This document shows, piece after piece, positions 1 through 60,586 of a stretch of 60,586 nt of DNA. The notes beneath the pieces were generated by a model, which saw only the letters and a program-made list of their open reading frames with translations, did no database searches and was not told the origin of the DNA. The stretch is from the NCBI GenBank assembly GCA_028718225.1, contig JAQUMI010000004.1:1-60586 (forward strand), written 5' to 3'. Both the position numbers and the translations under genes were made by a program. Positions within the stretch are counted from its first letter, which is position 1. Each line of letters starts with the position of its first letter. Source of the stretch: Candidatus Omnitrophota bacterium. GTDB taxonomy: Bacteria; Omnitrophota; Gorgyraeia; Gygaellales; Profunditerraquicolaceae.

Positions 1-504
1 CTTCCGGGCAATCTTCTTAATCAGATTGGTAGTAGAAAGGCCTTTTACCAGCCTTACGGTCTGCACTTTCCCGCCGTATCCCAGCACAAAGTCATTGCCT
101 ACTATATTACTTTTATTCCAATCCGCTCCTTTAATCAGGATATCCGGCTTAACCTCTTGAATTAATTTAAGCGGGGTAGTCTCTTTAAATAAGGTCAGGT
201 AATCAACGCTCTCTAAAGCAGCTAATAGCCTAAGGCGGTTTTTTTCACCTACAACAGGCCTATACTTACCTTTGATCTTTCTAACCGATGTGTCGCTATT
301 TACACCCACGACCAGGATATCGCCGGCGCTCTTGGCATCCTGAAGGTATTTAGCGTGGCCATAATGCAGAATATCAAAGCAGCCGTTGGTGAAAACTACT
401 TTTCTACCTTCTTTTTTTAATTCTTTAACTAATTTCTTAAGCGCATGTAAACTTTTTATTTTACTGCTGCTTAAGCGATACCGGCTTCTTCTATGAGTTC
501 GCAT
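1..504 (-). CDS. rfaE2: D-glycero-beta-D-manno-heptose 1-phosphate adenylyltransferase (RfaE2/HldE C-terminal type), partial
   Basis: This is the nucleotidyltransferase that activates heptose 1-phosphate to ADP-heptose for the lipopolysaccharide inner core. The minus strand is open from an ATG at 504 to the window edge (168 codons, no stop), so the extreme C-terminus is missing. The cytidylyltransferase core is visible: FTNGCFDILHYGHAKYL with the GxFDxxHxGH nucleotide-binding motif, then a VGVNSD stretch and an RP..GE segment, as in RfaE2. No kinase domain precedes it, so this is the stand-alone form. The first 15 or so residues are basic and unlike the family, so the true start may lie inside and use a non-ATG codon. 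It overlaps gmhA, the preceding enzyme of the same pathway, by 34 nt. Confidence 0.9.
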   Translation of the reverse strand, partial: MRTHRRSRYRLSSSKIKSLHALKKLVKELKKEGRKVVFTNGCFDILHYGHAKYLQDAKSAGDILVVGVNSDTSVRKIKGKYRPVVGEKNRLRLLAALESVDYLTLFKETTPLKLIQEVKPDILIKGADWNKSNIVGNDFVLGYGGKVQTVRLVKGLSTTNLIKKIARK

Positions 505-1040
505 AAAATGTGTCCTATAGTAATATGCGCTTCCTGGATGCGGGCAGTGACGCTAGAGGGTACGACTAAAGCCAGATCCGCTAACTTGACCAATTCTCCT
601 CCATCCCCTCCGGTTAAAGCAATAGTTTTTAAGCCCATTTTCCTGGCCTGTTTAAACCCTAACGCCACATTTTTCGCTTTTCCGCTTGTAGATATACCAA
701 GGGCTACGTCAAACTTTCCGGCTAATGCTTCCAGCTGGCGGCTAAAAATTATATCATAACCAAAATCATTGGCTAAGGCCGTAATTATAGAGGTATTCGT
801 GGTCAAAGCCAGTGCGGCTAAAGCGGGCCGGTCCTTTTTAAACCTCCCGACTAGCTCAGCAGCGATATGCTGGGCATCGCCCGCAGACCCTCCATTGCCG
901 AAGACAACCAGTTTGCCCCCTTTTTTAAGCGCCTCTATTATTACTTCCGAAATCTCCAGGATCAAACTGACTTTACTCTTTAATAGTTCTTCCTTGATCT
1001 GGATGCTCTCTAAAATGATCTCCTGGACTCTTTCTCTCAT
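471..1040 (-). CDS. gmhA: Sedoheptulose-7-phosphate isomerase GmhA
   Basis: This SIS-domain isomerase converts sedoheptulose 7-phosphate to D-glycero-D-manno-heptose 7-phosphate, the first step of ADP-heptose synthesis in the cytosol. The 189-residue length is normal. Visible signatures are VFGNGGSAGDAQHIAAELVGRF near residues 46-67, the LTTNTSIITALANDFGYD segment, LGISTSGKAKNV and the C-terminal EAHITIGHILCELIE that carries catalytic Glu and His. The ATG at 1040 is preceded by an AAGGGTGG Shine-Dalgarno. It follows pfk by 11 nt and overlaps rfaE2. The order gmhA-rfaE2 supports a heptose-containing LPS core. Confidence 0.95.
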   Translation of the reverse strand: MRERVQEIILESIQIKEELLKSKVSLILEISEVIIEALKKGGKLVVFGNGGSAGDAQHIAAELVGRFKKDRPALAALALTTNTSIITALANDFGYDIIFSRQLEALAGKFDVALGISTSGKAKNVALGFKQARKMGLKTIALTGGDGGELVKLADLALVVPSSVTARIQEAHITIGHILCELIEEAGIA

Positions 1041-1051
1041 ATTCCACCCTT

Positions 1052-2083
1052 TTAGCCAAAGAACACCTTGGCGATATCGTAAAGCTCCATATCTACCGTT
1101 TTTAAGGCCTTAACTGCGTCGGATAACGGGACATCGATTACTTTAATCCCTTGCAGAGCAACCATCCTGCCGAATTTTTTATTTTTGATTAATTCTACCG
1201 CTTTTACGCCGAAGCGCGTTCCTAAGACTCTATCAAACGCCGTAGGCGTGCCGCCTCTCTGGATATGCCCAAAAACACTAACCCTGGTTTCATAGCCCGT
1301 CCTTTTCTCTATTTCATTGGCCAACGCTTCTCCGATTCCCCCTAGGCGCACATGGCCGAATGAATCCAATTTTTGTTCCTGGGTAACTAAACCCTTGTCT
1401 TTAAACTGCGCACCTTCGGCCACCACGACAATGCTGAAGGTTTTCCCCCGGGCGTGGCGCTTTTTGATAATATTACAAACCTCTTCCAGGTCAATGGGGA
1501 TTTCAGGGATTAACACCACATCTGCGCCTCCGGCAATACCCGCTTCAATGGCAATCCAACCGGCGTGCCTCCCCATAACTTCTGCCACAATGATCCGATG
1601 GTGGCTCTCGGCAGTAGTATGCAGGCGGTCAATGCATTCCGTAGCGATATTCAAAGCAGTATCAAAACCAAAGGTATAATCTGTTGCCGAAAGGTCGTTG
1701 TCTATAGTTTTAGGCACGCCCACAATATTGGGTATGCCGTCCTGGGCTAATTTTGCGGCCACCCCCAGAGTATCTTCTCCTCCCACAGCCACCAACGCGT
1801 ATAGCCCCATTTTTTTAAAATTATCTTTGACCTTTTCTGAATCTCCCTCCTTCTTATACGGATTAGTCCTGGATGTACCCAGGATCGTGCCTCCCCGCGG
1901 TAATATTCCGGATACCGCATTCACATCTAACGGCATAGTGTCATTTTCTACTAATCCTTTCCAGCCGTTCTTAATACCTACTACTGCATAGCCTTCCACT
2001 AGAGACTTGCGCACTACTGCCCGGATTACCGAATTTAACCCCGGGCAATCGCCTCCGCCTGTCAGTATCCCTATCTTCTCCAT
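1052..2083 (-). CDS. 6-phosphofructokinase, predicted pyrophosphate-dependent
   Basis: This is a phosphofructokinase of the PfkA superfamily acting in glycolysis/gluconeogenesis. I place the start at the ATG at 2083 (343 aa, MEKIGILTGGGDCPGLN), preceded by an AGGAGA ribosome site. A longer reading frame to 2176 adds 31 unconserved residues inside amaP and was rejected. The phosphate-donor residues are informative: GGEDT puts Asp at residue 104 and PKTIDND puts Lys at 125. In characterised family members these two residues (Gly and Gly in ATP enzymes) mark use of pyrophosphate. Catalytic TIDND and MGRHAGWIA are intact. A reversible PPi enzyme fits an energy-limited anaerobe. Cofactor use is inferred, not shown. 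Confidence 0.9.
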   Translation of the reverse strand: MEKIGILTGGGDCPGLNSVIRAVVRKSLVEGYAVVGIKNGWKGLVENDTMPLDVNAVSGILPRGGTILGTSRTNPYKKEGDSEKVKDNFKKMGLYALVAVGGEDTLGVAAKLAQDGIPNIVGVPKTIDNDLSATDYTFGFDTALNIATECIDRLHTTAESHHRIIVAEVMGRHAGWIAIEAGIAGGADVVLIPEIPIDLEEVCNIIKKRHARGKTFSIVVVAEGAQFKDKGLVTQEQKLDSFGHVRLGGIGEALANEIEKRTGYETRVSVFGHIQRGGTPTAFDRVLGTRFGVKAVELIKNKKFGRMVALQGIKVIDVPLSDAVKALKTVDMELYDIAKVFFG

Positions 2084-2099
2084 CTGCTCTCCTTTAATT

Positions 2100-2708
2100 T
2101 TATGCCCTATCGTATCCTCTAAAAGGGACCGTAGGCTCTTCTTTTGCAATATTCTTTTTATTTCTGTCTTTTTCATCCAGCGCGATAATCTTGGCTATAT
2201 GTATCCTTACGGTAATCTGCTCTTCAACCCCTAAAACCTCCTGAATTTTAGACTTGGTGATATCCTGCAACCGCGAGGTCAGTTCCGGTATATTGGCCTC
2301 TTTTTTTAAGATCACTCTCAAGTCCACCATAATGCCTTTCTTGTTAGCAATAACATCCGGTCTTAATTCTTTAATTTCGGGAATCACCCCGGTAAGTCTG
2401 CGGATTAAATCCTCTACGGCGGATAAAGCAATGGTAACTTCTCCTGAAGCGGTATCAAAAGCAATGGTCTTTTCACGCTGCAGGCGGCCGAGGATAATCC
2501 GGGCAAAGGAAAAACTCACCAGGATTAAAATTACTCCGGAAAGCCCGGTGAAGATCCGGGAATTAGGGCTGCTCTGGATATAATCAAATATGTTATTTAT
2601 ATACTGGGGCTGGAGTAAATTTAAGGAGAAAGCAACTAAAATGATACCACCTAATATAATTACCGCGGCGTAAAATAATACTCCGAGAACCGTAAATATC
2701 CTCATCAA
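2100..2708 (-). CDS. amaP: Alkaline shock response membrane anchor protein AmaP (Asp23-related)
   Basis: This 202-residue protein has two predicted membrane segments (about residues 7-29 and 51-73) followed by a cytosolic Asp23/Gls24-type (DUF322) domain with [19 protein letters not shown] and a [20 protein letters not shown] stretch. In Firmicutes AmaP anchors Asp23 at the membrane and is linked to envelope stress. No separate Asp23 gene is nearby. It overlaps accC by 4 nt (ATGA), so it is translationally coupled to the fatty-acid carboxylase genes, a common arrangement in deep-branching bacteria. Its exact role here is unknown. Confidence 0.8.
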
Positions 2709-4075
2709 TTACTCCTTTCTATCTCTGCCTCTTCTTTCAGTAAGTCCTGGACAAAATGCGTGGAAATATCGCCTTTTAAGAAAAGCGGGTTTTGCATAAG
2801 CTTTAAGTGGAAGGGAATAGTAGTCTTTATCGGGGAAACATGGAACTCGGTTAATGCCCGGTACATAATCTTAATTGCCTCCTGCCGGTTATCCCCATGA
2901 ACGATCAACTTGGCTATAAGTGAATCATACTGAGAAGGGATTGTATAACCCGCGTAGATATGCGTATCTACGCGCACATTCGGGCCACCGGGCAAGACCA
3001 GGGTTCCGATTTTGCCCGGTTGAGGCATAAAATTGTTATCCGGGTCTTCGGCATTGATCCGGCATTCAATCGCTGCACCCCTGATACGGACATCTTCCTG
3101 TTTGATTTTTAGTTTTTCTCCGGAGGCAACGCGAATCTGCTCTTTAATCAAATCTATTCCCGTAACCATCTCGGTGACCGGATGCTCAACCTGGACGCGG
3201 GTATTCATCTCCATGAAGTAAAAATTATTTGTCTTCTCATCCAATAGGAATTCAATCGTCCCGCAACTCACATAATTTATGGATTTTATCCCCTTAAGGA
3301 CCATTTCGCCCAGGCGCTTACGCATCTTTGTATCCACAACGGATGAAGGGGATTCCTCGAGTAACTTTTGGTGGCGCCTTTGAATACTGCAGTCCCTTTC
3401 TCCCAGCTGCAGGACATGGCCAGAGTGGTCGCCGATAATCTGGACTTCAATGTGGTGCGGTTTCTCAATATATTTTTCAATATAAACATCGGGATTGCCA
3501 AAATTTGCTTCGGCCTCTGCCTGAGCTGTCATTAAACTGGACACCAGCGTAAGGTCATTATGGCATATCCGCATCCCTTTTCCGCCGCCCCCGGAAGCAG
3601 CCTTAATAATCACCGGATAGCCTATTAATTTGGCTGTTTTAAGCGCCTCTTCCTTGCTCTTGATTACATTGGCGCTCCCCGGGATTATCGCCAGGCCCGC
3701 CTTATGCATGGAGGTACGGGCAGCCATCTTATCTCCCATAAGCCGGATATTTTCCGGAGTCGGACCGATAAAAGTAATTTTACAGGATTGGCAGATTTCG
3801 GCAAAATGCGGATTTTCGGCTAAAAAACCGTAGCCGGGATGAATTGCTTCTACGTCGGTAATTTCGGCTGCGCTGATGATTGCGGGGATATTCAAATAGC
3901 TGCTGGATGAAGCTGCCTGGCCTATGCAGATGGCTTCGTCAGCCAGGCGTACATGCAGGGAATCCCTGTCTATCTGTGAATATACGGCAACAGTCCGGAT
4001 CCCTAATTCGCGGCAGGCGCGTATAATCCTGAGGGCGATTTCTCCGCGGTTAGCAATGAGTATTTTAGAAAACAT
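2705..4075 (-). CDS. accC: Acetyl-CoA carboxylase, biotin carboxylase subunit
   Basis: AccC carboxylates the biotin on AccB using ATP and bicarbonate, the first half of malonyl-CoA formation. Its 456 residues match the family. The N-terminal domain starts [24 protein letters not shown]. The ATP-grasp domain shows the glycine-rich loop [13 protein letters not shown], the catalytic [14 protein letters not shown] near residues 290-303 and the [10 protein letters not shown] segment. It lies 22 nt after accB and overlaps amaP. The carboxyltransferase genes accA/accD are not in this window, so the complex must be completed from elsewhere. Confidence 0.97.
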
Positions 4076-4097
4076 TTAATTTAAGCTTAATTTCCAG

Positions 4098-4550
4098 TTA
4101 TGCCGGTTCAATCAGAAAAATGGGCTGGCTAAATTCCACGGGCTCAGCATTATCCACCAGGATTTCCAGGATTTTGCCCTTGACTTCAGATTTAATTTCG
4201 TTCATCAATTTCATCGCTTCGATTATACAGATAACCTGCCCGGGCTCAATATTTTGGCCGACTTCCACATAAGGGGCAGCTTCGGGGCTGGGAGCACGGT
4301 AGAAAGTTCCGACCATCGGAGATTTTACCTCTATTGCCTTAACCTGTGCTTGTTTGGCTGGCTCGCTAATCTGTTTCATTCCCGAATCCGCGCTGCTCTG
4401 CCGTTCTACAACAATAGGCCCGCTAAAACCTTCAATGCCAGATGAAGTCTTTTTAAGCCTGATACGCATACCTTCTTTTTCAATCTCCAGCTCAACAAGG
4501 CCATTTTCATTCATCAGGTTAACCATCTCTTTTATCTCTTTGATGTTCAT
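4098..4550 (-). CDS. accB: Acetyl-CoA carboxylase biotin carboxyl carrier protein
   Basis: AccB is the biotin carrier of acetyl-CoA carboxylase. The 150-residue protein has a short N-terminal helical region (MNIKEIKEMVNLMNENGL), a Gln/Ala/Pro-containing linker around residues 50-70 and a C-terminal biotinyl domain. The biotin attachment site is EAMKLMNE with Lys114, 36 residues from the end, as usual. It is followed by accC after 22 nt. It lies 49 nt downstream of efp; that gap holds a short CTGCCGGCCGGCAG palindrome. Confidence 0.96.
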   Translation of the reverse strand: MNIKEIKEMVNLMNENGLVELEIEKEGMRIRLKKTSSGIEGFSGPIVVERQSSADSGMKQISEPAKQAQVKAIEVKSPMVGTFYRAPSPEAAPYVEVGQNIEPGQVICIIEAMKLMNEIKSEVKGKILEILVDNAEPVEFSQPIFLIEPA

Positions 4551-4580
4551 TTCTCACCTTTCTCCCACGAGGCTCCCTGC

Positions 4581-4594
4581 CTGCCGGCCGGCAG
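4581..4594. repeat. Short palindromic element in efp-accB gap
   Basis: The gap between efp and accB contains the perfect 14-nt palindrome CTGCCGGCCGGCAG, preceded by CCTGC. Related GCCTGTCT..CCGG..AGGTAGA elements occur at 44843-44881 and 55705-55724, so this looks like one member of a small dispersed family. It could form a tight hairpin in the mRNA just upstream of accB. Function is unknown. Confidence 0.5.
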
Positions 4595-4599
4595 ACTTT

Positions 4600-5163
4600 T
4601 TAATTAACCCTCTCAACGTACTCGGCGCTACGCGTATCCACTTTAATCCTGTCGCCAACATCAATAAATAATGGCACCTGGATAGTCGCCCCTGTTTCTA
4701 TCTCTGCCGGCTTAGTCCCGCTTTTAGCCGTATCCCCTTTTATGCCAGGTTCGGTATGCATAATTTCAACTTCAATAAAATTAGGCAAATTGACCGTAAG
4801 AAAATCGCCTTTATAGAAATATCCCATTACTTCCAGATTATCTTTCAGGAACTTCGCTTTAGCTCCAACATTATCTTCGGAAACAGTAACCTCTTCAAAA
4901 TTGTCCTGGTCCATAAAATGGTAGAGGTGCCCGGAGTTATACTGGTACTGCAGTTTCCTTTCATCCACAAACGCCTGTTCTATTTTTTCATCGCCCCGGA
5001 AAGTCTTCTCCTGGATATTGGAATTCTTCATATTCCTCAGCTTTGCCCGCACAAAAGCCGCGCCCTTGCCGGGCTTCACGTGCTGAGCGTCTACGACCAC
5101 ATAAACAGCATTATCTACTAGAATAGTTACCCCGGATTTAATTTCATTTATGGATAAAGCCAC
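4600..5163 (-). CDS. efp: Elongation factor P
   Basis: EF-P binds between the ribosomal P and E sites and relieves stalling at polyproline motifs. The 187-residue protein has the three-domain EF-P pattern, with the modifiable loop QHVKPGKGAAFVRAKLRN carrying Lys33 at the tip, and the C-terminal DRIKVDTRSAEYVERVN signature. The start is a GTG at 5163, with GAGGT about 6 nt upstream. The gene overlaps the end of the M24 peptidase gene by 20 nt. A PGKG loop with Lys suggests either beta-lysylation (EpmA/EpmB) or no modification. No modification enzyme is visible here. Confidence 0.96.
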   Translation of the reverse strand: MALSINEIKSGVTILVDNAVYVVVDAQHVKPGKGAAFVRAKLRNMKNSNIQEKTFRGDEKIEQAFVDERKLQYQYNSGHLYHFMDQDNFEEVTVSEDNVGAKAKFLKDNLEVMGYFYKGDFLTVNLPNFIEVEIMHTEPGIKGDTAKSGTKPAEIETGATIQVPLFIDVGDRIKVDTRSAEYVERVN

Positions 5164-6220
5164 TGAGCACCTCGCATCCCTTCTTCGTTACTAAAATCAT
5201 ATCCTCTATTCTTATCCCAAACTTACCTGCCAGATAAATAGCCGGCTCAACCGTGAAAACCATGCCTGGGAGTAAGATCCCCTCAAATTTAGCTGATATT
5301 GACGGAGCCTCATGTGTCTCCAGGCCTACTCCGTGGCCTAAGCTATGGCCAAAAAATTTTGCGTAACCCTTGTCCGCTATGTAGTTACGCGCCAAGGCAT
5401 CAATCCCGGCTATTTCCTTACCCGGCCGGATCTTACTTATTGCTCTTCTCTGTGCTTCAAGGACAATATCATAAATACGCCGGGTAAGACCTTTAAGTTT
5501 ATCCGAAAAGAAGACCCTTGTCAAGTCAGATTTATAGCCAAAGTAATCTACCCCGATATCAACCAGTACTGGTTCGCCTTCCCGGATCCTTTTCTGCCCC
5601 GGACGATGATGCGGATAGGCAGAATTAGGGCCGGAAGCGACAATAATATCAAAAGCCGCGCCGATCGCTCCGTTATAACGGATAAACCTTTCCAACTCTG
5701 CAGCAATTTCCAGTTCTTTTGTCCCTGGCTTAATAAAGCTTTTAATGAATTGCAGAGACAAACCGGTAATTTTAAGTGCCTCTCTTATTTTTTTTATTTC
5801 CCCGGCGCCCTTAACCTGCCTCAGACTTTCAATCAAACTGTGCGTAGGTATTAAATATTCTCCGGGCCGAAGATACCCTTTAATCTTTCTATATTCGGCA
5901 TAAGCCATATGCCTGCTCTCAAAACCTATTCTTTTTAGCTGTAAGTCCCGGCAGGTGCCGGCGATAATTTCAAATACCGAACCGTTAATCTTCCTGAGGC
6001 TGGCCCAACTTTTAAGTTTAGGTTTTACTTCCTGCGTATACCTGGAATCGGTAAAGTAAACTATTTCTTTTTTAGCTGCTAAAAGATAAGCGTCACAGGA
6101 AGTAAATCCGCTGAGATAAGATATGTTTGCGGGTAACGAAACAATGAAGCCGTCGAGGTTTTCTTGTTTTAGGCGTTTCAAAAATTTTTGCAGGCGTTCT
6201 CTCATACATTCGCCGCCCAA
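5144..6220 (-). CDS. M24 family aminopeptidase (Xaa-Pro peptidase-like)
   Basis: This is a metallopeptidase of the creatinase/Xaa-Pro family. The N-terminal creatinase domain (about residues 1-125, FIVSLPANISYLSGFTS) is followed by the pita-bread catalytic domain. Metal ligands are visible in LVDIGVDYFGYKSDLTR, in FGHSLGHGVGLETHEAP and in VFTVEPAIYLAGKFGIRIED. The start is uncertain: the longest form uses a TTG at 6220, while an ATG at 6205 (MRERLQKFLKRL) is also plausible. Neither has an ideal Shine-Dalgarno. Pairing of this gene with efp is very common in bacteria, perhaps reflecting processing of proline-containing peptides. The substrate is inferred. Confidence 0.92.
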   Translation of the reverse strand: MGGECMRERLQKFLKRLKQENLDGFIVSLPANISYLSGFTSCDAYLLAAKKEIVYFTDSRYTQEVKPKLKSWASLRKINGSVFEIIAGTCRDLQLKRIGFESRHMAYAEYRKIKGYLRPGEYLIPTHSLIESLRQVKGAGEIKKIREALKITGLSLQFIKSFIKPGTKELEIAAELERFIRYNGAIGAAFDIIVASGPNSAYPHHRPGQKRIREGEPVLVDIGVDYFGYKSDLTRVFFSDKLKGLTRRIYDIVLEAQRRAISKIRPGKEIAGIDALARNYIADKGYAKFFGHSLGHGVGLETHEAPSISAKFEGILLPGMVFTVEPAIYLAGKFGIRIEDMILVTKKGCEVLSGFIHK

Positions 6221-6258
6221 AACTCCGCCTTTAATGGCAAGGATGAAAGCGGCTCAGT

Positions 6259-6308
6259 ATCAACCTGCGACAGACTACGGCATAAAGTCCGCAGAAACGC
6301 AGGTTGAT
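6259..6308 (-). repeat. Intercistronic hairpin (11-bp inverted repeat)
   Basis: Between the aroQ stop and the peptidase gene lies a perfect 11-bp inverted repeat, ATCAACCTGCG (6259-6269) and CGCAGGTTGAT (6298-6308), enclosing 28 nt that can pair further (GACT/AGTC). It begins within the aroQ stop codon. There is no U-tract, so it is not an obvious terminator. It may stabilise or separate operon segments. Confidence 0.55.
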
Positions 6309-6745
6309 TATGCATCAAGTAAATCCAGCAGGGCCTCAAGCCCCAACAGGTAGCTTTTGGCGCCAAAACCCAGAATCGAACCCTTAACGACAGGGCTGAT
6401 CAAAGATTTTTGCCGGAATTCTTCGCGGGAATAAATATTGGATAGGTGTACTTCTATAGCCGGTATCCCGCAAGCCGAGAGCGCATCCCTTACAGCCACG
6501 CTCGTATGTGTATAGGCAGCCGGATTAATCAAAATAGCGTTAAATTTTCCCCTGGCCCTGCCGATTAAATCGACGATCTCCCCTTCATGGTTAGATTGCT
6601 TAATGGTCAGGCTAGCTTTTCTTTTTTGGGCTATTTTCTTAAGGCTACTGTTAATCGCTGCTAAAGTCACCCTGCCGTAAACCTGAGGTTCCCGCTGCCC
6701 TAATAGATTTAAATTCGGACCGTGGATCACCAGTATTTTTTTCAT
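6308..6745 (-). CDS. aroQ: 3-dehydroquinate dehydratase, type II
   Basis: AroQ dehydrates 3-dehydroquinate to 3-dehydroshikimate in the shikimate pathway. From the ATG at 6745 ([20 protein letters not shown]) the protein has 145 residues, the usual type II length. The catalytic Tyr lies in REPQVYG, and the conserved [16 protein letters not shown] and [13 protein letters not shown] segments are intact. A GGAAGA ribosome site supports this start. An upstream TTG would add eight unconserved residues. It follows the Trm112-like gene by 4 nt. The later aromatic genes sit in a separate operon at 37939-41947. Confidence 0.96.
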
Positions 6746-6749
6746 AATT

Positions 6750-6905
6750 TTAATCTTCCGCTTCGTCAATCAGCATCACCGGAATACCGTCTTTTATGGG
6801 GTATTTCTTGCCGCATTTTTTACAAACTATCTTACTGCCTTTTAACTCCACATCCGCCTTGCAGCCGGGGCAGGCTAAAATATCCAGCAATTCTTTATCG
6901 ATCAT
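6750..6905 (-). CDS. Trm112-like small zinc-ribbon protein (UPF0434/YcaR type)
   Basis: This 51-residue protein begins [22 protein letters not shown] and carries CPGC and CKKC pairs that would bind one zinc ion, followed by [16 protein letters not shown]. This is the Trm112/YcaR pattern. Eukaryotic Trm112 activates methyltransferases; the bacterial role is poorly known. The start codon overlaps the end of the DUF1844 gene, and aroQ follows 4 nt after its stop, so it belongs to this operon. Confidence 0.85.
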
Positions 6906-7186
6906 TTGGCTTCTCCTTTGGCCTTAGTAAGATAGGACGTTCTTAACTCATAGAGCAGGTTCTCTAAAAAAGCTGCTTCCTCCTCGCTCAGATTTCCCTT
7001 GGTTTTTCCCTGGAGCATACCCAAGGTATCAATAATGAATTTTGCCTGGGGTAAATCCTCTTCATTCTTGTGGGTGACCGGATTCGCAAGCTGGCCTAAA
7101 AAAATGGAAGCCTGTAAAGAAAGAGTGCTGATAAAAAATTTAAAATCCGGAACAGGAGGTATGAATTCTTTCCTTTTATCTTCCAT
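6902..7186 (-). CDS. DUF1844 family protein
   Basis: This 94-residue protein contains the conserved core FIPPVPDFKFFISTLSLQASIFLGQL, then PQAKFIIDTLGMLQGKTKGNLSEEEAAFLENLLYELR, which I recognise as the DUF1844 family. No catalytic motif or signal peptide is apparent, and the family's function is unknown. It is 1 nt from the MEMO gene and overlaps the Trm112-like gene by 4 nt, so it is likely co-translated with both. Confidence 0.8.
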   Translation of the reverse strand: MEDKRKEFIPPVPDFKFFISTLSLQASIFLGQLANPVTHKNEEDLPQAKFIIDTLGMLQGKTKGNLSEEEAAFLENLLYELRTSYLTKAKGEAK

Positions 7187-7187
7187 A

Positions 7188-8012
7188 TCAGTTTATGATT
7201 ATACCGGCATAGCCGACAACCGCACTCTCATCGCCGGTTGAATCCGCGCTGGTCTGGTATTTTACCAGCCGGGCGCCTTGAGCACCTAAAGAATTAACCG
7301 CAGCTAACATCGCTATCACCGGGGCATAACCGCACATCGAAATATTAGAATTTTTTATTTCCCGCATTAGTTTATCCGGATTAAGCTCTAAGATAGCCGC
7401 AATTGCTTTTTTATCCTTCTCCACGGCTGCGCTTTGCGGTTCATAATGGGTCAGGTCCGAACTGGCAACAAACAGGGTCCTCTCTTTTAAACCGGCACCT
7501 TGAATAATCCCGGCAATCTCTTCCCCTATTTTTTTAAGCACTGTCAAATCATCCGTACTAAGCGCGATAGGTATAATTTCAAAAGCATCTTTAAAATACT
7601 GTAAAATCGGCAATTCTACCTCTAAAGAATGTTCCCGGGCATGCGCCAGGCTATCATTCTCTAAATATTTTGATCCGGCCAGTATACTTTTGGCTAATTG
7701 TGCATCTATATTTACCCGGCCCAGAGGAGTCTGCCAGGCGCCTTCAGCCATTAAGCTGTACATTGCCCCGTTACCGGTATGGTTAGGTCCCAAAAGGACT
7801 ACTTTATCTTTTATATTTATCCTGGCTACGGTCTGACTGGCTACCCTGCCCGAATATTGATACCCGGCATGAGGAAGCAGGCAGGCTAAAGCGTCTATTT
7901 TTTCCTCTTGGCCCTCGATAAAAGCGCCGATTTGTTCTCGGATATCCGAAGCTTTCGCCGGATAGAACTGGCCGGCTACCTGCGCCTGGCGTATTTTAGA
8001 TACTGCCGTCAT
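7188..8012 (-). CDS. amrB: MEMO family protein (AmmeMemoRadiSam protein B)
   Basis: This 274-residue protein belongs to the MEMO1 family, structurally related to non-haem iron class III dioxygenases. Visible features are VAGQFYPA near the N-terminus, [13 protein letters not shown] with the first metal-ligand His, [10 protein letters not shown], and [13 protein letters not shown] with another His. Bacterial MEMO is often encoded with an AMMECR1 domain and a radical SAM protein. Neither partner is in this window. It overlaps the upstream TIM-barrel gene by 17 nt. The biochemical role is unknown. Confidence 0.9.
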
Positions 8013-8919
8013 ATATATTTTCCAAAAATTCCTTGCTTTTCTTGATATCCTGTGGCGAAGCCGGATAATGTACTTCCATAACTTTCAAGGTCTCTTTCTT
8101 CAGGTAAGGCGCAAGCTCTAAGAAATTTAAATCTCCGTTAACCGGCGCCTGATGATCCCGGCAGCCAATTATATTATGCAGATGTATGCCGACCATATTT
8201 TGTGCATAGGCATCCAGGTAATCTTTATGACGGGCAAACCCCAGATTTTCCATAACCTGGGCATGGCCGGTATCGTGCCAGTAAAAAATATGCGAGGATT
8301 TAAATTCCTCCAGGATTATGCCTATCTCCTGCAGATTGGGTATCTCGCGGTAATAAAACCTGTTTTCTACTCCTAAATAGACGTCCTGGTTTTGAGCGTA
8401 GGTATTTAATTCTTCCAAAGACCTAAGGGCATAATCAAAAAACGGCTGGGCAATGGCCGCCCTTTCCCTCAAGGCATCTTCCTTTATCTGGAGGAAAAGA
8501 GGGCTGTCTTTAAGCCCCAGGTCGTAGAGTTCAATAAGTTTTTTTGTCTGGTCCGGCAGCTGGACCCTGCCGCAATGCAAAACAACTACCTTAGCTCCTA
8601 AAAGCCTGGCTGTATCTATGGTTATTTTAGTGTATTTTATGGCTAAATCCCGCTCTTCTTTATTAAAAGAAGAGATGGAATAGCAATCCGGCAAAGCATC
8701 CTGGCGTTCCAAGCCCGGGGGAATAGGACAATAATTATGCACACTGCCGATGCGGAATCCTTTTTTTCCGCTTAGCCGGCCAATCTCGGATACCATCGCG
8801 GCATTTAAATTAAAACTAAGTTCTAAATCCGCAAAGCCTAACTTTTTTATCTCAAAGAGCAGATTTTTGGCGTTAGTGTGGCGCGCGGCGTTCCAGGAAG
8901 TTGAAATAGCCAGAGGCAT
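7996..8919 (-). CDS. Sugar phosphate isomerase/epimerase-like TIM-barrel protein
   Basis: This 307-residue protein has the xylose-isomerase-like/AP endonuclease 2 TIM-barrel pattern. Metal-binding candidates are [36 protein letters not shown] and [22 protein letters not shown]. Proteins of this type act as sugar isomerases, epimerases or endonucleases, and the substrate cannot be told from sequence. It starts 2 nt after the rpsU stop, so it is the second gene of the long operon. Confidence 0.8.
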
Positions 8920-8921
8920 TC

Positions 8922-9083
8922 TTATCTTCTTTCTTTGGCCCTCTTTCTCTTACGCTCGCTGGGTTTCTCGTAATGCTTGCGATCCCGGACTTCTCTTAAG
9001 ATGCCTTCCTGTTCAATTTTCTTCTTAAAACGGCGCAGGGCTGATTCAAAAGACTCGTCTCTCTTAACTTCGACTTCTGACAA
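8922..9083 (-). CDS. rpsU: Ribosomal protein bS21
   Basis: This is a 53-residue, highly basic small-subunit protein, with the conserved [38 protein letters not shown] pattern of bS21. The start is most likely the TTG at 9083: the upstream AAAGGAGATGAT matches the anti-Shine-Dalgarno sequence extensively, and the in-frame ATG lies inside it with no spacer. It is the first gene of the long operon running to the left edge, under a near-consensus promoter. In E. coli rpsU is joined to dnaG and rpoD; here those two lie elsewhere (50920-54224). Confidence 0.95.
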
Positions 9084-9142
9084 TATAATCATCTCCTTTC
9101 CTTAAATAAATAATCCGCTAAAAATAGCGCTAGATTGAATTT

Positions 9143-9171
9143 AATATACCACTCTTTGCGGAAAGTGTCAA
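9143..9171 (-). promoter_or_regulatory. Promoter of the rpsU operon
   Basis: Minus-strand TTGACA (9166-9171), 17-nt spacer, TATATT (9143-9148). The -35 box overlaps the tilS stop codon. The spacer holds an imperfect palindrome, CTTTGCGGAAAG (9154-9165), which could be an operator. A small CGCTA/TAGCG hairpin lies in the leader of about 50 nt before rpsU. Confidence 0.8.
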
Positions 9172-10151
9172 CAGCTTGTGCTGGCGTACCTGCAATAAAA
9201 AAGAATGCTCTTGGCCTTCTTAAGAACCACTATGCCCTTAGGCAGGTCAACGATGGAATTTATCGGGCGGTTTACGATTAAGTCCTCAATTTCCTTGATA
9301 TGCCTAAAAGTTATCCGGCGCGTTGAGCCCTGGAGCCGGGATATATGCAAGCGCAAGATAAGCCTTTGCATTGACGGATGCAACTTTAAAAATTTGGCGG
9401 TATTTATCCGATTGCGCTTTCCCCTGGCCAAGCGCAGGGCTTGCCGGTTCAAGTAATCATAATCAAAAGCTATCCCCTCAGCCATGTTGCTTAAGACATC
9501 TTTTATGCGCGGATTATACTGCTCTTTAAGTAAAGGGATTAATTTATTACGAAGCTTATTCCTGAAATAAGTATCCTGAAAGTTTGTCCTATCGATACGC
9601 GGCTTGATTTTTTTTCTTTTTAAAAATGCCTCTATCTCCCTGCGCTGGACCCGGATTAACGGCCGGATAACTGTAAAACCGTAGAGTTTTCTTTTAGGAA
9701 GTATCCCGGCTAAGCCATAGAGGCCAGTGCCTCTTAAGATACGCATAAGTACTGTTTCAGCCTGATCATCCAGATTATGCGCTAAAGCGATTTTATCCGC
9801 TTTAATCCCCTTAGCCACCTTTAATAAAAACATTAGACGAGCGTTCCGGGCAATTTCCTCAAGCGAGCCTTTTTTAGCTAATCTTCTTACATTAACCTTG
9901 CCAATCACAACAGGGATGCCGAGTTTAACCCCCAGGCGCCTTACGAATTCCGAGTCCTTGGCCGAACCTTTGCGCAGCATATGATCTAGATGTGCAACTT
10001 GTAACTTAAAACCTAACAGGCGGCTTAAGTCCTGCAGCAAATAAAGCAGGCAAACCGAGTCTGTCCCGCCGGAGACAGCAACCAGCACCAAATCCCCCCG
10101 CTTAATCAGCTCATATTTTCTAATTGCATCCTTTAGCTTATCCAGAATCAT
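9168..10151 (-). CDS. tilS: tRNA(Ile)-lysidine synthetase
   Basis: TilS attaches lysine to C34 of tRNA-Ile(CAU) so that it reads AUA and is charged with isoleucine. The 327-residue protein starts with the PP-loop VLVAVSGGTDSVCLLYLL (about residues 22-39), then HLDHMLRKGS, AHNLDDQAETVLMRILRGTG and the FRNKLRNKLIPLL region typical of TilS. It is a short form with a reduced C-terminal part. Two CAU-anticodon tRNAs besides any initiator are present in this window, and at least one is a likely substrate. A weak promoter (TTTTCA, 17 nt, TAATAT at 10159-10164) ends 7 nt before its ATG. Confidence 0.93.
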   Translation of the reverse strand: MILDKLKDAIRKYELIKRGDLVLVAVSGGTDSVCLLYLLQDLSRLLGFKLQVAHLDHMLRKGSAKDSEFVRRLGVKLGIPVVIGKVNVRRLAKKGSLEEIARNARLMFLLKVAKGIKADKIALAHNLDDQAETVLMRILRGTGLYGLAGILPKRKLYGFTVIRPLIRVQRREIEAFLKRKKIKPRIDRTNFQDTYFRNKLRNKLIPLLKEQYNPRIKDVLSNMAEGIAFDYDYLNRQALRLARGKRNRINTAKFLKLHPSMQRLILRLHISRLQGSTRRITFRHIKEIEDLIVNRPINSIVDLPKGIVVLKKAKSILFYCRYASTSC

Positions 10152-10196
10152 CGGATAAATATTAGCATAACCCGGCTGCTTTGAAAAGATTTAAGA

Positions 10197-10225
10197 TTGA
10201 CTTTTAGCTTTTTAAAGTGTAAATT
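10197..10225 (+). promoter_or_regulatory. Promoter of the flippase gene, possibly leaderless
   Basis: TTGACT (10197-10202), 17-nt spacer, TAAATT (10220-10225). The -10 box ends 8 nt before the ATG at 10234, and no Shine-Dalgarno is present between them. Transcription would start at or within a few bases of the start codon. Confidence 0.65.
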
Positions 10226-10233
10226 GAATTTTA

Positions 10234-11505
10234 ATGAACGACAAAATAATAACCCCAAAAGAAAGAAAGGTTGTCTTAGAAAACTTTACTTCGCTTTCCA
10301 CCTTGCAAGGAATCAGTTATCTTATCCCTCTGGTTATCCTGCCTTACCTGATAAGAGTAATCGGCCCGGAAAAATTCGGCTTGATCGCCTTTGCCCAGGC
10401 ATTAATCCAGTATTTTATGATTTTCACGGATTACGGTTTCAGCCTGACCGCAACCAAAAAAATATCTTTATGTAAAGACCAGAGCCAGGCCTCTACGGTA
10501 TTTTCAACAGTAATGACCGTAAAATTCATTCTTGCTTTTTTAAGTTATTTAATCTTACTCTTTTTGATAAACGCTATCCCTAAGTTCAGGCAGGACTGGC
10601 TGCTTTATGTATTCAGTTTCGGAGCGGTCATCGGAAATACACTCTTTCCGGTCTGGTTATTCCAGGGGGCCGAAAAAATGAAATTCATAACCATAATCAA
10701 TATTATCGGAGGTATAATCTATACAGTTTCGCTTTTTATATTTGTGAAAGAGCCAGCGGATTATCTCCTGGTACCTTTACTGAACTCCCTGTTTTTTATA
10801 ATAACCGGGCTTTTGGGCCTCTATATCGCGTTTAAAGAGTTTGACCTGGAATTCGTATTCCAAAGTTATAGTAACATAAGAGAGGAATTAAAAACGGGCT
10901 GGGAGATCTTTATTTCTATGATCGCCATAAATACCTATACCGCCACGCGCATCTTTGCCGTTGGCCTTCTCACCAATAATACGCTAACCGGTTACTACTC
11001 CATCGCCGAGAAAATAACCGGCGTTATCCAGGCGTTTCCCCTTGCTTCTCTCTCGCAGGCAATCTATCCGAGAATAAGCAAAATCTTTGCTAAAAGTAAA
11101 CTCCGGGCCTTAAGGCTAATGCATAAAGTCCAGCATTCTACCACTCTGACCTATCTATTGGCTATCCCGGTACTTTTTTTCATTTCGCCGGTGATTGTAA
11201 AAATTGCCTGCGGGAAAAATTATCCCGAGGTAGTAATCAGCCTGAAACTCCTGCTTCTGTCAATATTCTTTATCAGCGCCAATGCCTTTAAGATCCAGTT
11301 TTTACTGGTCTGCGGAAGACCGGATATCTACTCCAGGATACATGTCCTGGCAGCGCTTCTGGGCTTGCCGTTAATCTTTATCCTTATCCACTATTTTTCT
11401 TATTTGGGGGCCGCGGCGGCAACCGTAACCATTGAAACAGCCATCTTTATTTTTACCTCGCAAATACTCTACGCTTTGACTAATAATTATAAAGAACCCC
11501 GTTAA
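10234..11505 (+). CDS. Polysaccharide flippase of the Wzx/RfbX (MOP) family
   Basis: This 423-residue integral membrane protein has about 12 hydrophobic segments and the RfbX pattern: a short cytosolic N-terminus, SLSTLQGISYLIPLVILPYLIRVIGPEKFGLIAFAQALIQYF, then TDYGFSLTATKKISL. Proteins of this type move lipid-linked oligosaccharide units across the inner membrane. It is a single plus-strand gene, divergent from tilS, with no glycosyltransferases beside it. The nucleotide-sugar genes at 55850-60285 could supply precursors. It ends before a perfect hairpin at 11512-11534. Confidence 0.9.
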   Translation: MNDKIITPKERKVVLENFTSLSTLQGISYLIPLVILPYLIRVIGPEKFGLIAFAQALIQYFMIFTDYGFSLTATKKISLCKDQSQASTVFSTVMTVKFILAFLSYLILLFLINAIPKFRQDWLLYVFSFGAVIGNTLFPVWLFQGAEKMKFITIINIIGGIIYTVSLFIFVKEPADYLLVPLLNSLFFIITGLLGLYIAFKEFDLEFVFQSYSNIREELKTGWEIFISMIAINTYTATRIFAVGLLTNNTLTGYYSIAEKITGVIQAFPLASLSQAIYPRISKIFAKSKLRALRLMHKVQHSTTLTYLLAIPVLFFISPVIVKIACGKNYPEVVISLKLLLLSIFFISANAFKIQFLLVCGRPDIYSRIHVLAALLGLPLIFILIHYFSYLGAAAATVTIETAIFIFTSQILYALTNNYKEPR

Positions 11506-11511
11506 AAAGAA

Positions 11512-11534
11512 AAAGAGGAGATTTTCTCCTCTTT
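11512..11534 (-). terminator. Bidirectional terminator hairpin
   Basis: A perfect 10-bp stem, AAAGAGGAGA (11512-11521) and TCTCCTCTTT (11525-11534), with a 3-nt loop separates the convergent flippase and small-membrane-protein genes. On the minus strand the stem is followed by a T-rich tract, so termination should be stronger in that direction. Confidence 0.8.
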
Positions 11535-11556
11535 AAAAACAAAAGATTGATTAAAT

Positions 11557-11796
11557 TTAAAAATTTATTTTATCAATCTGCTGGTAGTAATCGTTTAGTA
11601 CTTTAAGTGAACCGCCGAAGGCCGTCAATAACAGAAGGGAGAGGATGATTATTACGGCGCTGATAGCTATCTTGGCCCCTTTCTTGTAACGCGGGTTAGT
11701 CCAGACTAACGGTAAAACAAGCGGCCCGACGCATAAGAAACCAACGACTAAAGAAACGCGGCTGAAATACCATTTATCCTTCTGCTTAACATCCAT
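11557..11796 (-). CDS. Small membrane protein, unrecognised
   Basis: From the ATG at 11796 this encodes 79 residues, with an AGAGG ribosome site overlapping the stop of the PAS gene. A longer frame reaches 11832 but would read through that region without conservation. Two membrane segments are visible: VSLVVGFLCVGPLVLPLVW and a second, KIAISAVIIILSLLLL, separated by a basic TNPRYKKGAK loop. A similar membrane module ends many small bacterial proteins of unknown role. It is the last gene before the terminator. Confidence 0.7.
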   Translation of the reverse strand: MDVKQKDKWYFSRVSLVVGFLCVGPLVLPLVWTNPRYKKGAKIAISAVIIILSLLLLTAFGGSLKVLNDYYQQIDKINF

Positions 11797-11800
11797 CCCG

Positions 11801-12301
11801 CTACCTCTTTTGCGAGGGCTTGGCGACCTCATTGCCGATACAAAGGATCTCTTTAATCGCTCCGGAACTATCTATAATAGCTTTATTCGTCCAAAGGATA
11901 CGCACGCGTTCGCCGGAGCTGCGAATATTTTCATTTTCATTCACAGAGTGCAGCTCAGGATTTGAGGTAATATCTTTAATCATCTGCGTCAGGTCGTTTC
12001 CGGATAAATCCGTTTTAGCGACAATCGTTCCGACAATATTCAGACCCAGTACATCCTTCTCGTAAAACCCAAAAAATCTCTGGGCGAACTGGTTAAAGAA
12101 CCTAATATTACCCCGGGTATCCATAAGCATGATAATACTGTTAGCGTTCTGGACTATTTGCCTATATCTTGCCTCATTTACCCTTGATGCCTCCAGCTCC
12201 TGCGTAAGCTTCTTTTCCCGGGCTTGTAATTCTTCAACGCGCTTATGCGCCAGGCCAAATTCAACCAAAAGCTCCTGCAGGTTCTCGTTTCCGTTTTCCA
12301 C
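11801..12301 (-). CDS. PAS-domain sensor protein without output domain
   Basis: This 166-residue soluble protein has an N-terminal coiled coil (about residues 5-45) followed by one PAS domain (about 46-160) with YRQIVQNANSIIMLMDTRGNIRFFNQFAQRFFGF and a closing AIIDSSGAIKEILCIGNEV. No kinase, cyclase or DNA-binding domain follows, so it would act through a partner. It lies 9 nt downstream of the EF-hand gene and next to a small membrane protein. The ligand is unknown. Confidence 0.8.
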   Translation of the reverse strand: MENGNENLQELLVEFGLAHKRVEELQAREKKLTQELEASRVNEARYRQIVQNANSIIMLMDTRGNIRFFNQFAQRFFGFYEKDVLGLNIVGTIVAKTDLSGNDLTQMIKDITSNPELHSVNENENIRSSGERVRILWTNKAIIDSSGAIKEILCIGNEVAKPSQKR

Positions 12302-12310
12302 GCTAGATCC

Positions 12311-12715
12311 TCAAAATTTTATTCTCAGTTTCCAATAATCGGTGTATTCATCTTCCGATATTTTATTGTCTTTATTGGCATCCATTTCCCGGAAGTACTC
12401 TTGGAATTGCGAACTGGATTCCCGCCGGGTAACTTTTCCATCCTTGTTTTTGTCGGATTTTTCCACTACCCTTGTCTTATCCGCGCCTGCTTCCTCGGCC
12501 TCCAGCACCCCGTTTTTATTCTTATCTAATTCTTTAAAATTCTTCTTCTGGTGGGCCTGCATTTCTTCGGGAGTGATATGGCCGTTTTTATCTACGTCTA
12601 TCGCCTTAAACTCGGCTTTGATTATCGGCGCGCCAATCTGATCCGCAAAAACATTGCTGCAGATAAGCAGACCAAGAACACAAGCAAAAACGCCGGCCAA
12701 CTTCAGGTTCTTCAT
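12311..12715 (-). CDS. Secreted calmodulin-like EF-hand protein
   Basis: This 134-residue protein has an N-terminal signal peptide (about residues 1-24, KLAGVFACVLGLLICSNVFA) and four EF-hand loops: residues 40-51, 64-75, 88-99 and 112-123. The first three have the ideal D-x-D/N-x-N/D-G pattern ending in Glu. The fourth has Asn in place of the central Gly. It should be exported to the periplasm or surface and bind calcium. An AAGGAG site precedes the ATG. The four-loop layout in so small a secreted protein is noteworthy, but the partner is unknown. Confidence 0.88.
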   Translation of the reverse strand: MKNLKLAGVFACVLGLLICSNVFADQIGAPIIKAEFKAIDVDKNGHITPEEMQAHQKKNFKELDKNKNGVLEAEEAGADKTRVVEKSDKNKDGKVTRRESSSQFQEYFREMDANKDNKISEDEYTDYWKLRIKF

Positions 12716-12750
12716 AAATTTCTCCTTACTCTAATAGCGCCTGATTAAAC

Positions 12751-12936
12751 TTACCTTTTCTTTATATCTTTAATAAGTTTTATTATCTGGGTATTCTTTT
12801 CGTGGATTACGCTATTCAACTCATCGATCTGCTTTCTTGATTCTTTCGCGTTTTGAAAATTTTGATAGGCAATGCCAACGGCAATGGCTAAAATCAATAC
12901 GGTTATCTCGATAACAATGTTTTCTTTCTTGGCCAT
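12751..12936 (-). CDS. Small membrane-anchored coiled-coil protein, unrecognised
   Basis: This 61-residue protein starts MAKKENIVIEITVLILAIAVGIAY, a single N-terminal membrane segment, followed by a charged helix (ESRKQIDELNSVIHEKNTQI) with heptad character. A GGAGG ribosome site lies 4 nt before the ATG. I do not recognise a family. It lies between a tRNA and the EF-hand gene and may be transcribed from the tRNA promoter region. Confidence 0.6.
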   Translation of the reverse strand: MAKKENIVIEITVLILAIAVGIAYQNFQNAKESRKQIDELNSVIHEKNTQIIKLIKDIKKR

Positions 12937-12983
12937 CTTTCCTCCTTTTTTAAGAAACTACTAAATTAAAAATAAAGCATCTA

Positions 12984-13060
12984 TGGTGGCGGAGAGTGGA
13001 TTTAAACCACCGACCAAGCGGGTATGAGCCGCGTGCTCTATCAGGCTGAGCTACTCCGCC
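12984..13060 (-). tRNA. tRNA with CAU anticodon (elongator Met likely; Ile2 possible)
   Basis: A complete 77-nt cloverleaf with encoded CCA: acceptor GGCGGAG/CTCCGCC, D stem GCTC/GAGC, anticodon loop CTCATAC and T stem GGTGG/CCACT. The 1-72 pair is G-C, which argues against an initiator. The CTCATAC loop resembles bacterial elongator tRNA-Met, but the variable region resembles tRNA-Ile2, so the charging identity is uncertain. It is unusual in having U56 in the T loop (TTTAAAT) and A19 in the D loop (AGCCTGATA), which can pair with each other. The outermost anticodon-stem pair, C27-U43, is mismatched. Confidence 0.9.
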
Positions 13061-13069
13061 ATAAGTAAT

Positions 13070-13098
13070 ATACTACCAATAAACTGCAATTAACTCAA
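13070..13098 (-). promoter_or_regulatory. Probable tRNA promoter
   Basis: TTGAGT (13093-13098), 17-nt spacer and TAGTAT (13070-13075) lie just after the acsE stop codon. The -10 box ends 9 nt before the tRNA 5' end, so the primary transcript would begin close to mature tRNA position 1. Confidence 0.5.
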
Positions 13099-13101
13099 CT
13101 T

Positions 13102-13890
13102 TTACTTTTTCCTATATGCTTCTAAATACGAACTACAGTATATATTCTTATTCAAAATCAACTCGGAGGTAATCAAAGCCTCCATCAATTCTTCATCAGT
13201 CGGATCTAATATAGCCGAATCCAGGCCGTAAGCCATAGCCATAACCAGGAAAGTGCGGTTCACCAGGCCCCTGGCATTAGTGCCTTGCGAAACATTGCTT
13301 AAGCCCAAGGTGGTTTTAGGGCTAGGCTCAGAGATGATTTTAAATTCACGGATTGATTCCAGGATATCCTTTAACTGAGCCTGGGCGACATTTACCGGCA
13401 AGACTATCGGGTCCAAATACAGGTTCTCTACGGGAAATTCCTTATCTTCGCAGGCAGAGACAATCGCCGCCGCCAGCTCCAGACGCTGGTCTTTATTCTG
13501 CGGTATGCCTTTTTTGCTGATGGTAATACCAACAAGCTGCGCACCATATTGCTTAGCTAAAGGAATGATGCTATCCAACTTTTCGCTGTCCGCGCTAACG
13601 GAATTAATAATTATCTTATTCCTGGCCGCCTTGAGGCCCGCTTCAATGACCTGACTTCTGCTTGAATCTAAACACAGCGGCCTATCCGTAACCTCCTGGA
13701 CAACTTCAACCAGCCAGGGCATATCAACTAAGGGGTTTTTTGACGCCGGCCCGCAATTAATATCCAGGGCATCTGCCCCGCTTTCTATCTGCCGCAAGGC
13801 GCATTTTTGAATCTCCGCTTTATCCCGCTCTTTAATTGCCTTGCCGATATCGGCGTACATCCCGTTAATTAACTCCCCGATAATAAACAT
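13102..13890 (-). CDS. acsE: Methyltetrahydrofolate:corrinoid/iron-sulfur protein methyltransferase
   Basis: AcsE moves the methyl group from methyl-tetrahydrofolate to the cobalt of the corrinoid/iron-sulfur protein, linking the methyl branch of the Wood-Ljungdahl pathway to acetyl-CoA synthesis. The 262 residues form a pterin-binding TIM barrel: GADALDINCGPASKNPLVDMPWLVEVVQ near residues 38-65, then LCLDSS, NKIIINSVSAD and LGLSNVSQGT. The size matches known AcsE. It is the last gene of the cluster, 2 nt after acsD, with a tRNA 41 nt downstream. Confidence 0.93.
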   Translation of the reverse strand: MFIIGELINGMYADIGKAIKERDKAEIQKCALRQIESGADALDINCGPASKNPLVDMPWLVEVVQEVTDRPLCLDSSRSQVIEAGLKAARNKIIINSVSADSEKLDSIIPLAKQYGAQLVGITISKKGIPQNKDQRLELAAAIVSACEDKEFPVENLYLDPIVLPVNVAQAQLKDILESIREFKIISEPSPKTTLGLSNVSQGTNARGLVNRTFLVMAMAYGLDSAILDPTDEELMEALITSELILNKNIYCSSYLEAYRKK

Positions 13891-13892
13891 AA

Positions 13893-14831
13893 CTACCTTT
13901 CGAATAAATTATCTACATACTTGGTAACTTCTTCTATCGCCTTAGGGTGACGCATAACCAGTAAATCCGCACCTGCCTGGATCAAAGCCGTCGCGGTAAG
14001 CGTCTCCCAGATTACTCCCTGCTCCGCCGGGGCAACCTTTGCCTCTTTTGCCCTCCAGGCTTCCTGGCCAACAAAACAGATAAACGGGCAAGCCAGTGTT
14101 TTATCTCCGGAAAGGCCGGCTAGGCGGGAGCGCTCCATAATAGAATAAGCGTATTCCAGGCCATAACCCAAAGCCCCGATAGTCGGGTCCATAACAATAC
14201 GCTCTAAGTTCAAACCCATATCCGAAATTAAAACATTCAACTGTTTAGCTATATTGATGTCTATCGGGCTCTCGGCAATAATATTATGCCCGTCAGCCAG
14301 GACGCTAGCGACAATCGTCTTATAATTATCCTGCGTAGCCGGGCCGATCAAACAACGTTCCTGCTTAGCCGCTTCGGAACAAGCAGGTAAAAGCAGGTTA
14401 TCCTTAGCCTCATCCCCACAGCCTAAGATAATTAACGGCACACGCACACTCTCTAATATTTTTTGGACAAGCTGCGCTTCTTCTTCGGGGGATTTGTTGC
14501 CAAAATCCTGATGCGCCCCCTGCAACCTCAGACATATCCCTTGCGCCTTATATTCTTTCACGCACATTTGCGCCCATTTCACCGGATCACCAAGGACATT
14601 TTTATATCCTCGAGTCAGTTCATCCGGCCAATCCAAAGGAAGAATGTCCCAAACTTCAAAAACAATCTGGGGTTTATTAGGGAGAGGGCCTTCCTGGAAT
14701 AAGCAAGGTAAAGATTTTTCTCCGCCTATTTTCAGGATATGCGAACGCGTGCCTTTGTCTTGCGGGGTTGCCCCGATATTTACTACCGAAACTTCTCCGG
14801 ACCATTTTTCCGCCATTAGTTGCAGTGCCAT
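13893..14831 (-). CDS. acsD: Corrinoid/iron-sulfur protein small subunit (CODH/ACS delta)
   Basis: AcsD forms, with AcsC, the corrinoid protein that delivers methyl groups to acetyl-CoA synthase. The 312-residue TIM-barrel protein begins with GEVSVVNIGATPQDKGTRSHILKIGGEKSLPCL, typical of the CdhD/AcsD family, and has LIILGCGDEAKDNLLLPACSEAA and MDPTIGALGYGLEYAYSIMER further on. The ATG at 14831 has an AGGAGA site. It overlaps cooC by 16 nt, which implies translational coupling. Confidence 0.94.
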   Translation of the reverse strand: MALQLMAEKWSGEVSVVNIGATPQDKGTRSHILKIGGEKSLPCLFQEGPLPNKPQIVFEVWDILPLDWPDELTRGYKNVLGDPVKWAQMCVKEYKAQGICLRLQGAHQDFGNKSPEEEAQLVQKILESVRVPLIILGCGDEAKDNLLLPACSEAAKQERCLIGPATQDNYKTIVASVLADGHNIIAESPIDINIAKQLNVLISDMGLNLERIVMDPTIGALGYGLEYAYSIMERSRLAGLSGDKTLACPFICFVGQEAWRAKEAKVAPAEQGVIWETLTATALIQAGADLLVMRHPKAIEEVTKYVDNLFER

Positions 14832-15568
14832 ATTCTGTCTCCTAATTTGCCTAAAGCCGTTAGAGTAAGATTATTATTATTCAACTTGAATAGAGAATCT
14901 CCGTCCAAGCTTAAACCTTCGATCTCCGGGTCATTCGATAATGCCCCGAGAAGTTCCAGGTTCAAACCCCTGGTTTTTTCCTTGTCTAGCGCTTTCCCGC
15001 AGCGGTTAACAATAAGGAAATCCTTTTTAATCTTTAAGCCCAGTTCCCGGGTTAATGCCGCTATTCTTTTAGCGGCCTTTAGCCCGACAACCGTAGCATC
15101 TGAAACCACTACCAGAGTATCTGCCTGGCCGGTAGTGCGCCGGGATAAATGCTCCAGCCCCGCTTCATTATCTATAACCACAAAATCATAATCTTTAACT
15201 AATTTTCCCATAACATTACGCAGGGCGTTGTTCACGTAGCAATAACAGCCCGGGCCTTCGGGCCTGCCCATTGTCAAAACATCGAAATTATCGCCTTCAG
15301 CTATGGCCGTCTGCACGCGGTATTCAATAAAAGCGTCTTTACCCATATTTACCGGGACGCTTTGCGGATGGTCGGCCAAATCATCCAGTATGGAACCGAT
15401 ACTTTCTTTTATCTCTAACCCTAAAACCTCGGCAAGATTGCTGTTCGGGTCAGCGTCTACCGCCAAAACCGAACCCAGTTTTTTTTCTTTGATGATCCGC
15501 ACAAACAGGGCGGCGAGAGTAGTTTTACCGGTTCCGCCTTTACCCGCCAAAGCAATAACCTGGCCCAT
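14816..15568 (-). CDS. cooC: CooC-type nickel-insertion ATPase
   Basis: CooC is a MinD/SIMIBI-class ATPase that helps mature the nickel site of CO dehydrogenase or acetyl-CoA synthase. The 250-residue protein has a P-loop GKGGTGKTT at residues 9-17, VLAVDADPNSNLAEVLG, and a CYC motif (within GPGCYCYVNNALR), the pair of cysteines known to bind metal at the CooC dimer interface. Its start codon follows the acsV stop as TAAATG. In acetogens the equivalent cluster gene is also called acsF. Its target enzyme is not encoded in the window. Confidence 0.92.
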   Translation of the reverse strand: MGQVIALAGKGGTGKTTLAALFVRIIKEKKLGSVLAVDADPNSNLAEVLGLEIKESIGSILDDLADHPQSVPVNMGKDAFIEYRVQTAIAEGDNFDVLTMGRPEGPGCYCYVNNALRNVMGKLVKDYDFVVIDNEAGLEHLSRRTTGQADTLVVVSDATVVGLKAAKRIAALTRELGLKIKKDFLIVNRCGKALDKEKTRGLNLELLGALSNDPEIEGLSLDGDSLFKLNNNNLTLTALGKLGDRIWHCN

Positions 15569-17482
15569 TTAGCTTCTCCTGCCTGCCGCCGAAGAAAACC
15601 TTTCCAAATCCGTGTGCGGAAAGAATAAAGCCGCCATGTATTCATCCATATAGCCCGCATCAACCGATAATTCAAAATAGGTAATTTTACGCGCGAGCTC
15701 TTCGGATACCCTAGTCGCCTCTGCAGATAAAAGCATCTGCCGTGCTCCGGCCAATGCACTGTTACCGATAAAGAAAAACCTCTTCCTCTCTAAATCCGGG
15801 AGCAGGCCGATCTTTATCGCGCTATTTATATCCAGAGAAGTGCCAAATCCTCCAGCAATAAAAATCTTTTTTACATCGCTGATTTTAAAATCCATATGTT
15901 TAATTAAGACCGCGCTCGCCGAATAAATAGCAGCTTTGGCCCTTTTTATGTTTTCGATATCAGCTTCAGTAATAACTATATCCTCTCCCGAACCGGAATC
16001 TTCTTTAAAAACCACTACAAATTCCTTTCCGTTCTCCCCCTTCCTTATTCGCTTATGCTCAACGGCCTTGATCTTGCCGCTTCTGTCCATAACGCCGGCC
16101 GTAAGCATTGCAGCAATTAAATCAATATAACCCGAACCGCAAATACCCGTCGGCCGGGTGTCGGCGATAGTAGAAAACTCAAGTGAAAAATCTCCCGGCT
16201 TGATCTTTACTTTCTGGATGGCGCCTCCGGAAGCGCGCATACCGCACTTTACTCCGCTTCCTTCAAACGCCGGGCCGGCAGAGGCAGCGCAGGCAACCAA
16301 AAAATCCCTATTACCGAGCGCAATTTCGCCGTTAGTCCCGATATCGATCAAAATACTCAAATCCCTTTCCTTATATAAACCGCTGGAAAGCACCCCGCTA
16401 GTCGCATCTCCTCCGACATAACTTGATACCCCCGGGACGCAGGACAAGAGCCCACGCGGATTAATAATTATTCCGGCTTCCGATGCCCTTAAAACCGGCA
16501 GGAAATTTGCCGTTGGCACATACGGCTCGCGTCTGATATAAGTAGGATCTACCCGCAGCAATAGATGTATCATTGTCGTATTTCCTGTGCAAACAATACA
16601 GGTAACATCGTTTAAATCCACACTATGTTCAAGGGTCAGTTCCTTGATGATCTGGTTCATCGTCTGGGTTACCGCAGCGTGTAATTTTTCCATACCCTCT
16701 TGCTGGCGGGCGTAGATAATGCGTGTAATCACATCCGCGCCAAAACTGGCCTGTTTATTATAGGTTATCCTGGTGCCTGATATTTTTTTAGTGTTTAAAT
16801 CCACTAGTTGTCCGGAAATAGTCGTCGTACCTATATCAAAGCAAAAACCAAAGTTCTTGTTTGAAGTATCTCCCGGCTCAACCAAAACAATTTCTACCGT
16901 ATCATTTCTCTTGCCGAGGGTAACCGTAATCTTCCAATCGGAATCCCGCAGCAGTTCCCCCAGCTGCCTGATATTGCTTAAACCGGTCTGCATAACCGGT
17001 AGATCTTGCGCTTTGCGGATACCGCGGAAAAGGCGGTCCAGGTCGCTTAAGGAATCATTTAAATTAGGCCGGGGTAATTCCAGATATAATTTTGTGGCCA
17101 GCGGCGAATGCTTAAATAGCTTGCCGCCTAAAACCGCTTCCTGCGACTCTACCTCTTCGGAAGCTGAATAAATCCCCTGAAAGCCTGAATGCATCTCCAT
17201 TCTTGATTCAACGGGGACTTCTACCTCCAAATCGCTATGCACGGTAGTAAGGCAGGCTAAATATATATTGTGTTTTCTCTCTTGCGCCTCGATTATGCCG
17301 GTAGGCTGAGTGAGGACCTTGCCTTTTTTCAGAATAACCTTGCATCTGCCGCAGACCCCATCTCCTCCGCAGTCCGACTTTATATATACCCCGCAGGAAA
17401 TTGCCGCCGAAAGGATAGTCGTGTCCTGGGCTACCTCCACTGCTTTATTATCCGGATAAAACGTAACCTTGAATTTATGCAT
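15569..17482 (-). CDS. acsV: Reductive activator of the corrinoid protein (RACo)
   Basis: RACo re-reduces inactive Co(II) corrinoid protein to Co(I) with ATP. The 637-residue protein has an N-terminal [2Fe-2S] ferredoxin domain with Cys38, Cys44, Cys47 and Cys77 (CGGDGVCGRC), a linker domain, and a large C-terminal ASKHA-type ATPase region: FCFDIGTTTISGQLVDL, SYVGGDATSGVLSSGL, ILIDIGTNGEIALGN and FIAGGFGTSLDINSAI. This is the DUF4445 architecture. It directly follows acsC without a gap and precedes cooC, as expected for co-expressed corrinoid-protein genes. Confidence 0.93.
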   Translation of the reverse strand: MHKFKVTFYPDNKAVEVAQDTTILSAAISCGVYIKSDCGGDGVCGRCKVILKKGKVLTQPTGIIEAQERKHNIYLACLTTVHSDLEVEVPVESRMEMHSGFQGIYSASEEVESQEAVLGGKLFKHSPLATKLYLELPRPNLNDSLSDLDRLFRGIRKAQDLPVMQTGLSNIRQLGELLRDSDWKITVTLGKRNDTVEIVLVEPGDTSNKNFGFCFDIGTTTISGQLVDLNTKKISGTRITYNKQASFGADVITRIIYARQQEGMEKLHAAVTQTMNQIIKELTLEHSVDLNDVTCIVCTGNTTMIHLLLRVDPTYIRREPYVPTANFLPVLRASEAGIIINPRGLLSCVPGVSSYVGGDATSGVLSSGLYKERDLSILIDIGTNGEIALGNRDFLVACAASAGPAFEGSGVKCGMRASGGAIQKVKIKPGDFSLEFSTIADTRPTGICGSGYIDLIAAMLTAGVMDRSGKIKAVEHKRIRKGENGKEFVVVFKEDSGSGEDIVITEADIENIKRAKAAIYSASAVLIKHMDFKISDVKKIFIAGGFGTSLDINSAIKIGLLPDLERKRFFFIGNSALAGARQMLLSAEATRVSEELARKITYFELSVDAGYMDEYMAALFFPHTDLERFSSAAGRRS

Positions 17483-18811
17483 TTAAAGATTCTTTAGAAA
17501 TGCGGGGATGCCGGCTGCCTCTTTCGGCCCGACGATGATCTCAAACCCCGATGCATCCTGTAGCTCGCCGCTCATCACCGCCACATACCCCGGGATAACC
17601 AACTGCTTGTGCGAAACAGCCTCCTTGATCCCGAATTTATTTAGGGATTCGGTAATCTTATGCGGAGTGAATTTCTCTGCTGCCCAGGCAGTCAATACCG
17701 ACATGCCTTCGGTATCCACGCTGATAATATAAGCCGGGATCTTACTTGCCTCTACTTCCCCCAGGACCGTATAGTAAGAAAGGGAAAAATTAGTAGTGAT
17801 TAATACCGGCGATTTGTCATTTACCTGGCCTACCGGATAAAGCTTGGACTCGATCTGAAGCGGTTTTTGCGGGTCAGTATAGATATTCTGCCGAAAAGTC
17901 AGGAGCGCCAAAACCTGCCAGGGCTGGATTCCTTTCATCAGGATGATCCCGGCATACTTGGAAATGTAGCTGGCTGCCTCCTGTACCTCCTCGTAAGGAT
18001 CGTTCTGTTCAATAACAACTAAAGACGGATATCCGAGGCTACGGTCAGATTTTTTTAAGGCCAGCCTGCGCCCTTGCGTCAAATCCCCTATTTTTTCGCA
18101 AATACCTTTCTTCCCTGTTTCTATGACCAGATCGTTTACGCCCTGGCTGGCCAACGCAGCTGTCAATCCAGAAACCTGCTCCAGGCCTTCCCCGTAAACA
18201 ACTAAAGGCACTTTATATTCCTTGGCTAATTTGCCAACCTCATTTAAATTTTCTTTAGTAGCGTGGTAAACCAACGGATTCTTGCCTTTTAAACACTCCA
18301 GCCCCCCTTTTAAAGCCTGCGTATCATTAGTCATTAGGACCAGGGCCAAAGGAGTCTTAACCGACACCAGCCTGACCGTATCAATAAACCTTGCGCTGCC
18401 GTTATTCTGCCGAATAGCCACCAGATTAACATCTAGGGACTGGCCAACGCGTTCAAATTTTAATTGATTAATCTTTTCGAGCTTGGCTTTAATTTCGCCA
18501 TCACTAAAGCTATCCTCCAGGATAAAACCAATCCCCGTAGGCCGGTGAAATTTTTCTTCATGCCTGAACATTACGGTTTCATTGCCGATCTCCAGACGCT
18601 TATCTCCCGAACCGACAGTAATTAACTTTATCGGCGGCAACGCCTGGGCTTCTAACTTTTCCTGGACCTCAGCAGTCAAGTACGGGCATTTGTCAATACC
18701 GACTGCTTTCTTGGCCAATTGCATAGCAAAGGCCAGGCAAGTGGCAAAACCGCATTCACGGCAATTTGTTTTCGGCAGTAACTTATAAATATCCAATCCT
18801 GATAAGCCCAT
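17483..18811 (-). CDS. acsC: Corrinoid/iron-sulfur protein large subunit (CODH/ACS gamma)
   Basis: AcsC carries the [4Fe-4S] cluster and, in its C-terminal region, binds the cobamide that accepts the methyl group. The 442-residue protein has the cluster motif Cys17, Cys20, Cys25 and Cys42 (NCRECGFATC then KCPYL), a TIM-barrel middle part and a C-terminal corrinoid-binding region. An AAGGAG site lies 11 nt before the ATG. It is 14 nt after the FmdE-like gene, so the methyl-branch genes are in one transcript with larB and the bactofilin gene. Confidence 0.95.
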   Translation of the reverse strand: MGLSGLDIYKLLPKTNCRECGFATCLAFAMQLAKKAVGIDKCPYLTAEVQEKLEAQALPPIKLITVGSGDKRLEIGNETVMFRHEEKFHRPTGIGFILEDSFSDGEIKAKLEKINQLKFERVGQSLDVNLVAIRQNNGSARFIDTVRLVSVKTPLALVLMTNDTQALKGGLECLKGKNPLVYHATKENLNEVGKLAKEYKVPLVVYGEGLEQVSGLTAALASQGVNDLVIETGKKGICEKIGDLTQGRRLALKKSDRSLGYPSLVVIEQNDPYEEVQEAASYISKYAGIILMKGIQPWQVLALLTFRQNIYTDPQKPLQIESKLYPVGQVNDKSPVLITTNFSLSYYTVLGEVEASKIPAYIISVDTEGMSVLTAWAAEKFTPHKITESLNKFGIKEAVSHKQLVIPGYVAVMSGELQDASGFEIIVGPKEAAGIPAFLKNL

Positions 18812-18825
18812 AGCGTGCTTACTCC

Positions 18826-19227
18826 TTAGTTTAGGGTAAATATCTTCTGTTTACCTATCTTCAACAATCTCCTGGCAAAATTTTCTGAATTAAGATGGCC
18901 CCTTAGGTTATCCAGTTCTTTTATTAAAGAACCTTTAAGCCTAAGTGTAACCGTCTTGTTATTCTCCGTGTTACGCATAATGACCTTTATCCTGGCGGAA
19001 GCATATTTCCTGATGTTCCCCTTGCCGTAGGTTGCGCCGGTAGATAATTGCAGGCCATCGATAAGGCAGGACTTTGGCTTAATACTGACGCCGTAAACTT
19101 TAACCTCTAATCCAAAATACTTTTTTGCGCCTGTTTTTTTTAACCCCAGTTCTCCGGCAAGAAGCCCTAGAACTAAATACGGACCGAGATGGCCATGGAA
19201 TTTTATCGCTTCTTTTAAAGGGATCAT
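18826..19227 (-). CDS. FmdE-like domain protein
   Basis: This 133-residue protein starts MIPLKEAIKFHGHLGPYLVLGLLAGELGLK, the HGHxGP signature of the FmdE (formylmethanofuran dehydrogenase subunit E-like) domain, followed by CLIDGLQLSTGATYGKGNI. It lacks the C-terminal zinc ribbon of longer relatives. No other formylmethanofuran genes are present. It overlaps larB by 4 nt (ATGA) and precedes acsC by 14 nt, so a link to nickel/corrinoid enzyme assembly is possible but unproven. Confidence 0.75.
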   Translation of the reverse strand: MIPLKEAIKFHGHLGPYLVLGLLAGELGLKKTGAKKYFGLEVKVYGVSIKPKSCLIDGLQLSTGATYGKGNIRKYASARIKVIMRNTENNKTVTLRLKGSLIKELDNLRGHLNSENFARRLLKIGKQKIFTLN

Positions 19228-19892
19228 TTATTAATCAAGCCGGCAAAATATCCCGCACCAAAGCCGTTATCGATATTTACCGTGGCTATTCCGGGAGAAC
19301 AACTGTTTAACATAGTCAATAATGCAGCCAGGCCTTTGAAGTTTGCTCCGTAACCACAACTCGTCGGCACCGCAATCACCGGAACGCTGACTAAACCGGC
19401 GACTAAACTGGCAAGTGCGCCTTCCATCCCGGCAACCACAATGATCACTTTCGCGCTTTTTAAAAGAGCCTCATAATGTATCAAGCGGTGGACTCCGGCT
19501 ACCCCCACATCATATAGCTTTTCCACGCGATTACCCATAGTCTCTAAGGTAGCTACGGCCTCTTCGGCTATCGGCATATCCGCTGTGCCGGCAGAAATTA
19601 CCAGGGCCAGCCCCTTCTTGACAGAAGAGAGAGCCTTTGTTAAAAAACCTGCTTTGGCCAGAGGATTATATTTCAACCCGGGGATCTTCTTTTTGAGATA
19701 AACAAAGGTTTTTTTATCCAGCCTGGTAAGTAATAAATCCTGTTTATTTTTTATTAACTGGCTGGCTATCCTGGCGATATGCTCTCTGGATTTACCCGGG
19801 CAATAGATTACTTCGGCAAAGCCGCGGCGCTTCTTCCTGTCTATATCCACCTTGGCAAATCCTAAATCACAAAAACCGGATTTTGAAGACAT
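19224..19892 (-). CDS. larB: Nickel-pincer cofactor biosynthesis protein LarB
   Basis: LarB carboxylates and hydrolyses nicotinic acid adenine dinucleotide in the first step of nickel-pincer nucleotide synthesis. The 222-residue protein has the leader DIDRKKRRGFAEVIYCPGKS and the AIR-carboxylase-like core LVISAGTADMPIAEEAVATLETMGN, YDVGVAGVHRLI, VVAGMEGALASLVAGL and AVPTSCGYGANFKGLAALLTMLNSCSPG. LarC and LarE are not in the window. The location, directly upstream of the corrinoid-protein genes, is unusual for a lactate-racemase cofactor enzyme. Confidence 0.9.
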   Translation of the reverse strand: MSSKSGFCDLGFAKVDIDRKKRRGFAEVIYCPGKSREHIARIASQLIKNKQDLLLTRLDKKTFVYLKKKIPGLKYNPLAKAGFLTKALSSVKKGLALVISAGTADMPIAEEAVATLETMGNRVEKLYDVGVAGVHRLIHYEALLKSAKVIIVVAGMEGALASLVAGLVSVPVIAVPTSCGYGANFKGLAALLTMLNSCSPGIATVNIDNGFGAGYFAGLINK

Positions 19893-19908
19893 TATATTAT
19901 TTTCTAAT

Positions 19909-20217
19909 TTAACCCCGCAAGAGTATTATAAGCAATAAAATTACCGATAAAGCGGCCAGTATATAAAAATCGTTGAAATAGAAAAAATCACTTAACTTAT
20001 CCCTGGCAGTGCTCTTGCGCAGAGGAGTAATTTTAGGAGAGGTTGGGCGGGATGATTTTTGATACCCGATCACCTGTTCTCTCTTAAATCTTAAATATAC
20101 ACCGCCTACCTTATAGGCCGGCAAGGCGCGGCTTTCAGCTAAATTCATAACTTCTTTTTCTGAAATATTCAGGAGAAGCGACACTTCTCTTACCGTTAAA
20201 AGTTTTTCGTCAGCCAT
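19909..20217 (-). CDS. Membrane-anchored excisionase-type helix-turn-helix protein
   Basis: This 102-residue protein has an N-terminal excisionase/MerR-like helix-turn-helix (residues 5-52: LLTVREVSLLLNISEKEVMN then ALPAYKVGGVYLRFKREQV), a Ser/Pro/Lys-rich linker, and a C-terminal membrane segment (about 80-101, YILAALSVILLLIILLRG). The topology would place the DNA-binding-like domain in the cytosol, tethered by its C-terminus. Its domain is similar to the C-terminal domain of the adjacent bactofilin 15 nt upstream. It may act as a protein-binding adaptor rather than a regulator. No family with known function was recognised. Confidence 0.75.
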   Translation of the reverse strand: MADEKLLTVREVSLLLNISEKEVMNLAESRALPAYKVGGVYLRFKREQVIGYQKSSRPTSPKITPLRKSTARDKLSDFFYFNDFYILAALSVILLLIILLRG

Positions 20218-20232
20218 AATTTTATCCGCCGG

Positions 20233-20736
20233 TTACTTATCGATCTTTCCCGAAGCGACCCAGGAATCGATCGCCTTCCTCTCGAATTTCCAATCGCTGC
20301 CTTCCTTATTGCCCGGAACCCTGCCTGAATTTGCCCATTCCATGATCGAACCAAGATCCACTTCCAGGTACCTGGCCAGCTCTTCGGCATTTAAAAAATC
20401 ATGTAACATCCAACATCGGCCTTCCAGGATTGCGCCCTCGGCGACATTTAACTTAGCCGGATAAATATCCCCTTCCACTATTGCCGAAGGCAGAATAGTT
20501 AATCTCTCTTTAGCGGTTATCCTGCCCTTAACCCTGCCTCCGATAATCACGTTATCCCCGACAATATCCGCGAAAACTGCCGCTGTCGGGCCAACTGTTA
20601 AGTTACCTTTGGTCTCAAGGTTTCCTTCAAATTTACCGTTAATACGTAAATTTACGGCATCTTTAAAAATTAAGCTGCCCTGCATGGAGGCGTCAACGTC
20701 TAAAACTTTTTCTTCCATCTTTTTTTTAAAAGCCAT
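20233..20736 (-). CDS. Bactofilin with C-terminal excisionase-type helix-turn-helix
   Basis: Bactofilins polymerise through a right-handed beta helix and act in cell shape and envelope organisation. Residues 1-105 show the repeat pattern (GSLIFKDAVNLRINGKFEGN, LTVGPTAAVFADIVGDNVIIGG, ILPSAIVEGDIYPAKLNVAEGAILEG). The usual disordered C-terminal tail is replaced by a domain (about 113-163: FLNAEELARYLEVDLGSIME then SDWKFERKAIDSWVASGK) of the excisionase/MerR-like fold. The fusion and the neighbouring membrane-bound version suggest an interacting pair. A strong AAGGAGGTGGGAT site precedes the ATG. Confidence 0.85.
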   Translation of the reverse strand: MAFKKKMEEKVLDVDASMQGSLIFKDAVNLRINGKFEGNLETKGNLTVGPTAAVFADIVGDNVIIGGRVKGRITAKERLTILPSAIVEGDIYPAKLNVAEGAILEGRCWMLHDFLNAEELARYLEVDLGSIMEWANSGRVPGNKEGSDWKFERKAIDSWVASGKIDK

Positions 20737-20808
20737 ATCCCACCTCCTTGATTTTATACTCTTTTCTCCGGCAGCGATACGCGCGGCTTCGCCTAATTTA
20801 TCTCTTTA

Positions 20809-20837
20809 TATATACCAAAAACATAGAGCGATGTCAA
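20809..20837 (-). promoter_or_regulatory. Promoter of the bactofilin-larB-acs operon
   Basis: TTGACA (20832-20837), 17-nt spacer, TATATA (20809-20814), giving a leader of roughly 65 nt. Downstream gaps between the nine genes are 16 nt or shorter, so this promoter could drive the whole block down to acsE. Confidence 0.8.
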
Positions 20838-20851
20838 TATTATAAGGCCGG

Positions 20852-21835
20852 CTAATTTGAATCCGCGGTTAAAGTCAAGTCTGAGCAATGGCCTTTTTTA
20901 AACAACTGGAAGGCTAAACCCGCAATCATTGCGGCGTTATCCATACAAAGCGATTGGGCAGGGAAATAACAATTTAAATTATTCTCCGCTGCGGCCGCGT
21001 AGAGCCTGCCCCTTAAGCAGCGGTTAGCCGCTACTCCTCCGCCCACGACTAAACAATCCGCTTTCTTTATTTTACAGGCTAAGGTTGCCTTCTTGACCAA
21101 GGCATCAATCACCGCCTCCTGAAAAGAAGCGCAGATATCCGCTTTTTCTTCCATATTTAAGCGCCTGGCCCTTACATAATATAGCACTGCAGTCTTTATT
21201 CCGCTAAAACTAAAGTCCAGTATATCTTTTGCCCCCAAACAGTTAAACCTGATTTTCTTAGCTTCCCCTGACGCAGCCATTTTTTCGATGGCCGGCCCAC
21301 CCGGATAGCCTAAGCCTAAAATTTTAGCTACCTTATCAAAAGCCTCTCCGCAGGCATCATCCCGGGTTTCTCCCAATATTTCTATCTTATCAAAATCGCG
21401 GATATAGAATAAGCTCGTATGACCTCCGGAGACAACCAGCCCTACAAACGGCAATTTAATTTTTTCGCCACCCAAAAAATTAGCGTAGAAATGGCTATAG
21501 ACGTGATTCACGCCTAATAAGGGCTTGCCTAAACCTAAACTTAAAGATTTGGCAAATGAAATCCCGACTAAAAGGGACCCGAGTAATCCCGGGCCGCTGG
21601 TTACAGCGATCAGGTCAATATCCTTTAATTTTATTTTAGCTTTTTTCAGCGCGTTCTCTGCGATGCCGCTGATTGTTTCCAGCTGCATCCGAGAAGCTAT
21701 CTCCGGAATTATTCCTCCGTATTTTTTATGGAATTCCAGGCTAGAGGCAACTGTATTAGCTAAGATTTCCCTGCCGTCCCGGACGAGCGCCGCGGAAGTT
21801 TCATCACAGGATGTTTCTATGCCCAGGACGATCAT
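20852..21835 (-). CDS. tsaD: tRNA N6-adenosine threonylcarbamoyltransferase TsaD
   Basis: TsaD transfers threonylcarbamoyl to A37 of ANN-decoding tRNAs, working with TsaB and TsaE (not seen here). The 327-residue protein shows the ASKHA fold: MIVLGIETSCDETSAALV, AVTSGPGLLGSLLVGISFAKSL, the metal-binding NHVYSHFYANF (His-x3-His), VVSGGHTSLFY, the FSGIKTA segment and LVVGGGVAANRCLR. It overlaps yibQ by 4 nt and is the last gene of the gatC operon. Confidence 0.96.
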   Translation of the reverse strand: MIVLGIETSCDETSAALVRDGREILANTVASSLEFHKKYGGIIPEIASRMQLETISGIAENALKKAKIKLKDIDLIAVTSGPGLLGSLLVGISFAKSLSLGLGKPLLGVNHVYSHFYANFLGGEKIKLPFVGLVVSGGHTSLFYIRDFDKIEILGETRDDACGEAFDKVAKILGLGYPGGPAIEKMAASGEAKKIRFNCLGAKDILDFSFSGIKTAVLYYVRARRLNMEEKADICASFQEAVIDALVKKATLACKIKKADCLVVGGGVAANRCLRGRLYAAAAENNLNCYFPAQSLCMDNAAMIAGLAFQLFKKGHCSDLTLTADSN

Positions 21836-22593
21836 TGCGCCATCTCCGATAAAAATACGAATTTATAGCCTTCTCTGGCCATTAGCGGCATAACCTCTCT
21901 TAAAACTTCCAGAGTAGCCCTGCGGTCATGTCCTATTCCTATCGCAAAACCACGCAGCCGGGACTTAACTTTTAATTCATAAATTTGCTGTTTTATGTAC
22001 TCCTTATCCCCCTTATTATCCAGGAATATATCCCGCTTGAAAAAAGTCAGGTTAAGTTTACGCGCTAGCCTCAAACAAATGGATCTAGAAGTCACATAGC
22101 TATCCAGAAAATAAAGTTTCCTGCGTTTTAATTCCTTGAATATAATCTCCATTATCCTCGGATCGCTGGTCGCTTTTGAACCCATATGGTTGGAGATGCC
22201 CCTGGCGTAAGCTATGCTGGCTAAGTCTTTATCCAATATATGCAGTATCCGGTCCTTTTCCAGGGATACCTTTATAGTGTTTTTTTCCAGGCTGTATTTT
22301 TCTTCAGGCTCCATCGGCAAATGCAGGATTATCTCAAAACCCCGGTTATGCAACTCTTCAGAGATCCTCCCGGAGTATTTAAGATTAGGCAAAACCGCTA
22401 CCGTAAGCGGATACCTTATATCTTCCAAAATTTCCAGGTTATTTAAATTATACCCCCAGTCATCCAGGACGATAGCAATTTTGCCCTTTATCGCTAAACG
22501 GGGTTTTTCCAAAGGCCTAGGCCTTCCGGTATAAATAAAAACTACTGCTGCCAGAATAACTAAAACCAGGATGACGATAAGGAGTTTCTTCAT
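21832..22593 (-). CDS. Divergent polysaccharide deacetylase family protein (YibQ-like)
   Basis: This 253-residue protein has an N-terminal membrane segment (residues 4-23), followed by the DUF610/YibQ domain: IAIVLDDWGYN, YPLTVAVLPNLKYSGRISEELHNRGFEIILHLPMEP, GISNHMGSKATSD, LYFLDSYVTSRS and AIGIGHDR. The Asp-Asp and His positions match the metal site of the divergent polysaccharide deacetylase family. It is probably periplasmic and membrane-tethered. It overlaps ctpA by 4 nt; pairing with a C-terminal processing protease is common and suggests joint envelope work. Confidence 0.88.
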   Translation of the reverse strand: MKKLLIVILVLVILAAVVFIYTGRPRPLEKPRLAIKGKIAIVLDDWGYNLNNLEILEDIRYPLTVAVLPNLKYSGRISEELHNRGFEIILHLPMEPEEKYSLEKNTIKVSLEKDRILHILDKDLASIAYARGISNHMGSKATSDPRIMEIIFKELKRRKLYFLDSYVTSRSICLRLARKLNLTFFKRDIFLDNKGDKEYIKQQIYELKVKSRLRGFAIGIGHDRRATLEVLREVMPLMAREGYKFVFLSEMAQ

Positions 22594-23804
22594 TTTAAAA
22601 GGTTAATCGCGGCCATTACCTGCGGGTCAGTTTTATAATCCCAGGGGGCTTTATTTTTCCCAGGATGGCTAATCTGGACGGCTTCTTTCAGCAATTCCTG
22701 TTTGCTGGCACCCTGAAAAGTAACATCTAAAATAATATCCGGAGTAACGCCATTGCCGTGGATTTCTTTACCGGAAGGAGTAAAATATTTACTGGTAGTA
22801 AGCCTAAGCGCCGAACCGTCGCTTAAAGGTATGACCGTCTGCACCGAACCCTTGCCAAAAGATTTTACCCCTAATATGGTGGCGCGTTTATAGTCCTGTA
22901 ATGCCCCGGCGATAATCTCGCTTCCGGAAGCAGAGCCTTCATTAATCAAAACGACTAAGGGTAGGTTGAGCCTGGGGCGCCGGGCTTTAGAAAGAAACCG
23001 CATATTTTGTTCCGCTTTCCTGCCTTGGGTATAAGCGATCAATTTTCCTTCGGGGATAAACTCTCCGGCTATCTCCAGTGCGCTCTCCAGCAACCCTCCG
23101 GGGTTATTACGCAAATCCAGTATCAAAGCATTCATTTTAAGCCGGGAAAGTTTTTGCAGAGCGGCCTTAAAATCCTTAAGGGTATTCTCCCGAAATTCCA
23201 CCAGCCGTATATAGCCAATGCCGCCAGTCAGGATTTTGGCCTCTTTGATATCATTGATTTTAATTATGCCCCGTACGATCTTGAATTCTAAAATTTTCTG
23301 CGTAGATTCCCTCAAAATAGTCAGGGTTACCGCTTCCCCGGGCTTACCGCGCAGCTTCTTTGTTGCGCCGCTTAAATCTATTCCTCGCGTCAATTCGTTA
23401 TCGATTTTAACAATCCGGTCTCCCGGTTTAAGCCCTGCCTCCCAGGCCGGCGTACCCGCAAGAGGCGTAATGATAGTGAGCTGGCCGTCTTTTAGGCTGA
23501 TTTCAATCCCCAAGCCGCCGAATTTTCCTTCAGTATCAACTTTTAATTCATTGTAAGTATCGGGATCCATAAACTGGCTGTGCGGGTCCAGGGAAGAAAG
23601 CATACCTTTTAACGCGCCATAAATCAGGTCTTTGGCTTTTACCTCATCCACATAATCCGTTTCTACAGCGACTAGGGCATCTGAAAAAAGCTGCACCTGA
23701 CGGTATAATTCATCCCTGGTCTTTCTGTCTAAAGAAATTGCCAGCGAAAAAGAAGAAAAAAATAATAACGCGGCGACAAAAACAACAAGTAATTTCTTAC
23801 GCAT
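22590..23804 (-). CDS. ctpA: C-terminal processing peptidase (S41 family)
   Basis: This 404-residue periplasmic protease has a signal peptide/membrane segment (residues 4-23), an N-terminal helical part with YGALKGMLSSLDPHSQFMDP, a PDZ domain (about 95-165, GLGIEISLKDGQLTIITPLAGTPAWEAGLKPGDRI) and the peptidase core. The catalytic Ser lies in LINEGSASGSEI and the Lys in GVKSFGKGSVQT. Family members trim C-termini of exported proteins. It overlaps gatB by 8 nt. Confidence 0.95.
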   Translation of the reverse strand: MRKKLLVVFVAALLFFSSFSLAISLDRKTRDELYRQVQLFSDALVAVETDYVDEVKAKDLIYGALKGMLSSLDPHSQFMDPDTYNELKVDTEGKFGGLGIEISLKDGQLTIITPLAGTPAWEAGLKPGDRIVKIDNELTRGIDLSGATKKLRGKPGEAVTLTILRESTQKILEFKIVRGIIKINDIKEAKILTGGIGYIRLVEFRENTLKDFKAALQKLSRLKMNALILDLRNNPGGLLESALEIAGEFIPEGKLIAYTQGRKAEQNMRFLSKARRPRLNLPLVVLINEGSASGSEIIAGALQDYKRATILGVKSFGKGSVQTVIPLSDGSALRLTTSKYFTPSGKEIHGNGVTPDIILDVTFQGASKQELLKEAVQISHPGKNKAPWDYKTDPQVMAAINLLK

Positions 23805-25230
23805 TTGCTAACCTCTTTCGGATCAACTCCTGCACTACCTTAGGATTGGCTTTCCCGCTGCTTTTACGCATTACCTGGCCGACTAAGAACATCAGCGCAT
23901 TGGCTTTACCGGCTTTAAAATCAGCCACTGACTTGGGATTTTCTTTAATCGCCTCTTCAATGATACTGTTCAGGCTCTGGGAATCAGAAATCTGGGCCAA
24001 GTTTTTTTCTTCGACTATTGCCTTGGCGGTCTTCCCGGTCTTACACATTTCTTCCAAAACAATTTTTCCGGTAAGATTGGAAATAATTTTTTCATTTTCA
24101 ACCAGATCAACTAATCCGGCAAGATTGTCAGCCGAAATATTTAATTCGTGGATTGCGCAAGTACTGCTGGTAAGCGCAGATAAGGGGCCGATTATCCAAT
24201 TAGCCACTGATTTTATATTTTTATCAGTAGTTTTCTTTAAGCACTCCTCGGCAAAGAGTGCACCTTGTTTAGAAGCAACCAAAATTTTAGCAACATATTC
24301 GGTCAATCCGTAATCTTTAATAAAGCGCTGCATTTTTTCTTTAGGCAGTTCCGGTATGGTTTTTTTGATCTCCGCGATCTTATCTTCCTTGATTATAAAA
24401 GGCGGCAGGTCCGGTTCAGGGAAATAGCGGTAATCTTTGGCGCCTTCTTTAGTACGCATGGCAATTGTCTCTTGGGCCTTGGCATCCCAAAGCCGCGTAT
24501 CTTGCCTAAGTTTTTCCCCGGAATCCAGCATTTCAGCCTGGCGCCGGATTTCATAACTTAAAGCATCCTTAACACCCTTAAACGAATTCATATTTTTTAA
24601 TTCTGTCTTTACTCCGAGGATTTTTGTGCCAGCCGGCCTCAATGAAATATTAGCGTCGCACCTGAGCGATCCTTTCTCCATATCGCAATCCGAAACATCC
24701 AGATATTGAATTGTGCTTTTAAGCATAGCCAGGTATTCATAAGCTTCTTCCGGAGAATTGATATCCGGCTCGCTTACGATCTCCAAAAGCGGTATGCCTG
24801 TACGGTTAAAATCCACCAGGCTGGCATTTTCCTGGTGGATAAGCTTACCGGCATCCTCTTCCATATGCACGCGGGTAATACCAATACGTTTAAGCTGGCC
24901 ATTCAGTTCAATATCTAGAAAACCGTGGACAGATAAAGGCAGGTCGTATTGTGAAACCTGATAATTCTTAGGCAGGTCCGGATAAAAATAATTTTTCCGG
25001 TCGAATTTGGTATATTCCTGGACCCGGCAGTTTAAAGCCAGCGCGACTTTAATGGCATAATCCAGGGCAGCCTGATTATAAACCGGTAAAGAACCGGGAA
25101 AACCCAGGCAGACCGGACAAACTTGCGTATTCGGCTCCTTGCCGAATTCCGTAGAACAGCCGCAAAAGGCCTTGGTCCTGGTATTCAAATGCAAATGGAC
25201 TTCTAATCCGATAACTGCTTCGTATTTCAT
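23797..25230 (-). CDS. gatB: Asp-tRNA(Asn)/Glu-tRNA(Gln) amidotransferase subunit B
   Basis: GatB binds the mischarged tRNA and activates its side chain for amidation. The 477-residue protein has the signature [20 protein letters not shown], the zinc cysteines (CGCS and CPVC), the [17 protein letters not shown] and [19 protein letters not shown] motifs, and the C-terminal YqeY-like tail ending [12 protein letters not shown]. It overlaps gatA by 4 nt. The presence of GatCAB implies that Asn-tRNA or Gln-tRNA is made indirectly. Confidence 0.97.
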
Positions 25231-26648
25231 AGTCTTGGCTTCACTTTATGCCACGCGGTATTCTGTTCATAGGTATAAGCTAAGCGTAAAAGCATCCCTT
25301 CGTTAAAAGGCTTGCCTAAAATTTGTAAACCAACAGGCAATCCTTTTTTAGTAAAACCGCAAGGCACAGATATCGCCGGTATTCCCGCCAAATTGACCGA
25401 GATGGTATAAATATCCGAAAGGTACATCTTGAGCGGATCATCCATTTTCTCGCCGATTCCAAAAGCTGCGGTTGGTGAAGTAGGCGTAATGATATAATCA
25501 AAATCCTTGAACACATTATCAAAATCCTGCTTGATCAGCGTGCGCACCTTTAAAGCCCGCAGGTAATAAGCATCATAATAACCGTGTGATAAGGCAAAGG
25601 TCCCTAAAAGGATCCGGCGCTTAGCTTCGTCGCCAAATCCCAACTGGCGGGTTTTCTTATACATATCAACCAAGCCCTCTGCCTTAGCCCTCAAGCCATA
25701 CTGCACTCCATCAAAGCGGGCTAAATTAGAGCTGGCTTCAGCAGTAGCGATTATATAATAAACTGGAACAGCATATTCCGTGTGTGGAAGCGATACTTCT
25801 TTAAATTGAGCTCCCAAGCTCTTTAGTTTATTAATAGCCTCTTCCACAATGGCCTTAATTTCAGAATCAAGCCCTTCCACAAAATATTCCTTAGGGATGC
25901 CGACCTTCAAGCCCTTGGCGTCGTTAATCAAATCTTTAGTATAATCGGAGACAGGGATATTGATAGAAGTAGAATCGTGGGCATCGTAACCGGAAATTAT
26001 ATTCATTAAAAATGCCGAATCCTGGACATCTTTAGTCAATGGACCGATCTGATCAAGGCTGGAGGCAAAGGCAATTAAGCCATAACGCGAGACCCGGCCA
26101 TAGGTCGGTTTTAACCCGACTACCCCGCAGAAAGAAGCTGGCTGGCGGATCGACCCGCCGGTATCCGAACCCAGGGCCCAAATTGCCTCGTCTGCCGCTA
26201 CTGCTGCCGCAGAACCCCCGGAAGAACCTCCCGGCACACAATCTAAATTCCAGGGATTATGCGTCGGGCCAAAACAGGAATTTTCCGTAGACGAGCCAAA
26301 AGCAAACTCATCCATATTACACTTTAACCCCAGAAAACTGTTTCCCGAGGCAATTATTTTATTGATTACGGTAGCGTTATACGGCGGGTTAAAGCCTTGC
26401 AGGATTTTTGAGCAACATTCCGTATTATATCCATCGGTACAGATGTTATCCTTGATTGATACGGGAATCCCGTTTGGTTTGGAATCCGGAGCCAAAAGCG
26501 TGGAACTAGACGCCCTGACGTATGCTTGAACCTTAGCATCTACTCCTTTAATTCTCTTAGTTAAATCCGAAACGATTTGCTCAGAAGTGGTTTCTTTATT
26601 CTTGATTTTCTTGAGGAGCTCGTGAGCGGTTAGTTTATACAGTTCCAT
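25227..26648 (-). CDS. gatA: Asp-tRNA(Asn)/Glu-tRNA(Gln) amidotransferase subunit A
   Basis: GatA is the glutaminase subunit that supplies ammonia to GatB. The 473-residue amidase-signature protein has the catalytic Lys in [12 protein letters not shown] and the two serines in [18 protein letters not shown] and [38 protein letters not shown] is a typical GatA segment. It follows gatC after 2 nt and overlaps gatB. Confidence 0.97.
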
Positions 26649-26650
26649 GA

Positions 26651-26938
26651 TTATTCAATGACCTTGGGTACAACAAAGGAATTCCCTTGTTTTTCCGGGG
26701 CATTCTGAAGCGTCTTTTTAATCGGTAAGGAGCTTTGTGGCTCATCTTTCCGCAGTACGTTATTCAGCGGAAGAATATGGTTTGTCGGAGCGATATTCTC
26801 GGTGTTTAAAGAGCTTAATTTATCGATAAAAGCCAGAATATGCTCTAATTGGCCGGAGAGTTTTTCCAGCTCTTTTTCTCCCAGTTCAATCCGGCTCAAG
26901 TGCGCCACATCCTCTACTGTTTTTTTGTCGATACTCAT
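26651..26938 (-). CDS. gatC: Asp-tRNA(Asn)/Glu-tRNA(Gln) amidotransferase subunit C
   Basis: GatC is the small subunit that stabilises GatA in the complex. The 95-residue protein has the family pattern [34 protein letters not shown], then [12 protein letters not shown] and the closing FVVPKVIE. An AAGGAGGG ribosome site precedes the ATG. It is the first gene of the operon gatC-gatA-gatB-ctpA-yibQ-tsaD. Confidence 0.95.
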
Positions 26939-26964
26939 AGCCCTCCTTATAGTTATAGAAAATT

Positions 26965-26993
26965 ATGTTAGCACCCCCGGGTTAAAAAGTCAA
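26965..26993 (-). promoter_or_regulatory. Promoter of the gatCAB operon
   Basis: TTGACT (26988-26993), 17-nt spacer and TAACAT (26965-26970). This leaves a leader of roughly 20 nt that includes a good Shine-Dalgarno, in contrast with the plus-strand promoter 20 nt away. Confidence 0.65.
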
Positions 26994-27013
26994 ACACATT
27001 CCTAAGCGTCTTC

Positions 27014-27041
27014 TTGACAAAAACGCTAAATCAGGTAGAAT
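27014..27041 (+). promoter_or_regulatory. Promoter of the GH94-like gene, probably leaderless
   Basis: TTGACA (27014-27019), 16-nt spacer, TAGAAT (27036-27041). The -10 box ends 8 nt before the ATG at 27050 and there is no Shine-Dalgarno. The expected start of transcription is at or next to the start codon. Confidence 0.75.
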
Positions 27042-27049
27042 AACCTCAT

Positions 27050-30000
27050 ATGAAATCCCGAAGTAAAACACCCAGATATTACCTGGATACGGCCGGAGAA
27101 TTCGTTATAGAGAACTATAACTACTCCAAGCCTTTTTCCAATTTCTTTCCCGGAATAGCCGGCAGGTATGGAATCCCGATGTGGACATTTTATGTCAACC
27201 GGGGGCAAGCCATTTCCAGCTTTGGAGTCAAGGATAAGGACCATGCCATATTAGAATTCCTTCCGGCAAATAAAGCCTGGCAGCTGGTGAGCAGCCAGGG
27301 ATTCCGTACTTTTATCAAGCTAACTTCCAATAATAAAACTGTTTTTTATGAACCGTTTCATAACGGCTTTAGTAATCTTGGGTATAACTTAAACAATAAA
27401 ATGCTGGTTAGCCCGGCAGGCCTGGCGCTTGAAGAAACAAACCATTCCTTAGGGCTGAAAATCAAAGTAGAATATTTTAACATCCCTTCTGATAACTACG
27501 CCGGCTTGGCCAGGATTGTTAAGATTGAAAATACCGGCAATAAAGATAAAACTATTGAACTGGTTGACGGCCTTCCCCAAATAGTCCCCTTTGGAACGAA
27601 TAATTTCTTCCTGAAAAAAATGTCCCGGACTATCGAAGCCTGGATGGCGGTTGAGAACCTTAGAAACAAAGCGCCCTTCTTTCGCCTGAAAGTTGACCCG
27701 CTGGACCGGCCGGAAGTCATCCCTATTAACGAAGGCAACTTCTCGCTGGGCTTCTCCTTTGCAGGAAAAAAGGCAAAACTGTCCGCTGCGATCGTTGACC
27801 CTGAAAATATTTTTGGAGAAATTACGGACTTTTCCTGTCCGATTAATTTCATCAGAAACAAGAACCTAAAAATAAACGCAACAGTAAACAGTAAAACTCC
27901 CTGCGCATTCTCTTTATTGAATCTCAAACTGAAAAGGAATGAAGAAAAGATTTTTTACTCGGTTACGGGATTTATGCGCAGCCTGGAGACGCTCAATATC
28001 TCTATCCCCAAGATTACTGCCGCCGGATACCTTGAGCAAAAAAAAGAAGAAAATAAGCGGACCATCTCTGCGTTAACCGATGATATCTTTACCTCTTCTG
28101 GCTCTCCAGAGTTTGACTTGTATGCACAACAGACATATCTGGACAACCTGATGCGCGGAGGTTATCCTCTTACTCTTAAGTCCGGCGGGACTTTTTATTT
28201 GTATTCCCGTAAACACGGCGACCCTGAGCGCGACTATAATAAATTCCAGCTTGCGCCTACCTATTTTTCTCAGGGTAACGGCAACTATCGCGATTTAAAT
28301 CAAAACCGCAGGAGCGACGCCTGGTTTAACCCTGAAGTAAAAGATGAAAATGTCTTAAGCCTCTTTAATCTAATCCAGCTGGACGGCTTTAATCCACTGG
28401 TGGTTAAAGGGTCTAATTTTATACTCAAAGACAAAGAGGGCCTCAAAACAAAATTAAGGTCAGTCTGCAGCCAAGAGAATCTAGAAAACATAATTTCATT
28501 TTTAAATAAACCCTTTACTCCCGGCGAACTCATCTTATTTATTGAAGACAGCAAAATTAAGCTCAATGTTTCTTACGACGAATTTTTAGGTTTAGTTGCC
28601 TCTTTGTCGCTTAAAACCCATACGGCTGAGCATGGCGAGGGTTACTGGAGCGACCACTGGCATTATAACCTTGATCTGCTGGATAGCTACCTGAAGCTCT
28701 ATCCGGAAAAATTAAAAGAAATAGTCTTCGATAATAAAAGCTTTACTTTTTTTGATAATTCCGAGGTAGTCAGGCCGCGTAACGAAAAATTCCTGCTCTA
28801 TAATTCTAAAGCCCGCCAGCTGCACGCGGTCACCTGCGATAATACTAAGAAAGAAATGCTGCGCAAGCGTAAGGAACTGCCCTTTATCGTCAGGGCACAG
28901 TTTGGCCGGGGCGAAATTTATAGCACAACACTGGCTAATAAGCTCCTCTGCCTCCTGGCGAATAAATTCGCTTCGCTCGATCCTTACGGCGTGGGTGTAG
29001 AAATGGAAGCAGACAGGCCAAACTGGTTTGACGCCTTAAACGGACTGCCCGCGCTCTTTGGCTCATCGCTTTGCGAAACATTTGAATTAAAACGCCTGGC
29101 GCTTTTTATCAAAGATGCCCTGCAGAAAACAGAAGTGGAAAAACTAAGTGTCTGCGAAGAAGTATACTCTTTCTTAAATAAGCTCAGTGCGTTGACCTCT
29201 GAATATTTGAGTAGGAATATCGACGACTATAACTGGTGGGACCAAGCGCATTCCTTTAAAGAGGACTACCGGCTTGCGACAAAAATGGGAGTAAGCGGGA
29301 AAGAACCGGAGTTGACCGCGGCCGAAATTACCGGAATCATCAATACGTTATTAAAAAAAATCGATGCAGGTATACTAAAGGCCTGGAATGACAAAGAAAA
29401 TGTTTACTGCGGATATTTTATAAACGAGGTCGTTGAATATAAAAACTTAAACGAGCATTTTATAAAACCGCTTAAATTTAAACAAATCCGGCTCCCCTTA
29501 TTTTTAGAGGCCCAGATGCACGCCCTGCGCCTGGCAGACAGCGCGGCTCAAGCCAGGCTCATCCACCAGGGGACAAAGAAAAGCGCCCTTTTCGATAAAA
29601 AACTTAAGATGTATAAGGTAACTGCACCCTTAAACGCGATGCCCGAAGAAATCGGCAGGTGCCGCGTATTTAGCCCCGGCTGGCTGGAGAATGAATCTGT
29701 CTGGCTGCATATGGAATACAAGTACCTGCTGGAACTTTTAAAAGCCGGGTTGGATGAAGAATTTTACGCGGAGTTTAAAAATGCGCTTATACCTTTTCAG
29801 AAACCTCAAATTTACGGAAGGAGTATTTTAGAAAATTCATCATTCCTCGTAAGCAGCGCGTTCAGCGACCCTAAGCTGCACGGAAATGGCTTTGTCGCCC
29901 GGCTTTCCGGCTCAACCGCTGAATTCCTGCAGATGTGGCTGACGATGAATACGGGCTTAGCCCCTTTCTTCTTAGACAATAACGAACTAAAGTTAAAATT

Positions 30001-30253
30001 CAGCCCCAGGCTGAGCGGTTGGCTGTTTGACAAAAAAGGCAAATACAGTTTTAATTTCTTGAGTAAGATCAGAGTGACCTACCATAACCCTGGCAGAAAA
30101 GATACCTTCGGCAAGGATCCGGCCAGAATTACCAAAATTACCCTTGGGGTTAAGGATGAACCTGTAGAGATCAACTCTCCGGTAATACCCGCTCCTTACG
30201 CTGAAAAAATAAGATCCCGCCAAATTAACAAAATAGATATCTACTTAGAATAA
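27050..30253 (+). CDS. Large GH94-like (cellobiose-phosphorylase-related) protein
   Basis: This 1067-residue protein has no signal peptide, so it is probably cytosolic. The N-terminal third is beta-rich, with GRYGIPMWTFYVNRGQAISSFG and YEPFHNGF resembling the N-domain of glycoside phosphorylases. The middle has GEGYWSDHWHYNLDLLDSYL (near residue 525) and RPNWFDALNGLPALFGSSLC (near 660), which correspond in style to the helical catalytic barrel; NWFDALNG may hold the acid Asp in place of the usual DWND. A phosphorolytic or hydrolytic role on beta-glucans is inferred only. It stands alone on the plus strand, so it was likely acquired or reorganised separately. Confidence 0.6.
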   Translation: MKSRSKTPRYYLDTAGEFVIENYNYSKPFSNFFPGIAGRYGIPMWTFYVNRGQAISSFGVKDKDHAILEFLPANKAWQLVSSQGFRTFIKLTSNNKTVFYEPFHNGFSNLGYNLNNKMLVSPAGLALEETNHSLGLKIKVEYFNIPSDNYAGLARIVKIENTGNKDKTIELVDGLPQIVPFGTNNFFLKKMSRTIEAWMAVENLRNKAPFFRLKVDPLDRPEVIPINEGNFSLGFSFAGKKAKLSAAIVDPENIFGEITDFSCPINFIRNKNLKINATVNSKTPCAFSLLNLKLKRNEEKIFYSVTGFMRSLETLNISIPKITAAGYLEQKKEENKRTISALTDDIFTSSGSPEFDLYAQQTYLDNLMRGGYPLTLKSGGTFYLYSRKHGDPERDYNKFQLAPTYFSQGNGNYRDLNQNRRSDAWFNPEVKDENVLSLFNLIQLDGFNPLVVKGSNFILKDKEGLKTKLRSVCSQENLENIISFLNKPFTPGELILFIEDSKIKLNVSYDEFLGLVASLSLKTHTAEHGEGYWSDHWHYNLDLLDSYLKLYPEKLKEIVFDNKSFTFFDNSEVVRPRNEKFLLYNSKARQLHAVTCDNTKKEMLRKRKELPFIVRAQFGRGEIYSTTLANKLLCLLANKFASLDPYGVGVEMEADRPNWFDALNGLPALFGSSLCETFELKRLALFIKDALQKTEVEKLSVCEEVYSFLNKLSALTSEYLSRNIDDYNWWDQAHSFKEDYRLATKMGVSGKEPELTAAEITGIINTLLKKIDAGILKAWNDKENVYCGYFINEVVEYKNLNEHFIKPLKFKQIRLPLFLEAQMHALRLADSAAQARLIHQGTKKSALFDKKLKMYKVTAPLNAMPEEIGRCRVFSPGWLENESVWLHMEYKYLLELLKAGLDEEFYAEFKNALIPFQKPQIYGRSILENSSFLVSSAFSDPKLHGNGFVARLSGSTAEFLQMWLTMNTGLAPFFLDNNELKLKFSPRLSGWLFDKKGKYSFNFLSKIRVTYHNPGRKDTFGKDPARITKITLGVKDEPVEINSPVIPAPYAEKIRSRQINKIDIYLE

Positions 30254-30309
30254 AAGGGGACGGTTCTATTTCTCTTGCTCTAGCCATAAAAAATAGAACC
30301 GTCCCCTTT
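30253..30309. repeat. Perfect 19-bp inverted repeat between convergent genes
   Basis: Arms AAAGGGGACGGTTCTATTT (30253-30271) and its exact complement (30291-30309) enclose 19 nt. It begins at the last base of the GH94-like stop codon and ends 5 nt before the stop of the converging gene. A-rich and T-rich flanks allow termination in both directions. The GGGGACGGTTCTATT core resembles REP-type palindromes that I recall from other environmental genomes. Confidence 0.85.
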
Positions 30310-30314
30310 ATTTT

Positions 30315-33095
30315 TTAAAACTTACGGCGGTAATAAGCGCGGATAATATGCTGCGTATCCAAGGTAAGCAAGCCCCCTCCATAGGGGTCAGTAGAAGATA
30401 AATTATTGATGGAAGTAGCATCCCCTACCCCATACTGTAAAACCAATTCATCGTCCTTGGTAGGCAAATACCTAAACTCGCTGGAAAAATTATGGTGCCC
30501 TGTCATTTCAGTGATCCCTGACTGTAAATCATCCAGGTCCTGGCAACGCGAATAAACATATTTAAAGGTCATACCCAGATGCTTGGTCGGCATATAACCG
30601 ATTTCCAGGCCTATATGATTCATGCTATCGGAGACTAAAGAAGCGGCTTCAAATTCATTGCGCGTGTAATCCAGGTAAATTTCTAAATTCTCTAAAGGCA
30701 TGATCCTTAATCCGCATTTAAACACATTATAGAACTCATAGGGGGCCTGCGGGAATACGCCCTGGTCGTAAAGGAACGGTTGAATAGAACGATAAAGATT
30801 GCTGTCCTGGTAAAGCGTCCCGTATAAAGTCGTATCGTTCCTCAAGACATTGCGCGGAAAATCGCCGTACGCTAAGCTATAGTCATTGGTACGCTCATAG
30901 ATGCCATCTATGCTCATCCAGTCAAAAAGATCATAATTCAAACCAATAGAGCCTGTTTTAACCGTAGGGTTCAATCCATCTTCAACAGCTGAGTTCTGAA
31001 AAAATTCCCCCGTAGAACCGTCATAGATGAACGGGTCTATCCCTGCGACAGTCTTGGGTAATTTATGGTAGATCCCCAGACCTTTGGCAGTAAGCTTATC
31101 CGTGATTTTCAACATGGCCTCGTCGCGTGCCACGTTCTCCACAAATTTACCACCCGTAGTATGGACATTGCGCACGTCAAAAAGGTTGCAAAACTTATCC
31201 TCCAGGAAGATCTCAAAACGAAAACCCAGGACGCTCCTTCCGTTATCAATGCCATCGCCGATACGCGTAGAGTTTAACTCATCCCAATTGGCGCCGGTTT
31301 TTTCCATCCCGCTGGTGTAGTATTTAAGGGGCCGGCGAAAATGTATATGCCTTGACCAGAACGTATCCTGACGGGTATTATGGTAATCTGAGAGTGCCGA
31401 GTCAAAACCCTTATCCATGCGGCTCAAATAAAACTTGCTCTTCACCAGGAATTTCTCGTCTTTATCCATAGCTATTTCGTCATAACCGTATTTTAAATCC
31501 ATGATCTTCTTCTGAGGATAACGGGAAATAAAAGAAAAATAGTAGGCGTTCCCGCGGCTGTCTGTTTCGTAAGTTGAGTTACTCATATCGTATTTCGACT
31601 GAGAGGTCAAAAACTCGCCTTGCAATTTCAAGCCTTCCATTATTTCATAACCCAGATCGACACCGGTAACAAAATTCAGGCTATCGAGTTTTTGGCTATT
31701 GTCAACCAAAAAGCCTGAACGGTTGGTGAACGTGGCGCCCAACATAAAGTTATCGGCAAAATAATGTTTCAGGCGGCTGGCTAAGATCGCGTTATCCGCC
31801 TGGGCATAATCCTGCCAGAGGTTCTTGGGAGTAGCCACGGTAGTATCGAATGTCGTGCCTTCATTCGGCTGGAAACTGAAGGCGAAGCCTCTTAATGCCG
31901 TTAAATATTTTCCCGTGCTATCTTTACTTATAAAAGAAAGCGAATCGTCCCAGCGCCCTTTTGTATAGCTGGGAGTTGTATCCTGAGAATTATAATTACC
32001 CGGAGTATACTGGCGCAGCCACTTACTATCTTTCCACCAGATTCCGTGATTAGTAATCATCATAGGGTCATCGGAGGTATAGGCCTGGTCCTGATAACCC
32101 ATAGGAAATACCCGCAGTTTAACCTGGTCATTGGCATAATCCAGCCATAATTCGCGCAACGGCTGGAATTCGCGTTTTATCTTCATCGAGGGAATAGTAT
32201 AAGTAGCGCCATAACGGTAAGACGTAACTGTCTCGGCATCGGTAACACCGTCATTAACTTTTATTTCCGGTATCCCGAAAGTATCGCCTTTAAGCGAAGT
32301 ATAAGCGGTTTTATTAACCAGATAACCTGTATTGGACCAGTAATACATTTGTATTTCAGCGGTGTCGCCGTTGGAACCGGTAACCGTAGTCTTATCGCTT
32401 TTACCTACAAAGCTCCAGGGATCGATGGTAACATTGGTATGGAAATTAAAGCCCTCCTCATTGTCGGTATCCACGTTAACGCTGAGCGAATCATAAATCG
32501 CCGGATCATAGGTATTGAATTTGTGGTTATAGGCCGCAGTTGAAGTCATGCGCCAGCTTTTAAACTTCTCATTCAAATCAAAATTCGCCCTTTTCCAGAT
32601 AAAATCATCCGGGGTAACGCCGAAACTAACCTGAGACTCTCCGCTGATCCTGAAAGGCCCGGCCCTAAAGCCTTCCTTGTCATCTTTCTTAAAAGGCTTG
32701 GCTCCGGAAAAATCATAATTAGCAATATAATCTTTCTGGAAATTTTCCAGCTTGAGTTTATCCATAGCTTGATCCATTACTTCATCCTTACTGAGGGATC
32801 TTGGGCTAGGCGCTGGGCTTTGCGGGGCTGTTACTTTGGGAGCGGGGGCTGGCGGCTCCAAACTTTGTTTAAAAATTTCAGCAATGTATTGCCTGGCGAC
32901 CTGGTTGCCGGGATCAACCATCAAGGCCTTGTTAAATTCGCTTAAAGCCTTATCATATTTACCCAGGCCATAGAAAGTAACCCCCAGTTCGCATAGATAT
33001 TCAGCTGCACTGGCAGAGGCAAAAGAAGCATTGGGGGAAAAAATCAGTAATAAGAAGAAAAATAGAAGGGCTAAAACAAAATTTTTTTTGCTCAT
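30315..33095 (-). CDS. TPR-containing outer-membrane beta-barrel protein
   Basis: This 926-residue protein has a signal peptide (about residues 1-27), a TPR pair (about 32-82, LCELGVTFYGLGKYDKALSEFNKALMVDPGNQVARQYIAEIF), a Pro/Ala-rich linker (PAPAPKVTAPQSPAPSPRS) and a long region of alternating aromatic strands typical of an outer-membrane barrel. It ends RAYYRRKF, with the terminal Phe recognised by the BAM machinery. Substrate and partners are unknown. The TPR in the periplasm could recruit other envelope proteins. It has its own near-perfect promoter. Confidence 0.8.
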   Translation of the reverse strand: MSKKNFVLALLFFFLLLIFSPNASFASASAAEYLCELGVTFYGLGKYDKALSEFNKALMVDPGNQVARQYIAEIFKQSLEPPAPAPKVTAPQSPAPSPRSLSKDEVMDQAMDKLKLENFQKDYIANYDFSGAKPFKKDDKEGFRAGPFRISGESQVSFGVTPDDFIWKRANFDLNEKFKSWRMTSTAAYNHKFNTYDPAIYDSLSVNVDTDNEEGFNFHTNVTIDPWSFVGKSDKTTVTGSNGDTAEIQMYYWSNTGYLVNKTAYTSLKGDTFGIPEIKVNDGVTDAETVTSYRYGATYTIPSMKIKREFQPLRELWLDYANDQVKLRVFPMGYQDQAYTSDDPMMITNHGIWWKDSKWLRQYTPGNYNSQDTTPSYTKGRWDDSLSFISKDSTGKYLTALRGFAFSFQPNEGTTFDTTVATPKNLWQDYAQADNAILASRLKHYFADNFMLGATFTNRSGFLVDNSQKLDSLNFVTGVDLGYEIMEGLKLQGEFLTSQSKYDMSNSTYETDSRGNAYYFSFISRYPQKKIMDLKYGYDEIAMDKDEKFLVKSKFYLSRMDKGFDSALSDYHNTRQDTFWSRHIHFRRPLKYYTSGMEKTGANWDELNSTRIGDGIDNGRSVLGFRFEIFLEDKFCNLFDVRNVHTTGGKFVENVARDEAMLKITDKLTAKGLGIYHKLPKTVAGIDPFIYDGSTGEFFQNSAVEDGLNPTVKTGSIGLNYDLFDWMSIDGIYERTNDYSLAYGDFPRNVLRNDTTLYGTLYQDSNLYRSIQPFLYDQGVFPQAPYEFYNVFKCGLRIMPLENLEIYLDYTRNEFEAASLVSDSMNHIGLEIGYMPTKHLGMTFKYVYSRCQDLDDLQSGITEMTGHHNFSSEFRYLPTKDDELVLQYGVGDATSINNLSSTDPYGGGLLTLDTQHIIRAYYRRKF

Positions 33096-33105
33096 ATATA
33101 TTTTT

Positions 33106-33133
33106 ATTATATATGAGTTCTTTACCTTGTCAA
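33106..33133 (-). promoter_or_regulatory. Consensus promoter of the TPR/beta-barrel gene
   Basis: TTGACA (33128-33133), 16-nt spacer and TATAAT (33106-33111), both perfect matches. The -10 box ends 10 nt before the ATG at 33095. The intervening AAAAATATAT has no Shine-Dalgarno, so the mRNA is leaderless or nearly so. Confidence 0.85.
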
Positions 33134-33198
33134 CGAAATTTTTCTAACTAAGCCCAGCTAAAAATTGTCATAACCTGTTAGAAATAATGAAATTACGG

Positions 33199-33531
33199 TT
33201 AGCAGACCTGTTGCGGTTTAGCTACGAGGTCAATCTTAAGGGAATGCATAAAGACAATTAAAAATAATCTTCCTTCATTTACCGCGCAAATACTCCCCTT
33301 GATTTTACAAAAAAACTTCTCTCTTTGTTCTTTGGTATTATGATTTTTAAGCACATAAAGATAGGGCGTAGGCTTTTCAATAGTATGCCCCTGCCCTATC
33401 TCTTTAACCATACAGATAAAATGCCGGTGGATAGTACTACAGACGCCCTGTTTATCCACAAATTCAGAACTGGTAATTATTTTCCGCCTGCGGTCATTAG
33501 AAGTCAAATTTTTAAACAATAGATCGCGCAT
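33199..33531 (-). CDS. Unrecognised 110-residue protein with structured leader
   Basis: From the ATG at 33531 (MRDLLFKNLTSNDRRRKIIT) this encodes 110 residues. GGAGG lies 9 nt upstream; an ATG two codons earlier would be only 3 nt from it. The protein is basic and soluble, with a conserved-looking RRRKIITSSEFVDKQGVCSTIHRHFICMVKEI stretch and five cysteines. No membrane segment or known motif is evident. It stands alone behind its own promoter and a folded leader, so it is probably separately regulated. I do not recognise the family. Confidence 0.65.
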   Translation of the reverse strand: MRDLLFKNLTSNDRRRKIITSSEFVDKQGVCSTIHRHFICMVKEIGQGHTIEKPTPYLYVLKNHNTKEQREKFFCKIKGSICAVNEGRLFLIVFMHSLKIDLVAKPQQVC

Positions 33532-33540
33532 CTTCATGAG

Positions 33541-33630
33541 CCTCCAAACTACGCCGGGTTATCTAAACTAGAATAACCCGGCCCTCCCCCTCATTGTGGC
33601 TGGCGGAGATTAAATGCTTTGCCAGTTTCT
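33541..33630 (-). promoter_or_regulatory. Structured 5' leader upstream of the 110-residue protein
   Basis: Between the promoter and the ribosome site lie about 90 nt able to fold. They include CTGGC/GCCAG pairing, CTCC/GGAG pairing and a perfect 10-bp hairpin, GCCGGGTTAT (33553-33562) with ATAACCCGGC (33573-33582), ending just before GGAGG. It does not match any riboswitch consensus that I know. Translational control is inferred. Confidence 0.5.
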
Positions 33631-33635
33631 AAGAA

Positions 33636-33664
33636 AGTATAGACGTTAAACCGGGTCTTTTCAA
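33636..33664 (-). promoter_or_regulatory. Promoter of the 110-residue protein gene
   Basis: TTGAAA (33659-33664), 17-nt spacer, TATACT (33636-33641), each five of six to consensus. Transcription should start near 33629, giving a leader of about 95 nt. Confidence 0.75.
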
Positions 33665-33683
33665 GGTTATCTGGCTAAAAAAA

Positions 33684-33695
33684 GAAAGCGGTTTC
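33684..33695. promoter_or_regulatory. LacI-type operator-like palindrome
   Basis: GAAAGCGGTTTC lies about 20 nt upstream of the -35 box of the 110-residue protein gene. It differs at one base from the perfect GAAAGCGCTTTC at the cvpA-rpoD promoter (55780-55791). The same region followed by a T-run could also act as a weak terminator for the plsY operon, so the role is ambiguous. Confidence 0.4.
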
Positions 33696-33763
33696 TTAAC
33701 CCCAGAAATTATTATATTAAGTTCTTAGTTGCCCAGGATCTCGGTGAGGAACAAACGAAGCGG

Positions 33764-34393
33764 TTATTTTTTAAAGTTTAGTTTAGGCTCTTTACCCTTG
33801 AGGATTCTCTTGATGTTAGGCTTGTGGCGGAATATGATGAATACAGCTAAAAGCGTAACTATAAGGATTAAACCGATAGATTGCCCGGATAAAACAGTTA
33901 ATAAGGGAAAACTTAAGGCCGCCAATACCGAGGCTAAAGAAATGGTCCTGCTGAGAATAAAGACAACCAGCCAGATTAAAATAGTTATTCCCAGTATAAT
34001 TTTTAAACCGGCTATCTTAATAGAAAGCCCCAGCAAAACTCCCAAGGTTGTAGCTACCCCCTTGCCCCCTTTAAAATTCAAAAAGATGGTCCAGTTATGC
34101 CCGCAGATACAGCTTAAGCCAAGGATAATGCAAAATGCTTCTAGCGGAATAGTGACGCCGGCCCCGATAAGGCTTGGTAAAATTACCACCGGCAGGAACC
34201 CCTTGAGAATATCCAGCGCCAAAACAGCCGCCCCCCAACCTCTGCCTAAGAGCCTAAAGGCATTGGTTGCTCCCACATTTCCGGAGCCGAATTTACGAAT
34301 ATCGGTTTTCTTTATAATCCGGCCGAAAATATAGGCGGTAGGGATAGAACCGGCCAGGTAACTAATGATTATTCCGAGGAGAATCCAAAGCAT
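33764..34393 (-). CDS. plsY: Acyl-phosphate glycerol-3-phosphate acyltransferase PlsY
   Basis: PlsY makes lysophosphatidic acid from acyl-phosphate at the inner membrane. The 209-residue protein has five to six membrane segments and the conserved motifs AGSIPTAYIFGRI, RKFGSGNVGATNAFRLLG and FKGGKGVATTLG. It overlaps pgsA by 32 nt and is the last gene of the long yebC-plsY operon. PlsX is not in the window. Confidence 0.94.
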   Translation of the reverse strand: MLWILLGIIISYLAGSIPTAYIFGRIIKKTDIRKFGSGNVGATNAFRLLGRGWGAAVLALDILKGFLPVVILPSLIGAGVTIPLEAFCIILGLSCICGHNWTIFLNFKGGKGVATTLGVLLGLSIKIAGLKIILGITILIWLVVFILSRTISLASVLAALSFPLLTVLSGQSIGLILIVTLLAVFIIFRHKPNIKRILKGKEPKLNFKK

Positions 34394-34925
34394 AAAGTAT
34401 GATAAACCCCCTGTTTATATAGACTGCCCCTGAGATAACCGTAAGAATAACCGCCAGCCACCACAATAGCGGAGAAAACTTTAACTGCAGCAAAACCGAA
34501 ATAATTGCCAGCATCTGAAAAAGAGTCGTTAATTTACCCCAGTAAGTAGGTATGATATTAATATTCTGTTTTACGATATAGACTACCACTGCGCCCAAAA
34601 TTATGATCACATCGCGGCTGATAACGATAAGAATGACCCAGAGTGGAAACCTTAAAGCCAGGTTGCTGTTAACGCACAGGCAGATAAACGCGCTCATCAA
34701 TAGCAATTTATCTCCTAAAGGGTCTAAGATAAGGCCGGCCTTGGACTGCTCTTTTGATTTCCTGGCCATATAGCCGTCGGCAGCATCCGAGATAGCCGCA
34801 AGGATAAAAATTCCTAATGCGACAAACCTTAAATAACTCCTCTGCGGCGAATAGTAAGCCAGCGAAGCGATAAAAAACGGGACGCTTAAGATCCTGAAAG
34901 TTGAAATTTTATTCGCGATATTCAT
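34362..34925 (-). CDS. pgsA: CDP-diacylglycerol-glycerol-3-phosphate 3-phosphatidyltransferase
   Basis: PgsA makes phosphatidylglycerol phosphate, the precursor of phosphatidylglycerol. The 187-residue membrane protein has the CDP-alcohol phosphotransferase motif SDAADGYMARKSKEQSKAGL followed by ILDPLGDKLL, with the expected Asp positions. It overlaps lepB by 4 nt and plsY by 32 nt, so two phospholipid enzymes and the signal peptidase are co-translated. Confidence 0.93.
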   Translation of the reverse strand: MNIANKISTFRILSVPFFIASLAYYSPQRSYLRFVALGIFILAAISDAADGYMARKSKEQSKAGLILDPLGDKLLLMSAFICLCVNSNLALRFPLWVILIVISRDVIIILGAVVVYIVKQNINIIPTYWGKLTTLFQMLAIISVLLQLKFSPLLWWLAVILTVISGAVYINRGFIILYALDSPRNNH

Positions 34926-35500
34926 TTAATCACTCTTATGCGTAGCGGCGGCCAGTAGATAAGTACCGCCTCGCCCAGGATATTGTCCACCGGCACAAAC
35001 CCCCAATAGCGGCTATCCCGGGAGGACCCGGAATTATCCCCTAAAACAAAATAACTGCCTTGCGGCACGACAACCTTTTCGTATTCCTTGGCAAAGTTTC
35101 CCCGGTTATAATAATACCGGTTATTAAAAACAGGTTCTAATAAGGGCCGGGAATCAACGTAAATCGTACCGCTTTTAATCTCCACCGTCTCTCCCGGTAA
35201 AGCTACCAGTCTCTTGATAAAATCTTTATTTTTATCCTCAGGATATATAAAAACAACCACATCCCCTCTCTTCGGCTGCCTTAGCGCCGGCAGCCTTAAA
35301 TGCGTAAAAGGTACCTTAGCCCCGTAAATAAATTTATTCACCAGGATTAAATCGCCTTCCAGAAGCGTAGGCCGCATAGAGCCGGTAGGAATTTTAAAAG
35401 CCTGCACAATAAACGGCCGAATAACGCAGAAAGCCAGAAACGCCGCAAAAAGCGCTGCCTCTATCCATTCGCGTAAGGCCGATTTCTTTTTTTTCGTCAT
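34922..35500 (-). CDS. lepB: Signal peptidase I
   Basis: LepB cleaves signal peptides of exported proteins at the outer face of the inner membrane. I take the ATG at 35500 (MTKKKKSALREWIEAALFAA), which overlaps the lepA stop as ATGA and has GAGGT upstream, giving 192 residues. A longer frame to 35590 adds sequence from within lepA and was rejected. One membrane segment is followed by FKIPTGSMRPTLLEGD with the catalytic Ser, DFIKRLVALPGE with the Lys, and GDNSGSSRDSRYWGFV. Confidence 0.95.
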   Translation of the reverse strand: MTKKKKSALREWIEAALFAAFLAFCVIRPFIVQAFKIPTGSMRPTLLEGDLILVNKFIYGAKVPFTHLRLPALRQPKRGDVVVFIYPEDKNKDFIKRLVALPGETVEIKSGTIYVDSRPLLEPVFNNRYYYNRGNFAKEYEKVVVPQGSYFVLGDNSGSSRDSRYWGFVPVDNILGEAVLIYWPPLRIRVIK

Positions 35501-37293
35501 ATTTTTAATACCTCTAAAAAGGCTTCCTGGGGAATTTCTACTTTCCCGAACTGCTTGAGTCGTTTCTTGCCTTTTTTCTGCTCTTCCCAAAGTTTACGCT
35601 TACGGGTAATATCTCCGCCGTAACACTTGGCTGTGACGTGCTTACCGACCGAGCGGATCTTCTGCGCGGCCAGGATCTGGCTGCCGACAGCCGCCTGGAT
35701 TGAAACTTCAAATAATTGGCGCGGGATAAGCTCCTTGAGCTTATTGACCAAAGCATGCGCGCGCGAATACGCCTTATCTTTACACATCAGGGATGAGAAA
35801 GCATCGCAAGCCTGTCCGTTTAAGAGTATATCTAACTTCACCAGCTTTGTACTCAAATAATCCTTAAACTCATAATCCAATGAACCATATCCCTTAGTTA
35901 AAGATTTCATCCGGTCATAAAAATCCACGATAATCTCGGAAAGCGGAACGCTAAAAGTTAATTTAACCCTGTCTTCGCTTAAATACTCGTTGGACTGAAA
36001 GACTCCCCTCCTGGATTTAGTAAAATCGCAAACCGCTTCTATTGACTCTACGGGGATGATCATTAACAAACTGACATAGGGTTCCTGCGCCTCGCGTATT
36101 TCCTGCTCCGCAGGCAACCTGGCCGGCGTATCCACATCCAATGTTTCTCCGCTATTTTTTATTACCCGGTAAACTACGTTCGGGACAGTCAGGATCAAAT
36201 TTAAATTATACTCTCTCTCCAGGCGTTCCTGGACGATCTCCATATGCAAAAGGCCCAGGAAACCGCAGCGGAAACCCGAACCAAAAGATTGTGAATTTTC
36301 CGGTTCAAAAACAAATGAAGCATCGGATAACTTTAACTTATCCATAGCGTCGCGCAATTCCGGAAAATCACCCGGATTAACCGGATATATGCCGCAAAAA
36401 ACCAGGGGCTTAGGCTGACGGTAACCCGGAAAAACATCCAAACACGGGTTTTTAACATCGGTTATCGTATCGCCGATAATAATCTCCCTGGCCTCGCGGA
36501 TATTAGCCGTAAAATAACCTACTTCGCCGCAGGTCAAAGAATCTACCGCTGAATATTTTAAGTTTTGGAATACACCCAGTTCCTCAATCTTATAGACCTC
36601 TCCTGAATGCATCATCTTAAGCTGGGTTTGCGCTGTAATATTGCCGTCGGTAATCCGGACAAAGACTACTACACCTTTATAAGGGTCAAAACGACAATCA
36701 AACACCAAAGCCTTTAACGGATGGTTTTCTTCGCCTTGGGGCGCCGGGATTATCTTGATTATCCTTTCCAGAATATCTTCAATACCGCTGCCGTCTTTGG
36801 CCGAAGCCAGGATGATATCTTCCTCCTTAAAACCTAAAACACTGGTAATCTGTTTTTTAACTTTGGGCAGGTCTATGGAAACAAGGTCTATTTTATTAAT
36901 AACGGGAATAACCTCCAAGTTATTCTCCAGGGCCAGATAATAATTAGCTACAGTCTGGGCCTCTATCCCCTGGCTGGCATCTATCACCAGCACTGCCCCT
37001 TCACAGGCAGCCAGGGACTTAGAAACCTCATAGGTAAAATCCACATGACCCGGCGTATCTATTAGATTTAAAATATAATCTTTAGCGTCATGCGCCCGGT
37101 ATAATAACCTGACCATCGAGGCCTTAATAGTAATCCCGCGTTCACGCTCTAAATCCATATCGTCAAGTAGCTGGGTACCTTTGTGCCTTTTATCTATTGC
37201 ACCGGTTAATTCCAGAATGCGGTCGGCCAGCGTGGATTTACCGTGGTCTATATGCGCAATGATGCTGAAATTACGAATAAGTGATTTATCCAT
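35497..37293 (-). CDS. lepA: Translation elongation factor 4 (LepA)
   Basis: LepA is a ribosome-bound GTPase involved in translation/ribosome assembly. The 598-residue protein has the G-domain motifs AHIDHGKSTLADRI, DTPGHVDF and NKIDL, and the LepA-specific C-terminal part KCYGGDITRKRKLWEEQKKGKKRLKQFGKVEIPQEAFLEVL. It overlaps cmk by 8 nt and lepB by 4 nt; the lepA-lepB linkage is widespread in bacteria. Confidence 0.98.
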   Translation of the reverse strand: MDKSLIRNFSIIAHIDHGKSTLADRILELTGAIDKRHKGTQLLDDMDLERERGITIKASMVRLLYRAHDAKDYILNLIDTPGHVDFTYEVSKSLAACEGAVLVIDASQGIEAQTVANYYLALENNLEVIPVINKIDLVSIDLPKVKKQITSVLGFKEEDIILASAKDGSGIEDILERIIKIIPAPQGEENHPLKALVFDCRFDPYKGVVVFVRITDGNITAQTQLKMMHSGEVYKIEELGVFQNLKYSAVDSLTCGEVGYFTANIREAREIIIGDTITDVKNPCLDVFPGYRQPKPLVFCGIYPVNPGDFPELRDAMDKLKLSDASFVFEPENSQSFGSGFRCGFLGLLHMEIVQERLEREYNLNLILTVPNVVYRVIKNSGETLDVDTPARLPAEQEIREAQEPYVSLLMIIPVESIEAVCDFTKSRRGVFQSNEYLSEDRVKLTFSVPLSEIIVDFYDRMKSLTKGYGSLDYEFKDYLSTKLVKLDILLNGQACDAFSSLMCKDKAYSRAHALVNKLKELIPRQLFEVSIQAAVGSQILAAQKIRSVGKHVTAKCYGGDITRKRKLWEEQKKGKKRLKQFGKVEIPQEAFLEVLKI

Positions 37294-37942
37294 TGATAAA
37301 ACCTAAGACTTTATTGACTACCTCTTCAATACTAAGTTTCGTCGTATCTATATAGAGAGCATCTTCGGCTTGTTTAAGCGGTGCAACTGCGCGGCCGGAA
37401 TCTATCTTATCACGGTTGGCTAAATCCGCAGATACATCCTCTGCGGTTAAATTTTGGCCCAACCCGGCTGATTCCTTATACCTGCGGTTTACCCGTTCCT
37501 GGAAAACCGCATCAATATAAAATTTTTTTTCCGCTTTGGGAAAAACCACTGTGCCGATATCGCGGCCGTCCAGCACAGCATTGCCCCTGTTTCCCAGTTT
37601 TCTTTGCAGCTCAACCATGATTTTACGCACTTCCTTGATTTTAGCTACTTCCGAGACAAACCTCGTAATGCGCGGCTGGCGGATATCACTAGTTACATCG
37701 CGGCCGTCCAGCAATACCTTCAGCGGAGCCTGAGGATCATTTAACAGGCTGATCTCGGTATGCAAAGCAAGTTCGGTTACCTTCTGGGGATCCTTTATAT
37801 CTACCCCTTCTTCCAGGGCCTTCAGGGTCAATGCCCGGTACATGGCGCCGGTATCAATATAAAGGAAATTGAGGGACTTAGCGACTAACTTAGCGACTGT
37901 GCTTTTGCCTGCACCTGCGGGGCCGTCTATAGCGATAATCAT
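37286..37942 (-). CDS. cmk: Cytidylate kinase
   Basis: Cmk phosphorylates CMP and dCMP. The 218-residue protein shows the P-loop DGPAGAGKSTVAKLVA, the substrate-binding YIDTGAMYRALTL, RGNAVLDGRDIGTVVFPKA and the RRYKE segment. It overlaps tyrA by 4 nt and lepA by 8 nt. The common partner rpsA is not adjacent here. Confidence 0.96.
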   Translation of the reverse strand: MIIAIDGPAGAGKSTVAKLVAKSLNFLYIDTGAMYRALTLKALEEGVDIKDPQKVTELALHTEISLLNDPQAPLKVLLDGRDVTSDIRQPRITRFVSEVAKIKEVRKIMVELQRKLGNRGNAVLDGRDIGTVVFPKAEKKFYIDAVFQERVNRRYKESAGLGQNLTAEDVSADLANRDKIDSGRAVAPLKQAEDALYIDTTKLSIEEVVNKVLGFING

Positions 37943-38769
37943 CCTAGGCTGTTTCTCTTCTTTTGCGCGCGGGCTAAAATAGCCCTAAGTTCCTTTTTAT
38001 TATTCTTGCTGATTGCGGATTTTATTTTCAATAATTTTTTTTCAAAATCAGCTATTGCTTTAAGTATATTCTTCCGGTTGGTCAAAAAGATACCCTGCCA
38101 GAGTAAAGCATCGGAAGCAGCTATACGCGTAGTGTCTTTCAGTCCACTGGCAGAAAATTTTAAGCTGGCATCCGGGATGCTGTCAATAAGCGAAAAGGCA
38201 ACGGCGTGCGGGAGATGACTGGTAAAAGAGAGTACCCGGTCATGCTCCTTAGGAGACAAGCAGATAACCCTAGCTCCCGCCTTTTGCCATAATGCTTTGA
38301 TTTTTTTCATTGCCGTTCCCGGAGTTTTTAGGGTAGGAGTTAAAATGCACAGCGTACCCTTGAAAATTCCGGCCTGCGCGTAGATAACGCCCCGTTTTTC
38401 TGAACCGGCTAAAGGATGGCTGCCTACGTAATTCAAAAAGTCCTTACCCAGAAAAGAAACTATTTTTTCCTTGGTACTTCCGACATCCGTAACTATACAA
38501 TCATTATTTACGTATTTAAGGATCTCTTCTCTCAGGCTTATTATCGTATCTACCGGAGCAGCCAGAATCAAAAGGTCCGCGCCCTTAATGATGTTAAACG
38601 AAAGCGCACCCCGGTCAATGGCCTTACTCTTTAAGGCCAAATCCAGGCTCGCTTGGTGCCGGGCCACTCCGACAATTTCTTTAGCCAGCTTCTCCTTTTT
38701 GATAACCAGGGCCAGCGAACCGCCGATTAAACCCGTCCCGATAACCGCAACCTTATTGAATAAAAGCAT
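37939..38769 (-). CDS. tyrA: Prephenate dehydrogenase
   Basis: TyrA oxidatively decarboxylates prephenate to 4-hydroxyphenylpyruvate, the tyrosine branch. The 276-residue protein has an N-terminal Rossmann motif VAVIGTGLIGGSLALVIKK, the VTDVGSTKEKIV and VGSHPLAGSEKRGV segments, and HLPHAVAFSLID in the helical dimer domain. No ACT or chorismate-mutase domain is fused. The gene starts on the aroF stop (1-nt overlap). Confidence 0.94.
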   Translation of the reverse strand: MLLFNKVAVIGTGLIGGSLALVIKKEKLAKEIVGVARHQASLDLALKSKAIDRGALSFNIIKGADLLILAAPVDTIISLREEILKYVNNDCIVTDVGSTKEKIVSFLGKDFLNYVGSHPLAGSEKRGVIYAQAGIFKGTLCILTPTLKTPGTAMKKIKALWQKAGARVICLSPKEHDRVLSFTSHLPHAVAFSLIDSIPDASLKFSASGLKDTTRIAASDALLWQGIFLTNRKNILKAIADFEKKLLKIKSAISKNNKKELRAILARAQKKRNSLG

Positions 38770-39785
38770 TAAATCTCTCTTTCTATAGACTTAGCTAGAA
38801 TTTTTAACTCCTGCATCAGGCTGGCGAAATTAACAGGGAGCAAAGATTGGGCGCCATCAGACATTGCCTCCTCAGGTGCGCTATGCACCTCAATAATCAA
38901 GCCGTCTGAACCGACAGCAATCGCTGCTTTAGAGAGCGGCCCGACCAATCCCCATTTGCCCGCCGCGTGCGATGGATCCACTATTATCGGAAGGTGCGAA
39001 AGCTGCTTAACTACCGGCACCGCGCTTATATCCAGGGTATTCCGGGTAGAATCCTCAAATGTCCTTATGCCGCGCTCGCAGAGTATAACGTTAAAATTTC
39101 CACCGGACAATATGTACTCGGCAGACATAAGCATCTCTTTTACCGTTGAGGACAAGCCCCTTTTTAACAATACCGGCTTCTTGGCCAAACCTACTTCCTT
39201 TAAGAGGTTGAAATTCTGCATATTCCGCGCGCCAATCTGCAAGACATCAACGTAGCTAGCGACCAGGCTCACATCCCGGGTATCCATTACTTCGCTTATG
39301 GTTACAAGGTTGAGCTCCGCACCTATCTGCTTTAGCATTTTAAGCCCTTCTTCGCCTAAGCCTTGAAAACTGTAAGGCGAAGTCCGCGGCTTAAACGCAC
39401 CCCCGCGCAAAACTGTTGCCCCCGCCTTTTTGGCGCTAACGGCAATTTTACGCAAAGTATCGATATCCTCAATCGCGCAAGGACCAGCCGCAACTGCTAT
39501 TTTCTTACCGCCTATTTTTACCCCTTTGCCTAAATCAATAACCGAGTCCGCTGGTTGAAACTCCCGTGAAACAAGCCGGTAAGGGGCCAAAACCGGTATA
39601 ACCTTTTCTACGCCGGGAAATACTTCTACAGGCGTAACCCGCAACACATCTTCCGGGCCGATCACTCCGATGATCGTGCGCTCGGTGCCCTTAGAAACAT
39701 GCGGGGTCAAGCCTAGTTTTTTTACTTTTTCAATTATATGGTCTATTTGTCCGTCTGTAGCGTCCGGCCTTAAGACAATAATCAT
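38769..39785 (-). CDS. aroF: 3-deoxy-7-phosphoheptulonate (DAHP) synthase, type I-beta
   Basis: This enzyme starts the shikimate pathway by joining phosphoenolpyruvate and erythrose 4-phosphate. The 338-residue protein has an N-terminal ferredoxin-like regulatory domain (about 1-70) followed by the TIM barrel with [49 protein letters not shown] and [10 protein letters not shown]. The N-terminal extension is typical of Thermotoga-type enzymes that are feedback-inhibited by Tyr or Phe. It overlaps hisC by 4 nt. Confidence 0.95.
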
Positions 39786-40882
39786 GTTTTCTCCTTCCCC
39801 CTGATGATCTTTTTCAATACCCTGATGAATCTTTCATTTTCTTTCTTTGTCCCGATACTTACGCGGATAAAATTTTTTAAACCATACTGCTTCATATCGC
39901 GCACAATCACCCCAAACTTCAACATCTTAGCGAAAAATTCAAGACTCTCCACGCCTACATCCACAAGGATAAAATTAGCGACACTCGGGACATAAGCCAG
40001 GCCCAGTTTTTTAAGGTTATCGTAAAGATAATTTTTGCCTTCCAGCACCATATCCCTGGTTTTACGCAAAAATTCCTTATCCTCCAGCGCAGCACATGCC
40101 CCTGCCTGCGCCAGGGAATTAATATTAAACGGCTGCCTTACCCTTTCCATATAACTTACTAACTCGGCGTTCGCGATGGCATACCCTAATCTCAAGCCCG
40201 CCAGGCCATAAGCCTTGGAAAAAGTCTTCAGGATAATGACATTTTTATTCTTAAAATAATCCTGGGCCCGTGGAAAATCGTTTACGTCGATAAAAACATC
40301 ATATGCCTCATCTACAACCAATAATATGTTATCCGGTAAATCGCGGATAAAATCATTGAGTTCAAACCTGGTGACATAGGTGCCTGTGGGGTTATTGGGA
40401 TTAGCGATAAAAATCAGCTTGGTTTTTCGATCAATCTTCTTTTTGATTGACTCCAGGTCATATTTAAAATAGCGTAAAGGAACGCGCCTTACCTGGCGGT
40501 TATTCACCGCAGCGATAATCCCGTACTCTAAGAAAGTGGCTTCGGCGGTTATGATATTTTCATCGTCCTCGACGAATGTCTTAATGATTACATCAATCAA
40601 CTCATCGGAACCGTTACCCAAAACCAGGTTGGCCGGCGTAATGTTTAAAAATTTGGCCAGTTTCTTTTTTAAATAAAAACTCTGGGAATCCGGATAGCGG
40701 TTTATTCCGGAGGCTTCCTGGCGTATGGCCTTGACCGCCTTGGGAGAGACCCCGAACGGGTTCTCGTTTGAAGCCAGTTTTATAACATCCCTTAGCCCCA
40801 GCTGCCTCTTAGTTTCCTCGATAGGCTTGCCTGTGACATAGGCACTAACGCCTAATATGTTTTTACGAACCAACTCGCGCAT
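39782..40882 (-). CDS. hisC: Histidinol-phosphate aminotransferase-type aminotransferase
   Basis: This is a class I/II PLP aminotransferase of the HisC family (366 residues). Features are [14 protein letters not shown], the [13 protein letters not shown] loop, VVDEAYDVF and the PLP-binding Lys in [19 protein letters not shown]. HisC enzymes often also transaminate aromatic 2-oxo acids. No histidine genes are nearby, and the gene sits between pheA and aroF, so making Phe and Tyr is a likely main or extra role. Confidence 0.9.
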
Positions 40883-40891
40883 TTATTCTCC

Positions 40892-41947
40892 TTAAATAGG
40901 ATACGAACCTAATACCTTTAAAAATTTGCACTTGCTCTCTAATTCCCGCAGCGCCTTCTGGATCCGGGGATCCTGTTGATGACCCTCCAGGTCCACAAAG
41001 AAATAGTAATCCCAGGCTTTTCTTTTGGATGGCCGGGACTCAATCTTAGTCAGGTTGATCTTATATCTCTTAAAAGGAAGCAGCATATCGTGAAGCGCTC
41101 CTACCTTGTCTTTAATGGAGAAAAGGATAGATGTTCGGTCTCTTCCGGTCTTTCCCGCATCGGTCTTGCCGATAACAAAGAAACGGGTAATATTGTGCGG
41201 TGAATCTTCGATATCGCGGGCAAGTACCTTTAGCTTATAAACTTTACCCGCTAATAATGAAGCTACGCAAGCAGTGTTTCTTTCTTTTGCGACTATCTTG
41301 GCTGCTGCCGTAGTGCTGGAAACTTCAACCTGCTCTGCCTTAGGTAAATTTTCCTGAAGCCATATGCGGCATTGGGCCAGGACCTGCGGGTTAGAATAAA
41401 CCCGTCTGATTTTATCCTTGGTGCTCCTAGCCAACAGGTTGTGCGCTACATCCAGGATTATTTGCGAACAAATCTTCAGGTCAGAATCTACCAGCATATC
41501 CAAAGTATGCGTCACCGCCCCTTCGATGGAATTCTCCACAGGGACGACTCCGTAATCACTGGCTTCCCTCTCTACCTCTAAAAATACATCCGCGATGCTT
41601 CCGCAAGCCACATAATTTACCTGCGAGCCGAATCTTTTTAAAGCCGCCAAATTGCTGAAAGATGCTTCCGGACCCATATAAGCTATCTTCAGAGGCTTTT
41701 CCAGAGCAAGACTAGAGGACATAATTTCGCGATATATCGCTTCCAGCGCTTTTACGGCCAACGGCCCCCTGCTTAAAAGAACTGCTTTTCTTAAGACTTC
41801 TTTTTCGCGTTCAGGCACATAGATGCTCCGGCCGCTTTTAGATTTCACGCCGGCTATATCCAGAGTGATTCTGGCGCGGGCATTTAAAAACTGGATTATC
41901 TTTTTATCTAAGCTATCTATTTTCCTGCGTAAGTTTTTGAGGCTCAT
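40892..41947 (-). CDS. pheA: Bifunctional chorismate mutase/prephenate dehydratase
   Basis: This 351-residue P-protein converts chorismate to prephenate and then phenylpyruvate. Residues 1-85 form the AroQ-type chorismate mutase (NLRRKIDSLDKKIIQFLNAR). Residues about 90-270 form the dehydratase (YMGPEASFSNLAALKRF, VVPVENSIEGAVTHTLDML and the terminal NITRFFVIG). An ACT domain closes the protein with KVGALHDMLLPF and TKIESRPSKR, the Phe-binding region, so feedback inhibition by Phe is expected. It overlaps scpB by 35 nt but has its own CGGAGGAA site. Confidence 0.96.
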   Translation of the reverse strand: MSLKNLRRKIDSLDKKIIQFLNARARITLDIAGVKSKSGRSIYVPEREKEVLRKAVLLSRGPLAVKALEAIYREIMSSSLALEKPLKIAYMGPEASFSNLAALKRFGSQVNYVACGSIADVFLEVEREASDYGVVPVENSIEGAVTHTLDMLVDSDLKICSQIILDVAHNLLARSTKDKIRRVYSNPQVLAQCRIWLQENLPKAEQVEVSSTTAAAKIVAKERNTACVASLLAGKVYKLKVLARDIEDSPHNITRFFVIGKTDAGKTGRDRTSILFSIKDKVGALHDMLLPFKRYKINLTKIESRPSKRKAWDYYFFVDLEGHQQDPRIQKALRELESKCKFLKVLGSYPI

Positions 41948-42533
41948 TTGATTCCTCCGTTTTCTTTTCTTCTTCTAACTCTATATCGACGAGGTCCTTA
42001 TTTCTGGCCAACGCCGAAAAATCTTCGATTTTAGGCAGGTCTTCTAAAGACTTTAATCCAAAGTGCTCCAGGAACCGCCTGGTCGTACCATACACACATG
42101 GCCTTCCGGGAGATTTTTTTCTTCCGGCAATACGGATAAGGTCCTTATCCGCTAAACTCTTGATCACCCCGTCAACATTGACATTCCTCAATAATTCTAT
42201 TTCTAACCTGGTCAGGGGCTGCTTATAAGCGATAATCGCCAGCGTCTCTAATGCAGGTTTGGATAATTTTTCGGCATTCCGGTCTTTGAATAATTTCTTC
42301 AGGAAAGGCGCGAAGGCTGCCGCAGTGATCATCTGAAAACCGCCGGCTATTTCGACAATACGTATGCCGCGGTTAGCCTCTTCATATTCAAGCTTTAATT
42401 CTTCAATTAAACGGCGGGCCTCCGGCAAATCCAGGTTATCCAAAACAACCCTTATTTGTTCTAGGGGTAAAGGTTTTTCGCTCGCTAGCAACAAGGCTTC
42501 AATGACGGACTTGCGGTTATCCTGCGTATTCAT
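41913..42533 (-). CDS. scpB: Segregation and condensation protein B
   Basis: ScpB is the winged-helix subunit of the SMC-ScpAB condensin. The 206-residue protein shows VIEALLLASEKPLPLEQIR, LETLAIIAYKQPLTRLEIELLRNVNVDGVIKSL and IAGRKKSPGRPCVYGTTRRFLEHFGL. Its Glu/Lys-rich tail is encoded in the 35-nt overlap with pheA. ScpA and SMC are not in the window. Confidence 0.95.
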   Translation of the reverse strand: MNTQDNRKSVIEALLLASEKPLPLEQIRVVLDNLDLPEARRLIEELKLEYEEANRGIRIVEIAGGFQMITAAAFAPFLKKLFKDRNAEKLSKPALETLAIIAYKQPLTRLEIELLRNVNVDGVIKSLADKDLIRIAGRKKSPGRPCVYGTTRRFLEHFGLKSLEDLPKIEDFSALARNKDLVDIELEEEKKTEESNEPQKLTQENR

Positions 42534-43156
42534 TTTAATTTTCTCTGTTTATAGACCAGGTTTAAAAGCTCCTCGGTAGTATTAATATCTGCGGAGGCCT
42601 CCAGGGATTTTTTAATCATCTGCAAAGCTTCCGACCGTTTATATTCTAATTGTAAAAGGACAGCTAAGGCCTCTTCGCTGATATCTTTGGCCTTAACCGA
42701 AGTTTCTTTTGTCTTACGGTCCTGGATCAACCCAAACCTACCGATTTTATTCTGAAGCTTGGCAATGATCTCTTTTGCCCTCTGCTCGCCTATGCCGGGA
42801 AGCGATTTTAAAAAAAGTAAATCCCCTTCGTCTATTGCCCGGGCGATCTCAGAGATAGGCTTGTTCAGGGCCTTAAGCGCGGCGCGCGGGCCTATGCCTG
42901 AAACAGTGATGAAAATTTCAAAAAAATCTTTTTCTATATCGTTCAGAAAACCGATTAAAACGGGTATACTCTTATTCGCATCAGACTGCAGATAATGAAA
43001 CGTCTGTAAACATATCAAGCCGTCAGCTGTTAGAGATTCGCCTACACGCTGCATTACGGTAGTGGGGACAAAAACCTGGTAAGCCAGGCCGTTTATATCC
43101 ACCACCAGGTAATTATTTCCTCTTTCTATAATTTTTCCCGTAACCCTGGAAATCAT
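42530..43156 (-). CDS. ruvA: Holliday junction helicase subunit RuvA
   Basis: RuvA binds four-way DNA junctions and loads RuvB. The 208-residue protein begins MISRVTGKIIERGNNYLVVDINGLAYQVFVP, has helix-hairpin-helix motifs (VSGIGPRAALKAL and LPGIGEQRAKEIIAKL) and a C-terminal RuvB-binding domain. It overlaps ruvC and scpB by 4 nt each. RuvB is not in this window. Confidence 0.96.
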   Translation of the reverse strand: MISRVTGKIIERGNNYLVVDINGLAYQVFVPTTVMQRVGESLTADGLICLQTFHYLQSDANKSIPVLIGFLNDIEKDFFEIFITVSGIGPRAALKALNKPISEIARAIDEGDLLFLKSLPGIGEQRAKEIIAKLQNKIGRFGLIQDRKTKETSVKAKDISEEALAVLLQLEYKRSEALQMIKKSLEASADINTTEELLNLVYKQRKLK

Positions 43157-43635
43157 ATTTTTGGCCTCACAATATAACTATGGGCAATAGCCAAAGCTAA
43201 AGCATCCGTAATATCCGTATATTTAGGCAAGCCCCCTAAACCAAGTAAGCTTGCCACCATTTTCTGCACTTGAACCTTGGAGGCTAGACCTTCTCCCACC
43301 ACTGCCTTTTTGACCCGCGTAGCCGCGTATTCTGCCAAAGGTATGTTTTTTGTAGCGCAGGCCAGACAAATCACTCCGCGCGCCTGCCCTAGAATATAAG
43401 CCGTAGCAGGATGGCGGTAATGCGCATAAATTTTCTCCAAAACTAAAACATCCGGAGAAGTATCGGATATTAATTTTACAATACAGCGGTATATCTTATC
43501 TAAACGCCGCGTTATTCCTTCCTTGGCGCAAGTGGAAATTATTCCTGCCTCGACCAGGGAGAGCTTATTGCCTCTGGCCTGGATTAATCCATACCCGGTA
43601 ATGGTTAAGGCCGGGTCAATCCCCAGTATCTTCAT
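43153..43635 (-). CDS. ruvC: Holliday junction resolvase RuvC
   Basis: RuvC cuts Holliday junctions. The 160-residue protein has the four-acid RNase H-like site: the first Asp in ILGIDPALTITGYG, Glu in VLVLEKIYAH and the pair in YTDITDALALAIAH. The AEYAATRVKKAVVG loop is also typical. It starts 1 nt after yebC, and the order yebC-ruvC-ruvA is widely conserved. Confidence 0.97.
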   Translation of the reverse strand: MKILGIDPALTITGYGLIQARGNKLSLVEAGIISTCAKEGITRRLDKIYRCIVKLISDTSPDVLVLEKIYAHYRHPATAYILGQARGVICLACATKNIPLAEYAATRVKKAVVGEGLASKVQVQKMVASLLGLGGLPKYTDITDALALAIAHSYIVRPKI

Positions 43636-43636
43636 C

Positions 43637-44392
43637 TCATTCTTCTGTAGCCATACTCTCCATTATTTCATCCGGTATATCAAAATTGGCGTAGACATGT
43701 TCTACGTCATCATGCTCTTCCAAAGTATCAATCAGGGACAATAATTGCCGAGCATCATTGCCGGCTAATCTAATCGTGGAAGAAGGAATCATGGTGACTT
43801 CGGCGTCCTGAGTTTTAATACCCTTGGATTCCAGGGCGAGTTTTACCTTTTCAAAATTCTGAGGAGGGCAAAACACTTCGTAATTTTTCTCATCCGACTT
43901 CATATCCTCGGCTCCCGCATCCAAAACAATATTCATCAACTCATCTTCTTTGGCCTGGGACTTCTCAATCAAAAAATAACCTTTCATCGTAAACATCCAA
44001 CTCACTGAACCTGCTCCGGCAAAGCTCCCGCCTTTCTTAGACAGGATATTACGAATTTCGGCACTCGTGCGGTTTTTATTGTCCGTAAGCACTTCAACCA
44101 TCAGAGCTACTCCGCCGGAGCCATAAGCCTCATACATACAGGTCTCGTAAACCACGCCCGGTAACTCGCCGGTGCCGCGCTTAATCGCCATCTTTACGTT
44201 ATCGTTGGGCATATTAGCCTCTTTTGCCTTCTGCATAACCGCCCTTAAACGGGGATTTGTATCCGGATTGCCGCCGCCTTCACGGGCAATAACCGTAATC
44301 TCCTTGATTATCTTAGTATAGGTTGCCCCCTTTTTGGCGTCCGCCGCCATCTTCTTGCCTTTATTCGTCTTCCATTTAGAATGACCAGACAT
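43637..44392 (-). CDS. yebC: YebC/PmpR family protein
   Basis: YebC-family proteins are DNA-binding regulators and, in recent work on some members, ribosome-associated factors that help translate proline stretches. The ATG at 44392 (MSGHSKWKTNKGKKMAADAKKG) is preceded by AAGGAGGAAACAA and gives 251 residues. A frame starting at 44482 would read into the rnpB 3' end and was rejected. Family segments GGNPDTNPRLRAVMQKAKEANMPNDN and YEAYGSGGVALMVEVLTDNKNRT are intact. Confidence 0.96.
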   Translation of the reverse strand: MSGHSKWKTNKGKKMAADAKKGATYTKIIKEITVIAREGGGNPDTNPRLRAVMQKAKEANMPNDNVKMAIKRGTGELPGVVYETCMYEAYGSGGVALMVEVLTDNKNRTSAEIRNILSKKGGSFAGAGSVSWMFTMKGYFLIEKSQAKEDELMNIVLDAGAEDMKSDEKNYEVFCPPQNFEKVKLALESKGIKTQDAEVTMIPSSTIRLAGNDARQLLSLIDTLEEHDDVEHVYANFDIPDEIMESMATEE

Positions 44393-44420
44393 TTGTTTCC
44401 TCCTTATGTTTAATTTAAAA

Positions 44421-44825
44421 AGGGCAGGTAAAATAAGCCGGGTTCTGTCTTGATGCGAGTATGCGCATCGAAAAGTGACCATTCCTCTCGACTCCGATGT
44501 TGCTATCGGAGTTCAAGCAGCTTATTACCCGAGATCTAAATAACGCGCCGGATGAGCGCGCGCCCTTGGTAAGGGACTTTATCTCCTATTCGCCTTGCTC
44601 CACGCAGAGATTGCCGCGTTTCACTCCCGTCATTAAATCAATGGCGGGCTCGTCTCTGTGGCTCTCCCGCTATAAAGATTGGCGGGTCCGCCACGCTTGG
44701 TGGCGGATATCCTCCCCGACATAAAGTCAGAGGGTAGGCATTACCCTACTGCGTTATCCTCCGGAGCCCGGACTTTCCTCCCCTTGGGCTTATAAAGCCC
44801 GGGGCGGCCACACTCTACCTGCCCT
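44421..44825 (-). ncRNA. rnpB: RNase P RNA (bacterial type A)
   Basis: The catalytic RNA that matures tRNA 5' ends, about 405 nt. The minus strand shows the P1 pairing AGGGCAGGTA at the 5' end with TACCTGCCCT at the 3' end, the universally conserved GAGGAAAGTCCGGGCTC (P4 region, 44763-44779) and the 3' CAGAACCCGGCTTAT (44433-44447). The intervening sequence forms several GC-rich hairpins. A T-rich tract follows the 3' end, 28 nt before yebC. No protein gene in this interval is credible. Confidence 0.95.
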
Positions 44826-44842
44826 ATTTTTAAGAGAACCCT

Positions 44843-44881
44843 CCTGCCTGTCTGCCGAAGGTAGACCTACCGGTAGGCAGG
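44843..44881. repeat. Palindromic repeat forming the 3' end of the RNase H gene
   Basis: CCTGCCT (44843-44849) and AGGCAGG (44875-44881) enclose nested palindromes (GTCT..AGAC and CTACCGGTAG). It shares GCCTGTCT-CCG-AGGTAGA with the element at 55705-55724. It supplies the last four residues and the TAG stop of the RNase H-like gene, so it appears to have inserted into, and trimmed or extended, that gene. Confidence 0.6.
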
Positions 44882-45289
44882 TTTCTTTAATTCTTTCTTT
44901 ATCGCCTGTGTTGCCAACTTATCCGCACCTATATTTTCTTCGCGCGGAATATTTTTTATAGAAACCTCTTTAAATGCCGCCAGTAAATTCAATGCCTGGT
45001 TATAAAGCCCGACTATATTCGGGTGTTTGACTTTATAAACCTTGTTCAGCTGGCGCGCCAGGAGCTGGCTGTCTGTTTTGATTTCAATAGCCTCTGCCTT
45101 TAAGTTTAGGGCTTCCCGAAGGCCATAAAGCAAAGCTGTATATTCGGCAATGTTATTTGTAGCAATACCGATAAAACTAGAGATATTCTTTACCGTTTCC
45201 TTATCCCGGCAGATAACCACCCCTATGCCGCTGGGGCCCGGGTTACCTTTTGAGGCTCCGTCAATGTAAATTTCAAATTCCCTCATCAA
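44867..45289 (-). CDS. RNase HI-like protein
   Basis: This 140-residue protein has the RNase H fold with the catalytic acids in EIYIDGASKGNPGPSGIG, NIAEYTALLYGL and IEIKTDSQLLARQL, and the Asp in EENIGADKLA near the C-terminus. It is the short bacterial/archaeal RNase HI type without the basic-protrusion loop. The C-terminal residues PAYR and the stop codon are encoded by a palindromic repeat. It overlaps the zinc-ribbon gene by 17 nt. Confidence 0.9.
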   Translation of the reverse strand: MMREFEIYIDGASKGNPGPSGIGVVICRDKETVKNISSFIGIATNNIAEYTALLYGLREALNLKAEAIEIKTDSQLLARQLNKVYKVKHPNIVGLYNQALNLLAAFKEVSIKNIPREENIGADKLATQAIKKELKKPAYR

Positions 45290-45998
45290 TATACAGTATT
45301 CTGTTACACATCTCGCAGGTAATTATATGTTCATACATTTTAATTAAATTTATCACCTGCGGAGGGACAAACATATTACAGCCACCACAGGAGTTCCCCT
45401 TAACAACAACTATGGCTAGGCCCTCACGGCTGCCTAATATTCTTTCGTATTGGCTCAAGATCTTCGGGTCGATATCCGGGATAGCCTGTTTCCTCTGGGC
45501 CTCCAGCTGGCTCAAGCGGCCATCAATCTCTTTAATCCGCTCTTCAGTTTTATTCTTTTCGGCTAAAAATATTTTTTCTTCTTCCTTAAGCTTCAACTTT
45601 TCTTTTTCCACCTCGCCCCTGACCTCATCCGCTTTGTCAAATAATTCCAGCACTTTATCTTCAATAATCGAGGCATCAGCTTTGGCATCCTGGATCTGCT
45701 GGAGCATAGTCTGGTATTCCTTATTGGTCTTAAGCCCGTAAAGCTGGCCCTGCAGTTTCTTAGCCGCCTCTTCTTTCGAGCCTAACTCCAGCTCTTTATC
45801 TTTCCTTTCTTTCTGCAATTCCAGTAATTTTTTTTCTAACTCCGCCAAATCCGCTTTCTTGGCCTCAAAAGAAAGCTCAATCGCCTTAATCTCATCAGGC
45901 TTGGTGGATTTCTCGGAACGTAAAGCGTAAATCTCGCTGTCTACTGTCTGTAATTTTATTAAGCTGCTTAGCTGAGACCTCAAGTTGAGTGTCGGCAA
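45273..45998 (-). CDS. Coiled-coil C4 zinc-ribbon protein (DUF164)
   Basis: This protein has a long coiled coil (about residues 10-175) and a C-terminal zinc ribbon with GNSCGGCNMFVPPQ and ITCEMCNRILY, the C4-type zinc ribbon family (formerly DUF164). The start must lie after the tRNA at 46016-46092. The best candidate is a TTG at 45998 with GGGAG 5 nt upstream, giving 241 residues (MPTLNLRSQLSSL). A longer frame to 46052 would start inside the tRNA. The family probably binds nucleic acid or translation factors, but its role is unresolved. Confidence 0.85.
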   Translation of the reverse strand: MPTLNLRSQLSSLIKLQTVDSEIYALRSEKSTKPDEIKAIELSFEAKKADLAELEKKLLELQKERKDKELELGSKEEAAKKLQGQLYGLKTNKEYQTMLQQIQDAKADASIIEDKVLELFDKADEVRGEVEKEKLKLKEEEKIFLAEKNKTEERIKEIDGRLSQLEAQRKQAIPDIDPKILSQYERILGSREGLAIVVVKGNSCGGCNMFVPPQVINLIKMYEHIITCEMCNRILYIDEGI

Positions 45999-46015
45999 TT
46001 CTTCTCCCTGTTTAA

Positions 46016-46092
46016 TGGTGGGCGATAGAGGATTCGGACCCCTGACCTCCACAATGTGAATGTGGCGCTCTAACCAACTGAGCCAATCGCCC
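46016..46092 (-). tRNA. tRNA-Val(CAC)
   Basis: A complete 77-nt cloverleaf with encoded CCA. Acceptor GGGCGAT/ATCGCCC, D arm GCTC-AGTTGGTTA-GAGC, anticodon stem CCACA/TGTGG, loop TTCACAT with anticodon CAC (codon GUG). The T loop reads TCCGAAT, so position 55 is C in place of the nearly universal U55 that becomes pseudouridine. Confidence 0.92.
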
Positions 46093-46098
46093 TAAACT

Positions 46099-46275
46099 TG
46101 GGCCCAGAAGGGTTCGAACCTCGCGACCAGTCGCTTGCACTCCCCATAGGGGCTCTGCCCCTCTGGTGCTCTCCGCCTGCGGCGGTTCGCTGTCACCCCG
46201 AAAACGCGGGGAAAATTTTTCCCCACACCCCTTTTTGGTCGTCGGTTCTCACCGATCTCTGCCCTTATTTTCAAA
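46099..46275. repeat. 177-bp tRNA-derived direct-repeat unit
   Basis: The 24-bp plus-strand sequence at 46099-46122 (TGGGCCCAGAAGGGTTCGAA then CCTC) is repeated exactly at 46276-46299, where it is the 3' end of the tRNA(CAU) gene. The 153 bp between contain several GC-rich hairpins, including GGGGAAAA-T-TTTTCCCC (46208-46224). The left copy has only the T arm and acceptor strand, so it is a tRNA fragment. Possible origins are a remnant of integration at the tRNA 3' end or a tRNA-derived dispersed repeat. Confidence 0.65.
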
Positions 46276-46347
46276 TGGGCCCAGAAGGGTTCGAACCTCC
46301 GACCAAGTGATTATGAGTCACCTGCTCTACCACTGAGCTATGGGCCC
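46276..46347 (-). tRNA. tRNA with CAU anticodon (Ile2 likely; elongator Met possible)
   Basis: A 72-nt cloverleaf: acceptor GGGCCCA/TGGGCCC, D loop AGTGGTA, anticodon stem GGTGA/TCACT, loop CTCATAA, T stem GGAGG/CCTTC with a normal TTCGAAC loop. The anticodon arm plus variable region closely resembles tRNA-Ile2 of E. coli, which TilS modifies. The 3' CCA is not encoded (A73 is followed by TTT), unlike the other two tRNAs here. Confidence 0.9.
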
Positions 46348-46430
46348 TAAAAGTTAATATTATATAATACTATTTTTAGCCCTGTTTTGCAAGTTAAAAA
46401 ATACTAAATTCCGGGTTTTCCGGCATGAGC

Positions 46431-47780
46431 TTACTGGTTTTTCGGGGAGGATCTGATCCTTTTCTTAATAGGAAGCTTTAACGCCTTTGTCTCGTAAATA
46501 GCTCTATCTATGAAAAGTTGTCCACCTTTAGATAATCTCTTGGCTTCTCCTAACGCTGCCAATGCCTCGGTTTGATTACCCAGCTTTCTTTGTATGGCGG
46601 CTAAGGTTAGGTAGGCTTCCCGGAAGGCCGGCCTGATAATCAATGCCTTATTTATAAACTCTACTGCCTTGCCATATTCACCGGCGCCATTATAAGCATG
46701 GGCGATATCGTTCAAGACAAAAGGATCATCCGGGTCAGCGGAAAGCTTATTTAGGCAAAAATTTATTTCTTTACGATATTCGATAAGCGCTTCTTCCGGG
46801 CGAGCCTCCTGTATATAAATATCCCCTAAGTCATTATGTACATTGGGATAATCCGGCTGCGCGTTAACGACATTTTTATACTCTAAGACAGCTTCTTTTA
46901 ATCTGCCCTCGTCTCTATATACGCTAGCCAGGCTATAACGGAAATTTACATTACCGGGATCTAACCTTAAAGCTTCCTCCAGATAATGCACCGCTTCCTT
47001 GTAATTTTCAAGGTTCATAAGAGCCAAACCCAGGTTATTAGCTACAGCCGGCTCATTCTTATTTATCGCCAATGCCCTCCTGTAGGCACTAACGGCTTTA
47101 TCAAAAATTCCTTCTCTGAAATAAATGTCTCCGAGTAATTTATGGGCCAGGAAAAAATTGCTATCCCGACGGATTATTTCATCTGCTAAAGCTATGGCCG
47201 GCTCATACCTGCGGTCAATATAATAAAAATCGGCGAGCATATAACGCGCAAACATAAAATCCGCATCGATTTGTAACGCCTTATTTAACAACTCATACGC
47301 CCTTGCTTTTTCACCCGACGAAAATGCGTCGATCCCGGCGTTTAAAAGATAGCCTATATATTCAAAAGAAGCATAATCCATTAAATCCTGGATTTCCTTG
47401 TTGCCGGAGAGAAGAACCTCTGCCTCCTTTAACATATTTAGTGCTTCTTGATAGAGTTTACGCCGGATATAGCTCTCGGTCAAAGCTGTATAGGCCAAAA
47501 CAAAACGCCGATCCAGCTGGAGCGCCTTTTTATATTCCGCTATCGCCGCATCTTCCATCTTTTGCTGGGCATAGGCGTTTCCCAGGCCATAATGGGCCAC
47601 GCTGACTGAAGAATTAAGCTTAAGTGACTTATTAAAACAACTTACTGCCTCTTTATATAAATGCTTTTCATAATAACCGTCACCGCGGTTATAATATAAT
47701 GCTGCCAATTTGTTTTTGCCCACCAACACAAAAACTGTTAACGCGGATAGAAGAATTATTAAACACGCTATCTTTCTCAT
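46431..47780 (-). CDS. TPR-repeat protein, membrane-anchored
   Basis: This 449-residue protein has an N-terminal membrane segment (residues 3-21, IACLIILLSALTVFVLVG) followed by about ten tetratricopeptide repeats, for example YYEKHLYKEAVSCFNKSLKLNS, HYGLGNAYAQQKMEDAAIAEYKKALQLD and NLGLALMNLENYKEAVHYLEEALRLDPGN. The repeats should face the periplasm as a protein-binding scaffold. It has no obvious enzyme domain. It is followed by tRNAs and preceded by a strong terminator, so it is probably a single-gene unit. Confidence 0.85.
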   Translation of the reverse strand: MRKIACLIILLSALTVFVLVGKNKLAALYYNRGDGYYEKHLYKEAVSCFNKSLKLNSSVSVAHYGLGNAYAQQKMEDAAIAEYKKALQLDRRFVLAYTALTESYIRRKLYQEALNMLKEAEVLLSGNKEIQDLMDYASFEYIGYLLNAGIDAFSSGEKARAYELLNKALQIDADFMFARYMLADFYYIDRRYEPAIALADEIIRRDSNFFLAHKLLGDIYFREGIFDKAVSAYRRALAINKNEPAVANNLGLALMNLENYKEAVHYLEEALRLDPGNVNFRYSLASVYRDEGRLKEAVLEYKNVVNAQPDYPNVHNDLGDIYIQEARPEEALIEYRKEINFCLNKLSADPDDPFVLNDIAHAYNGAGEYGKAVEFINKALIIRPAFREAYLTLAAIQRKLGNQTEALAALGEAKRLSKGGQLFIDRAIYETKALKLPIKKRIRSSPKNQ

Positions 47781-47810
47781 GGAATAATTAGAATCTTCCC
47801 CCTAGCGGCA

Positions 47811-47844
47811 GAAAAAACGGCAGGAAATTACCCCTTCCTGCCGT
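47811..47844 (-). terminator. Rho-independent terminator
   Basis: On the minus strand, ACGGCAGGAA pairs perfectly with TTCCTGCCGT (47835-47844 and 47817-47826, 8-nt loop), followed by six T residues. It ends transcription of the small coiled-coil gene at 47905-48192. Confidence 0.9.
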
Positions 47845-47904
47845 AAATGCCGAATTTCCCAAAAACTGCTATGAAAAGCCCTCGGGTTATCTTGTTTGAA
47901 TTCC

Positions 47905-48192
47905 TCAACCAGCCGTTAAAGCATCCAGCCTCTTAGTTACAATATCCAGCTTTTCTTTGGTTATATCTAAATCTTTCCTGAGCGCCTCCAGCTTTTCCTG
48001 TCCTTGCAAGACTTTGGCGATCAGCTGTTTAATCGCGGCCCCCTGTTGCTGGATTACCCTGCTTAGGCCTGCTCTTGTCGCCTCATCTACGTTTTTACAA
48101 AGAATATTGTCTATCGAAAAAGAAATGAATGAAAATAAAATCGCTACTAAAATAATGACCACTAACACGCTTTTACTGATTTTCATATCCAT
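47905..48192 (-). CDS. Small membrane-anchored coiled-coil protein, unrecognised
   Basis: This 95-residue protein has an N-terminal membrane segment (about residues 8-28, SVLVVIILVAILFSFISF) and a helical periplasmic or cytosolic tail (VIQQQGAAIKQLIAKVLQGQEKLEALRKDLDITKEKLDIVTKRLDAL) with clear heptads. AAGGAGGGG lies 3 nt before the ATG. A strong terminator follows. It resembles in layout the 61-residue protein at 12751-12936, but I see no sequence family. Confidence 0.65.
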   Translation of the reverse strand: MDMKISKSVLVVIILVAILFSFISFSIDNILCKNVDEATRAGLSRVIQQQGAAIKQLIAKVLQGQEKLEALRKDLDITKEKLDIVTKRLDALTAG

Positions 48193-48271
48193 TTTCCCCT
48201 CCTTAGCCTTATTATACCCCTTTCATTGAAAATGGAAATAGTTTTTTTAATGCTTAATACATTTATATCGG

Positions 48272-50860
48272 CTATCTTTTAGCCTGTAATATTTTTAAGA
48301 ACAGGCCTACAATTTTCGGATCGAAGTGCTTGCCGCTGCCTTCTTTCATTATCTCAATCGCTTTTCGCTTGGGATAGGCCTTACGGTAAGGGCGGTCGCT
48401 GGTCAAAGCCTGATAGGCGTCGGCAATAGCGATAATCCTGGCACCGATAGGGATTTCCTCCCCTTTTATACCGCTGGGATAACCCGTCCCGTCCCATTTT
48501 TCATGGTGGTAAAAGACAAGCGGTATAAGCTTACGTAAAAACTGGATTGGCCGCAATATATCTGCGCCGATCTGTGGATGCTTTTTTATTTCTTCAAATT
48601 CACGCTTACTAAGTTTGGATTTCTTTAAGAGGATCTTTTCACTGATACCGATCTTACCTAAATCATGCAAAACCGCCCCTTGCTTAATCAGCTCAATTTC
48701 ATCCTTAGGCAATTCCAATTTATCGCAAATATCGGTTACATAGCGCACGGTATCTTCGCCATGCTCCCCGGTATAATGATCCTTTAATTCGATGGCTTTG
48801 GCAAAAGCGAATATTGCCTCGACCAGGCTTTGGTTAGATTTCTTAGTAAGCTTGTCAATCTTGCCCTGGAGAAGCTTGACCCCCAGGGATTTATTCTTTA
48901 CCTCTAAATCCGGATGTCTTCCTTTGCGTATATCCGAAGATGAATAAACCCTGTTACCTCCGGACTCTTTAGCCTTATTCAGGACTTGATCCGCCAGGTT
49001 AACCAACCCCATACCTCTATTCACTTTATTTTCGGGATAAGAGACCACTGCCAGGCTTAATTTGATTTTAACCGTATGCTGCTTATCCCCGAACTTGTAT
49101 AAGTGAATTGTATCCAGGATCCTCTGGCCCACGCTTAAGGCCTGAGCTACATCTATGCCCGGAGAAATAATAATAAACTCCTCTCCGCCGGAACGAATGA
49201 TGATATCATACCGGCGCATCATCATTTTTAGCTGTCTGGCAAACTGCTTAAGTACCAAATCTCCAAACTCATGGCCATAGACATCATTTATAGACTTAAA
49301 ATAATCTATGTCTATCATTATGACTGATAGGGGATGGTCGTAACGCTTGGCCCGGTGAAATTCCGCCTCAATAACATTTTGGAGATAGCGATGGTTATAA
49401 AGCCCGGTATGGGAATCAGTAAGCGAGAGTTGCCGCAATCTTTTATTGGACCTTAAAAGTTCCTCGTTTAAGACCTCTACCCGTTCCTGGGCTATTTTCT
49501 TATCCGTAATATCCCGCACATATTCAATTACACCTAAAAATTCTTTATTCTTCTGATCAAGAAGAGGAAAACTGTAAAGTTCAATCCAGCCGATGGATTC
49601 TCCGTTTTCCCCTTTCTTAGGAACTACTGCTGAAGCTAGCTGATGTGTTTTTAAACTTACCAGGACCGGGCAATTTTTGCAGGGCTGGTTAGAACATTGA
49701 TAAGTTTCATAACATTTCTTCCCCAGAAAAGGAGCCTTATTTGCGTACAGCTTTTCCATAAACGGGTTTACCAGGAGTATATTCATCTCCTTATCCAGGA
49801 CACTTATCCCGTCTTGAATACTACTAAAGACATTGGAGAGAAAGATTTTATTCTGCCTAAAAGCCTCATTAAGTTTCTTACGGTCTTCTATTTCCTTTCT
49901 TAATTCCTCATTAGCCCGGGTCAACTCCGCAGTCCTTACCTTGACCCTGATGGATAATTCTGCGCGCGCCTCACGCAGCTTCTCTTCGTATTTTTTGCGC
50001 TCGGTGATATCTTCTATAATACCGTCAAAGTATACCTTACCTTGCGCGTCTTTTTTGGCTACCGCATTAAGCAAACCCCAGATTTTATTGCCCTTAAGAG
50101 TCACCAACCGCAACTCTTCATTCTTTATATAGCCCTGCTCCAGTATTTTTTCACTAATTGCCTGCCTGTCAGCGGGATTCTGGTAAAGCTCGTTTACATT
50201 ATGCTTAAGAAATTCCTCCTTAGATTCGGCTTCAAACATTTTAACTATCGCCGGATTAGCCTCCAAAAAACGGCCTTGCGCACCCGGAGAATTACGATAA
50301 ACGCCTACCGGAAGGTCGTTTACCAGATTGGCGTATCTTTCCCTGGAGCGCGAGAGTTTATCCGCTGTTTTCTTTAGCTCGGTAATATCGCGGCCTTCGG
50401 GGATCAGATAGATTATTTTACCGGTCTGGTCCCTTACCGGCTTGATTGAAAAATCCACGTAATGGACCTTACTCTCTTTATCCAAATGGGTTACTTCAAA
50501 ACGAACAAATTCTCCGCCGGCAGCTTTTTTTATGGCCTGGCGCAGTTCTTCCTGCAGTTGGGTAGAATGCGCCCACCAGGGAGCATCCCAGAATGGCTTA
50601 TTCAGAACGCTCTCGATTGTAATTCCGCTAAACTCTAAGGCTGTCCGGTTAGCGTCTACCAGGATTCCGTCGGGAGTCATCAAACCGATAAATTGGTAAG
50701 TCTGATCAAAAAGGATACGCAGTTTTTGCTCGCCTTCCTTCTCGAACAGCTTATGGCGGGATCCGGCCTTTTCCAGTTCCGTAATGCGGACCTGTAAAAA
50801 CTTTATCTCGTCGCTTAGCTTCTCTTCAGCCTTATTATTAAAATGCGTACTCTCATCCAT
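48272..50860 (-). CDS. PAS-PAS-PAS-GGDEF-HD-GYP cyclic-di-GMP signalling protein
   Basis: This 862-residue soluble protein has three PAS regions (about residues 45-160, 175-290 and 335-455), a GGDEF domain (about 470-620) and an HD-GYP domain (about 660-860). The cyclase motif RSGGEEF is intact, with an RRYD I-site five residues upstream. The phosphodiesterase motifs LHDLGKIGI, HHEKWDGTGYPSGIKGEEIP and DAYQALTSDRPYR are also intact. It could both make and degrade c-di-GMP, with PAS input choosing. The third PAS-like region has a CYETYQCSNQPCKNCP cysteine cluster that may bind metal. No PilZ or riboswitch target was identified. Confidence 0.93.
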   Translation of the reverse strand: MDESTHFNNKAEEKLSDEIKFLQVRITELEKAGSRHKLFEKEGEQKLRILFDQTYQFIGLMTPDGILVDANRTALEFSGITIESVLNKPFWDAPWWAHSTQLQEELRQAIKKAAGGEFVRFEVTHLDKESKVHYVDFSIKPVRDQTGKIIYLIPEGRDITELKKTADKLSRSRERYANLVNDLPVGVYRNSPGAQGRFLEANPAIVKMFEAESKEEFLKHNVNELYQNPADRQAISEKILEQGYIKNEELRLVTLKGNKIWGLLNAVAKKDAQGKVYFDGIIEDITERKKYEEKLREARAELSIRVKVRTAELTRANEELRKEIEDRKKLNEAFRQNKIFLSNVFSSIQDGISVLDKEMNILLVNPFMEKLYANKAPFLGKKCYETYQCSNQPCKNCPVLVSLKTHQLASAVVPKKGENGESIGWIELYSFPLLDQKNKEFLGVIEYVRDITDKKIAQERVEVLNEELLRSNKRLRQLSLTDSHTGLYNHRYLQNVIEAEFHRAKRYDHPLSVIMIDIDYFKSINDVYGHEFGDLVLKQFARQLKMMMRRYDIIIRSGGEEFIIISPGIDVAQALSVGQRILDTIHLYKFGDKQHTVKIKLSLAVVSYPENKVNRGMGLVNLADQVLNKAKESGGNRVYSSSDIRKGRHPDLEVKNKSLGVKLLQGKIDKLTKKSNQSLVEAIFAFAKAIELKDHYTGEHGEDTVRYVTDICDKLELPKDEIELIKQGAVLHDLGKIGISEKILLKKSKLSKREFEEIKKHPQIGADILRPIQFLRKLIPLVFYHHEKWDGTGYPSGIKGEEIPIGARIIAIADAYQALTSDRPYRKAYPKRKAIEIMKEGSGKHFDPKIVGLFLKILQAKR

Positions 50861-50871
50861 AAAAAATGTAA

Positions 50872-50905
50872 ACAGTCTTCCGTGCTTACCTAAAGCAAAA
50901 AGACT
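50872..50905 (-). terminator. Hairpin between rpoD and the GGDEF gene
   Basis: CAGTCTT pairs with AAGACTG (50872-50878 and 50899-50905), with an inner TGCTT/AAGCA pairing. On the minus strand it is followed by TTTACATTTTTT just before the ATG at 50860. It may terminate or attenuate read-through from rpoD. The downstream gene has no clear Shine-Dalgarno. Confidence 0.55.
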
Positions 50906-50919
50906 GCTTACCTCGTTAA

Positions 50920-52452
50920 TTAATACTCTCTTTGATGCGCAAGCGTCATATCCAGAAAAGTACGCAGCCTTCTTGAACGTGTCGGGTGGCGTAATTTTTT
51001 CAAAGCCTTGGCTTCTATCTGCCTTACCCTTTCGCGGGTGACCCTGAAGATATTGCCTACTTCTTCCAGCGTGCGGCTGGAACCATCATGCATCCCAAAG
51101 CGCAAAACCAGTATTTTTTTCTCTCTTTCCGTAAGAGTACCCAAAGCAGAGTTCATTTCTTCTTTTAGCATAGAACGGACGGTTTCGTTTGCCGGCGAAA
51201 CTGCTTTTTTATCCTGGATAAAATCTCCGAAATGCGTATCACCCTCATCACCGATAGGCATCTGTAACGATATCGGCTCCTGGGCTATCTTCAATATTGT
51301 CTTTACCTTTTCCTGGGGCAGGCGCATTTTATAAGCAATCTCTTCCGGCAAAGGCTCGCGGCCGTTCTCCTGGACAAAAATCCGCGAATAACGGATAATT
51401 TTATTAATAGTCTCGGTCATGTGTACGGGGATCCTTATGGTTCGCGCCTGATCCGCTATGGAACGGGTAATTGCCTGCCTTATCCACCAGGTAGCATAAG
51501 TAGAAAATTTATACCCTCTTTTATACTCGAATTTTTCTACTGCCCGCATTAATCCGATATTCCCTTCCTGGATTAAATCCAAGAAAGAAAGACCCCTATT
51601 GGTATATTTTTTGGCAATACTCACTACCAGCCTTAAGTTAGCTTCCACCAGTTTTTTCTTAGCGCGGTTGAACTTAAGGTTGGCTAACTTGACTGCATGC
51701 ATCTGCTCTTTGATCCTGGCGTGCGGCTCGCCGAGCTGTCTTAAGATTGCCTGTTTCCTGGCATAATTACGCCTGCCCTGGCGGTTGATATGGTCCAGTT
51801 CTTTTAATAAGCTGCCTAGCTTGCGCACGGCTGCCTCGATTACTGAAGTCACAAAATTAAGGTTCAAGAGAAGGTCTATCATCAGGCTATTACTGCGCGT
51901 GGCTTTGATCTTTTTAAGGATCCTTTTCATCTTAGCCGCAACATTACTCTTTTTAACCTTCAGATCCTCTTTGACCAGTTCTTCCAGGTTAAGTTTATCT
52001 TCTAAGATATCGTTAGCTACACCTATTGTTTCATGACGCACGAATTTCGTACTTAAGGCGGAGCGTTTAAATTTTTCTTCGGCATCTTCTATTTTCTTGG
52101 CTAACTCTAACTCATGCTCTCTGGACAAAAGTGATATCGAACCCATCTGCTTAAGATACATCTTAACCGGATCGTCCAGCGGGAGAAAACGTTCCTCTGA
52201 CTTGAGCTGTTCGCTCAAAATATCTTCTTTAATAATAACCGGGTTCTCCTTATCCGCAATCCTGTCGTCCTCGTGCTCTACTACCTGTATATCTTCGTTT
52301 CCCAGCAGCTCGAATAAGTGGTCCATATCGTCGGACGAAGAGAACTCTTCGGGAAGAAGGTTATTTACCTCATCATAAGTCAGAAAACCCTTTTGCTTGC
52401 CTAACGCGATAATCTTTTCCAGATCTTTAGAAGCATATGCCTTTTTTTTCAT
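50920..52452 (-). CDS. rpoD: RNA polymerase primary sigma factor (sigma-70)
   Basis: The housekeeping sigma factor, 510 residues. Region 1.1 is near the N-terminus ([22 protein letters not shown]), region 1.2 has [22 protein letters not shown], and a non-conserved region lies around 150-280. Region 2 has [41 protein letters not shown], region 3 follows, and region 4 has [25 protein letters not shown]. These recognition residues fit the TTGACA/TATAAT-type promoters seen in the window. It starts 2 nt after dnaG. Confidence 0.98.
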
Positions 52453-52454
52453 GC

Positions 52455-54224
52455 CTAACCTGCTTTCTTTTTAATTAAACAATGGAACTCTTCCGTAAGG
52501 CGGCTCAGGAGCTCTTCATCTCCGAGATGCTGGGCAACTTTAATCTGCTCATGCAGCCTTTGCCTTTCTAATTTTATCCTCTCATTTTTCATGCGCTGTA
52601 TGCAATCGCTCACCACCTTTTCCCGGTGAGCTTCCGATGCCGGTGTGTTTTGAGTTAAAAATACGGATTCGGAGACCAATTCCAGCACATCATCGCCAAG
52701 ATGATTCATTAAAATCTGCGGCTCAACGGCCTTACCCTGATCGACCAGGTTAAACATGATAGAGACGACCCGGGATATACGTTCATCCTGAAAATCCTGG
52801 GGGCTAAGGGTATCCCTTATGCGGTTGATCAGGTCGCTTTCTTCCAACATGAGCGACATCAGTAATTTTTCCGTAGGGTTAGTATTATGAGTTTTACGCG
52901 CAGGCAACCCTGGAGGTTCCGCGTGTACTTTTTCTGTTTTTACCCTTTTGATCTCCTCCAACAAAGCTTCTTCTTTAAGGTTTAATTCCTGAGCCAGTTT
53001 CTTTAGGTATTCGGATTTCAAAATAGCATTTTTAAACCTGGCAATAGTCTCAAGCATCAACCCTGATAGCTTGGCGCGTCCTTCTATCTCTTTTGAATTA
53101 TAACGGGACTTTAAAATTTTAAGTTTATAATCAAACAAGCTCTCGGCGCAAGCTATCTTTTCCTTAAAGGCGCCCAGACCTTCCTGGCGCACAAACGAAT
53201 CCGGATCAAGGCCCTTCGGCAAGGATACAACCCTGACATTCATCTCCTCCTCGATAAATATGTCCAGGCTGCGCAAAGTAGCCAGTTCTCCGGCGGTATC
53301 CGCGTCATAGACCATCACCACATTATGAGTATATCTTTTTAAAAACCTTGCCTGCTCGATGGTCAGGGCTGTACCGAGAGAAGCAGTGATACTCTTTAAC
53401 CCTTCCTGAAACGGGAGGATAAAATCCAGATAACCTTCAACTATTACTACAAAATCATTTTCTCTGATGCCATCCTTAGCCAGATTAAAGCCGTATAAGT
53501 TCTTTCCTTTTGTATAAACGGCGGTCTCGGGGGAATTGACGTACTTGGGCAAAGTGTTATCCAATACCCGGGCGCCAAAACCTAAGACCCGGCCCTTTAT
53601 ATCGAATATGGGGAAAATTATCCTGTTTCTAAACCGGTCGTAAAAACCGCCGCCCTCCTTGGCTATGGCCAGGCCGGACTTTTCTAAAAGCCCGAGGCTT
53701 GCTCCTTTTGACCGCAAATAATTAAGCAGGCCATCCCAACTATCCGAAGCGAACCCTAATTTCAAAGCGGAAATAGTCTCCGGCCGGACAGTACGTTTTA
53801 ATAAATACTCTTTTGCCCTCAAGCCCGCGGGTGAATTCAAGTTAGCACTGTAAAAATTAGCCGCCAGCTCATTTATTCTGTACACCTGCGTAGATAGGCC
53901 TGAAGATTTGGGCCCCGGAGTTTCATCTCTAGGCAAAACCACTCCCGCCTTACGCGCCAGGGCCTCTACCGCTTCCGGAAAATCCAGGCGTTCATAACGC
54001 ATGAGAAACTTAAAGGCATTGCCGGATTCGCCGCAGCCAAAGCAATGATAGATCTGGCGGTCAGGCGAAACCATAAAAGACGCTGTCTTCTCGTGATGAA
54101 ACGGGCAACAGGCCTTAAAATTACGGCCTGCCTTTTTAAGCGGCAGGAACCCGGAGATAATCTCAACGATATCCACCCGGGCCAGAATATCATCCAATAT
54201 ATTTTCCGGAATACGGCCTGGCAT
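52455..54224 (-). CDS. dnaG: DNA primase
   Basis: DnaG makes RNA primers for replication. The 589-residue protein has the CHC2 zinc domain ([29 protein letters not shown]), the TOPRIM region with [10 protein letters not shown] and [10 protein letters not shown], and a C-terminal DnaB-interacting helical domain (from about residue 440). It is 2 nt upstream of rpoD and 2 nt after nif3. Confidence 0.97.
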
Positions 54225-54226
54225 AT

Positions 54227-55099
54227 TTAGCCTCTTTTAATTCTTTTAAAACCTGAACAACCAATAATTTCTAATTTTTCTTCTTTTTCAATCCTATCCA
54301 GGAGCAGGTTTAACCCCAGGCAGTCGCTTGAGATATGCCCGGCAATAACCACGTTAAGATTAGCGTCTTTAACTTTTTTCAGGTGTTCTTCGCTTAAATG
54401 CATAGAGACTAATGTCCTCACCCCTACTCGATAAAGCTTGCCAAAAATGTCTTTTGGCCCTTCCGTGCCTCCGGTCATTTCAAAAAATATTTTGCCTGCT
54501 TCTCTTTTCGGCGAGCCCACAAGGATACGCGGGCCAGCCATATTCTTCCCAGCCTCCCGGTATTCCGGCACCTCCCCTAAAATATCTACTATATCCTGGA
54601 GAGTCCTGGCCTTGCGCGTTTCCATCAATTTTTTAAGAAAATGATACACGTGATTATCCGCGGGGGTATGCATGCACATAAAAGGTACCTTTAAAAGCCT
54701 GGCAGCATCTATCGGCCGCGTATGGTTCTGAGGAAGTATTTTCCTTTCCACTTCATTTTTTCTTACGTCCAGGAATTTCTGGGCAATGTTTTCGTCAAGC
54801 CCGGCCTCCCTAAGCAGGTCAACCTGCAATTGCATCACTTCATGCAATAAAGCATAGGCCCGGCCTTCAGGATGATGGGATAACGCCAGGTCCAGCCCTT
54901 GCGCCTGCCGGATCCTGTCAGCTAGGAGTAATTCCCCTACTTCCATATCAATGCCGACGAGAATCTTCTTTACCTGCGTCCCGGGGTCACCGTAAAGTAT
55001 GGCGGTATCGGCATAAGATTTTATTGCCGACTTATTTTTCCGGGGATCGCGTTCAGCGCCGAATTTTACGACCAGGTTATAGAAACGGGATAATTTCAC
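54227..55099 (-). CDS. Nif3-like dinuclear metal centre protein (DUF34 group)
   Basis: This 290-residue protein resembles the NIF3/YbgI family: LVGIDMEVGELLLADRI, ALSHHPEGRA with two adjacent His that could bind metal, MCMHTPADNHVYHFL, and VIAGHISSDCLGLNLLLDRI near the C-terminus. Family members are proposed metal-dependent hydrolases or metal chaperones, and the function is unsettled. It overlaps cvpA by 4 nt. A nif3 gene near rpoD or dnaG is common in bacteria. Confidence 0.8.
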   Translation of the reverse strand: MKLSRFYNLVVKFGAERDPRKNKSAIKSYADTAILYGDPGTQVKKILVGIDMEVGELLLADRIRQAQGLDLALSHHPEGRAYALLHEVMQLQVDLLREAGLDENIAQKFLDVRKNEVERKILPQNHTRPIDAARLLKVPFMCMHTPADNHVYHFLKKLMETRKARTLQDIVDILGEVPEYREAGKNMAGPRILVGSPKREAGKIFFEMTGGTEGPKDIFGKLYRVGVRTLVSMHLSEEHLKKVKDANLNVVIAGHISSDCLGLNLLLDRIEKEEKLEIIGCSGFKRIKRG

Positions 55100-55683
55100 T
55101 TAGTTATTGAGAAATCCGCTTTAATTGACGGGATAACCTCGTTATATTTTTCGCTTACGCTGAATTTAGATATAAGGCTGTCCCAAAGCCAGGTATAGGT
55201 ATCCGGGGCAACCGAAAATAAACGTTGGCTTAAATAAGATTCCTTGACGCTCTCCTTAAAATACCCTACGCTGGATATGGCCAATACAAACATAATCAGG
55301 CTGGATAAAAGAGCTGCTCTGGCTAGACCCAAAAACAGGCCTCCCCATTTATTCAAGGCAGAGACTGCTTCCATTTTAAGGAACCTGGAGAAAACGCTGC
55401 GCACTAATATGAATAAACAATACCCGGCTATGGCTAAGGTTAAAAAAACCAGAAATTCCAAGAATCCTAAAGCTATTCTTTTCCCCAGAGAAAACCAATT
55501 ACTTAGGTAACCCGCTAAAATTATAAAATAATGTAAGGACAAAAAAGTCGCGGTAACCGTACCTATGAATTTAAATAACTCGACCGGAAAGCCGTTTTTA
55601 ACAGCGATAAAACACACTCGCAGAGTAAGGATTAGGATAAAAATATCCACCCAGTTGATTTGCTTTAAAATATTTAATAACAT
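55096..55683 (-). CDS. CvpA family membrane protein
   Basis: This 195-residue protein has four membrane segments and the CvpA pattern: NWVDIFILILTLRVCFIAVKNGFPVELFKFIGTVTATFLSLHYF, then LNKWGGLFLGLARAALLSSLIMFVL. CvpA was first linked to colicin V production but is now seen as a general envelope protein. It is the first gene of the cvpA-nif3-dnaG-rpoD operon. Confidence 0.85.
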   Translation of the reverse strand: MLLNILKQINWVDIFILILTLRVCFIAVKNGFPVELFKFIGTVTATFLSLHYFIILAGYLSNWFSLGKRIALGFLEFLVFLTLAIAGYCLFILVRSVFSRFLKMEAVSALNKWGGLFLGLARAALLSSLIMFVLAISSVGYFKESVKESYLSQRLFSVAPDTYTWLWDSLISKFSVSEKYNEVIPSIKADFSITK

Positions 55684-55704
55684 AAGGTTAGGCTTCTCTT
55701 TGTG

Positions 55705-55724
55705 CCTGTCTACCGGCAGGTAGA
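55705..55724. repeat. Short palindromic element upstream of cvpA
   Basis: GCCTGTCTACCGGCAGGTAG and its flanks include the inverted repeat TCTACC (55709-55714) and GGTAGA (55719-55724). It shares its core with the element at 44843-44881. It lies in the cvpA leader, between promoter and start codon, where it would fold as a hairpin. Confidence 0.5.
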
Positions 55725-55748
55725 TCGGGGTTTAGCTGAATTGATAAA

Positions 55749-55778
55749 AGTATAACATATAAACACATCCCTTGTCAA
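55749..55778 (-). promoter_or_regulatory. Promoter of the cvpA-nif3-dnaG-rpoD operon
   Basis: TTGACA (55773-55778), 18-nt spacer, TATACT (55749-55754), with transcription expected near 55742. It directly abuts the LacI-type palindrome at 55780-55791. Confidence 0.8.
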
Positions 55779-55779
55779 G

Positions 55780-55791
55780 GAAAGCGCTTTC
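55780..55791. promoter_or_regulatory. LacI-family operator-like palindrome
   Basis: GAAAGCGCTTTC is a perfect palindrome with a central CG, 1 nt upstream of the -35 box. With flanks it matches 13 of 14 positions of the classic cre/LacI site TGAAAGCGCTTTCA. A regulator of that family could control primase and sigma-factor expression. No LacI-type gene is in the window. Confidence 0.55.
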
Positions 55792-55849
55792 AAATATAAG
55801 CCCCGTCAAGGGGCCCAATTTCCAATCTACGGCAATCTGACGCCGGATC

Positions 55850-56785
55850 TTATGGCTGGTTATTAAACCAAGGAATGGTTTTTTTGAGCCCTTCGGCAAG
55901 GGAAATGCGAGGTTCCCATTTTAAGGCTTTTTTTGCTTTGGATATGTCGGGTTTACGCTGGCGGGGGTCATCCTGAGGAAGGCTTTTAAAAACGATCCTA
56001 CTTTTTGAACCGGTTATTTTCAAGATTAACCCGGCTAACTCTAGGATGGTAAATTCGCTAGGATTGCCTAAGTTCACCGGCTCATTTATCGAAGAGAACA
56101 TTAACCGGTAGAGGCCTTCCACTAAATCTTCAATATAACAAAAACTCCTGGTCTGCCCTCCCCGGCCATAAACAGTCAGGGGCTTATTATGTAAAGCCTG
56201 GTAAATGAAATTCGGGATTACCCTTCCGTCATTAACCCGCATCCCCGGTCCGTAGGTATTAAAAATCCTGACGATTCGAGTATCTAACTTATGCCTGCGA
56301 TGATAGGCCATGGTCAGGGCTTCGGCAAAACGCTTGGATTCATCGTAGCAACTGCGCACTCCAACAGGATTAACATTACCCCAATAGCTTTCTTTCTGCG
56401 GGTGGACCAGGGGGTCACCGTAGACTTCGGAAGTGGAAAAAAGCATAAAGATGGCCTTCTTCCGTTTAGCCAGACCTAAAGAATTATGCGTGCCTAAAGA
56501 ACCTACTTTAAGTGTTTGGATCGGGAATCGCAGGTAATCTTCGGGTGAAGCAAGTGAAGCGCAGTGTAAAACATAATCCAGCTTTCCGGATAGAGCGATA
56601 TATTTACAGATATCCTGTTTTATAAAAGTAAAATTCTTGTCTTTACTTAAAAGCCGTGAATTCACGGCGGATGCGGAGATAAAATTATCGATGCAAATTA
56701 CCTTATATCCTGACTCCAGGAGCCTGCGGCATAAGTGCATGCCGATAAACCCCGCGCCTCCGGTGATAACTACTCTTTTACCCAT
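55850..56785 (-). CDS. UDP-glucuronate decarboxylase (UDP-xylose synthase) type SDR
   Basis: This 311-residue extended short-chain dehydrogenase starts [20 protein letters not shown] and carries the UXS signature [42 protein letters not shown], with catalytic Tyr and Lys in YDESK. UXS converts UDP-glucuronate to UDP-xylose. The ugd gene in the same operon makes UDP-glucuronate. It overlaps the epimerase gene by 8 nt and is the last gene of its operon. Confidence 0.87.
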
Positions 56786-57713
56786 TGAACCTCCAGTAGT
56801 CTACGGTCAGACCTAAACCGTAGGAGAAATTAATCTTTGGCTTAAAACCTAAAATATTCTTTGTCCGGGAAAGGCCGGCGAGCGTTTTAAAAACATCGCC
56901 CGGCCGTTTTTTAAGGAAAACCGGACGTATCTTCTTCCCTAAAATCTTATTCAGGATACCGACTAGCTCCAAAACAGTATAATCCCTGCCCGAAGCAACA
57001 TTAAATACCCCGGATTTTAAGCGTTTGTTTTTAACGGCTAACAAATTTGCTTCGACAACATTGCTTATAAAAGTAAAATCCCGCGACTGCCTGCCGGTAC
57101 CGTAAATAGGCGGCGGTTCATTTCTTAACATATGATTAATAAATTTAGGGATAACTACAGCGTATTCATCATCCAGGGCCTGGCGCGGACCGAAAACATT
57201 AAAATAACGTAAAGCCACCGTAGAGAGGCCATAGGAGCAGCTAAAAATATGGCAATAATATTCGCCGGCCAATTTACTCAAGGCATAAGGAGAAATCGGC
57301 TGGGGCGCGAACTCCTCTTTTTCCGGAAAACTCTGGGTATCTCCGTATACCGAACTCGATGAAGCGAATACAAAACGCCTCACCTTATTTTCCCTGGCCG
57401 CTTCCAGCATATTCAGCGTCCCGCCGATATTGACTGCATTATACTTTCCGGGCTCCCGCATTGACTCAGGCACGCTCCTTAAGGCGGCCTGGTGCAGGAC
57501 AAAATCTATACCCTGGGTGGCCTTAATGCAGGCGGCTTTAGAACAAATATCGCCTTTAATCAAATCCACCTTGCGCCTGCACTCCTTTAAATTACTGATC
57601 CTCCCGCTGGAGAAATTATCCAATACGCGTACTGAATGGCCGTCTTTAACCAGTTTTTCGGTTATATGCGAGCCGATAAATCCCGCGCCTCCGGTGACCA
57701 AAAACTTGCTCAT
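56778..57713 (-). CDS. UDP-sugar 4-epimerase-like SDR (WbpP/GalE type)
   Basis: This 311-residue extended SDR begins [19 protein letters not shown] and has [20 protein letters not shown], the catalytic [11 protein letters not shown] and [10 protein letters not shown] motifs. The closest functional group is UDP-GlcNAc or UDP-Glc 4-epimerases of surface polysaccharide clusters. The exact substrate cannot be told. It overlaps the upstream dehydrogenase by 4 nt. Confidence 0.85.
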
Positions 57714-58990
57714 AACAACATCACCTTATCCCCGCCCCTTCCTCTGTAGACATTACGGGTATCAAAAATCAACCTGGCATTACGTAATAAATATACATAG
57801 TCTATTTCCGAATGGTCTGTAGCTATAATTACACAATCAAATTTCTTTAGGAAACTCTCCTTTAGAACAATGGATTTTAATTTTATCCGGTTAACTTTAA
57901 GATACGGTATCAAAGGATCAAAATAGGCAATCTCTGCGCCGTTAGCCTCCAGGCATTTAAGTATCTCAATACTGGGGGCCTGGCGTAAGTCCTTCACGTC
58001 TTTCTTATAAGTGACTCCGATGACCAGGACCCTGGCGCCCTTTAGCTTTAAATTTTTTATTAAGAATGCTTCTCTCACCCTGGCAACGACGTACTCAGGC
58101 ATATAGCTAATCACCTCGGAAGCAAGCTTGATAAAACGCGAGCGAAAACCAAAACTTTTAGCCTTCCAATATAGATATAACGGGTCTTTAGGTATGCAAT
58201 GACCCCCGACCCCTGGCCCGGGGTAAAAAGGCATAAAACCAAAAGGCTTGGTCGAAGCTGCGCTAATTACCTCCCAGATATTAATTTTCATCTTGTGGCA
58301 CATCATCGCTAATTCGTCAATTAAACCGATATTAATCAAACGAAAGGTATTCTCCAGTAGCTTGACCGTCTCGGCTGCCCGCGGGCTGGATACCGGCACT
58401 ACCTTGCCAATAATAATCTTATAGAGAGAAACTGCTAAGGCTGTGGCTTCGGCATTAATGCCACCGACTACCTTGGGGATTCTATTGACCGGGAATTTTC
58501 GGTTTCCCGGGTCTATTCTCTCGGGTGAAAAACAAAGGTGAAAATCCCGTCCATGCCTTAAATTATGCTTTTGGAAAATCGGCAATATCTCTTCCTCCGT
58601 GGTACCCGGATAAGTAGTACTCTCTAAAACAACTAAAGCCCCTTTTTTAATGTTCCCGGCGACGGAATTTAATGAATTTTTTATATACGAGATATCCGGA
58701 AGGTTTTTCCCTTTTAACGGCGTGGGGACGCAAACTAAGACCGCAGCGCATTCTTTTAGCCTGGCAAAATCCGCAGTCGCGCTGAATTTTCCCGCGGCTA
58801 ACATATTTTTTAAATCCTTGTCGGACACATCGCTGATGTAGGATTCCCGGCATTTAATCGCCTTCAGGCGCCCCGGGTCTATCTCTACGCCGATTACCGT
58901 AACTCCTTTTTTTGCGAATTCCATGGCTAAAGGAAAGCCGACATAACCCAACCCCACAACCGCAATCTTAAGCTTATTTTTATTTTTCAT
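57710..58990 (-). CDS. Nucleotide-sugar 6-dehydrogenase (WbpA/WecC type)
   Basis: This 426-residue enzyme oxidises a UDP-sugar at C6. The N-terminal NAD-binding domain has IAVVGLGYVGFPLAMEFAKKG, the catalytic Cys lies in GPGVGGHCIPKDPLYLYWKA, and VIGVTYKKDVKDLRQAPSIEIL is the C-terminal domain signature. The GGHCIPKDP form points to UDP-GlcNAc/UDP-ManNAc dehydrogenases rather than UDP-glucose. It overlaps ugd by 4 nt. Confidence 0.9.
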   Translation of the reverse strand: MKNKNKLKIAVVGLGYVGFPLAMEFAKKGVTVIGVEIDPGRLKAIKCRESYISDVSDKDLKNMLAAGKFSATADFARLKECAAVLVCVPTPLKGKNLPDISYIKNSLNSVAGNIKKGALVVLESTTYPGTTEEEILPIFQKHNLRHGRDFHLCFSPERIDPGNRKFPVNRIPKVVGGINAEATALAVSLYKIIIGKVVPVSSPRAAETVKLLENTFRLINIGLIDELAMMCHKMKINIWEVISAASTKPFGFMPFYPGPGVGGHCIPKDPLYLYWKAKSFGFRSRFIKLASEVISYMPEYVVARVREAFLIKNLKLKGARVLVIGVTYKKDVKDLRQAPSIEILKCLEANGAEIAYFDPLIPYLKVNRIKLKSIVLKESFLKKFDCVIIATDHSEIDYVYLLRNARLIFDTRNVYRGRGGDKVMLL

Positions 58991-60285
58991 ACTTTTTTTC
59001 TTCCTATACTAATATAAGAAAAACCTAATTTTCGTAAAACTTCCGGGTCATAGAGGTTGCGGCCGTCGACAATCAGCGGCCGTCTAAGCAGCTTCTTAAT
59101 TTTCACAAAATCCAGTTCCTTAAACTCATCCCATTCCGTAGCGATAAAAAGGCAATCCGCAGAACGGCAGGTTGAATAAGCATCCGCACAAAAAATAACC
59201 TTATCCAGTACCTTTCTAGCCTTATTGATGGCCTGCGGGTCATATAGTTTAATTCTGGCGCCCTCCTCCTGCAGCATCCTGACCAACCTTAGAGCCGGCG
59301 CATTGCGGATATCGTCAGTATTAGGTTTAAAAGCCAGGCCAAGAATAGCGATGGTTTTACCTTTAATTATCCAGAGCGAATCTTTTATCTTCTTAAGAAC
59401 CGAACTCAATTGCTCAATATTGACCTTAGCCACCGACTTGAGTAACTTAAAATCATAGCCTGTCTTTTCAGAAATATGCACAAATGCATCCAAGTCTTTC
59501 GGAAAACACGAACCGCCATAGCCTATTCCAGCCTTTAAGAAACTAGGGCCGATCCTTTTATCTAGCCCCATACCCCTGGCCACCTCTTCAACATCCGCGC
59601 CTACCTTATCGCAAATCTGGGAAACGGCGTTGATAAAAGAAATTTTAGTAGCTAAAAAAGCGTTAGAGGCGTGCTTAATTAATTCCGCGGATTTAATATT
59701 CGTGATCACCAAGGGCACCTTAAAAGGCCGGTATAATTCAGTTAATAAATCCCGGGCTTTCTTTGACTCCACACCAATAACAATCCTGTCCGGATGCATA
59801 AAATCGTCTATCGCCGAACCCTCTCTTAAAAACTCCGGGTTAGAAGCCACATCAAATTTAGTCTTATCTTTGATATAATGCGTTATTGTGTGCTTTACCC
59901 AGTCCCCTGTCTCTACCGGCACGGTAGATTTTTCAACGATAAGCCGGTAACCTTTCATATTCACAGCGATACTATGCGCAACGTTTTCTATCCCGGTAAG
60001 GTCGGCTTCTCCGTTTTCTAGAGGAGGGGTACCTACGGCTATAAAAATTATCTCGGAGGACTTAACCGCCTCTTTAATACTCGCGGTAAAGAAAAGCCTT
60101 TTATTCCTGGCATTGCGCACAATCAATTCTTCTAACCCCGGTTCGTAGATGGGGACTAGGCCTTTTTTAAGGCCGTTGATTTTCCTGGCGTCATTATCCG
60201 CGCAGATAACCTTATTGCCTAACTCGGAAAAGCAGGCTCCGGTAACCAGGCCTACGTAACCCGAACCGATAATTGCAATTTTCAT
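58987..60285 (-). CDS. ugd: UDP-glucose 6-dehydrogenase
   Basis: Ugd makes UDP-glucuronate from UDP-glucose. The 432-residue protein has IAIIGSGYVGLVTGACFSELGNKV, VEKSTVPVETGDW, NPEFLREGSAIDDFMHPDRIVIG, the catalytic Cys in GYGGSCFPKDLDAFVHI and ILGLAFKPNTDDIRNAPAL. It is first in the four-gene nucleotide-sugar operon and starts 31 nt after the LptD-like gene, with an AGGGG site. Confidence 0.96.
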   Translation of the reverse strand: MKIAIIGSGYVGLVTGACFSELGNKVICADNDARKINGLKKGLVPIYEPGLEELIVRNARNKRLFFTASIKEAVKSSEIIFIAVGTPPLENGEADLTGIENVAHSIAVNMKGYRLIVEKSTVPVETGDWVKHTITHYIKDKTKFDVASNPEFLREGSAIDDFMHPDRIVIGVESKKARDLLTELYRPFKVPLVITNIKSAELIKHASNAFLATKISFINAVSQICDKVGADVEEVARGMGLDKRIGPSFLKAGIGYGGSCFPKDLDAFVHISEKTGYDFKLLKSVAKVNIEQLSSVLKKIKDSLWIIKGKTIAILGLAFKPNTDDIRNAPALRLVRMLQEEGARIKLYDPQAINKARKVLDKVIFCADAYSTCRSADCLFIATEWDEFKELDFVKIKKLLRRPLIVDGRNLYDPEVLRKLGFSYISIGRKKV

Positions 60286-60316
60286 AATGGCCCCTTTTTG
60301 GTTAAGGTTTTAGGAA

Positions 60317-60586
60317 TCACTGTGAACCTGACTTAGGCTTATTATAGCTTTGATTAATGTTAAATTCGTTCTCCGGGAAGGCCTTGAGCCTGAAAACTAT
60401 ATAGATCGTGCTGCCGTTATTTTTCCGGGTATCAAACGTAAAATCCACGTCCCAGCAGTGCATATTCCTGGTAAGCGTGAACTGCTGCTCAAGCGCACCC
60501 TGTTCTACGAGATCATTCGGCCAAATCGATGTATCCGTAAAAGCTTTCAAATTATACCTTTCATAAATGGAAAACTTCCATTTCGG
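60317..60586 (-). CDS. C-terminal end of an LptD-like outer-membrane protein, partial
   Basis: The minus strand is open to the window edge (89 codons plus stop), so the 5' end is missing. A TTG at 60550 is not a true start because the frame continues upstream (PKWKFSIYERYN). The sequence shows alternating amphipathic strands (QQFTLTRNMHCWDVDFTFDT, GSTIYIVFRLKAFP) and a tail NEFNINQSYNKPKSGSQ that resembles the last strands of LptD/OstA, the LPS inserter of the outer membrane. The identification rests on a short stretch. Confidence 0.6.
   Translation of the reverse strand, partial: PKWKFSIYERYNLKAFTDTSIWPNDLVEQGALEQQFTLTRNMHCWDVDFTFDTRKNNGSTIYIVFRLKAFPENEFNINQSYNKPKSGSQ

Follow-up and report, generated by a model that had tools for sequence, protein, structure and literature searches.

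Two adjacent genes on the reverse strand of a 60,586-nt stretch of DNA from a Candidatus Omnitrophota bacterium (the window, by which we mean the whole stretch analysed) encode a bactofilin fused to a helix-turn-helix domain and a small membrane protein that bears a related domain (Table 1). We refer to them, and to their products, as fus and mem. A sequence-only reading of this DNA had described a bactofilin with an excisionase-type HTH next to a membrane-anchored HTH; both open reading frames are indeed present and their domains score above the Pfam cut-offs, with the fus bactofilin domain (PF04519) at 84.9 bits against a cut-off of 27.9, the fus HTH_17 domain at 33.9 bits against 27, and the mem HTH_17 domain, the only model that matched this protein in Pfam, at 37.8 bits. 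The excisionase model TIGR01764 also matches both proteins, rising above its cut-off in mem only.

Table 1. Features of the fus-mem locus, in window coordinates.
Feature	Position	Strand	Basis or remark
Shine-Dalgarno sequence of fus, AGGAGG	20743..20748	(-)	Sequence
fus, bactofilin-HTH fusion gene, 167 aa	20233..20736	(-)	ORF and Pfam; full-length homologues phylum-wide
fus N terminus, MAFKKK	20719..20736	(-)	Resembles the bactofilin membrane-targeting consensus MFSKKKK (PMC12448750)
fus bactofilin beta-helix domain, residues 11-108	20413..20706	(-)	Pfam; fold matches 2n3d, 6ria, 6rib
fus C-terminal HTH_17, residues 114-163	20248..20397	(-)	Pfam; fold matches BldC, RacA, Xis
mem, membrane HTH gene, 102 aa	19909..20217	(-)	ORF and Pfam; 15 nt behind fus
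mem N-terminal HTH_17, residues 6-54	20056..20202	(-)	Pfam
mem juxtamembrane motif DFFYFNDFYIL, residues 77-87	19957..19989	(-)	Best conserved part of mem
mem C-terminal transmembrane helix, about residues 83-101	19915..19971	(-)	Hydrophobic stretch and modelled helix

Homology identifies fus as a polymerising bactofilin, and polymerisation without nucleotide is predicted for it. The domain searches and structure predictions proposed in the sequence-only reading returned HTH_17 in both proteins, and the AlphaFold model of fus alone (mean pLDDT 84.7, pTM 0.63) consists of a beta helix and a winged HTH (wHTH). In Foldseek, the beta helix led to BacA and TtBac and the wHTH to BldC, Xis and RacA, all with weak E-values, the TM-score of the wHTH to BldC being 0.7-0.8 when normalised by target length. 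Like BacA of Caulobacter and TtBac of Thermus, fus combines a beta-helix polymerisation domain with an N terminus resembling a membrane-targeting sequence (weaker in other classes, where it reads MAKKK or MARKK) and a hydrophobic residue at the F130/F105 position: fus position 104, which aligns to the BacA polymerisation residue F130, is Leu, Phe, Ile, Met or Val in 117/117 sequences. The difference lies at the C terminus, which is a folded wHTH in fus and a short or disordered tail in BacA and TtBac. Descriptions of bactofilins mostly give the C terminus as short, variable or disordered. The sequence-only reading had allowed that this domain might align to a known bactofilin tail; such tails were looked for, and none matched it.

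In mem, a variable linker joins the HTH_17 domain to a conserved juxtamembrane motif, and a single transmembrane helix forms the extreme C terminus; its AlphaFold model likewise shows a wHTH and a C-terminal helix. We call mem membrane-anchored because the hydrophobic C-terminal stretch is kept in all orthologues, and its sequence identifies it as a bitopic membrane protein with a predicted cytoplasmic HTH related to that of fus. The two domains are distant relatives: no BLASTP match links the fus and mem proteins of the window, and profile-profile comparison aligns 50 columns of their HTH domains with 24% identity, a probability of 91.8 and an E-value of 7e-7, which bears out the earlier suggestion that related domains are paired on a filament and on a membrane protein. 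The juxtamembrane motif is better conserved than the mem HTH itself, with Tyr85 present in 117/117 sequences and Phe78 in 115/117. As DF[FLW]YFNDFYIL, it is also kept in mem orthologues of genomes that lack fus. Where dS is measurable, the fus and mem genes are under strong purifying selection, with dN far below dS in both fus domains and in the mem HTH.

To determine the spread of the fusion, we drew on a sample of 384 Omnitrophota genomes, a member of an uncultured phylum of mostly very small-celled bacteria being the source of the window. The fus profile (threshold E 1e-10 or better) matched 340 of them, 22 of these matches being to the HTH only (E weaker than about 1e-20; counted from the table), and the bactofilin fusion is therefore present in about 318/384 genomes (83%). 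Matches with coordinates span both fus domains almost throughout, and the best 30 matches among the relatives of the same order are all full-length fusions. In the window's genome, fus is the single bactofilin. Among 24 genomes without the fusion, 23 gave no bactofilin match whatsoever and the remaining one gave a weak match to a different, secreted-looking protein; G022:C5 is one further bactofilin, for which no HTH matched. As a rule, then, the bactofilin of the sampled Omnitrophota is an HTH fusion or is absent. Of the top 80 loci listed in a scan of named genomes, 77 carry the title Omnitrophota or Omnitrophica, two (L041 and L042) the title "bacterium" and one (L075) the title Candidatus Pacebacteria. 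This last is a metagenome-assembled genome whose fusion is of the Omnitrophota type (77% identity) and lies on a 3.7-kb contig; it is most likely misbinned. A candidate fusion in Leptospira, the best plasmid match (83% query coverage), was rejected, as the aligned region continues beyond a stop codon and the encoded protein lacks an HTH; the Cupriavidus plasmid bactofilin has none either, so that neither of the two plasmid bactofilins inspected carries the domain. In the open-licence PMC literature, we found no paper describing the bactofilin-HTH fusion or the gene pair, and the principal Omnitrophota survey does not mention bactofilin.

Co-occurrence of the two genes across genomes, on which the sequence-only reading had staked its interpretation, proved very strong. 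In 176/178 loci (117 distinct sequence pairs) mem lies directly downstream of fus, on the same strand and in the same order, with a gap mostly below 60 nt; of the two exceptions, L078 is cut off by the contig edge, and in L097 a stretch of Ns separates fus from a mem that can still be made out beyond it. The pair is retained across classes although the flanking genes differ: the class of the window reads tsaD - mgtC - fus - mem - larB - FmdE, while in another class the pair is followed by greA or acpS (tsaD, the larB-type AIRC gene and FmdE were identified by Pfam, and mgtC, greA and acpS were named by eye). The pairing of fus and mem is thus genuine and extends through the phylum, and we found no description of it in what could be searched. 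No natural fusion of the two genes was seen among the loci examined. The 271-aa candidate at L097 was rejected since the gap there is filled by Ns, and the long open frames of G158, G183 and G381 owe their length to extension upstream.

What might such a pair do? How bactofilin filaments are placed, and how they find their partners, is poorly understood. We propose that the mem HTH docks on the fus HTH and so anchors the filament at the inner membrane, or clusters it there, as a bactofilin counterpart of MreB-RodZ, and we give this reading a probability of about 0.5. Once fus has polymerised, its C-terminal wHTH would be displayed along the filament, one per subunit, and the mem HTH would dock on it, perhaps head-to-tail in the way of BldC protomers. 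Mem, together with the putative membrane-targeting peptide at the fus N terminus, would then hold or cluster the filament at the inner membrane, and the anchored filament could place a client at the envelope. The logic would be that of MreB with RodZ, built from unrelated parts.

Several known systems offer precedents for parts of this arrangement. The bitopic proteins PbpC and LmdC bind bactofilin via their cytoplasmic N termini (PMC12448750, PMC10945521), and in Asticcacaulis, SpmX binding requires the C-terminal domain of BacA (PMC12364344). Mem shares with PbpC and LmdC the bitopic topology and cytoplasmic N terminus, but it carries a wHTH and has neither a periplasmic domain nor an enzyme. 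The cytoplasmic HTH of RodZ is important for its interaction with MreB (PMC4047632), and RodZ is the closest functional analogue of mem: both are small membrane proteins in which a cytoplasmic HTH is followed by one transmembrane helix, mem being encoded beside a cytoskeletal filament; the HTH region of RodZ contacts the filament and not DNA, and by analogy the same may hold for mem. The two differ in that the RodZ domain is HTH_25 (XRE type), whereas mem has HTH_17 (excisionase type) without HTH_25, and the two systems differ in that the filament here is a bactofilin and itself bears an HTH. MreB was found in 20/21 relatives and an HTH_25 protein above cut-off in 17/21, including the window's genome. 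Because MreB and a separate HTH_25 protein of RodZ type are present, fus-mem would be a second, parallel system.

The residues at the BldC dimer interface give some indication of how the two domains could meet. In the head-to-tail BldC dimer, Phe21, Val23 and Trp31 pack on Leu11, Ile40, Thr42, Leu43 and Gly44 of the next subunit (PMC5859096). At the BldC "tail" positions fus likewise has hydrophobic residues (Leu, Val/Ile and Trp), and its "head" position 32 is Glu or Asp; the head face of mem retains Tyr30, Val/Ile32 and Gly34. With a hydrophobic tail and an acidic head on fus and a kept head on mem, the tail of fus could meet the head of mem but not another fus, and the pattern is compatible with a one-way fus-to-mem contact. 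The BldC salt bridge Arg22-Glu16' is not reproduced, fus having Glu at position 12 and mem Glu/Asp at position 6. In an AlphaFold model of a fus-mem read-through (TAA as Gln, 6-residue linker) the domains were confident, with a pTM of 0.46 and no resolvable interface. Mean-field covariation had too few sequences to draw on, about 82 effective pairs, and gave a noisy result whose top pairs are not credible. Unpaired mem rows misaligned onto the fus HTH and were left out. From the residue pattern and the conserved pairing, we infer that the HTH domains of fus and mem contact each other. That the phylum as a whole has a second cytoskeleton-membrane coupling in which an excisionase/BldC-type HTH has turned to protein docking on both sides, in one-way head-to-tail fashion, is a tentative extension to which we would give somewhat less than even odds.

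The sequence-only reading had also held that the HTH domains may bind DNA, and the strongest form of that idea is a chromosome tether in which fus, mem or both hold the chromosome at the membrane in the manner of RacA. The wHTH folds match those of BldC, RacA and Xis, and there is precedent for a cytoskeletal or polar scaffold tied to another cell structure in RacA-DivIVA, where the RacA wHTH is of MerR type, and in BacNOP-PadC-ParABS, the Myxococcus bactofilins being described as organising chromosome segregation through PadC-ParABS (PMC5703909). To examine the DNA contacts, we aligned on BldC, whose DNA complex is solved, the HTH domains of fus (117 sequences), of mem (127) and, from the same genomes, of 26 other HTH_17 proteins; these last are the top-scoring ones, putative DNA binders whose residue at position 20 differs between members (Asn, Asp, Arg, Lys, Glu). 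The net charge of the recognition helix is -2.0 in fus and -2.1 in mem, compared to +1.9 in the other 26. BldC Arg30 contacts a base, the R30A change abolishes DNA binding by BldC, and RacA has an equivalent arginine (PMC5859096). At this position fus has Glu (82%) or Asp (13%) and mem has Asp or Glu in 67%, such that the basic recognition helix with its base-contacting arginine, a feature of excisionase/BldC and RacA, is generally absent from both. Judged by these residues, both domains have lost canonical DNA-contact features; although they share the wHTH fold of BldC and Xis, they differ from them in their acidic recognition helices and in their attachment to a filament or to a membrane anchor, and from RacA in the charge reversal of the arginine and in having a membrane protein as the partner. 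The whole fus HTH has a net charge of -3. On the side of DNA, the mem wing is basic (+2.7), and mem has Lys in 71% at the BldC Lys26 position and Arg in 96% at position 38. With acidic recognition helices and the key arginine gone, DNA binding is disfavoured; canonical DNA binding by these domains seems improbable to us, and we regard the tether as equally hard to sustain. The acidic recognition helix weighs also against mem being a membrane-bound transcription regulator of ToxR/CadC-like logic, which a fus scaffold would sequester or cluster. An N-terminal HTH followed by a single transmembrane helix would suit such a regulator, as would the occurrence of mem alone, but mem stops just past the membrane helix and has no periplasmic sensor, and we consider this role very improbable.

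A more serious competitor is that fus and mem serve one pathway without their HTH domains touching, each binding another partner (such as a cell-wall or membrane protein), with gene order reflecting co-expression. It draws on genomes in which mem survives alone. A clear mem-type protein is retained in 10/24 genomes without fus and, where the contig shows its site, has tsaD on one side, accompanied or not by mgtC, and larB or polA on the other; L222 and L223, which are cut by contig ends, were not counted among the additional cases. As mem is kept at the same site in these genomes, it must have a role independent of fus, and this retention counts against a pure anchor role. Of the earlier proposal that mem is a membrane adaptor, the part that stands is its phylum-wide pairing with the filament; that it is solely an adaptor does not agree with its existence where there is no bactofilin. 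The juxtamembrane motif, being more conserved than the HTH and persisting without fus, and the mere 24% identity of the two HTH domains also favour separate partners. Set against this are the adjacency of the genes throughout the phylum despite differing flanks and the presence of two distant copies of one small domain in neighbouring genes, which a shared interface would explain best. On balance, we think separate partners unlikely. In one family (f15; L173, L175, L178 and L181) a longer mem lies directly between tsaD and polA and the genome has no bactofilin. We make no claim that losing fus has relaxed the head face of mem, the picture being mixed (position 30 is His or Thr in some lineages and Tyr in others).

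If docking of mem on fus is correct, the pair would exemplify the diversion of an HTH domain from DNA to a role on a filament. The bactofilin of a whole phylum bears a folded, putative docking domain and is adjoined by a matching membrane protein, and fus-mem would accordingly offer a clean test system for bactofilin-membrane coupling.

The surroundings of the pair in the window have features of their own. No mgtC-like membrane gene lies between tsaD and fus in the window (20737-20851) or in its nearest relative (L002); mgtC is present there in 27/28 other loci of the order (including L003-L016), the remaining one being cut by the contig. Downstream of the pair, at 15569-19892, are genes for a larB-like AIRC protein, an FmdE-like protein and a CdhD-type CO dehydrogenase/acetyl-CoA synthase subunit with an FeS domain, along with a large protein whose N terminus is ferredoxin-like by eye, which suggests a Wood-Ljungdahl-related cluster.
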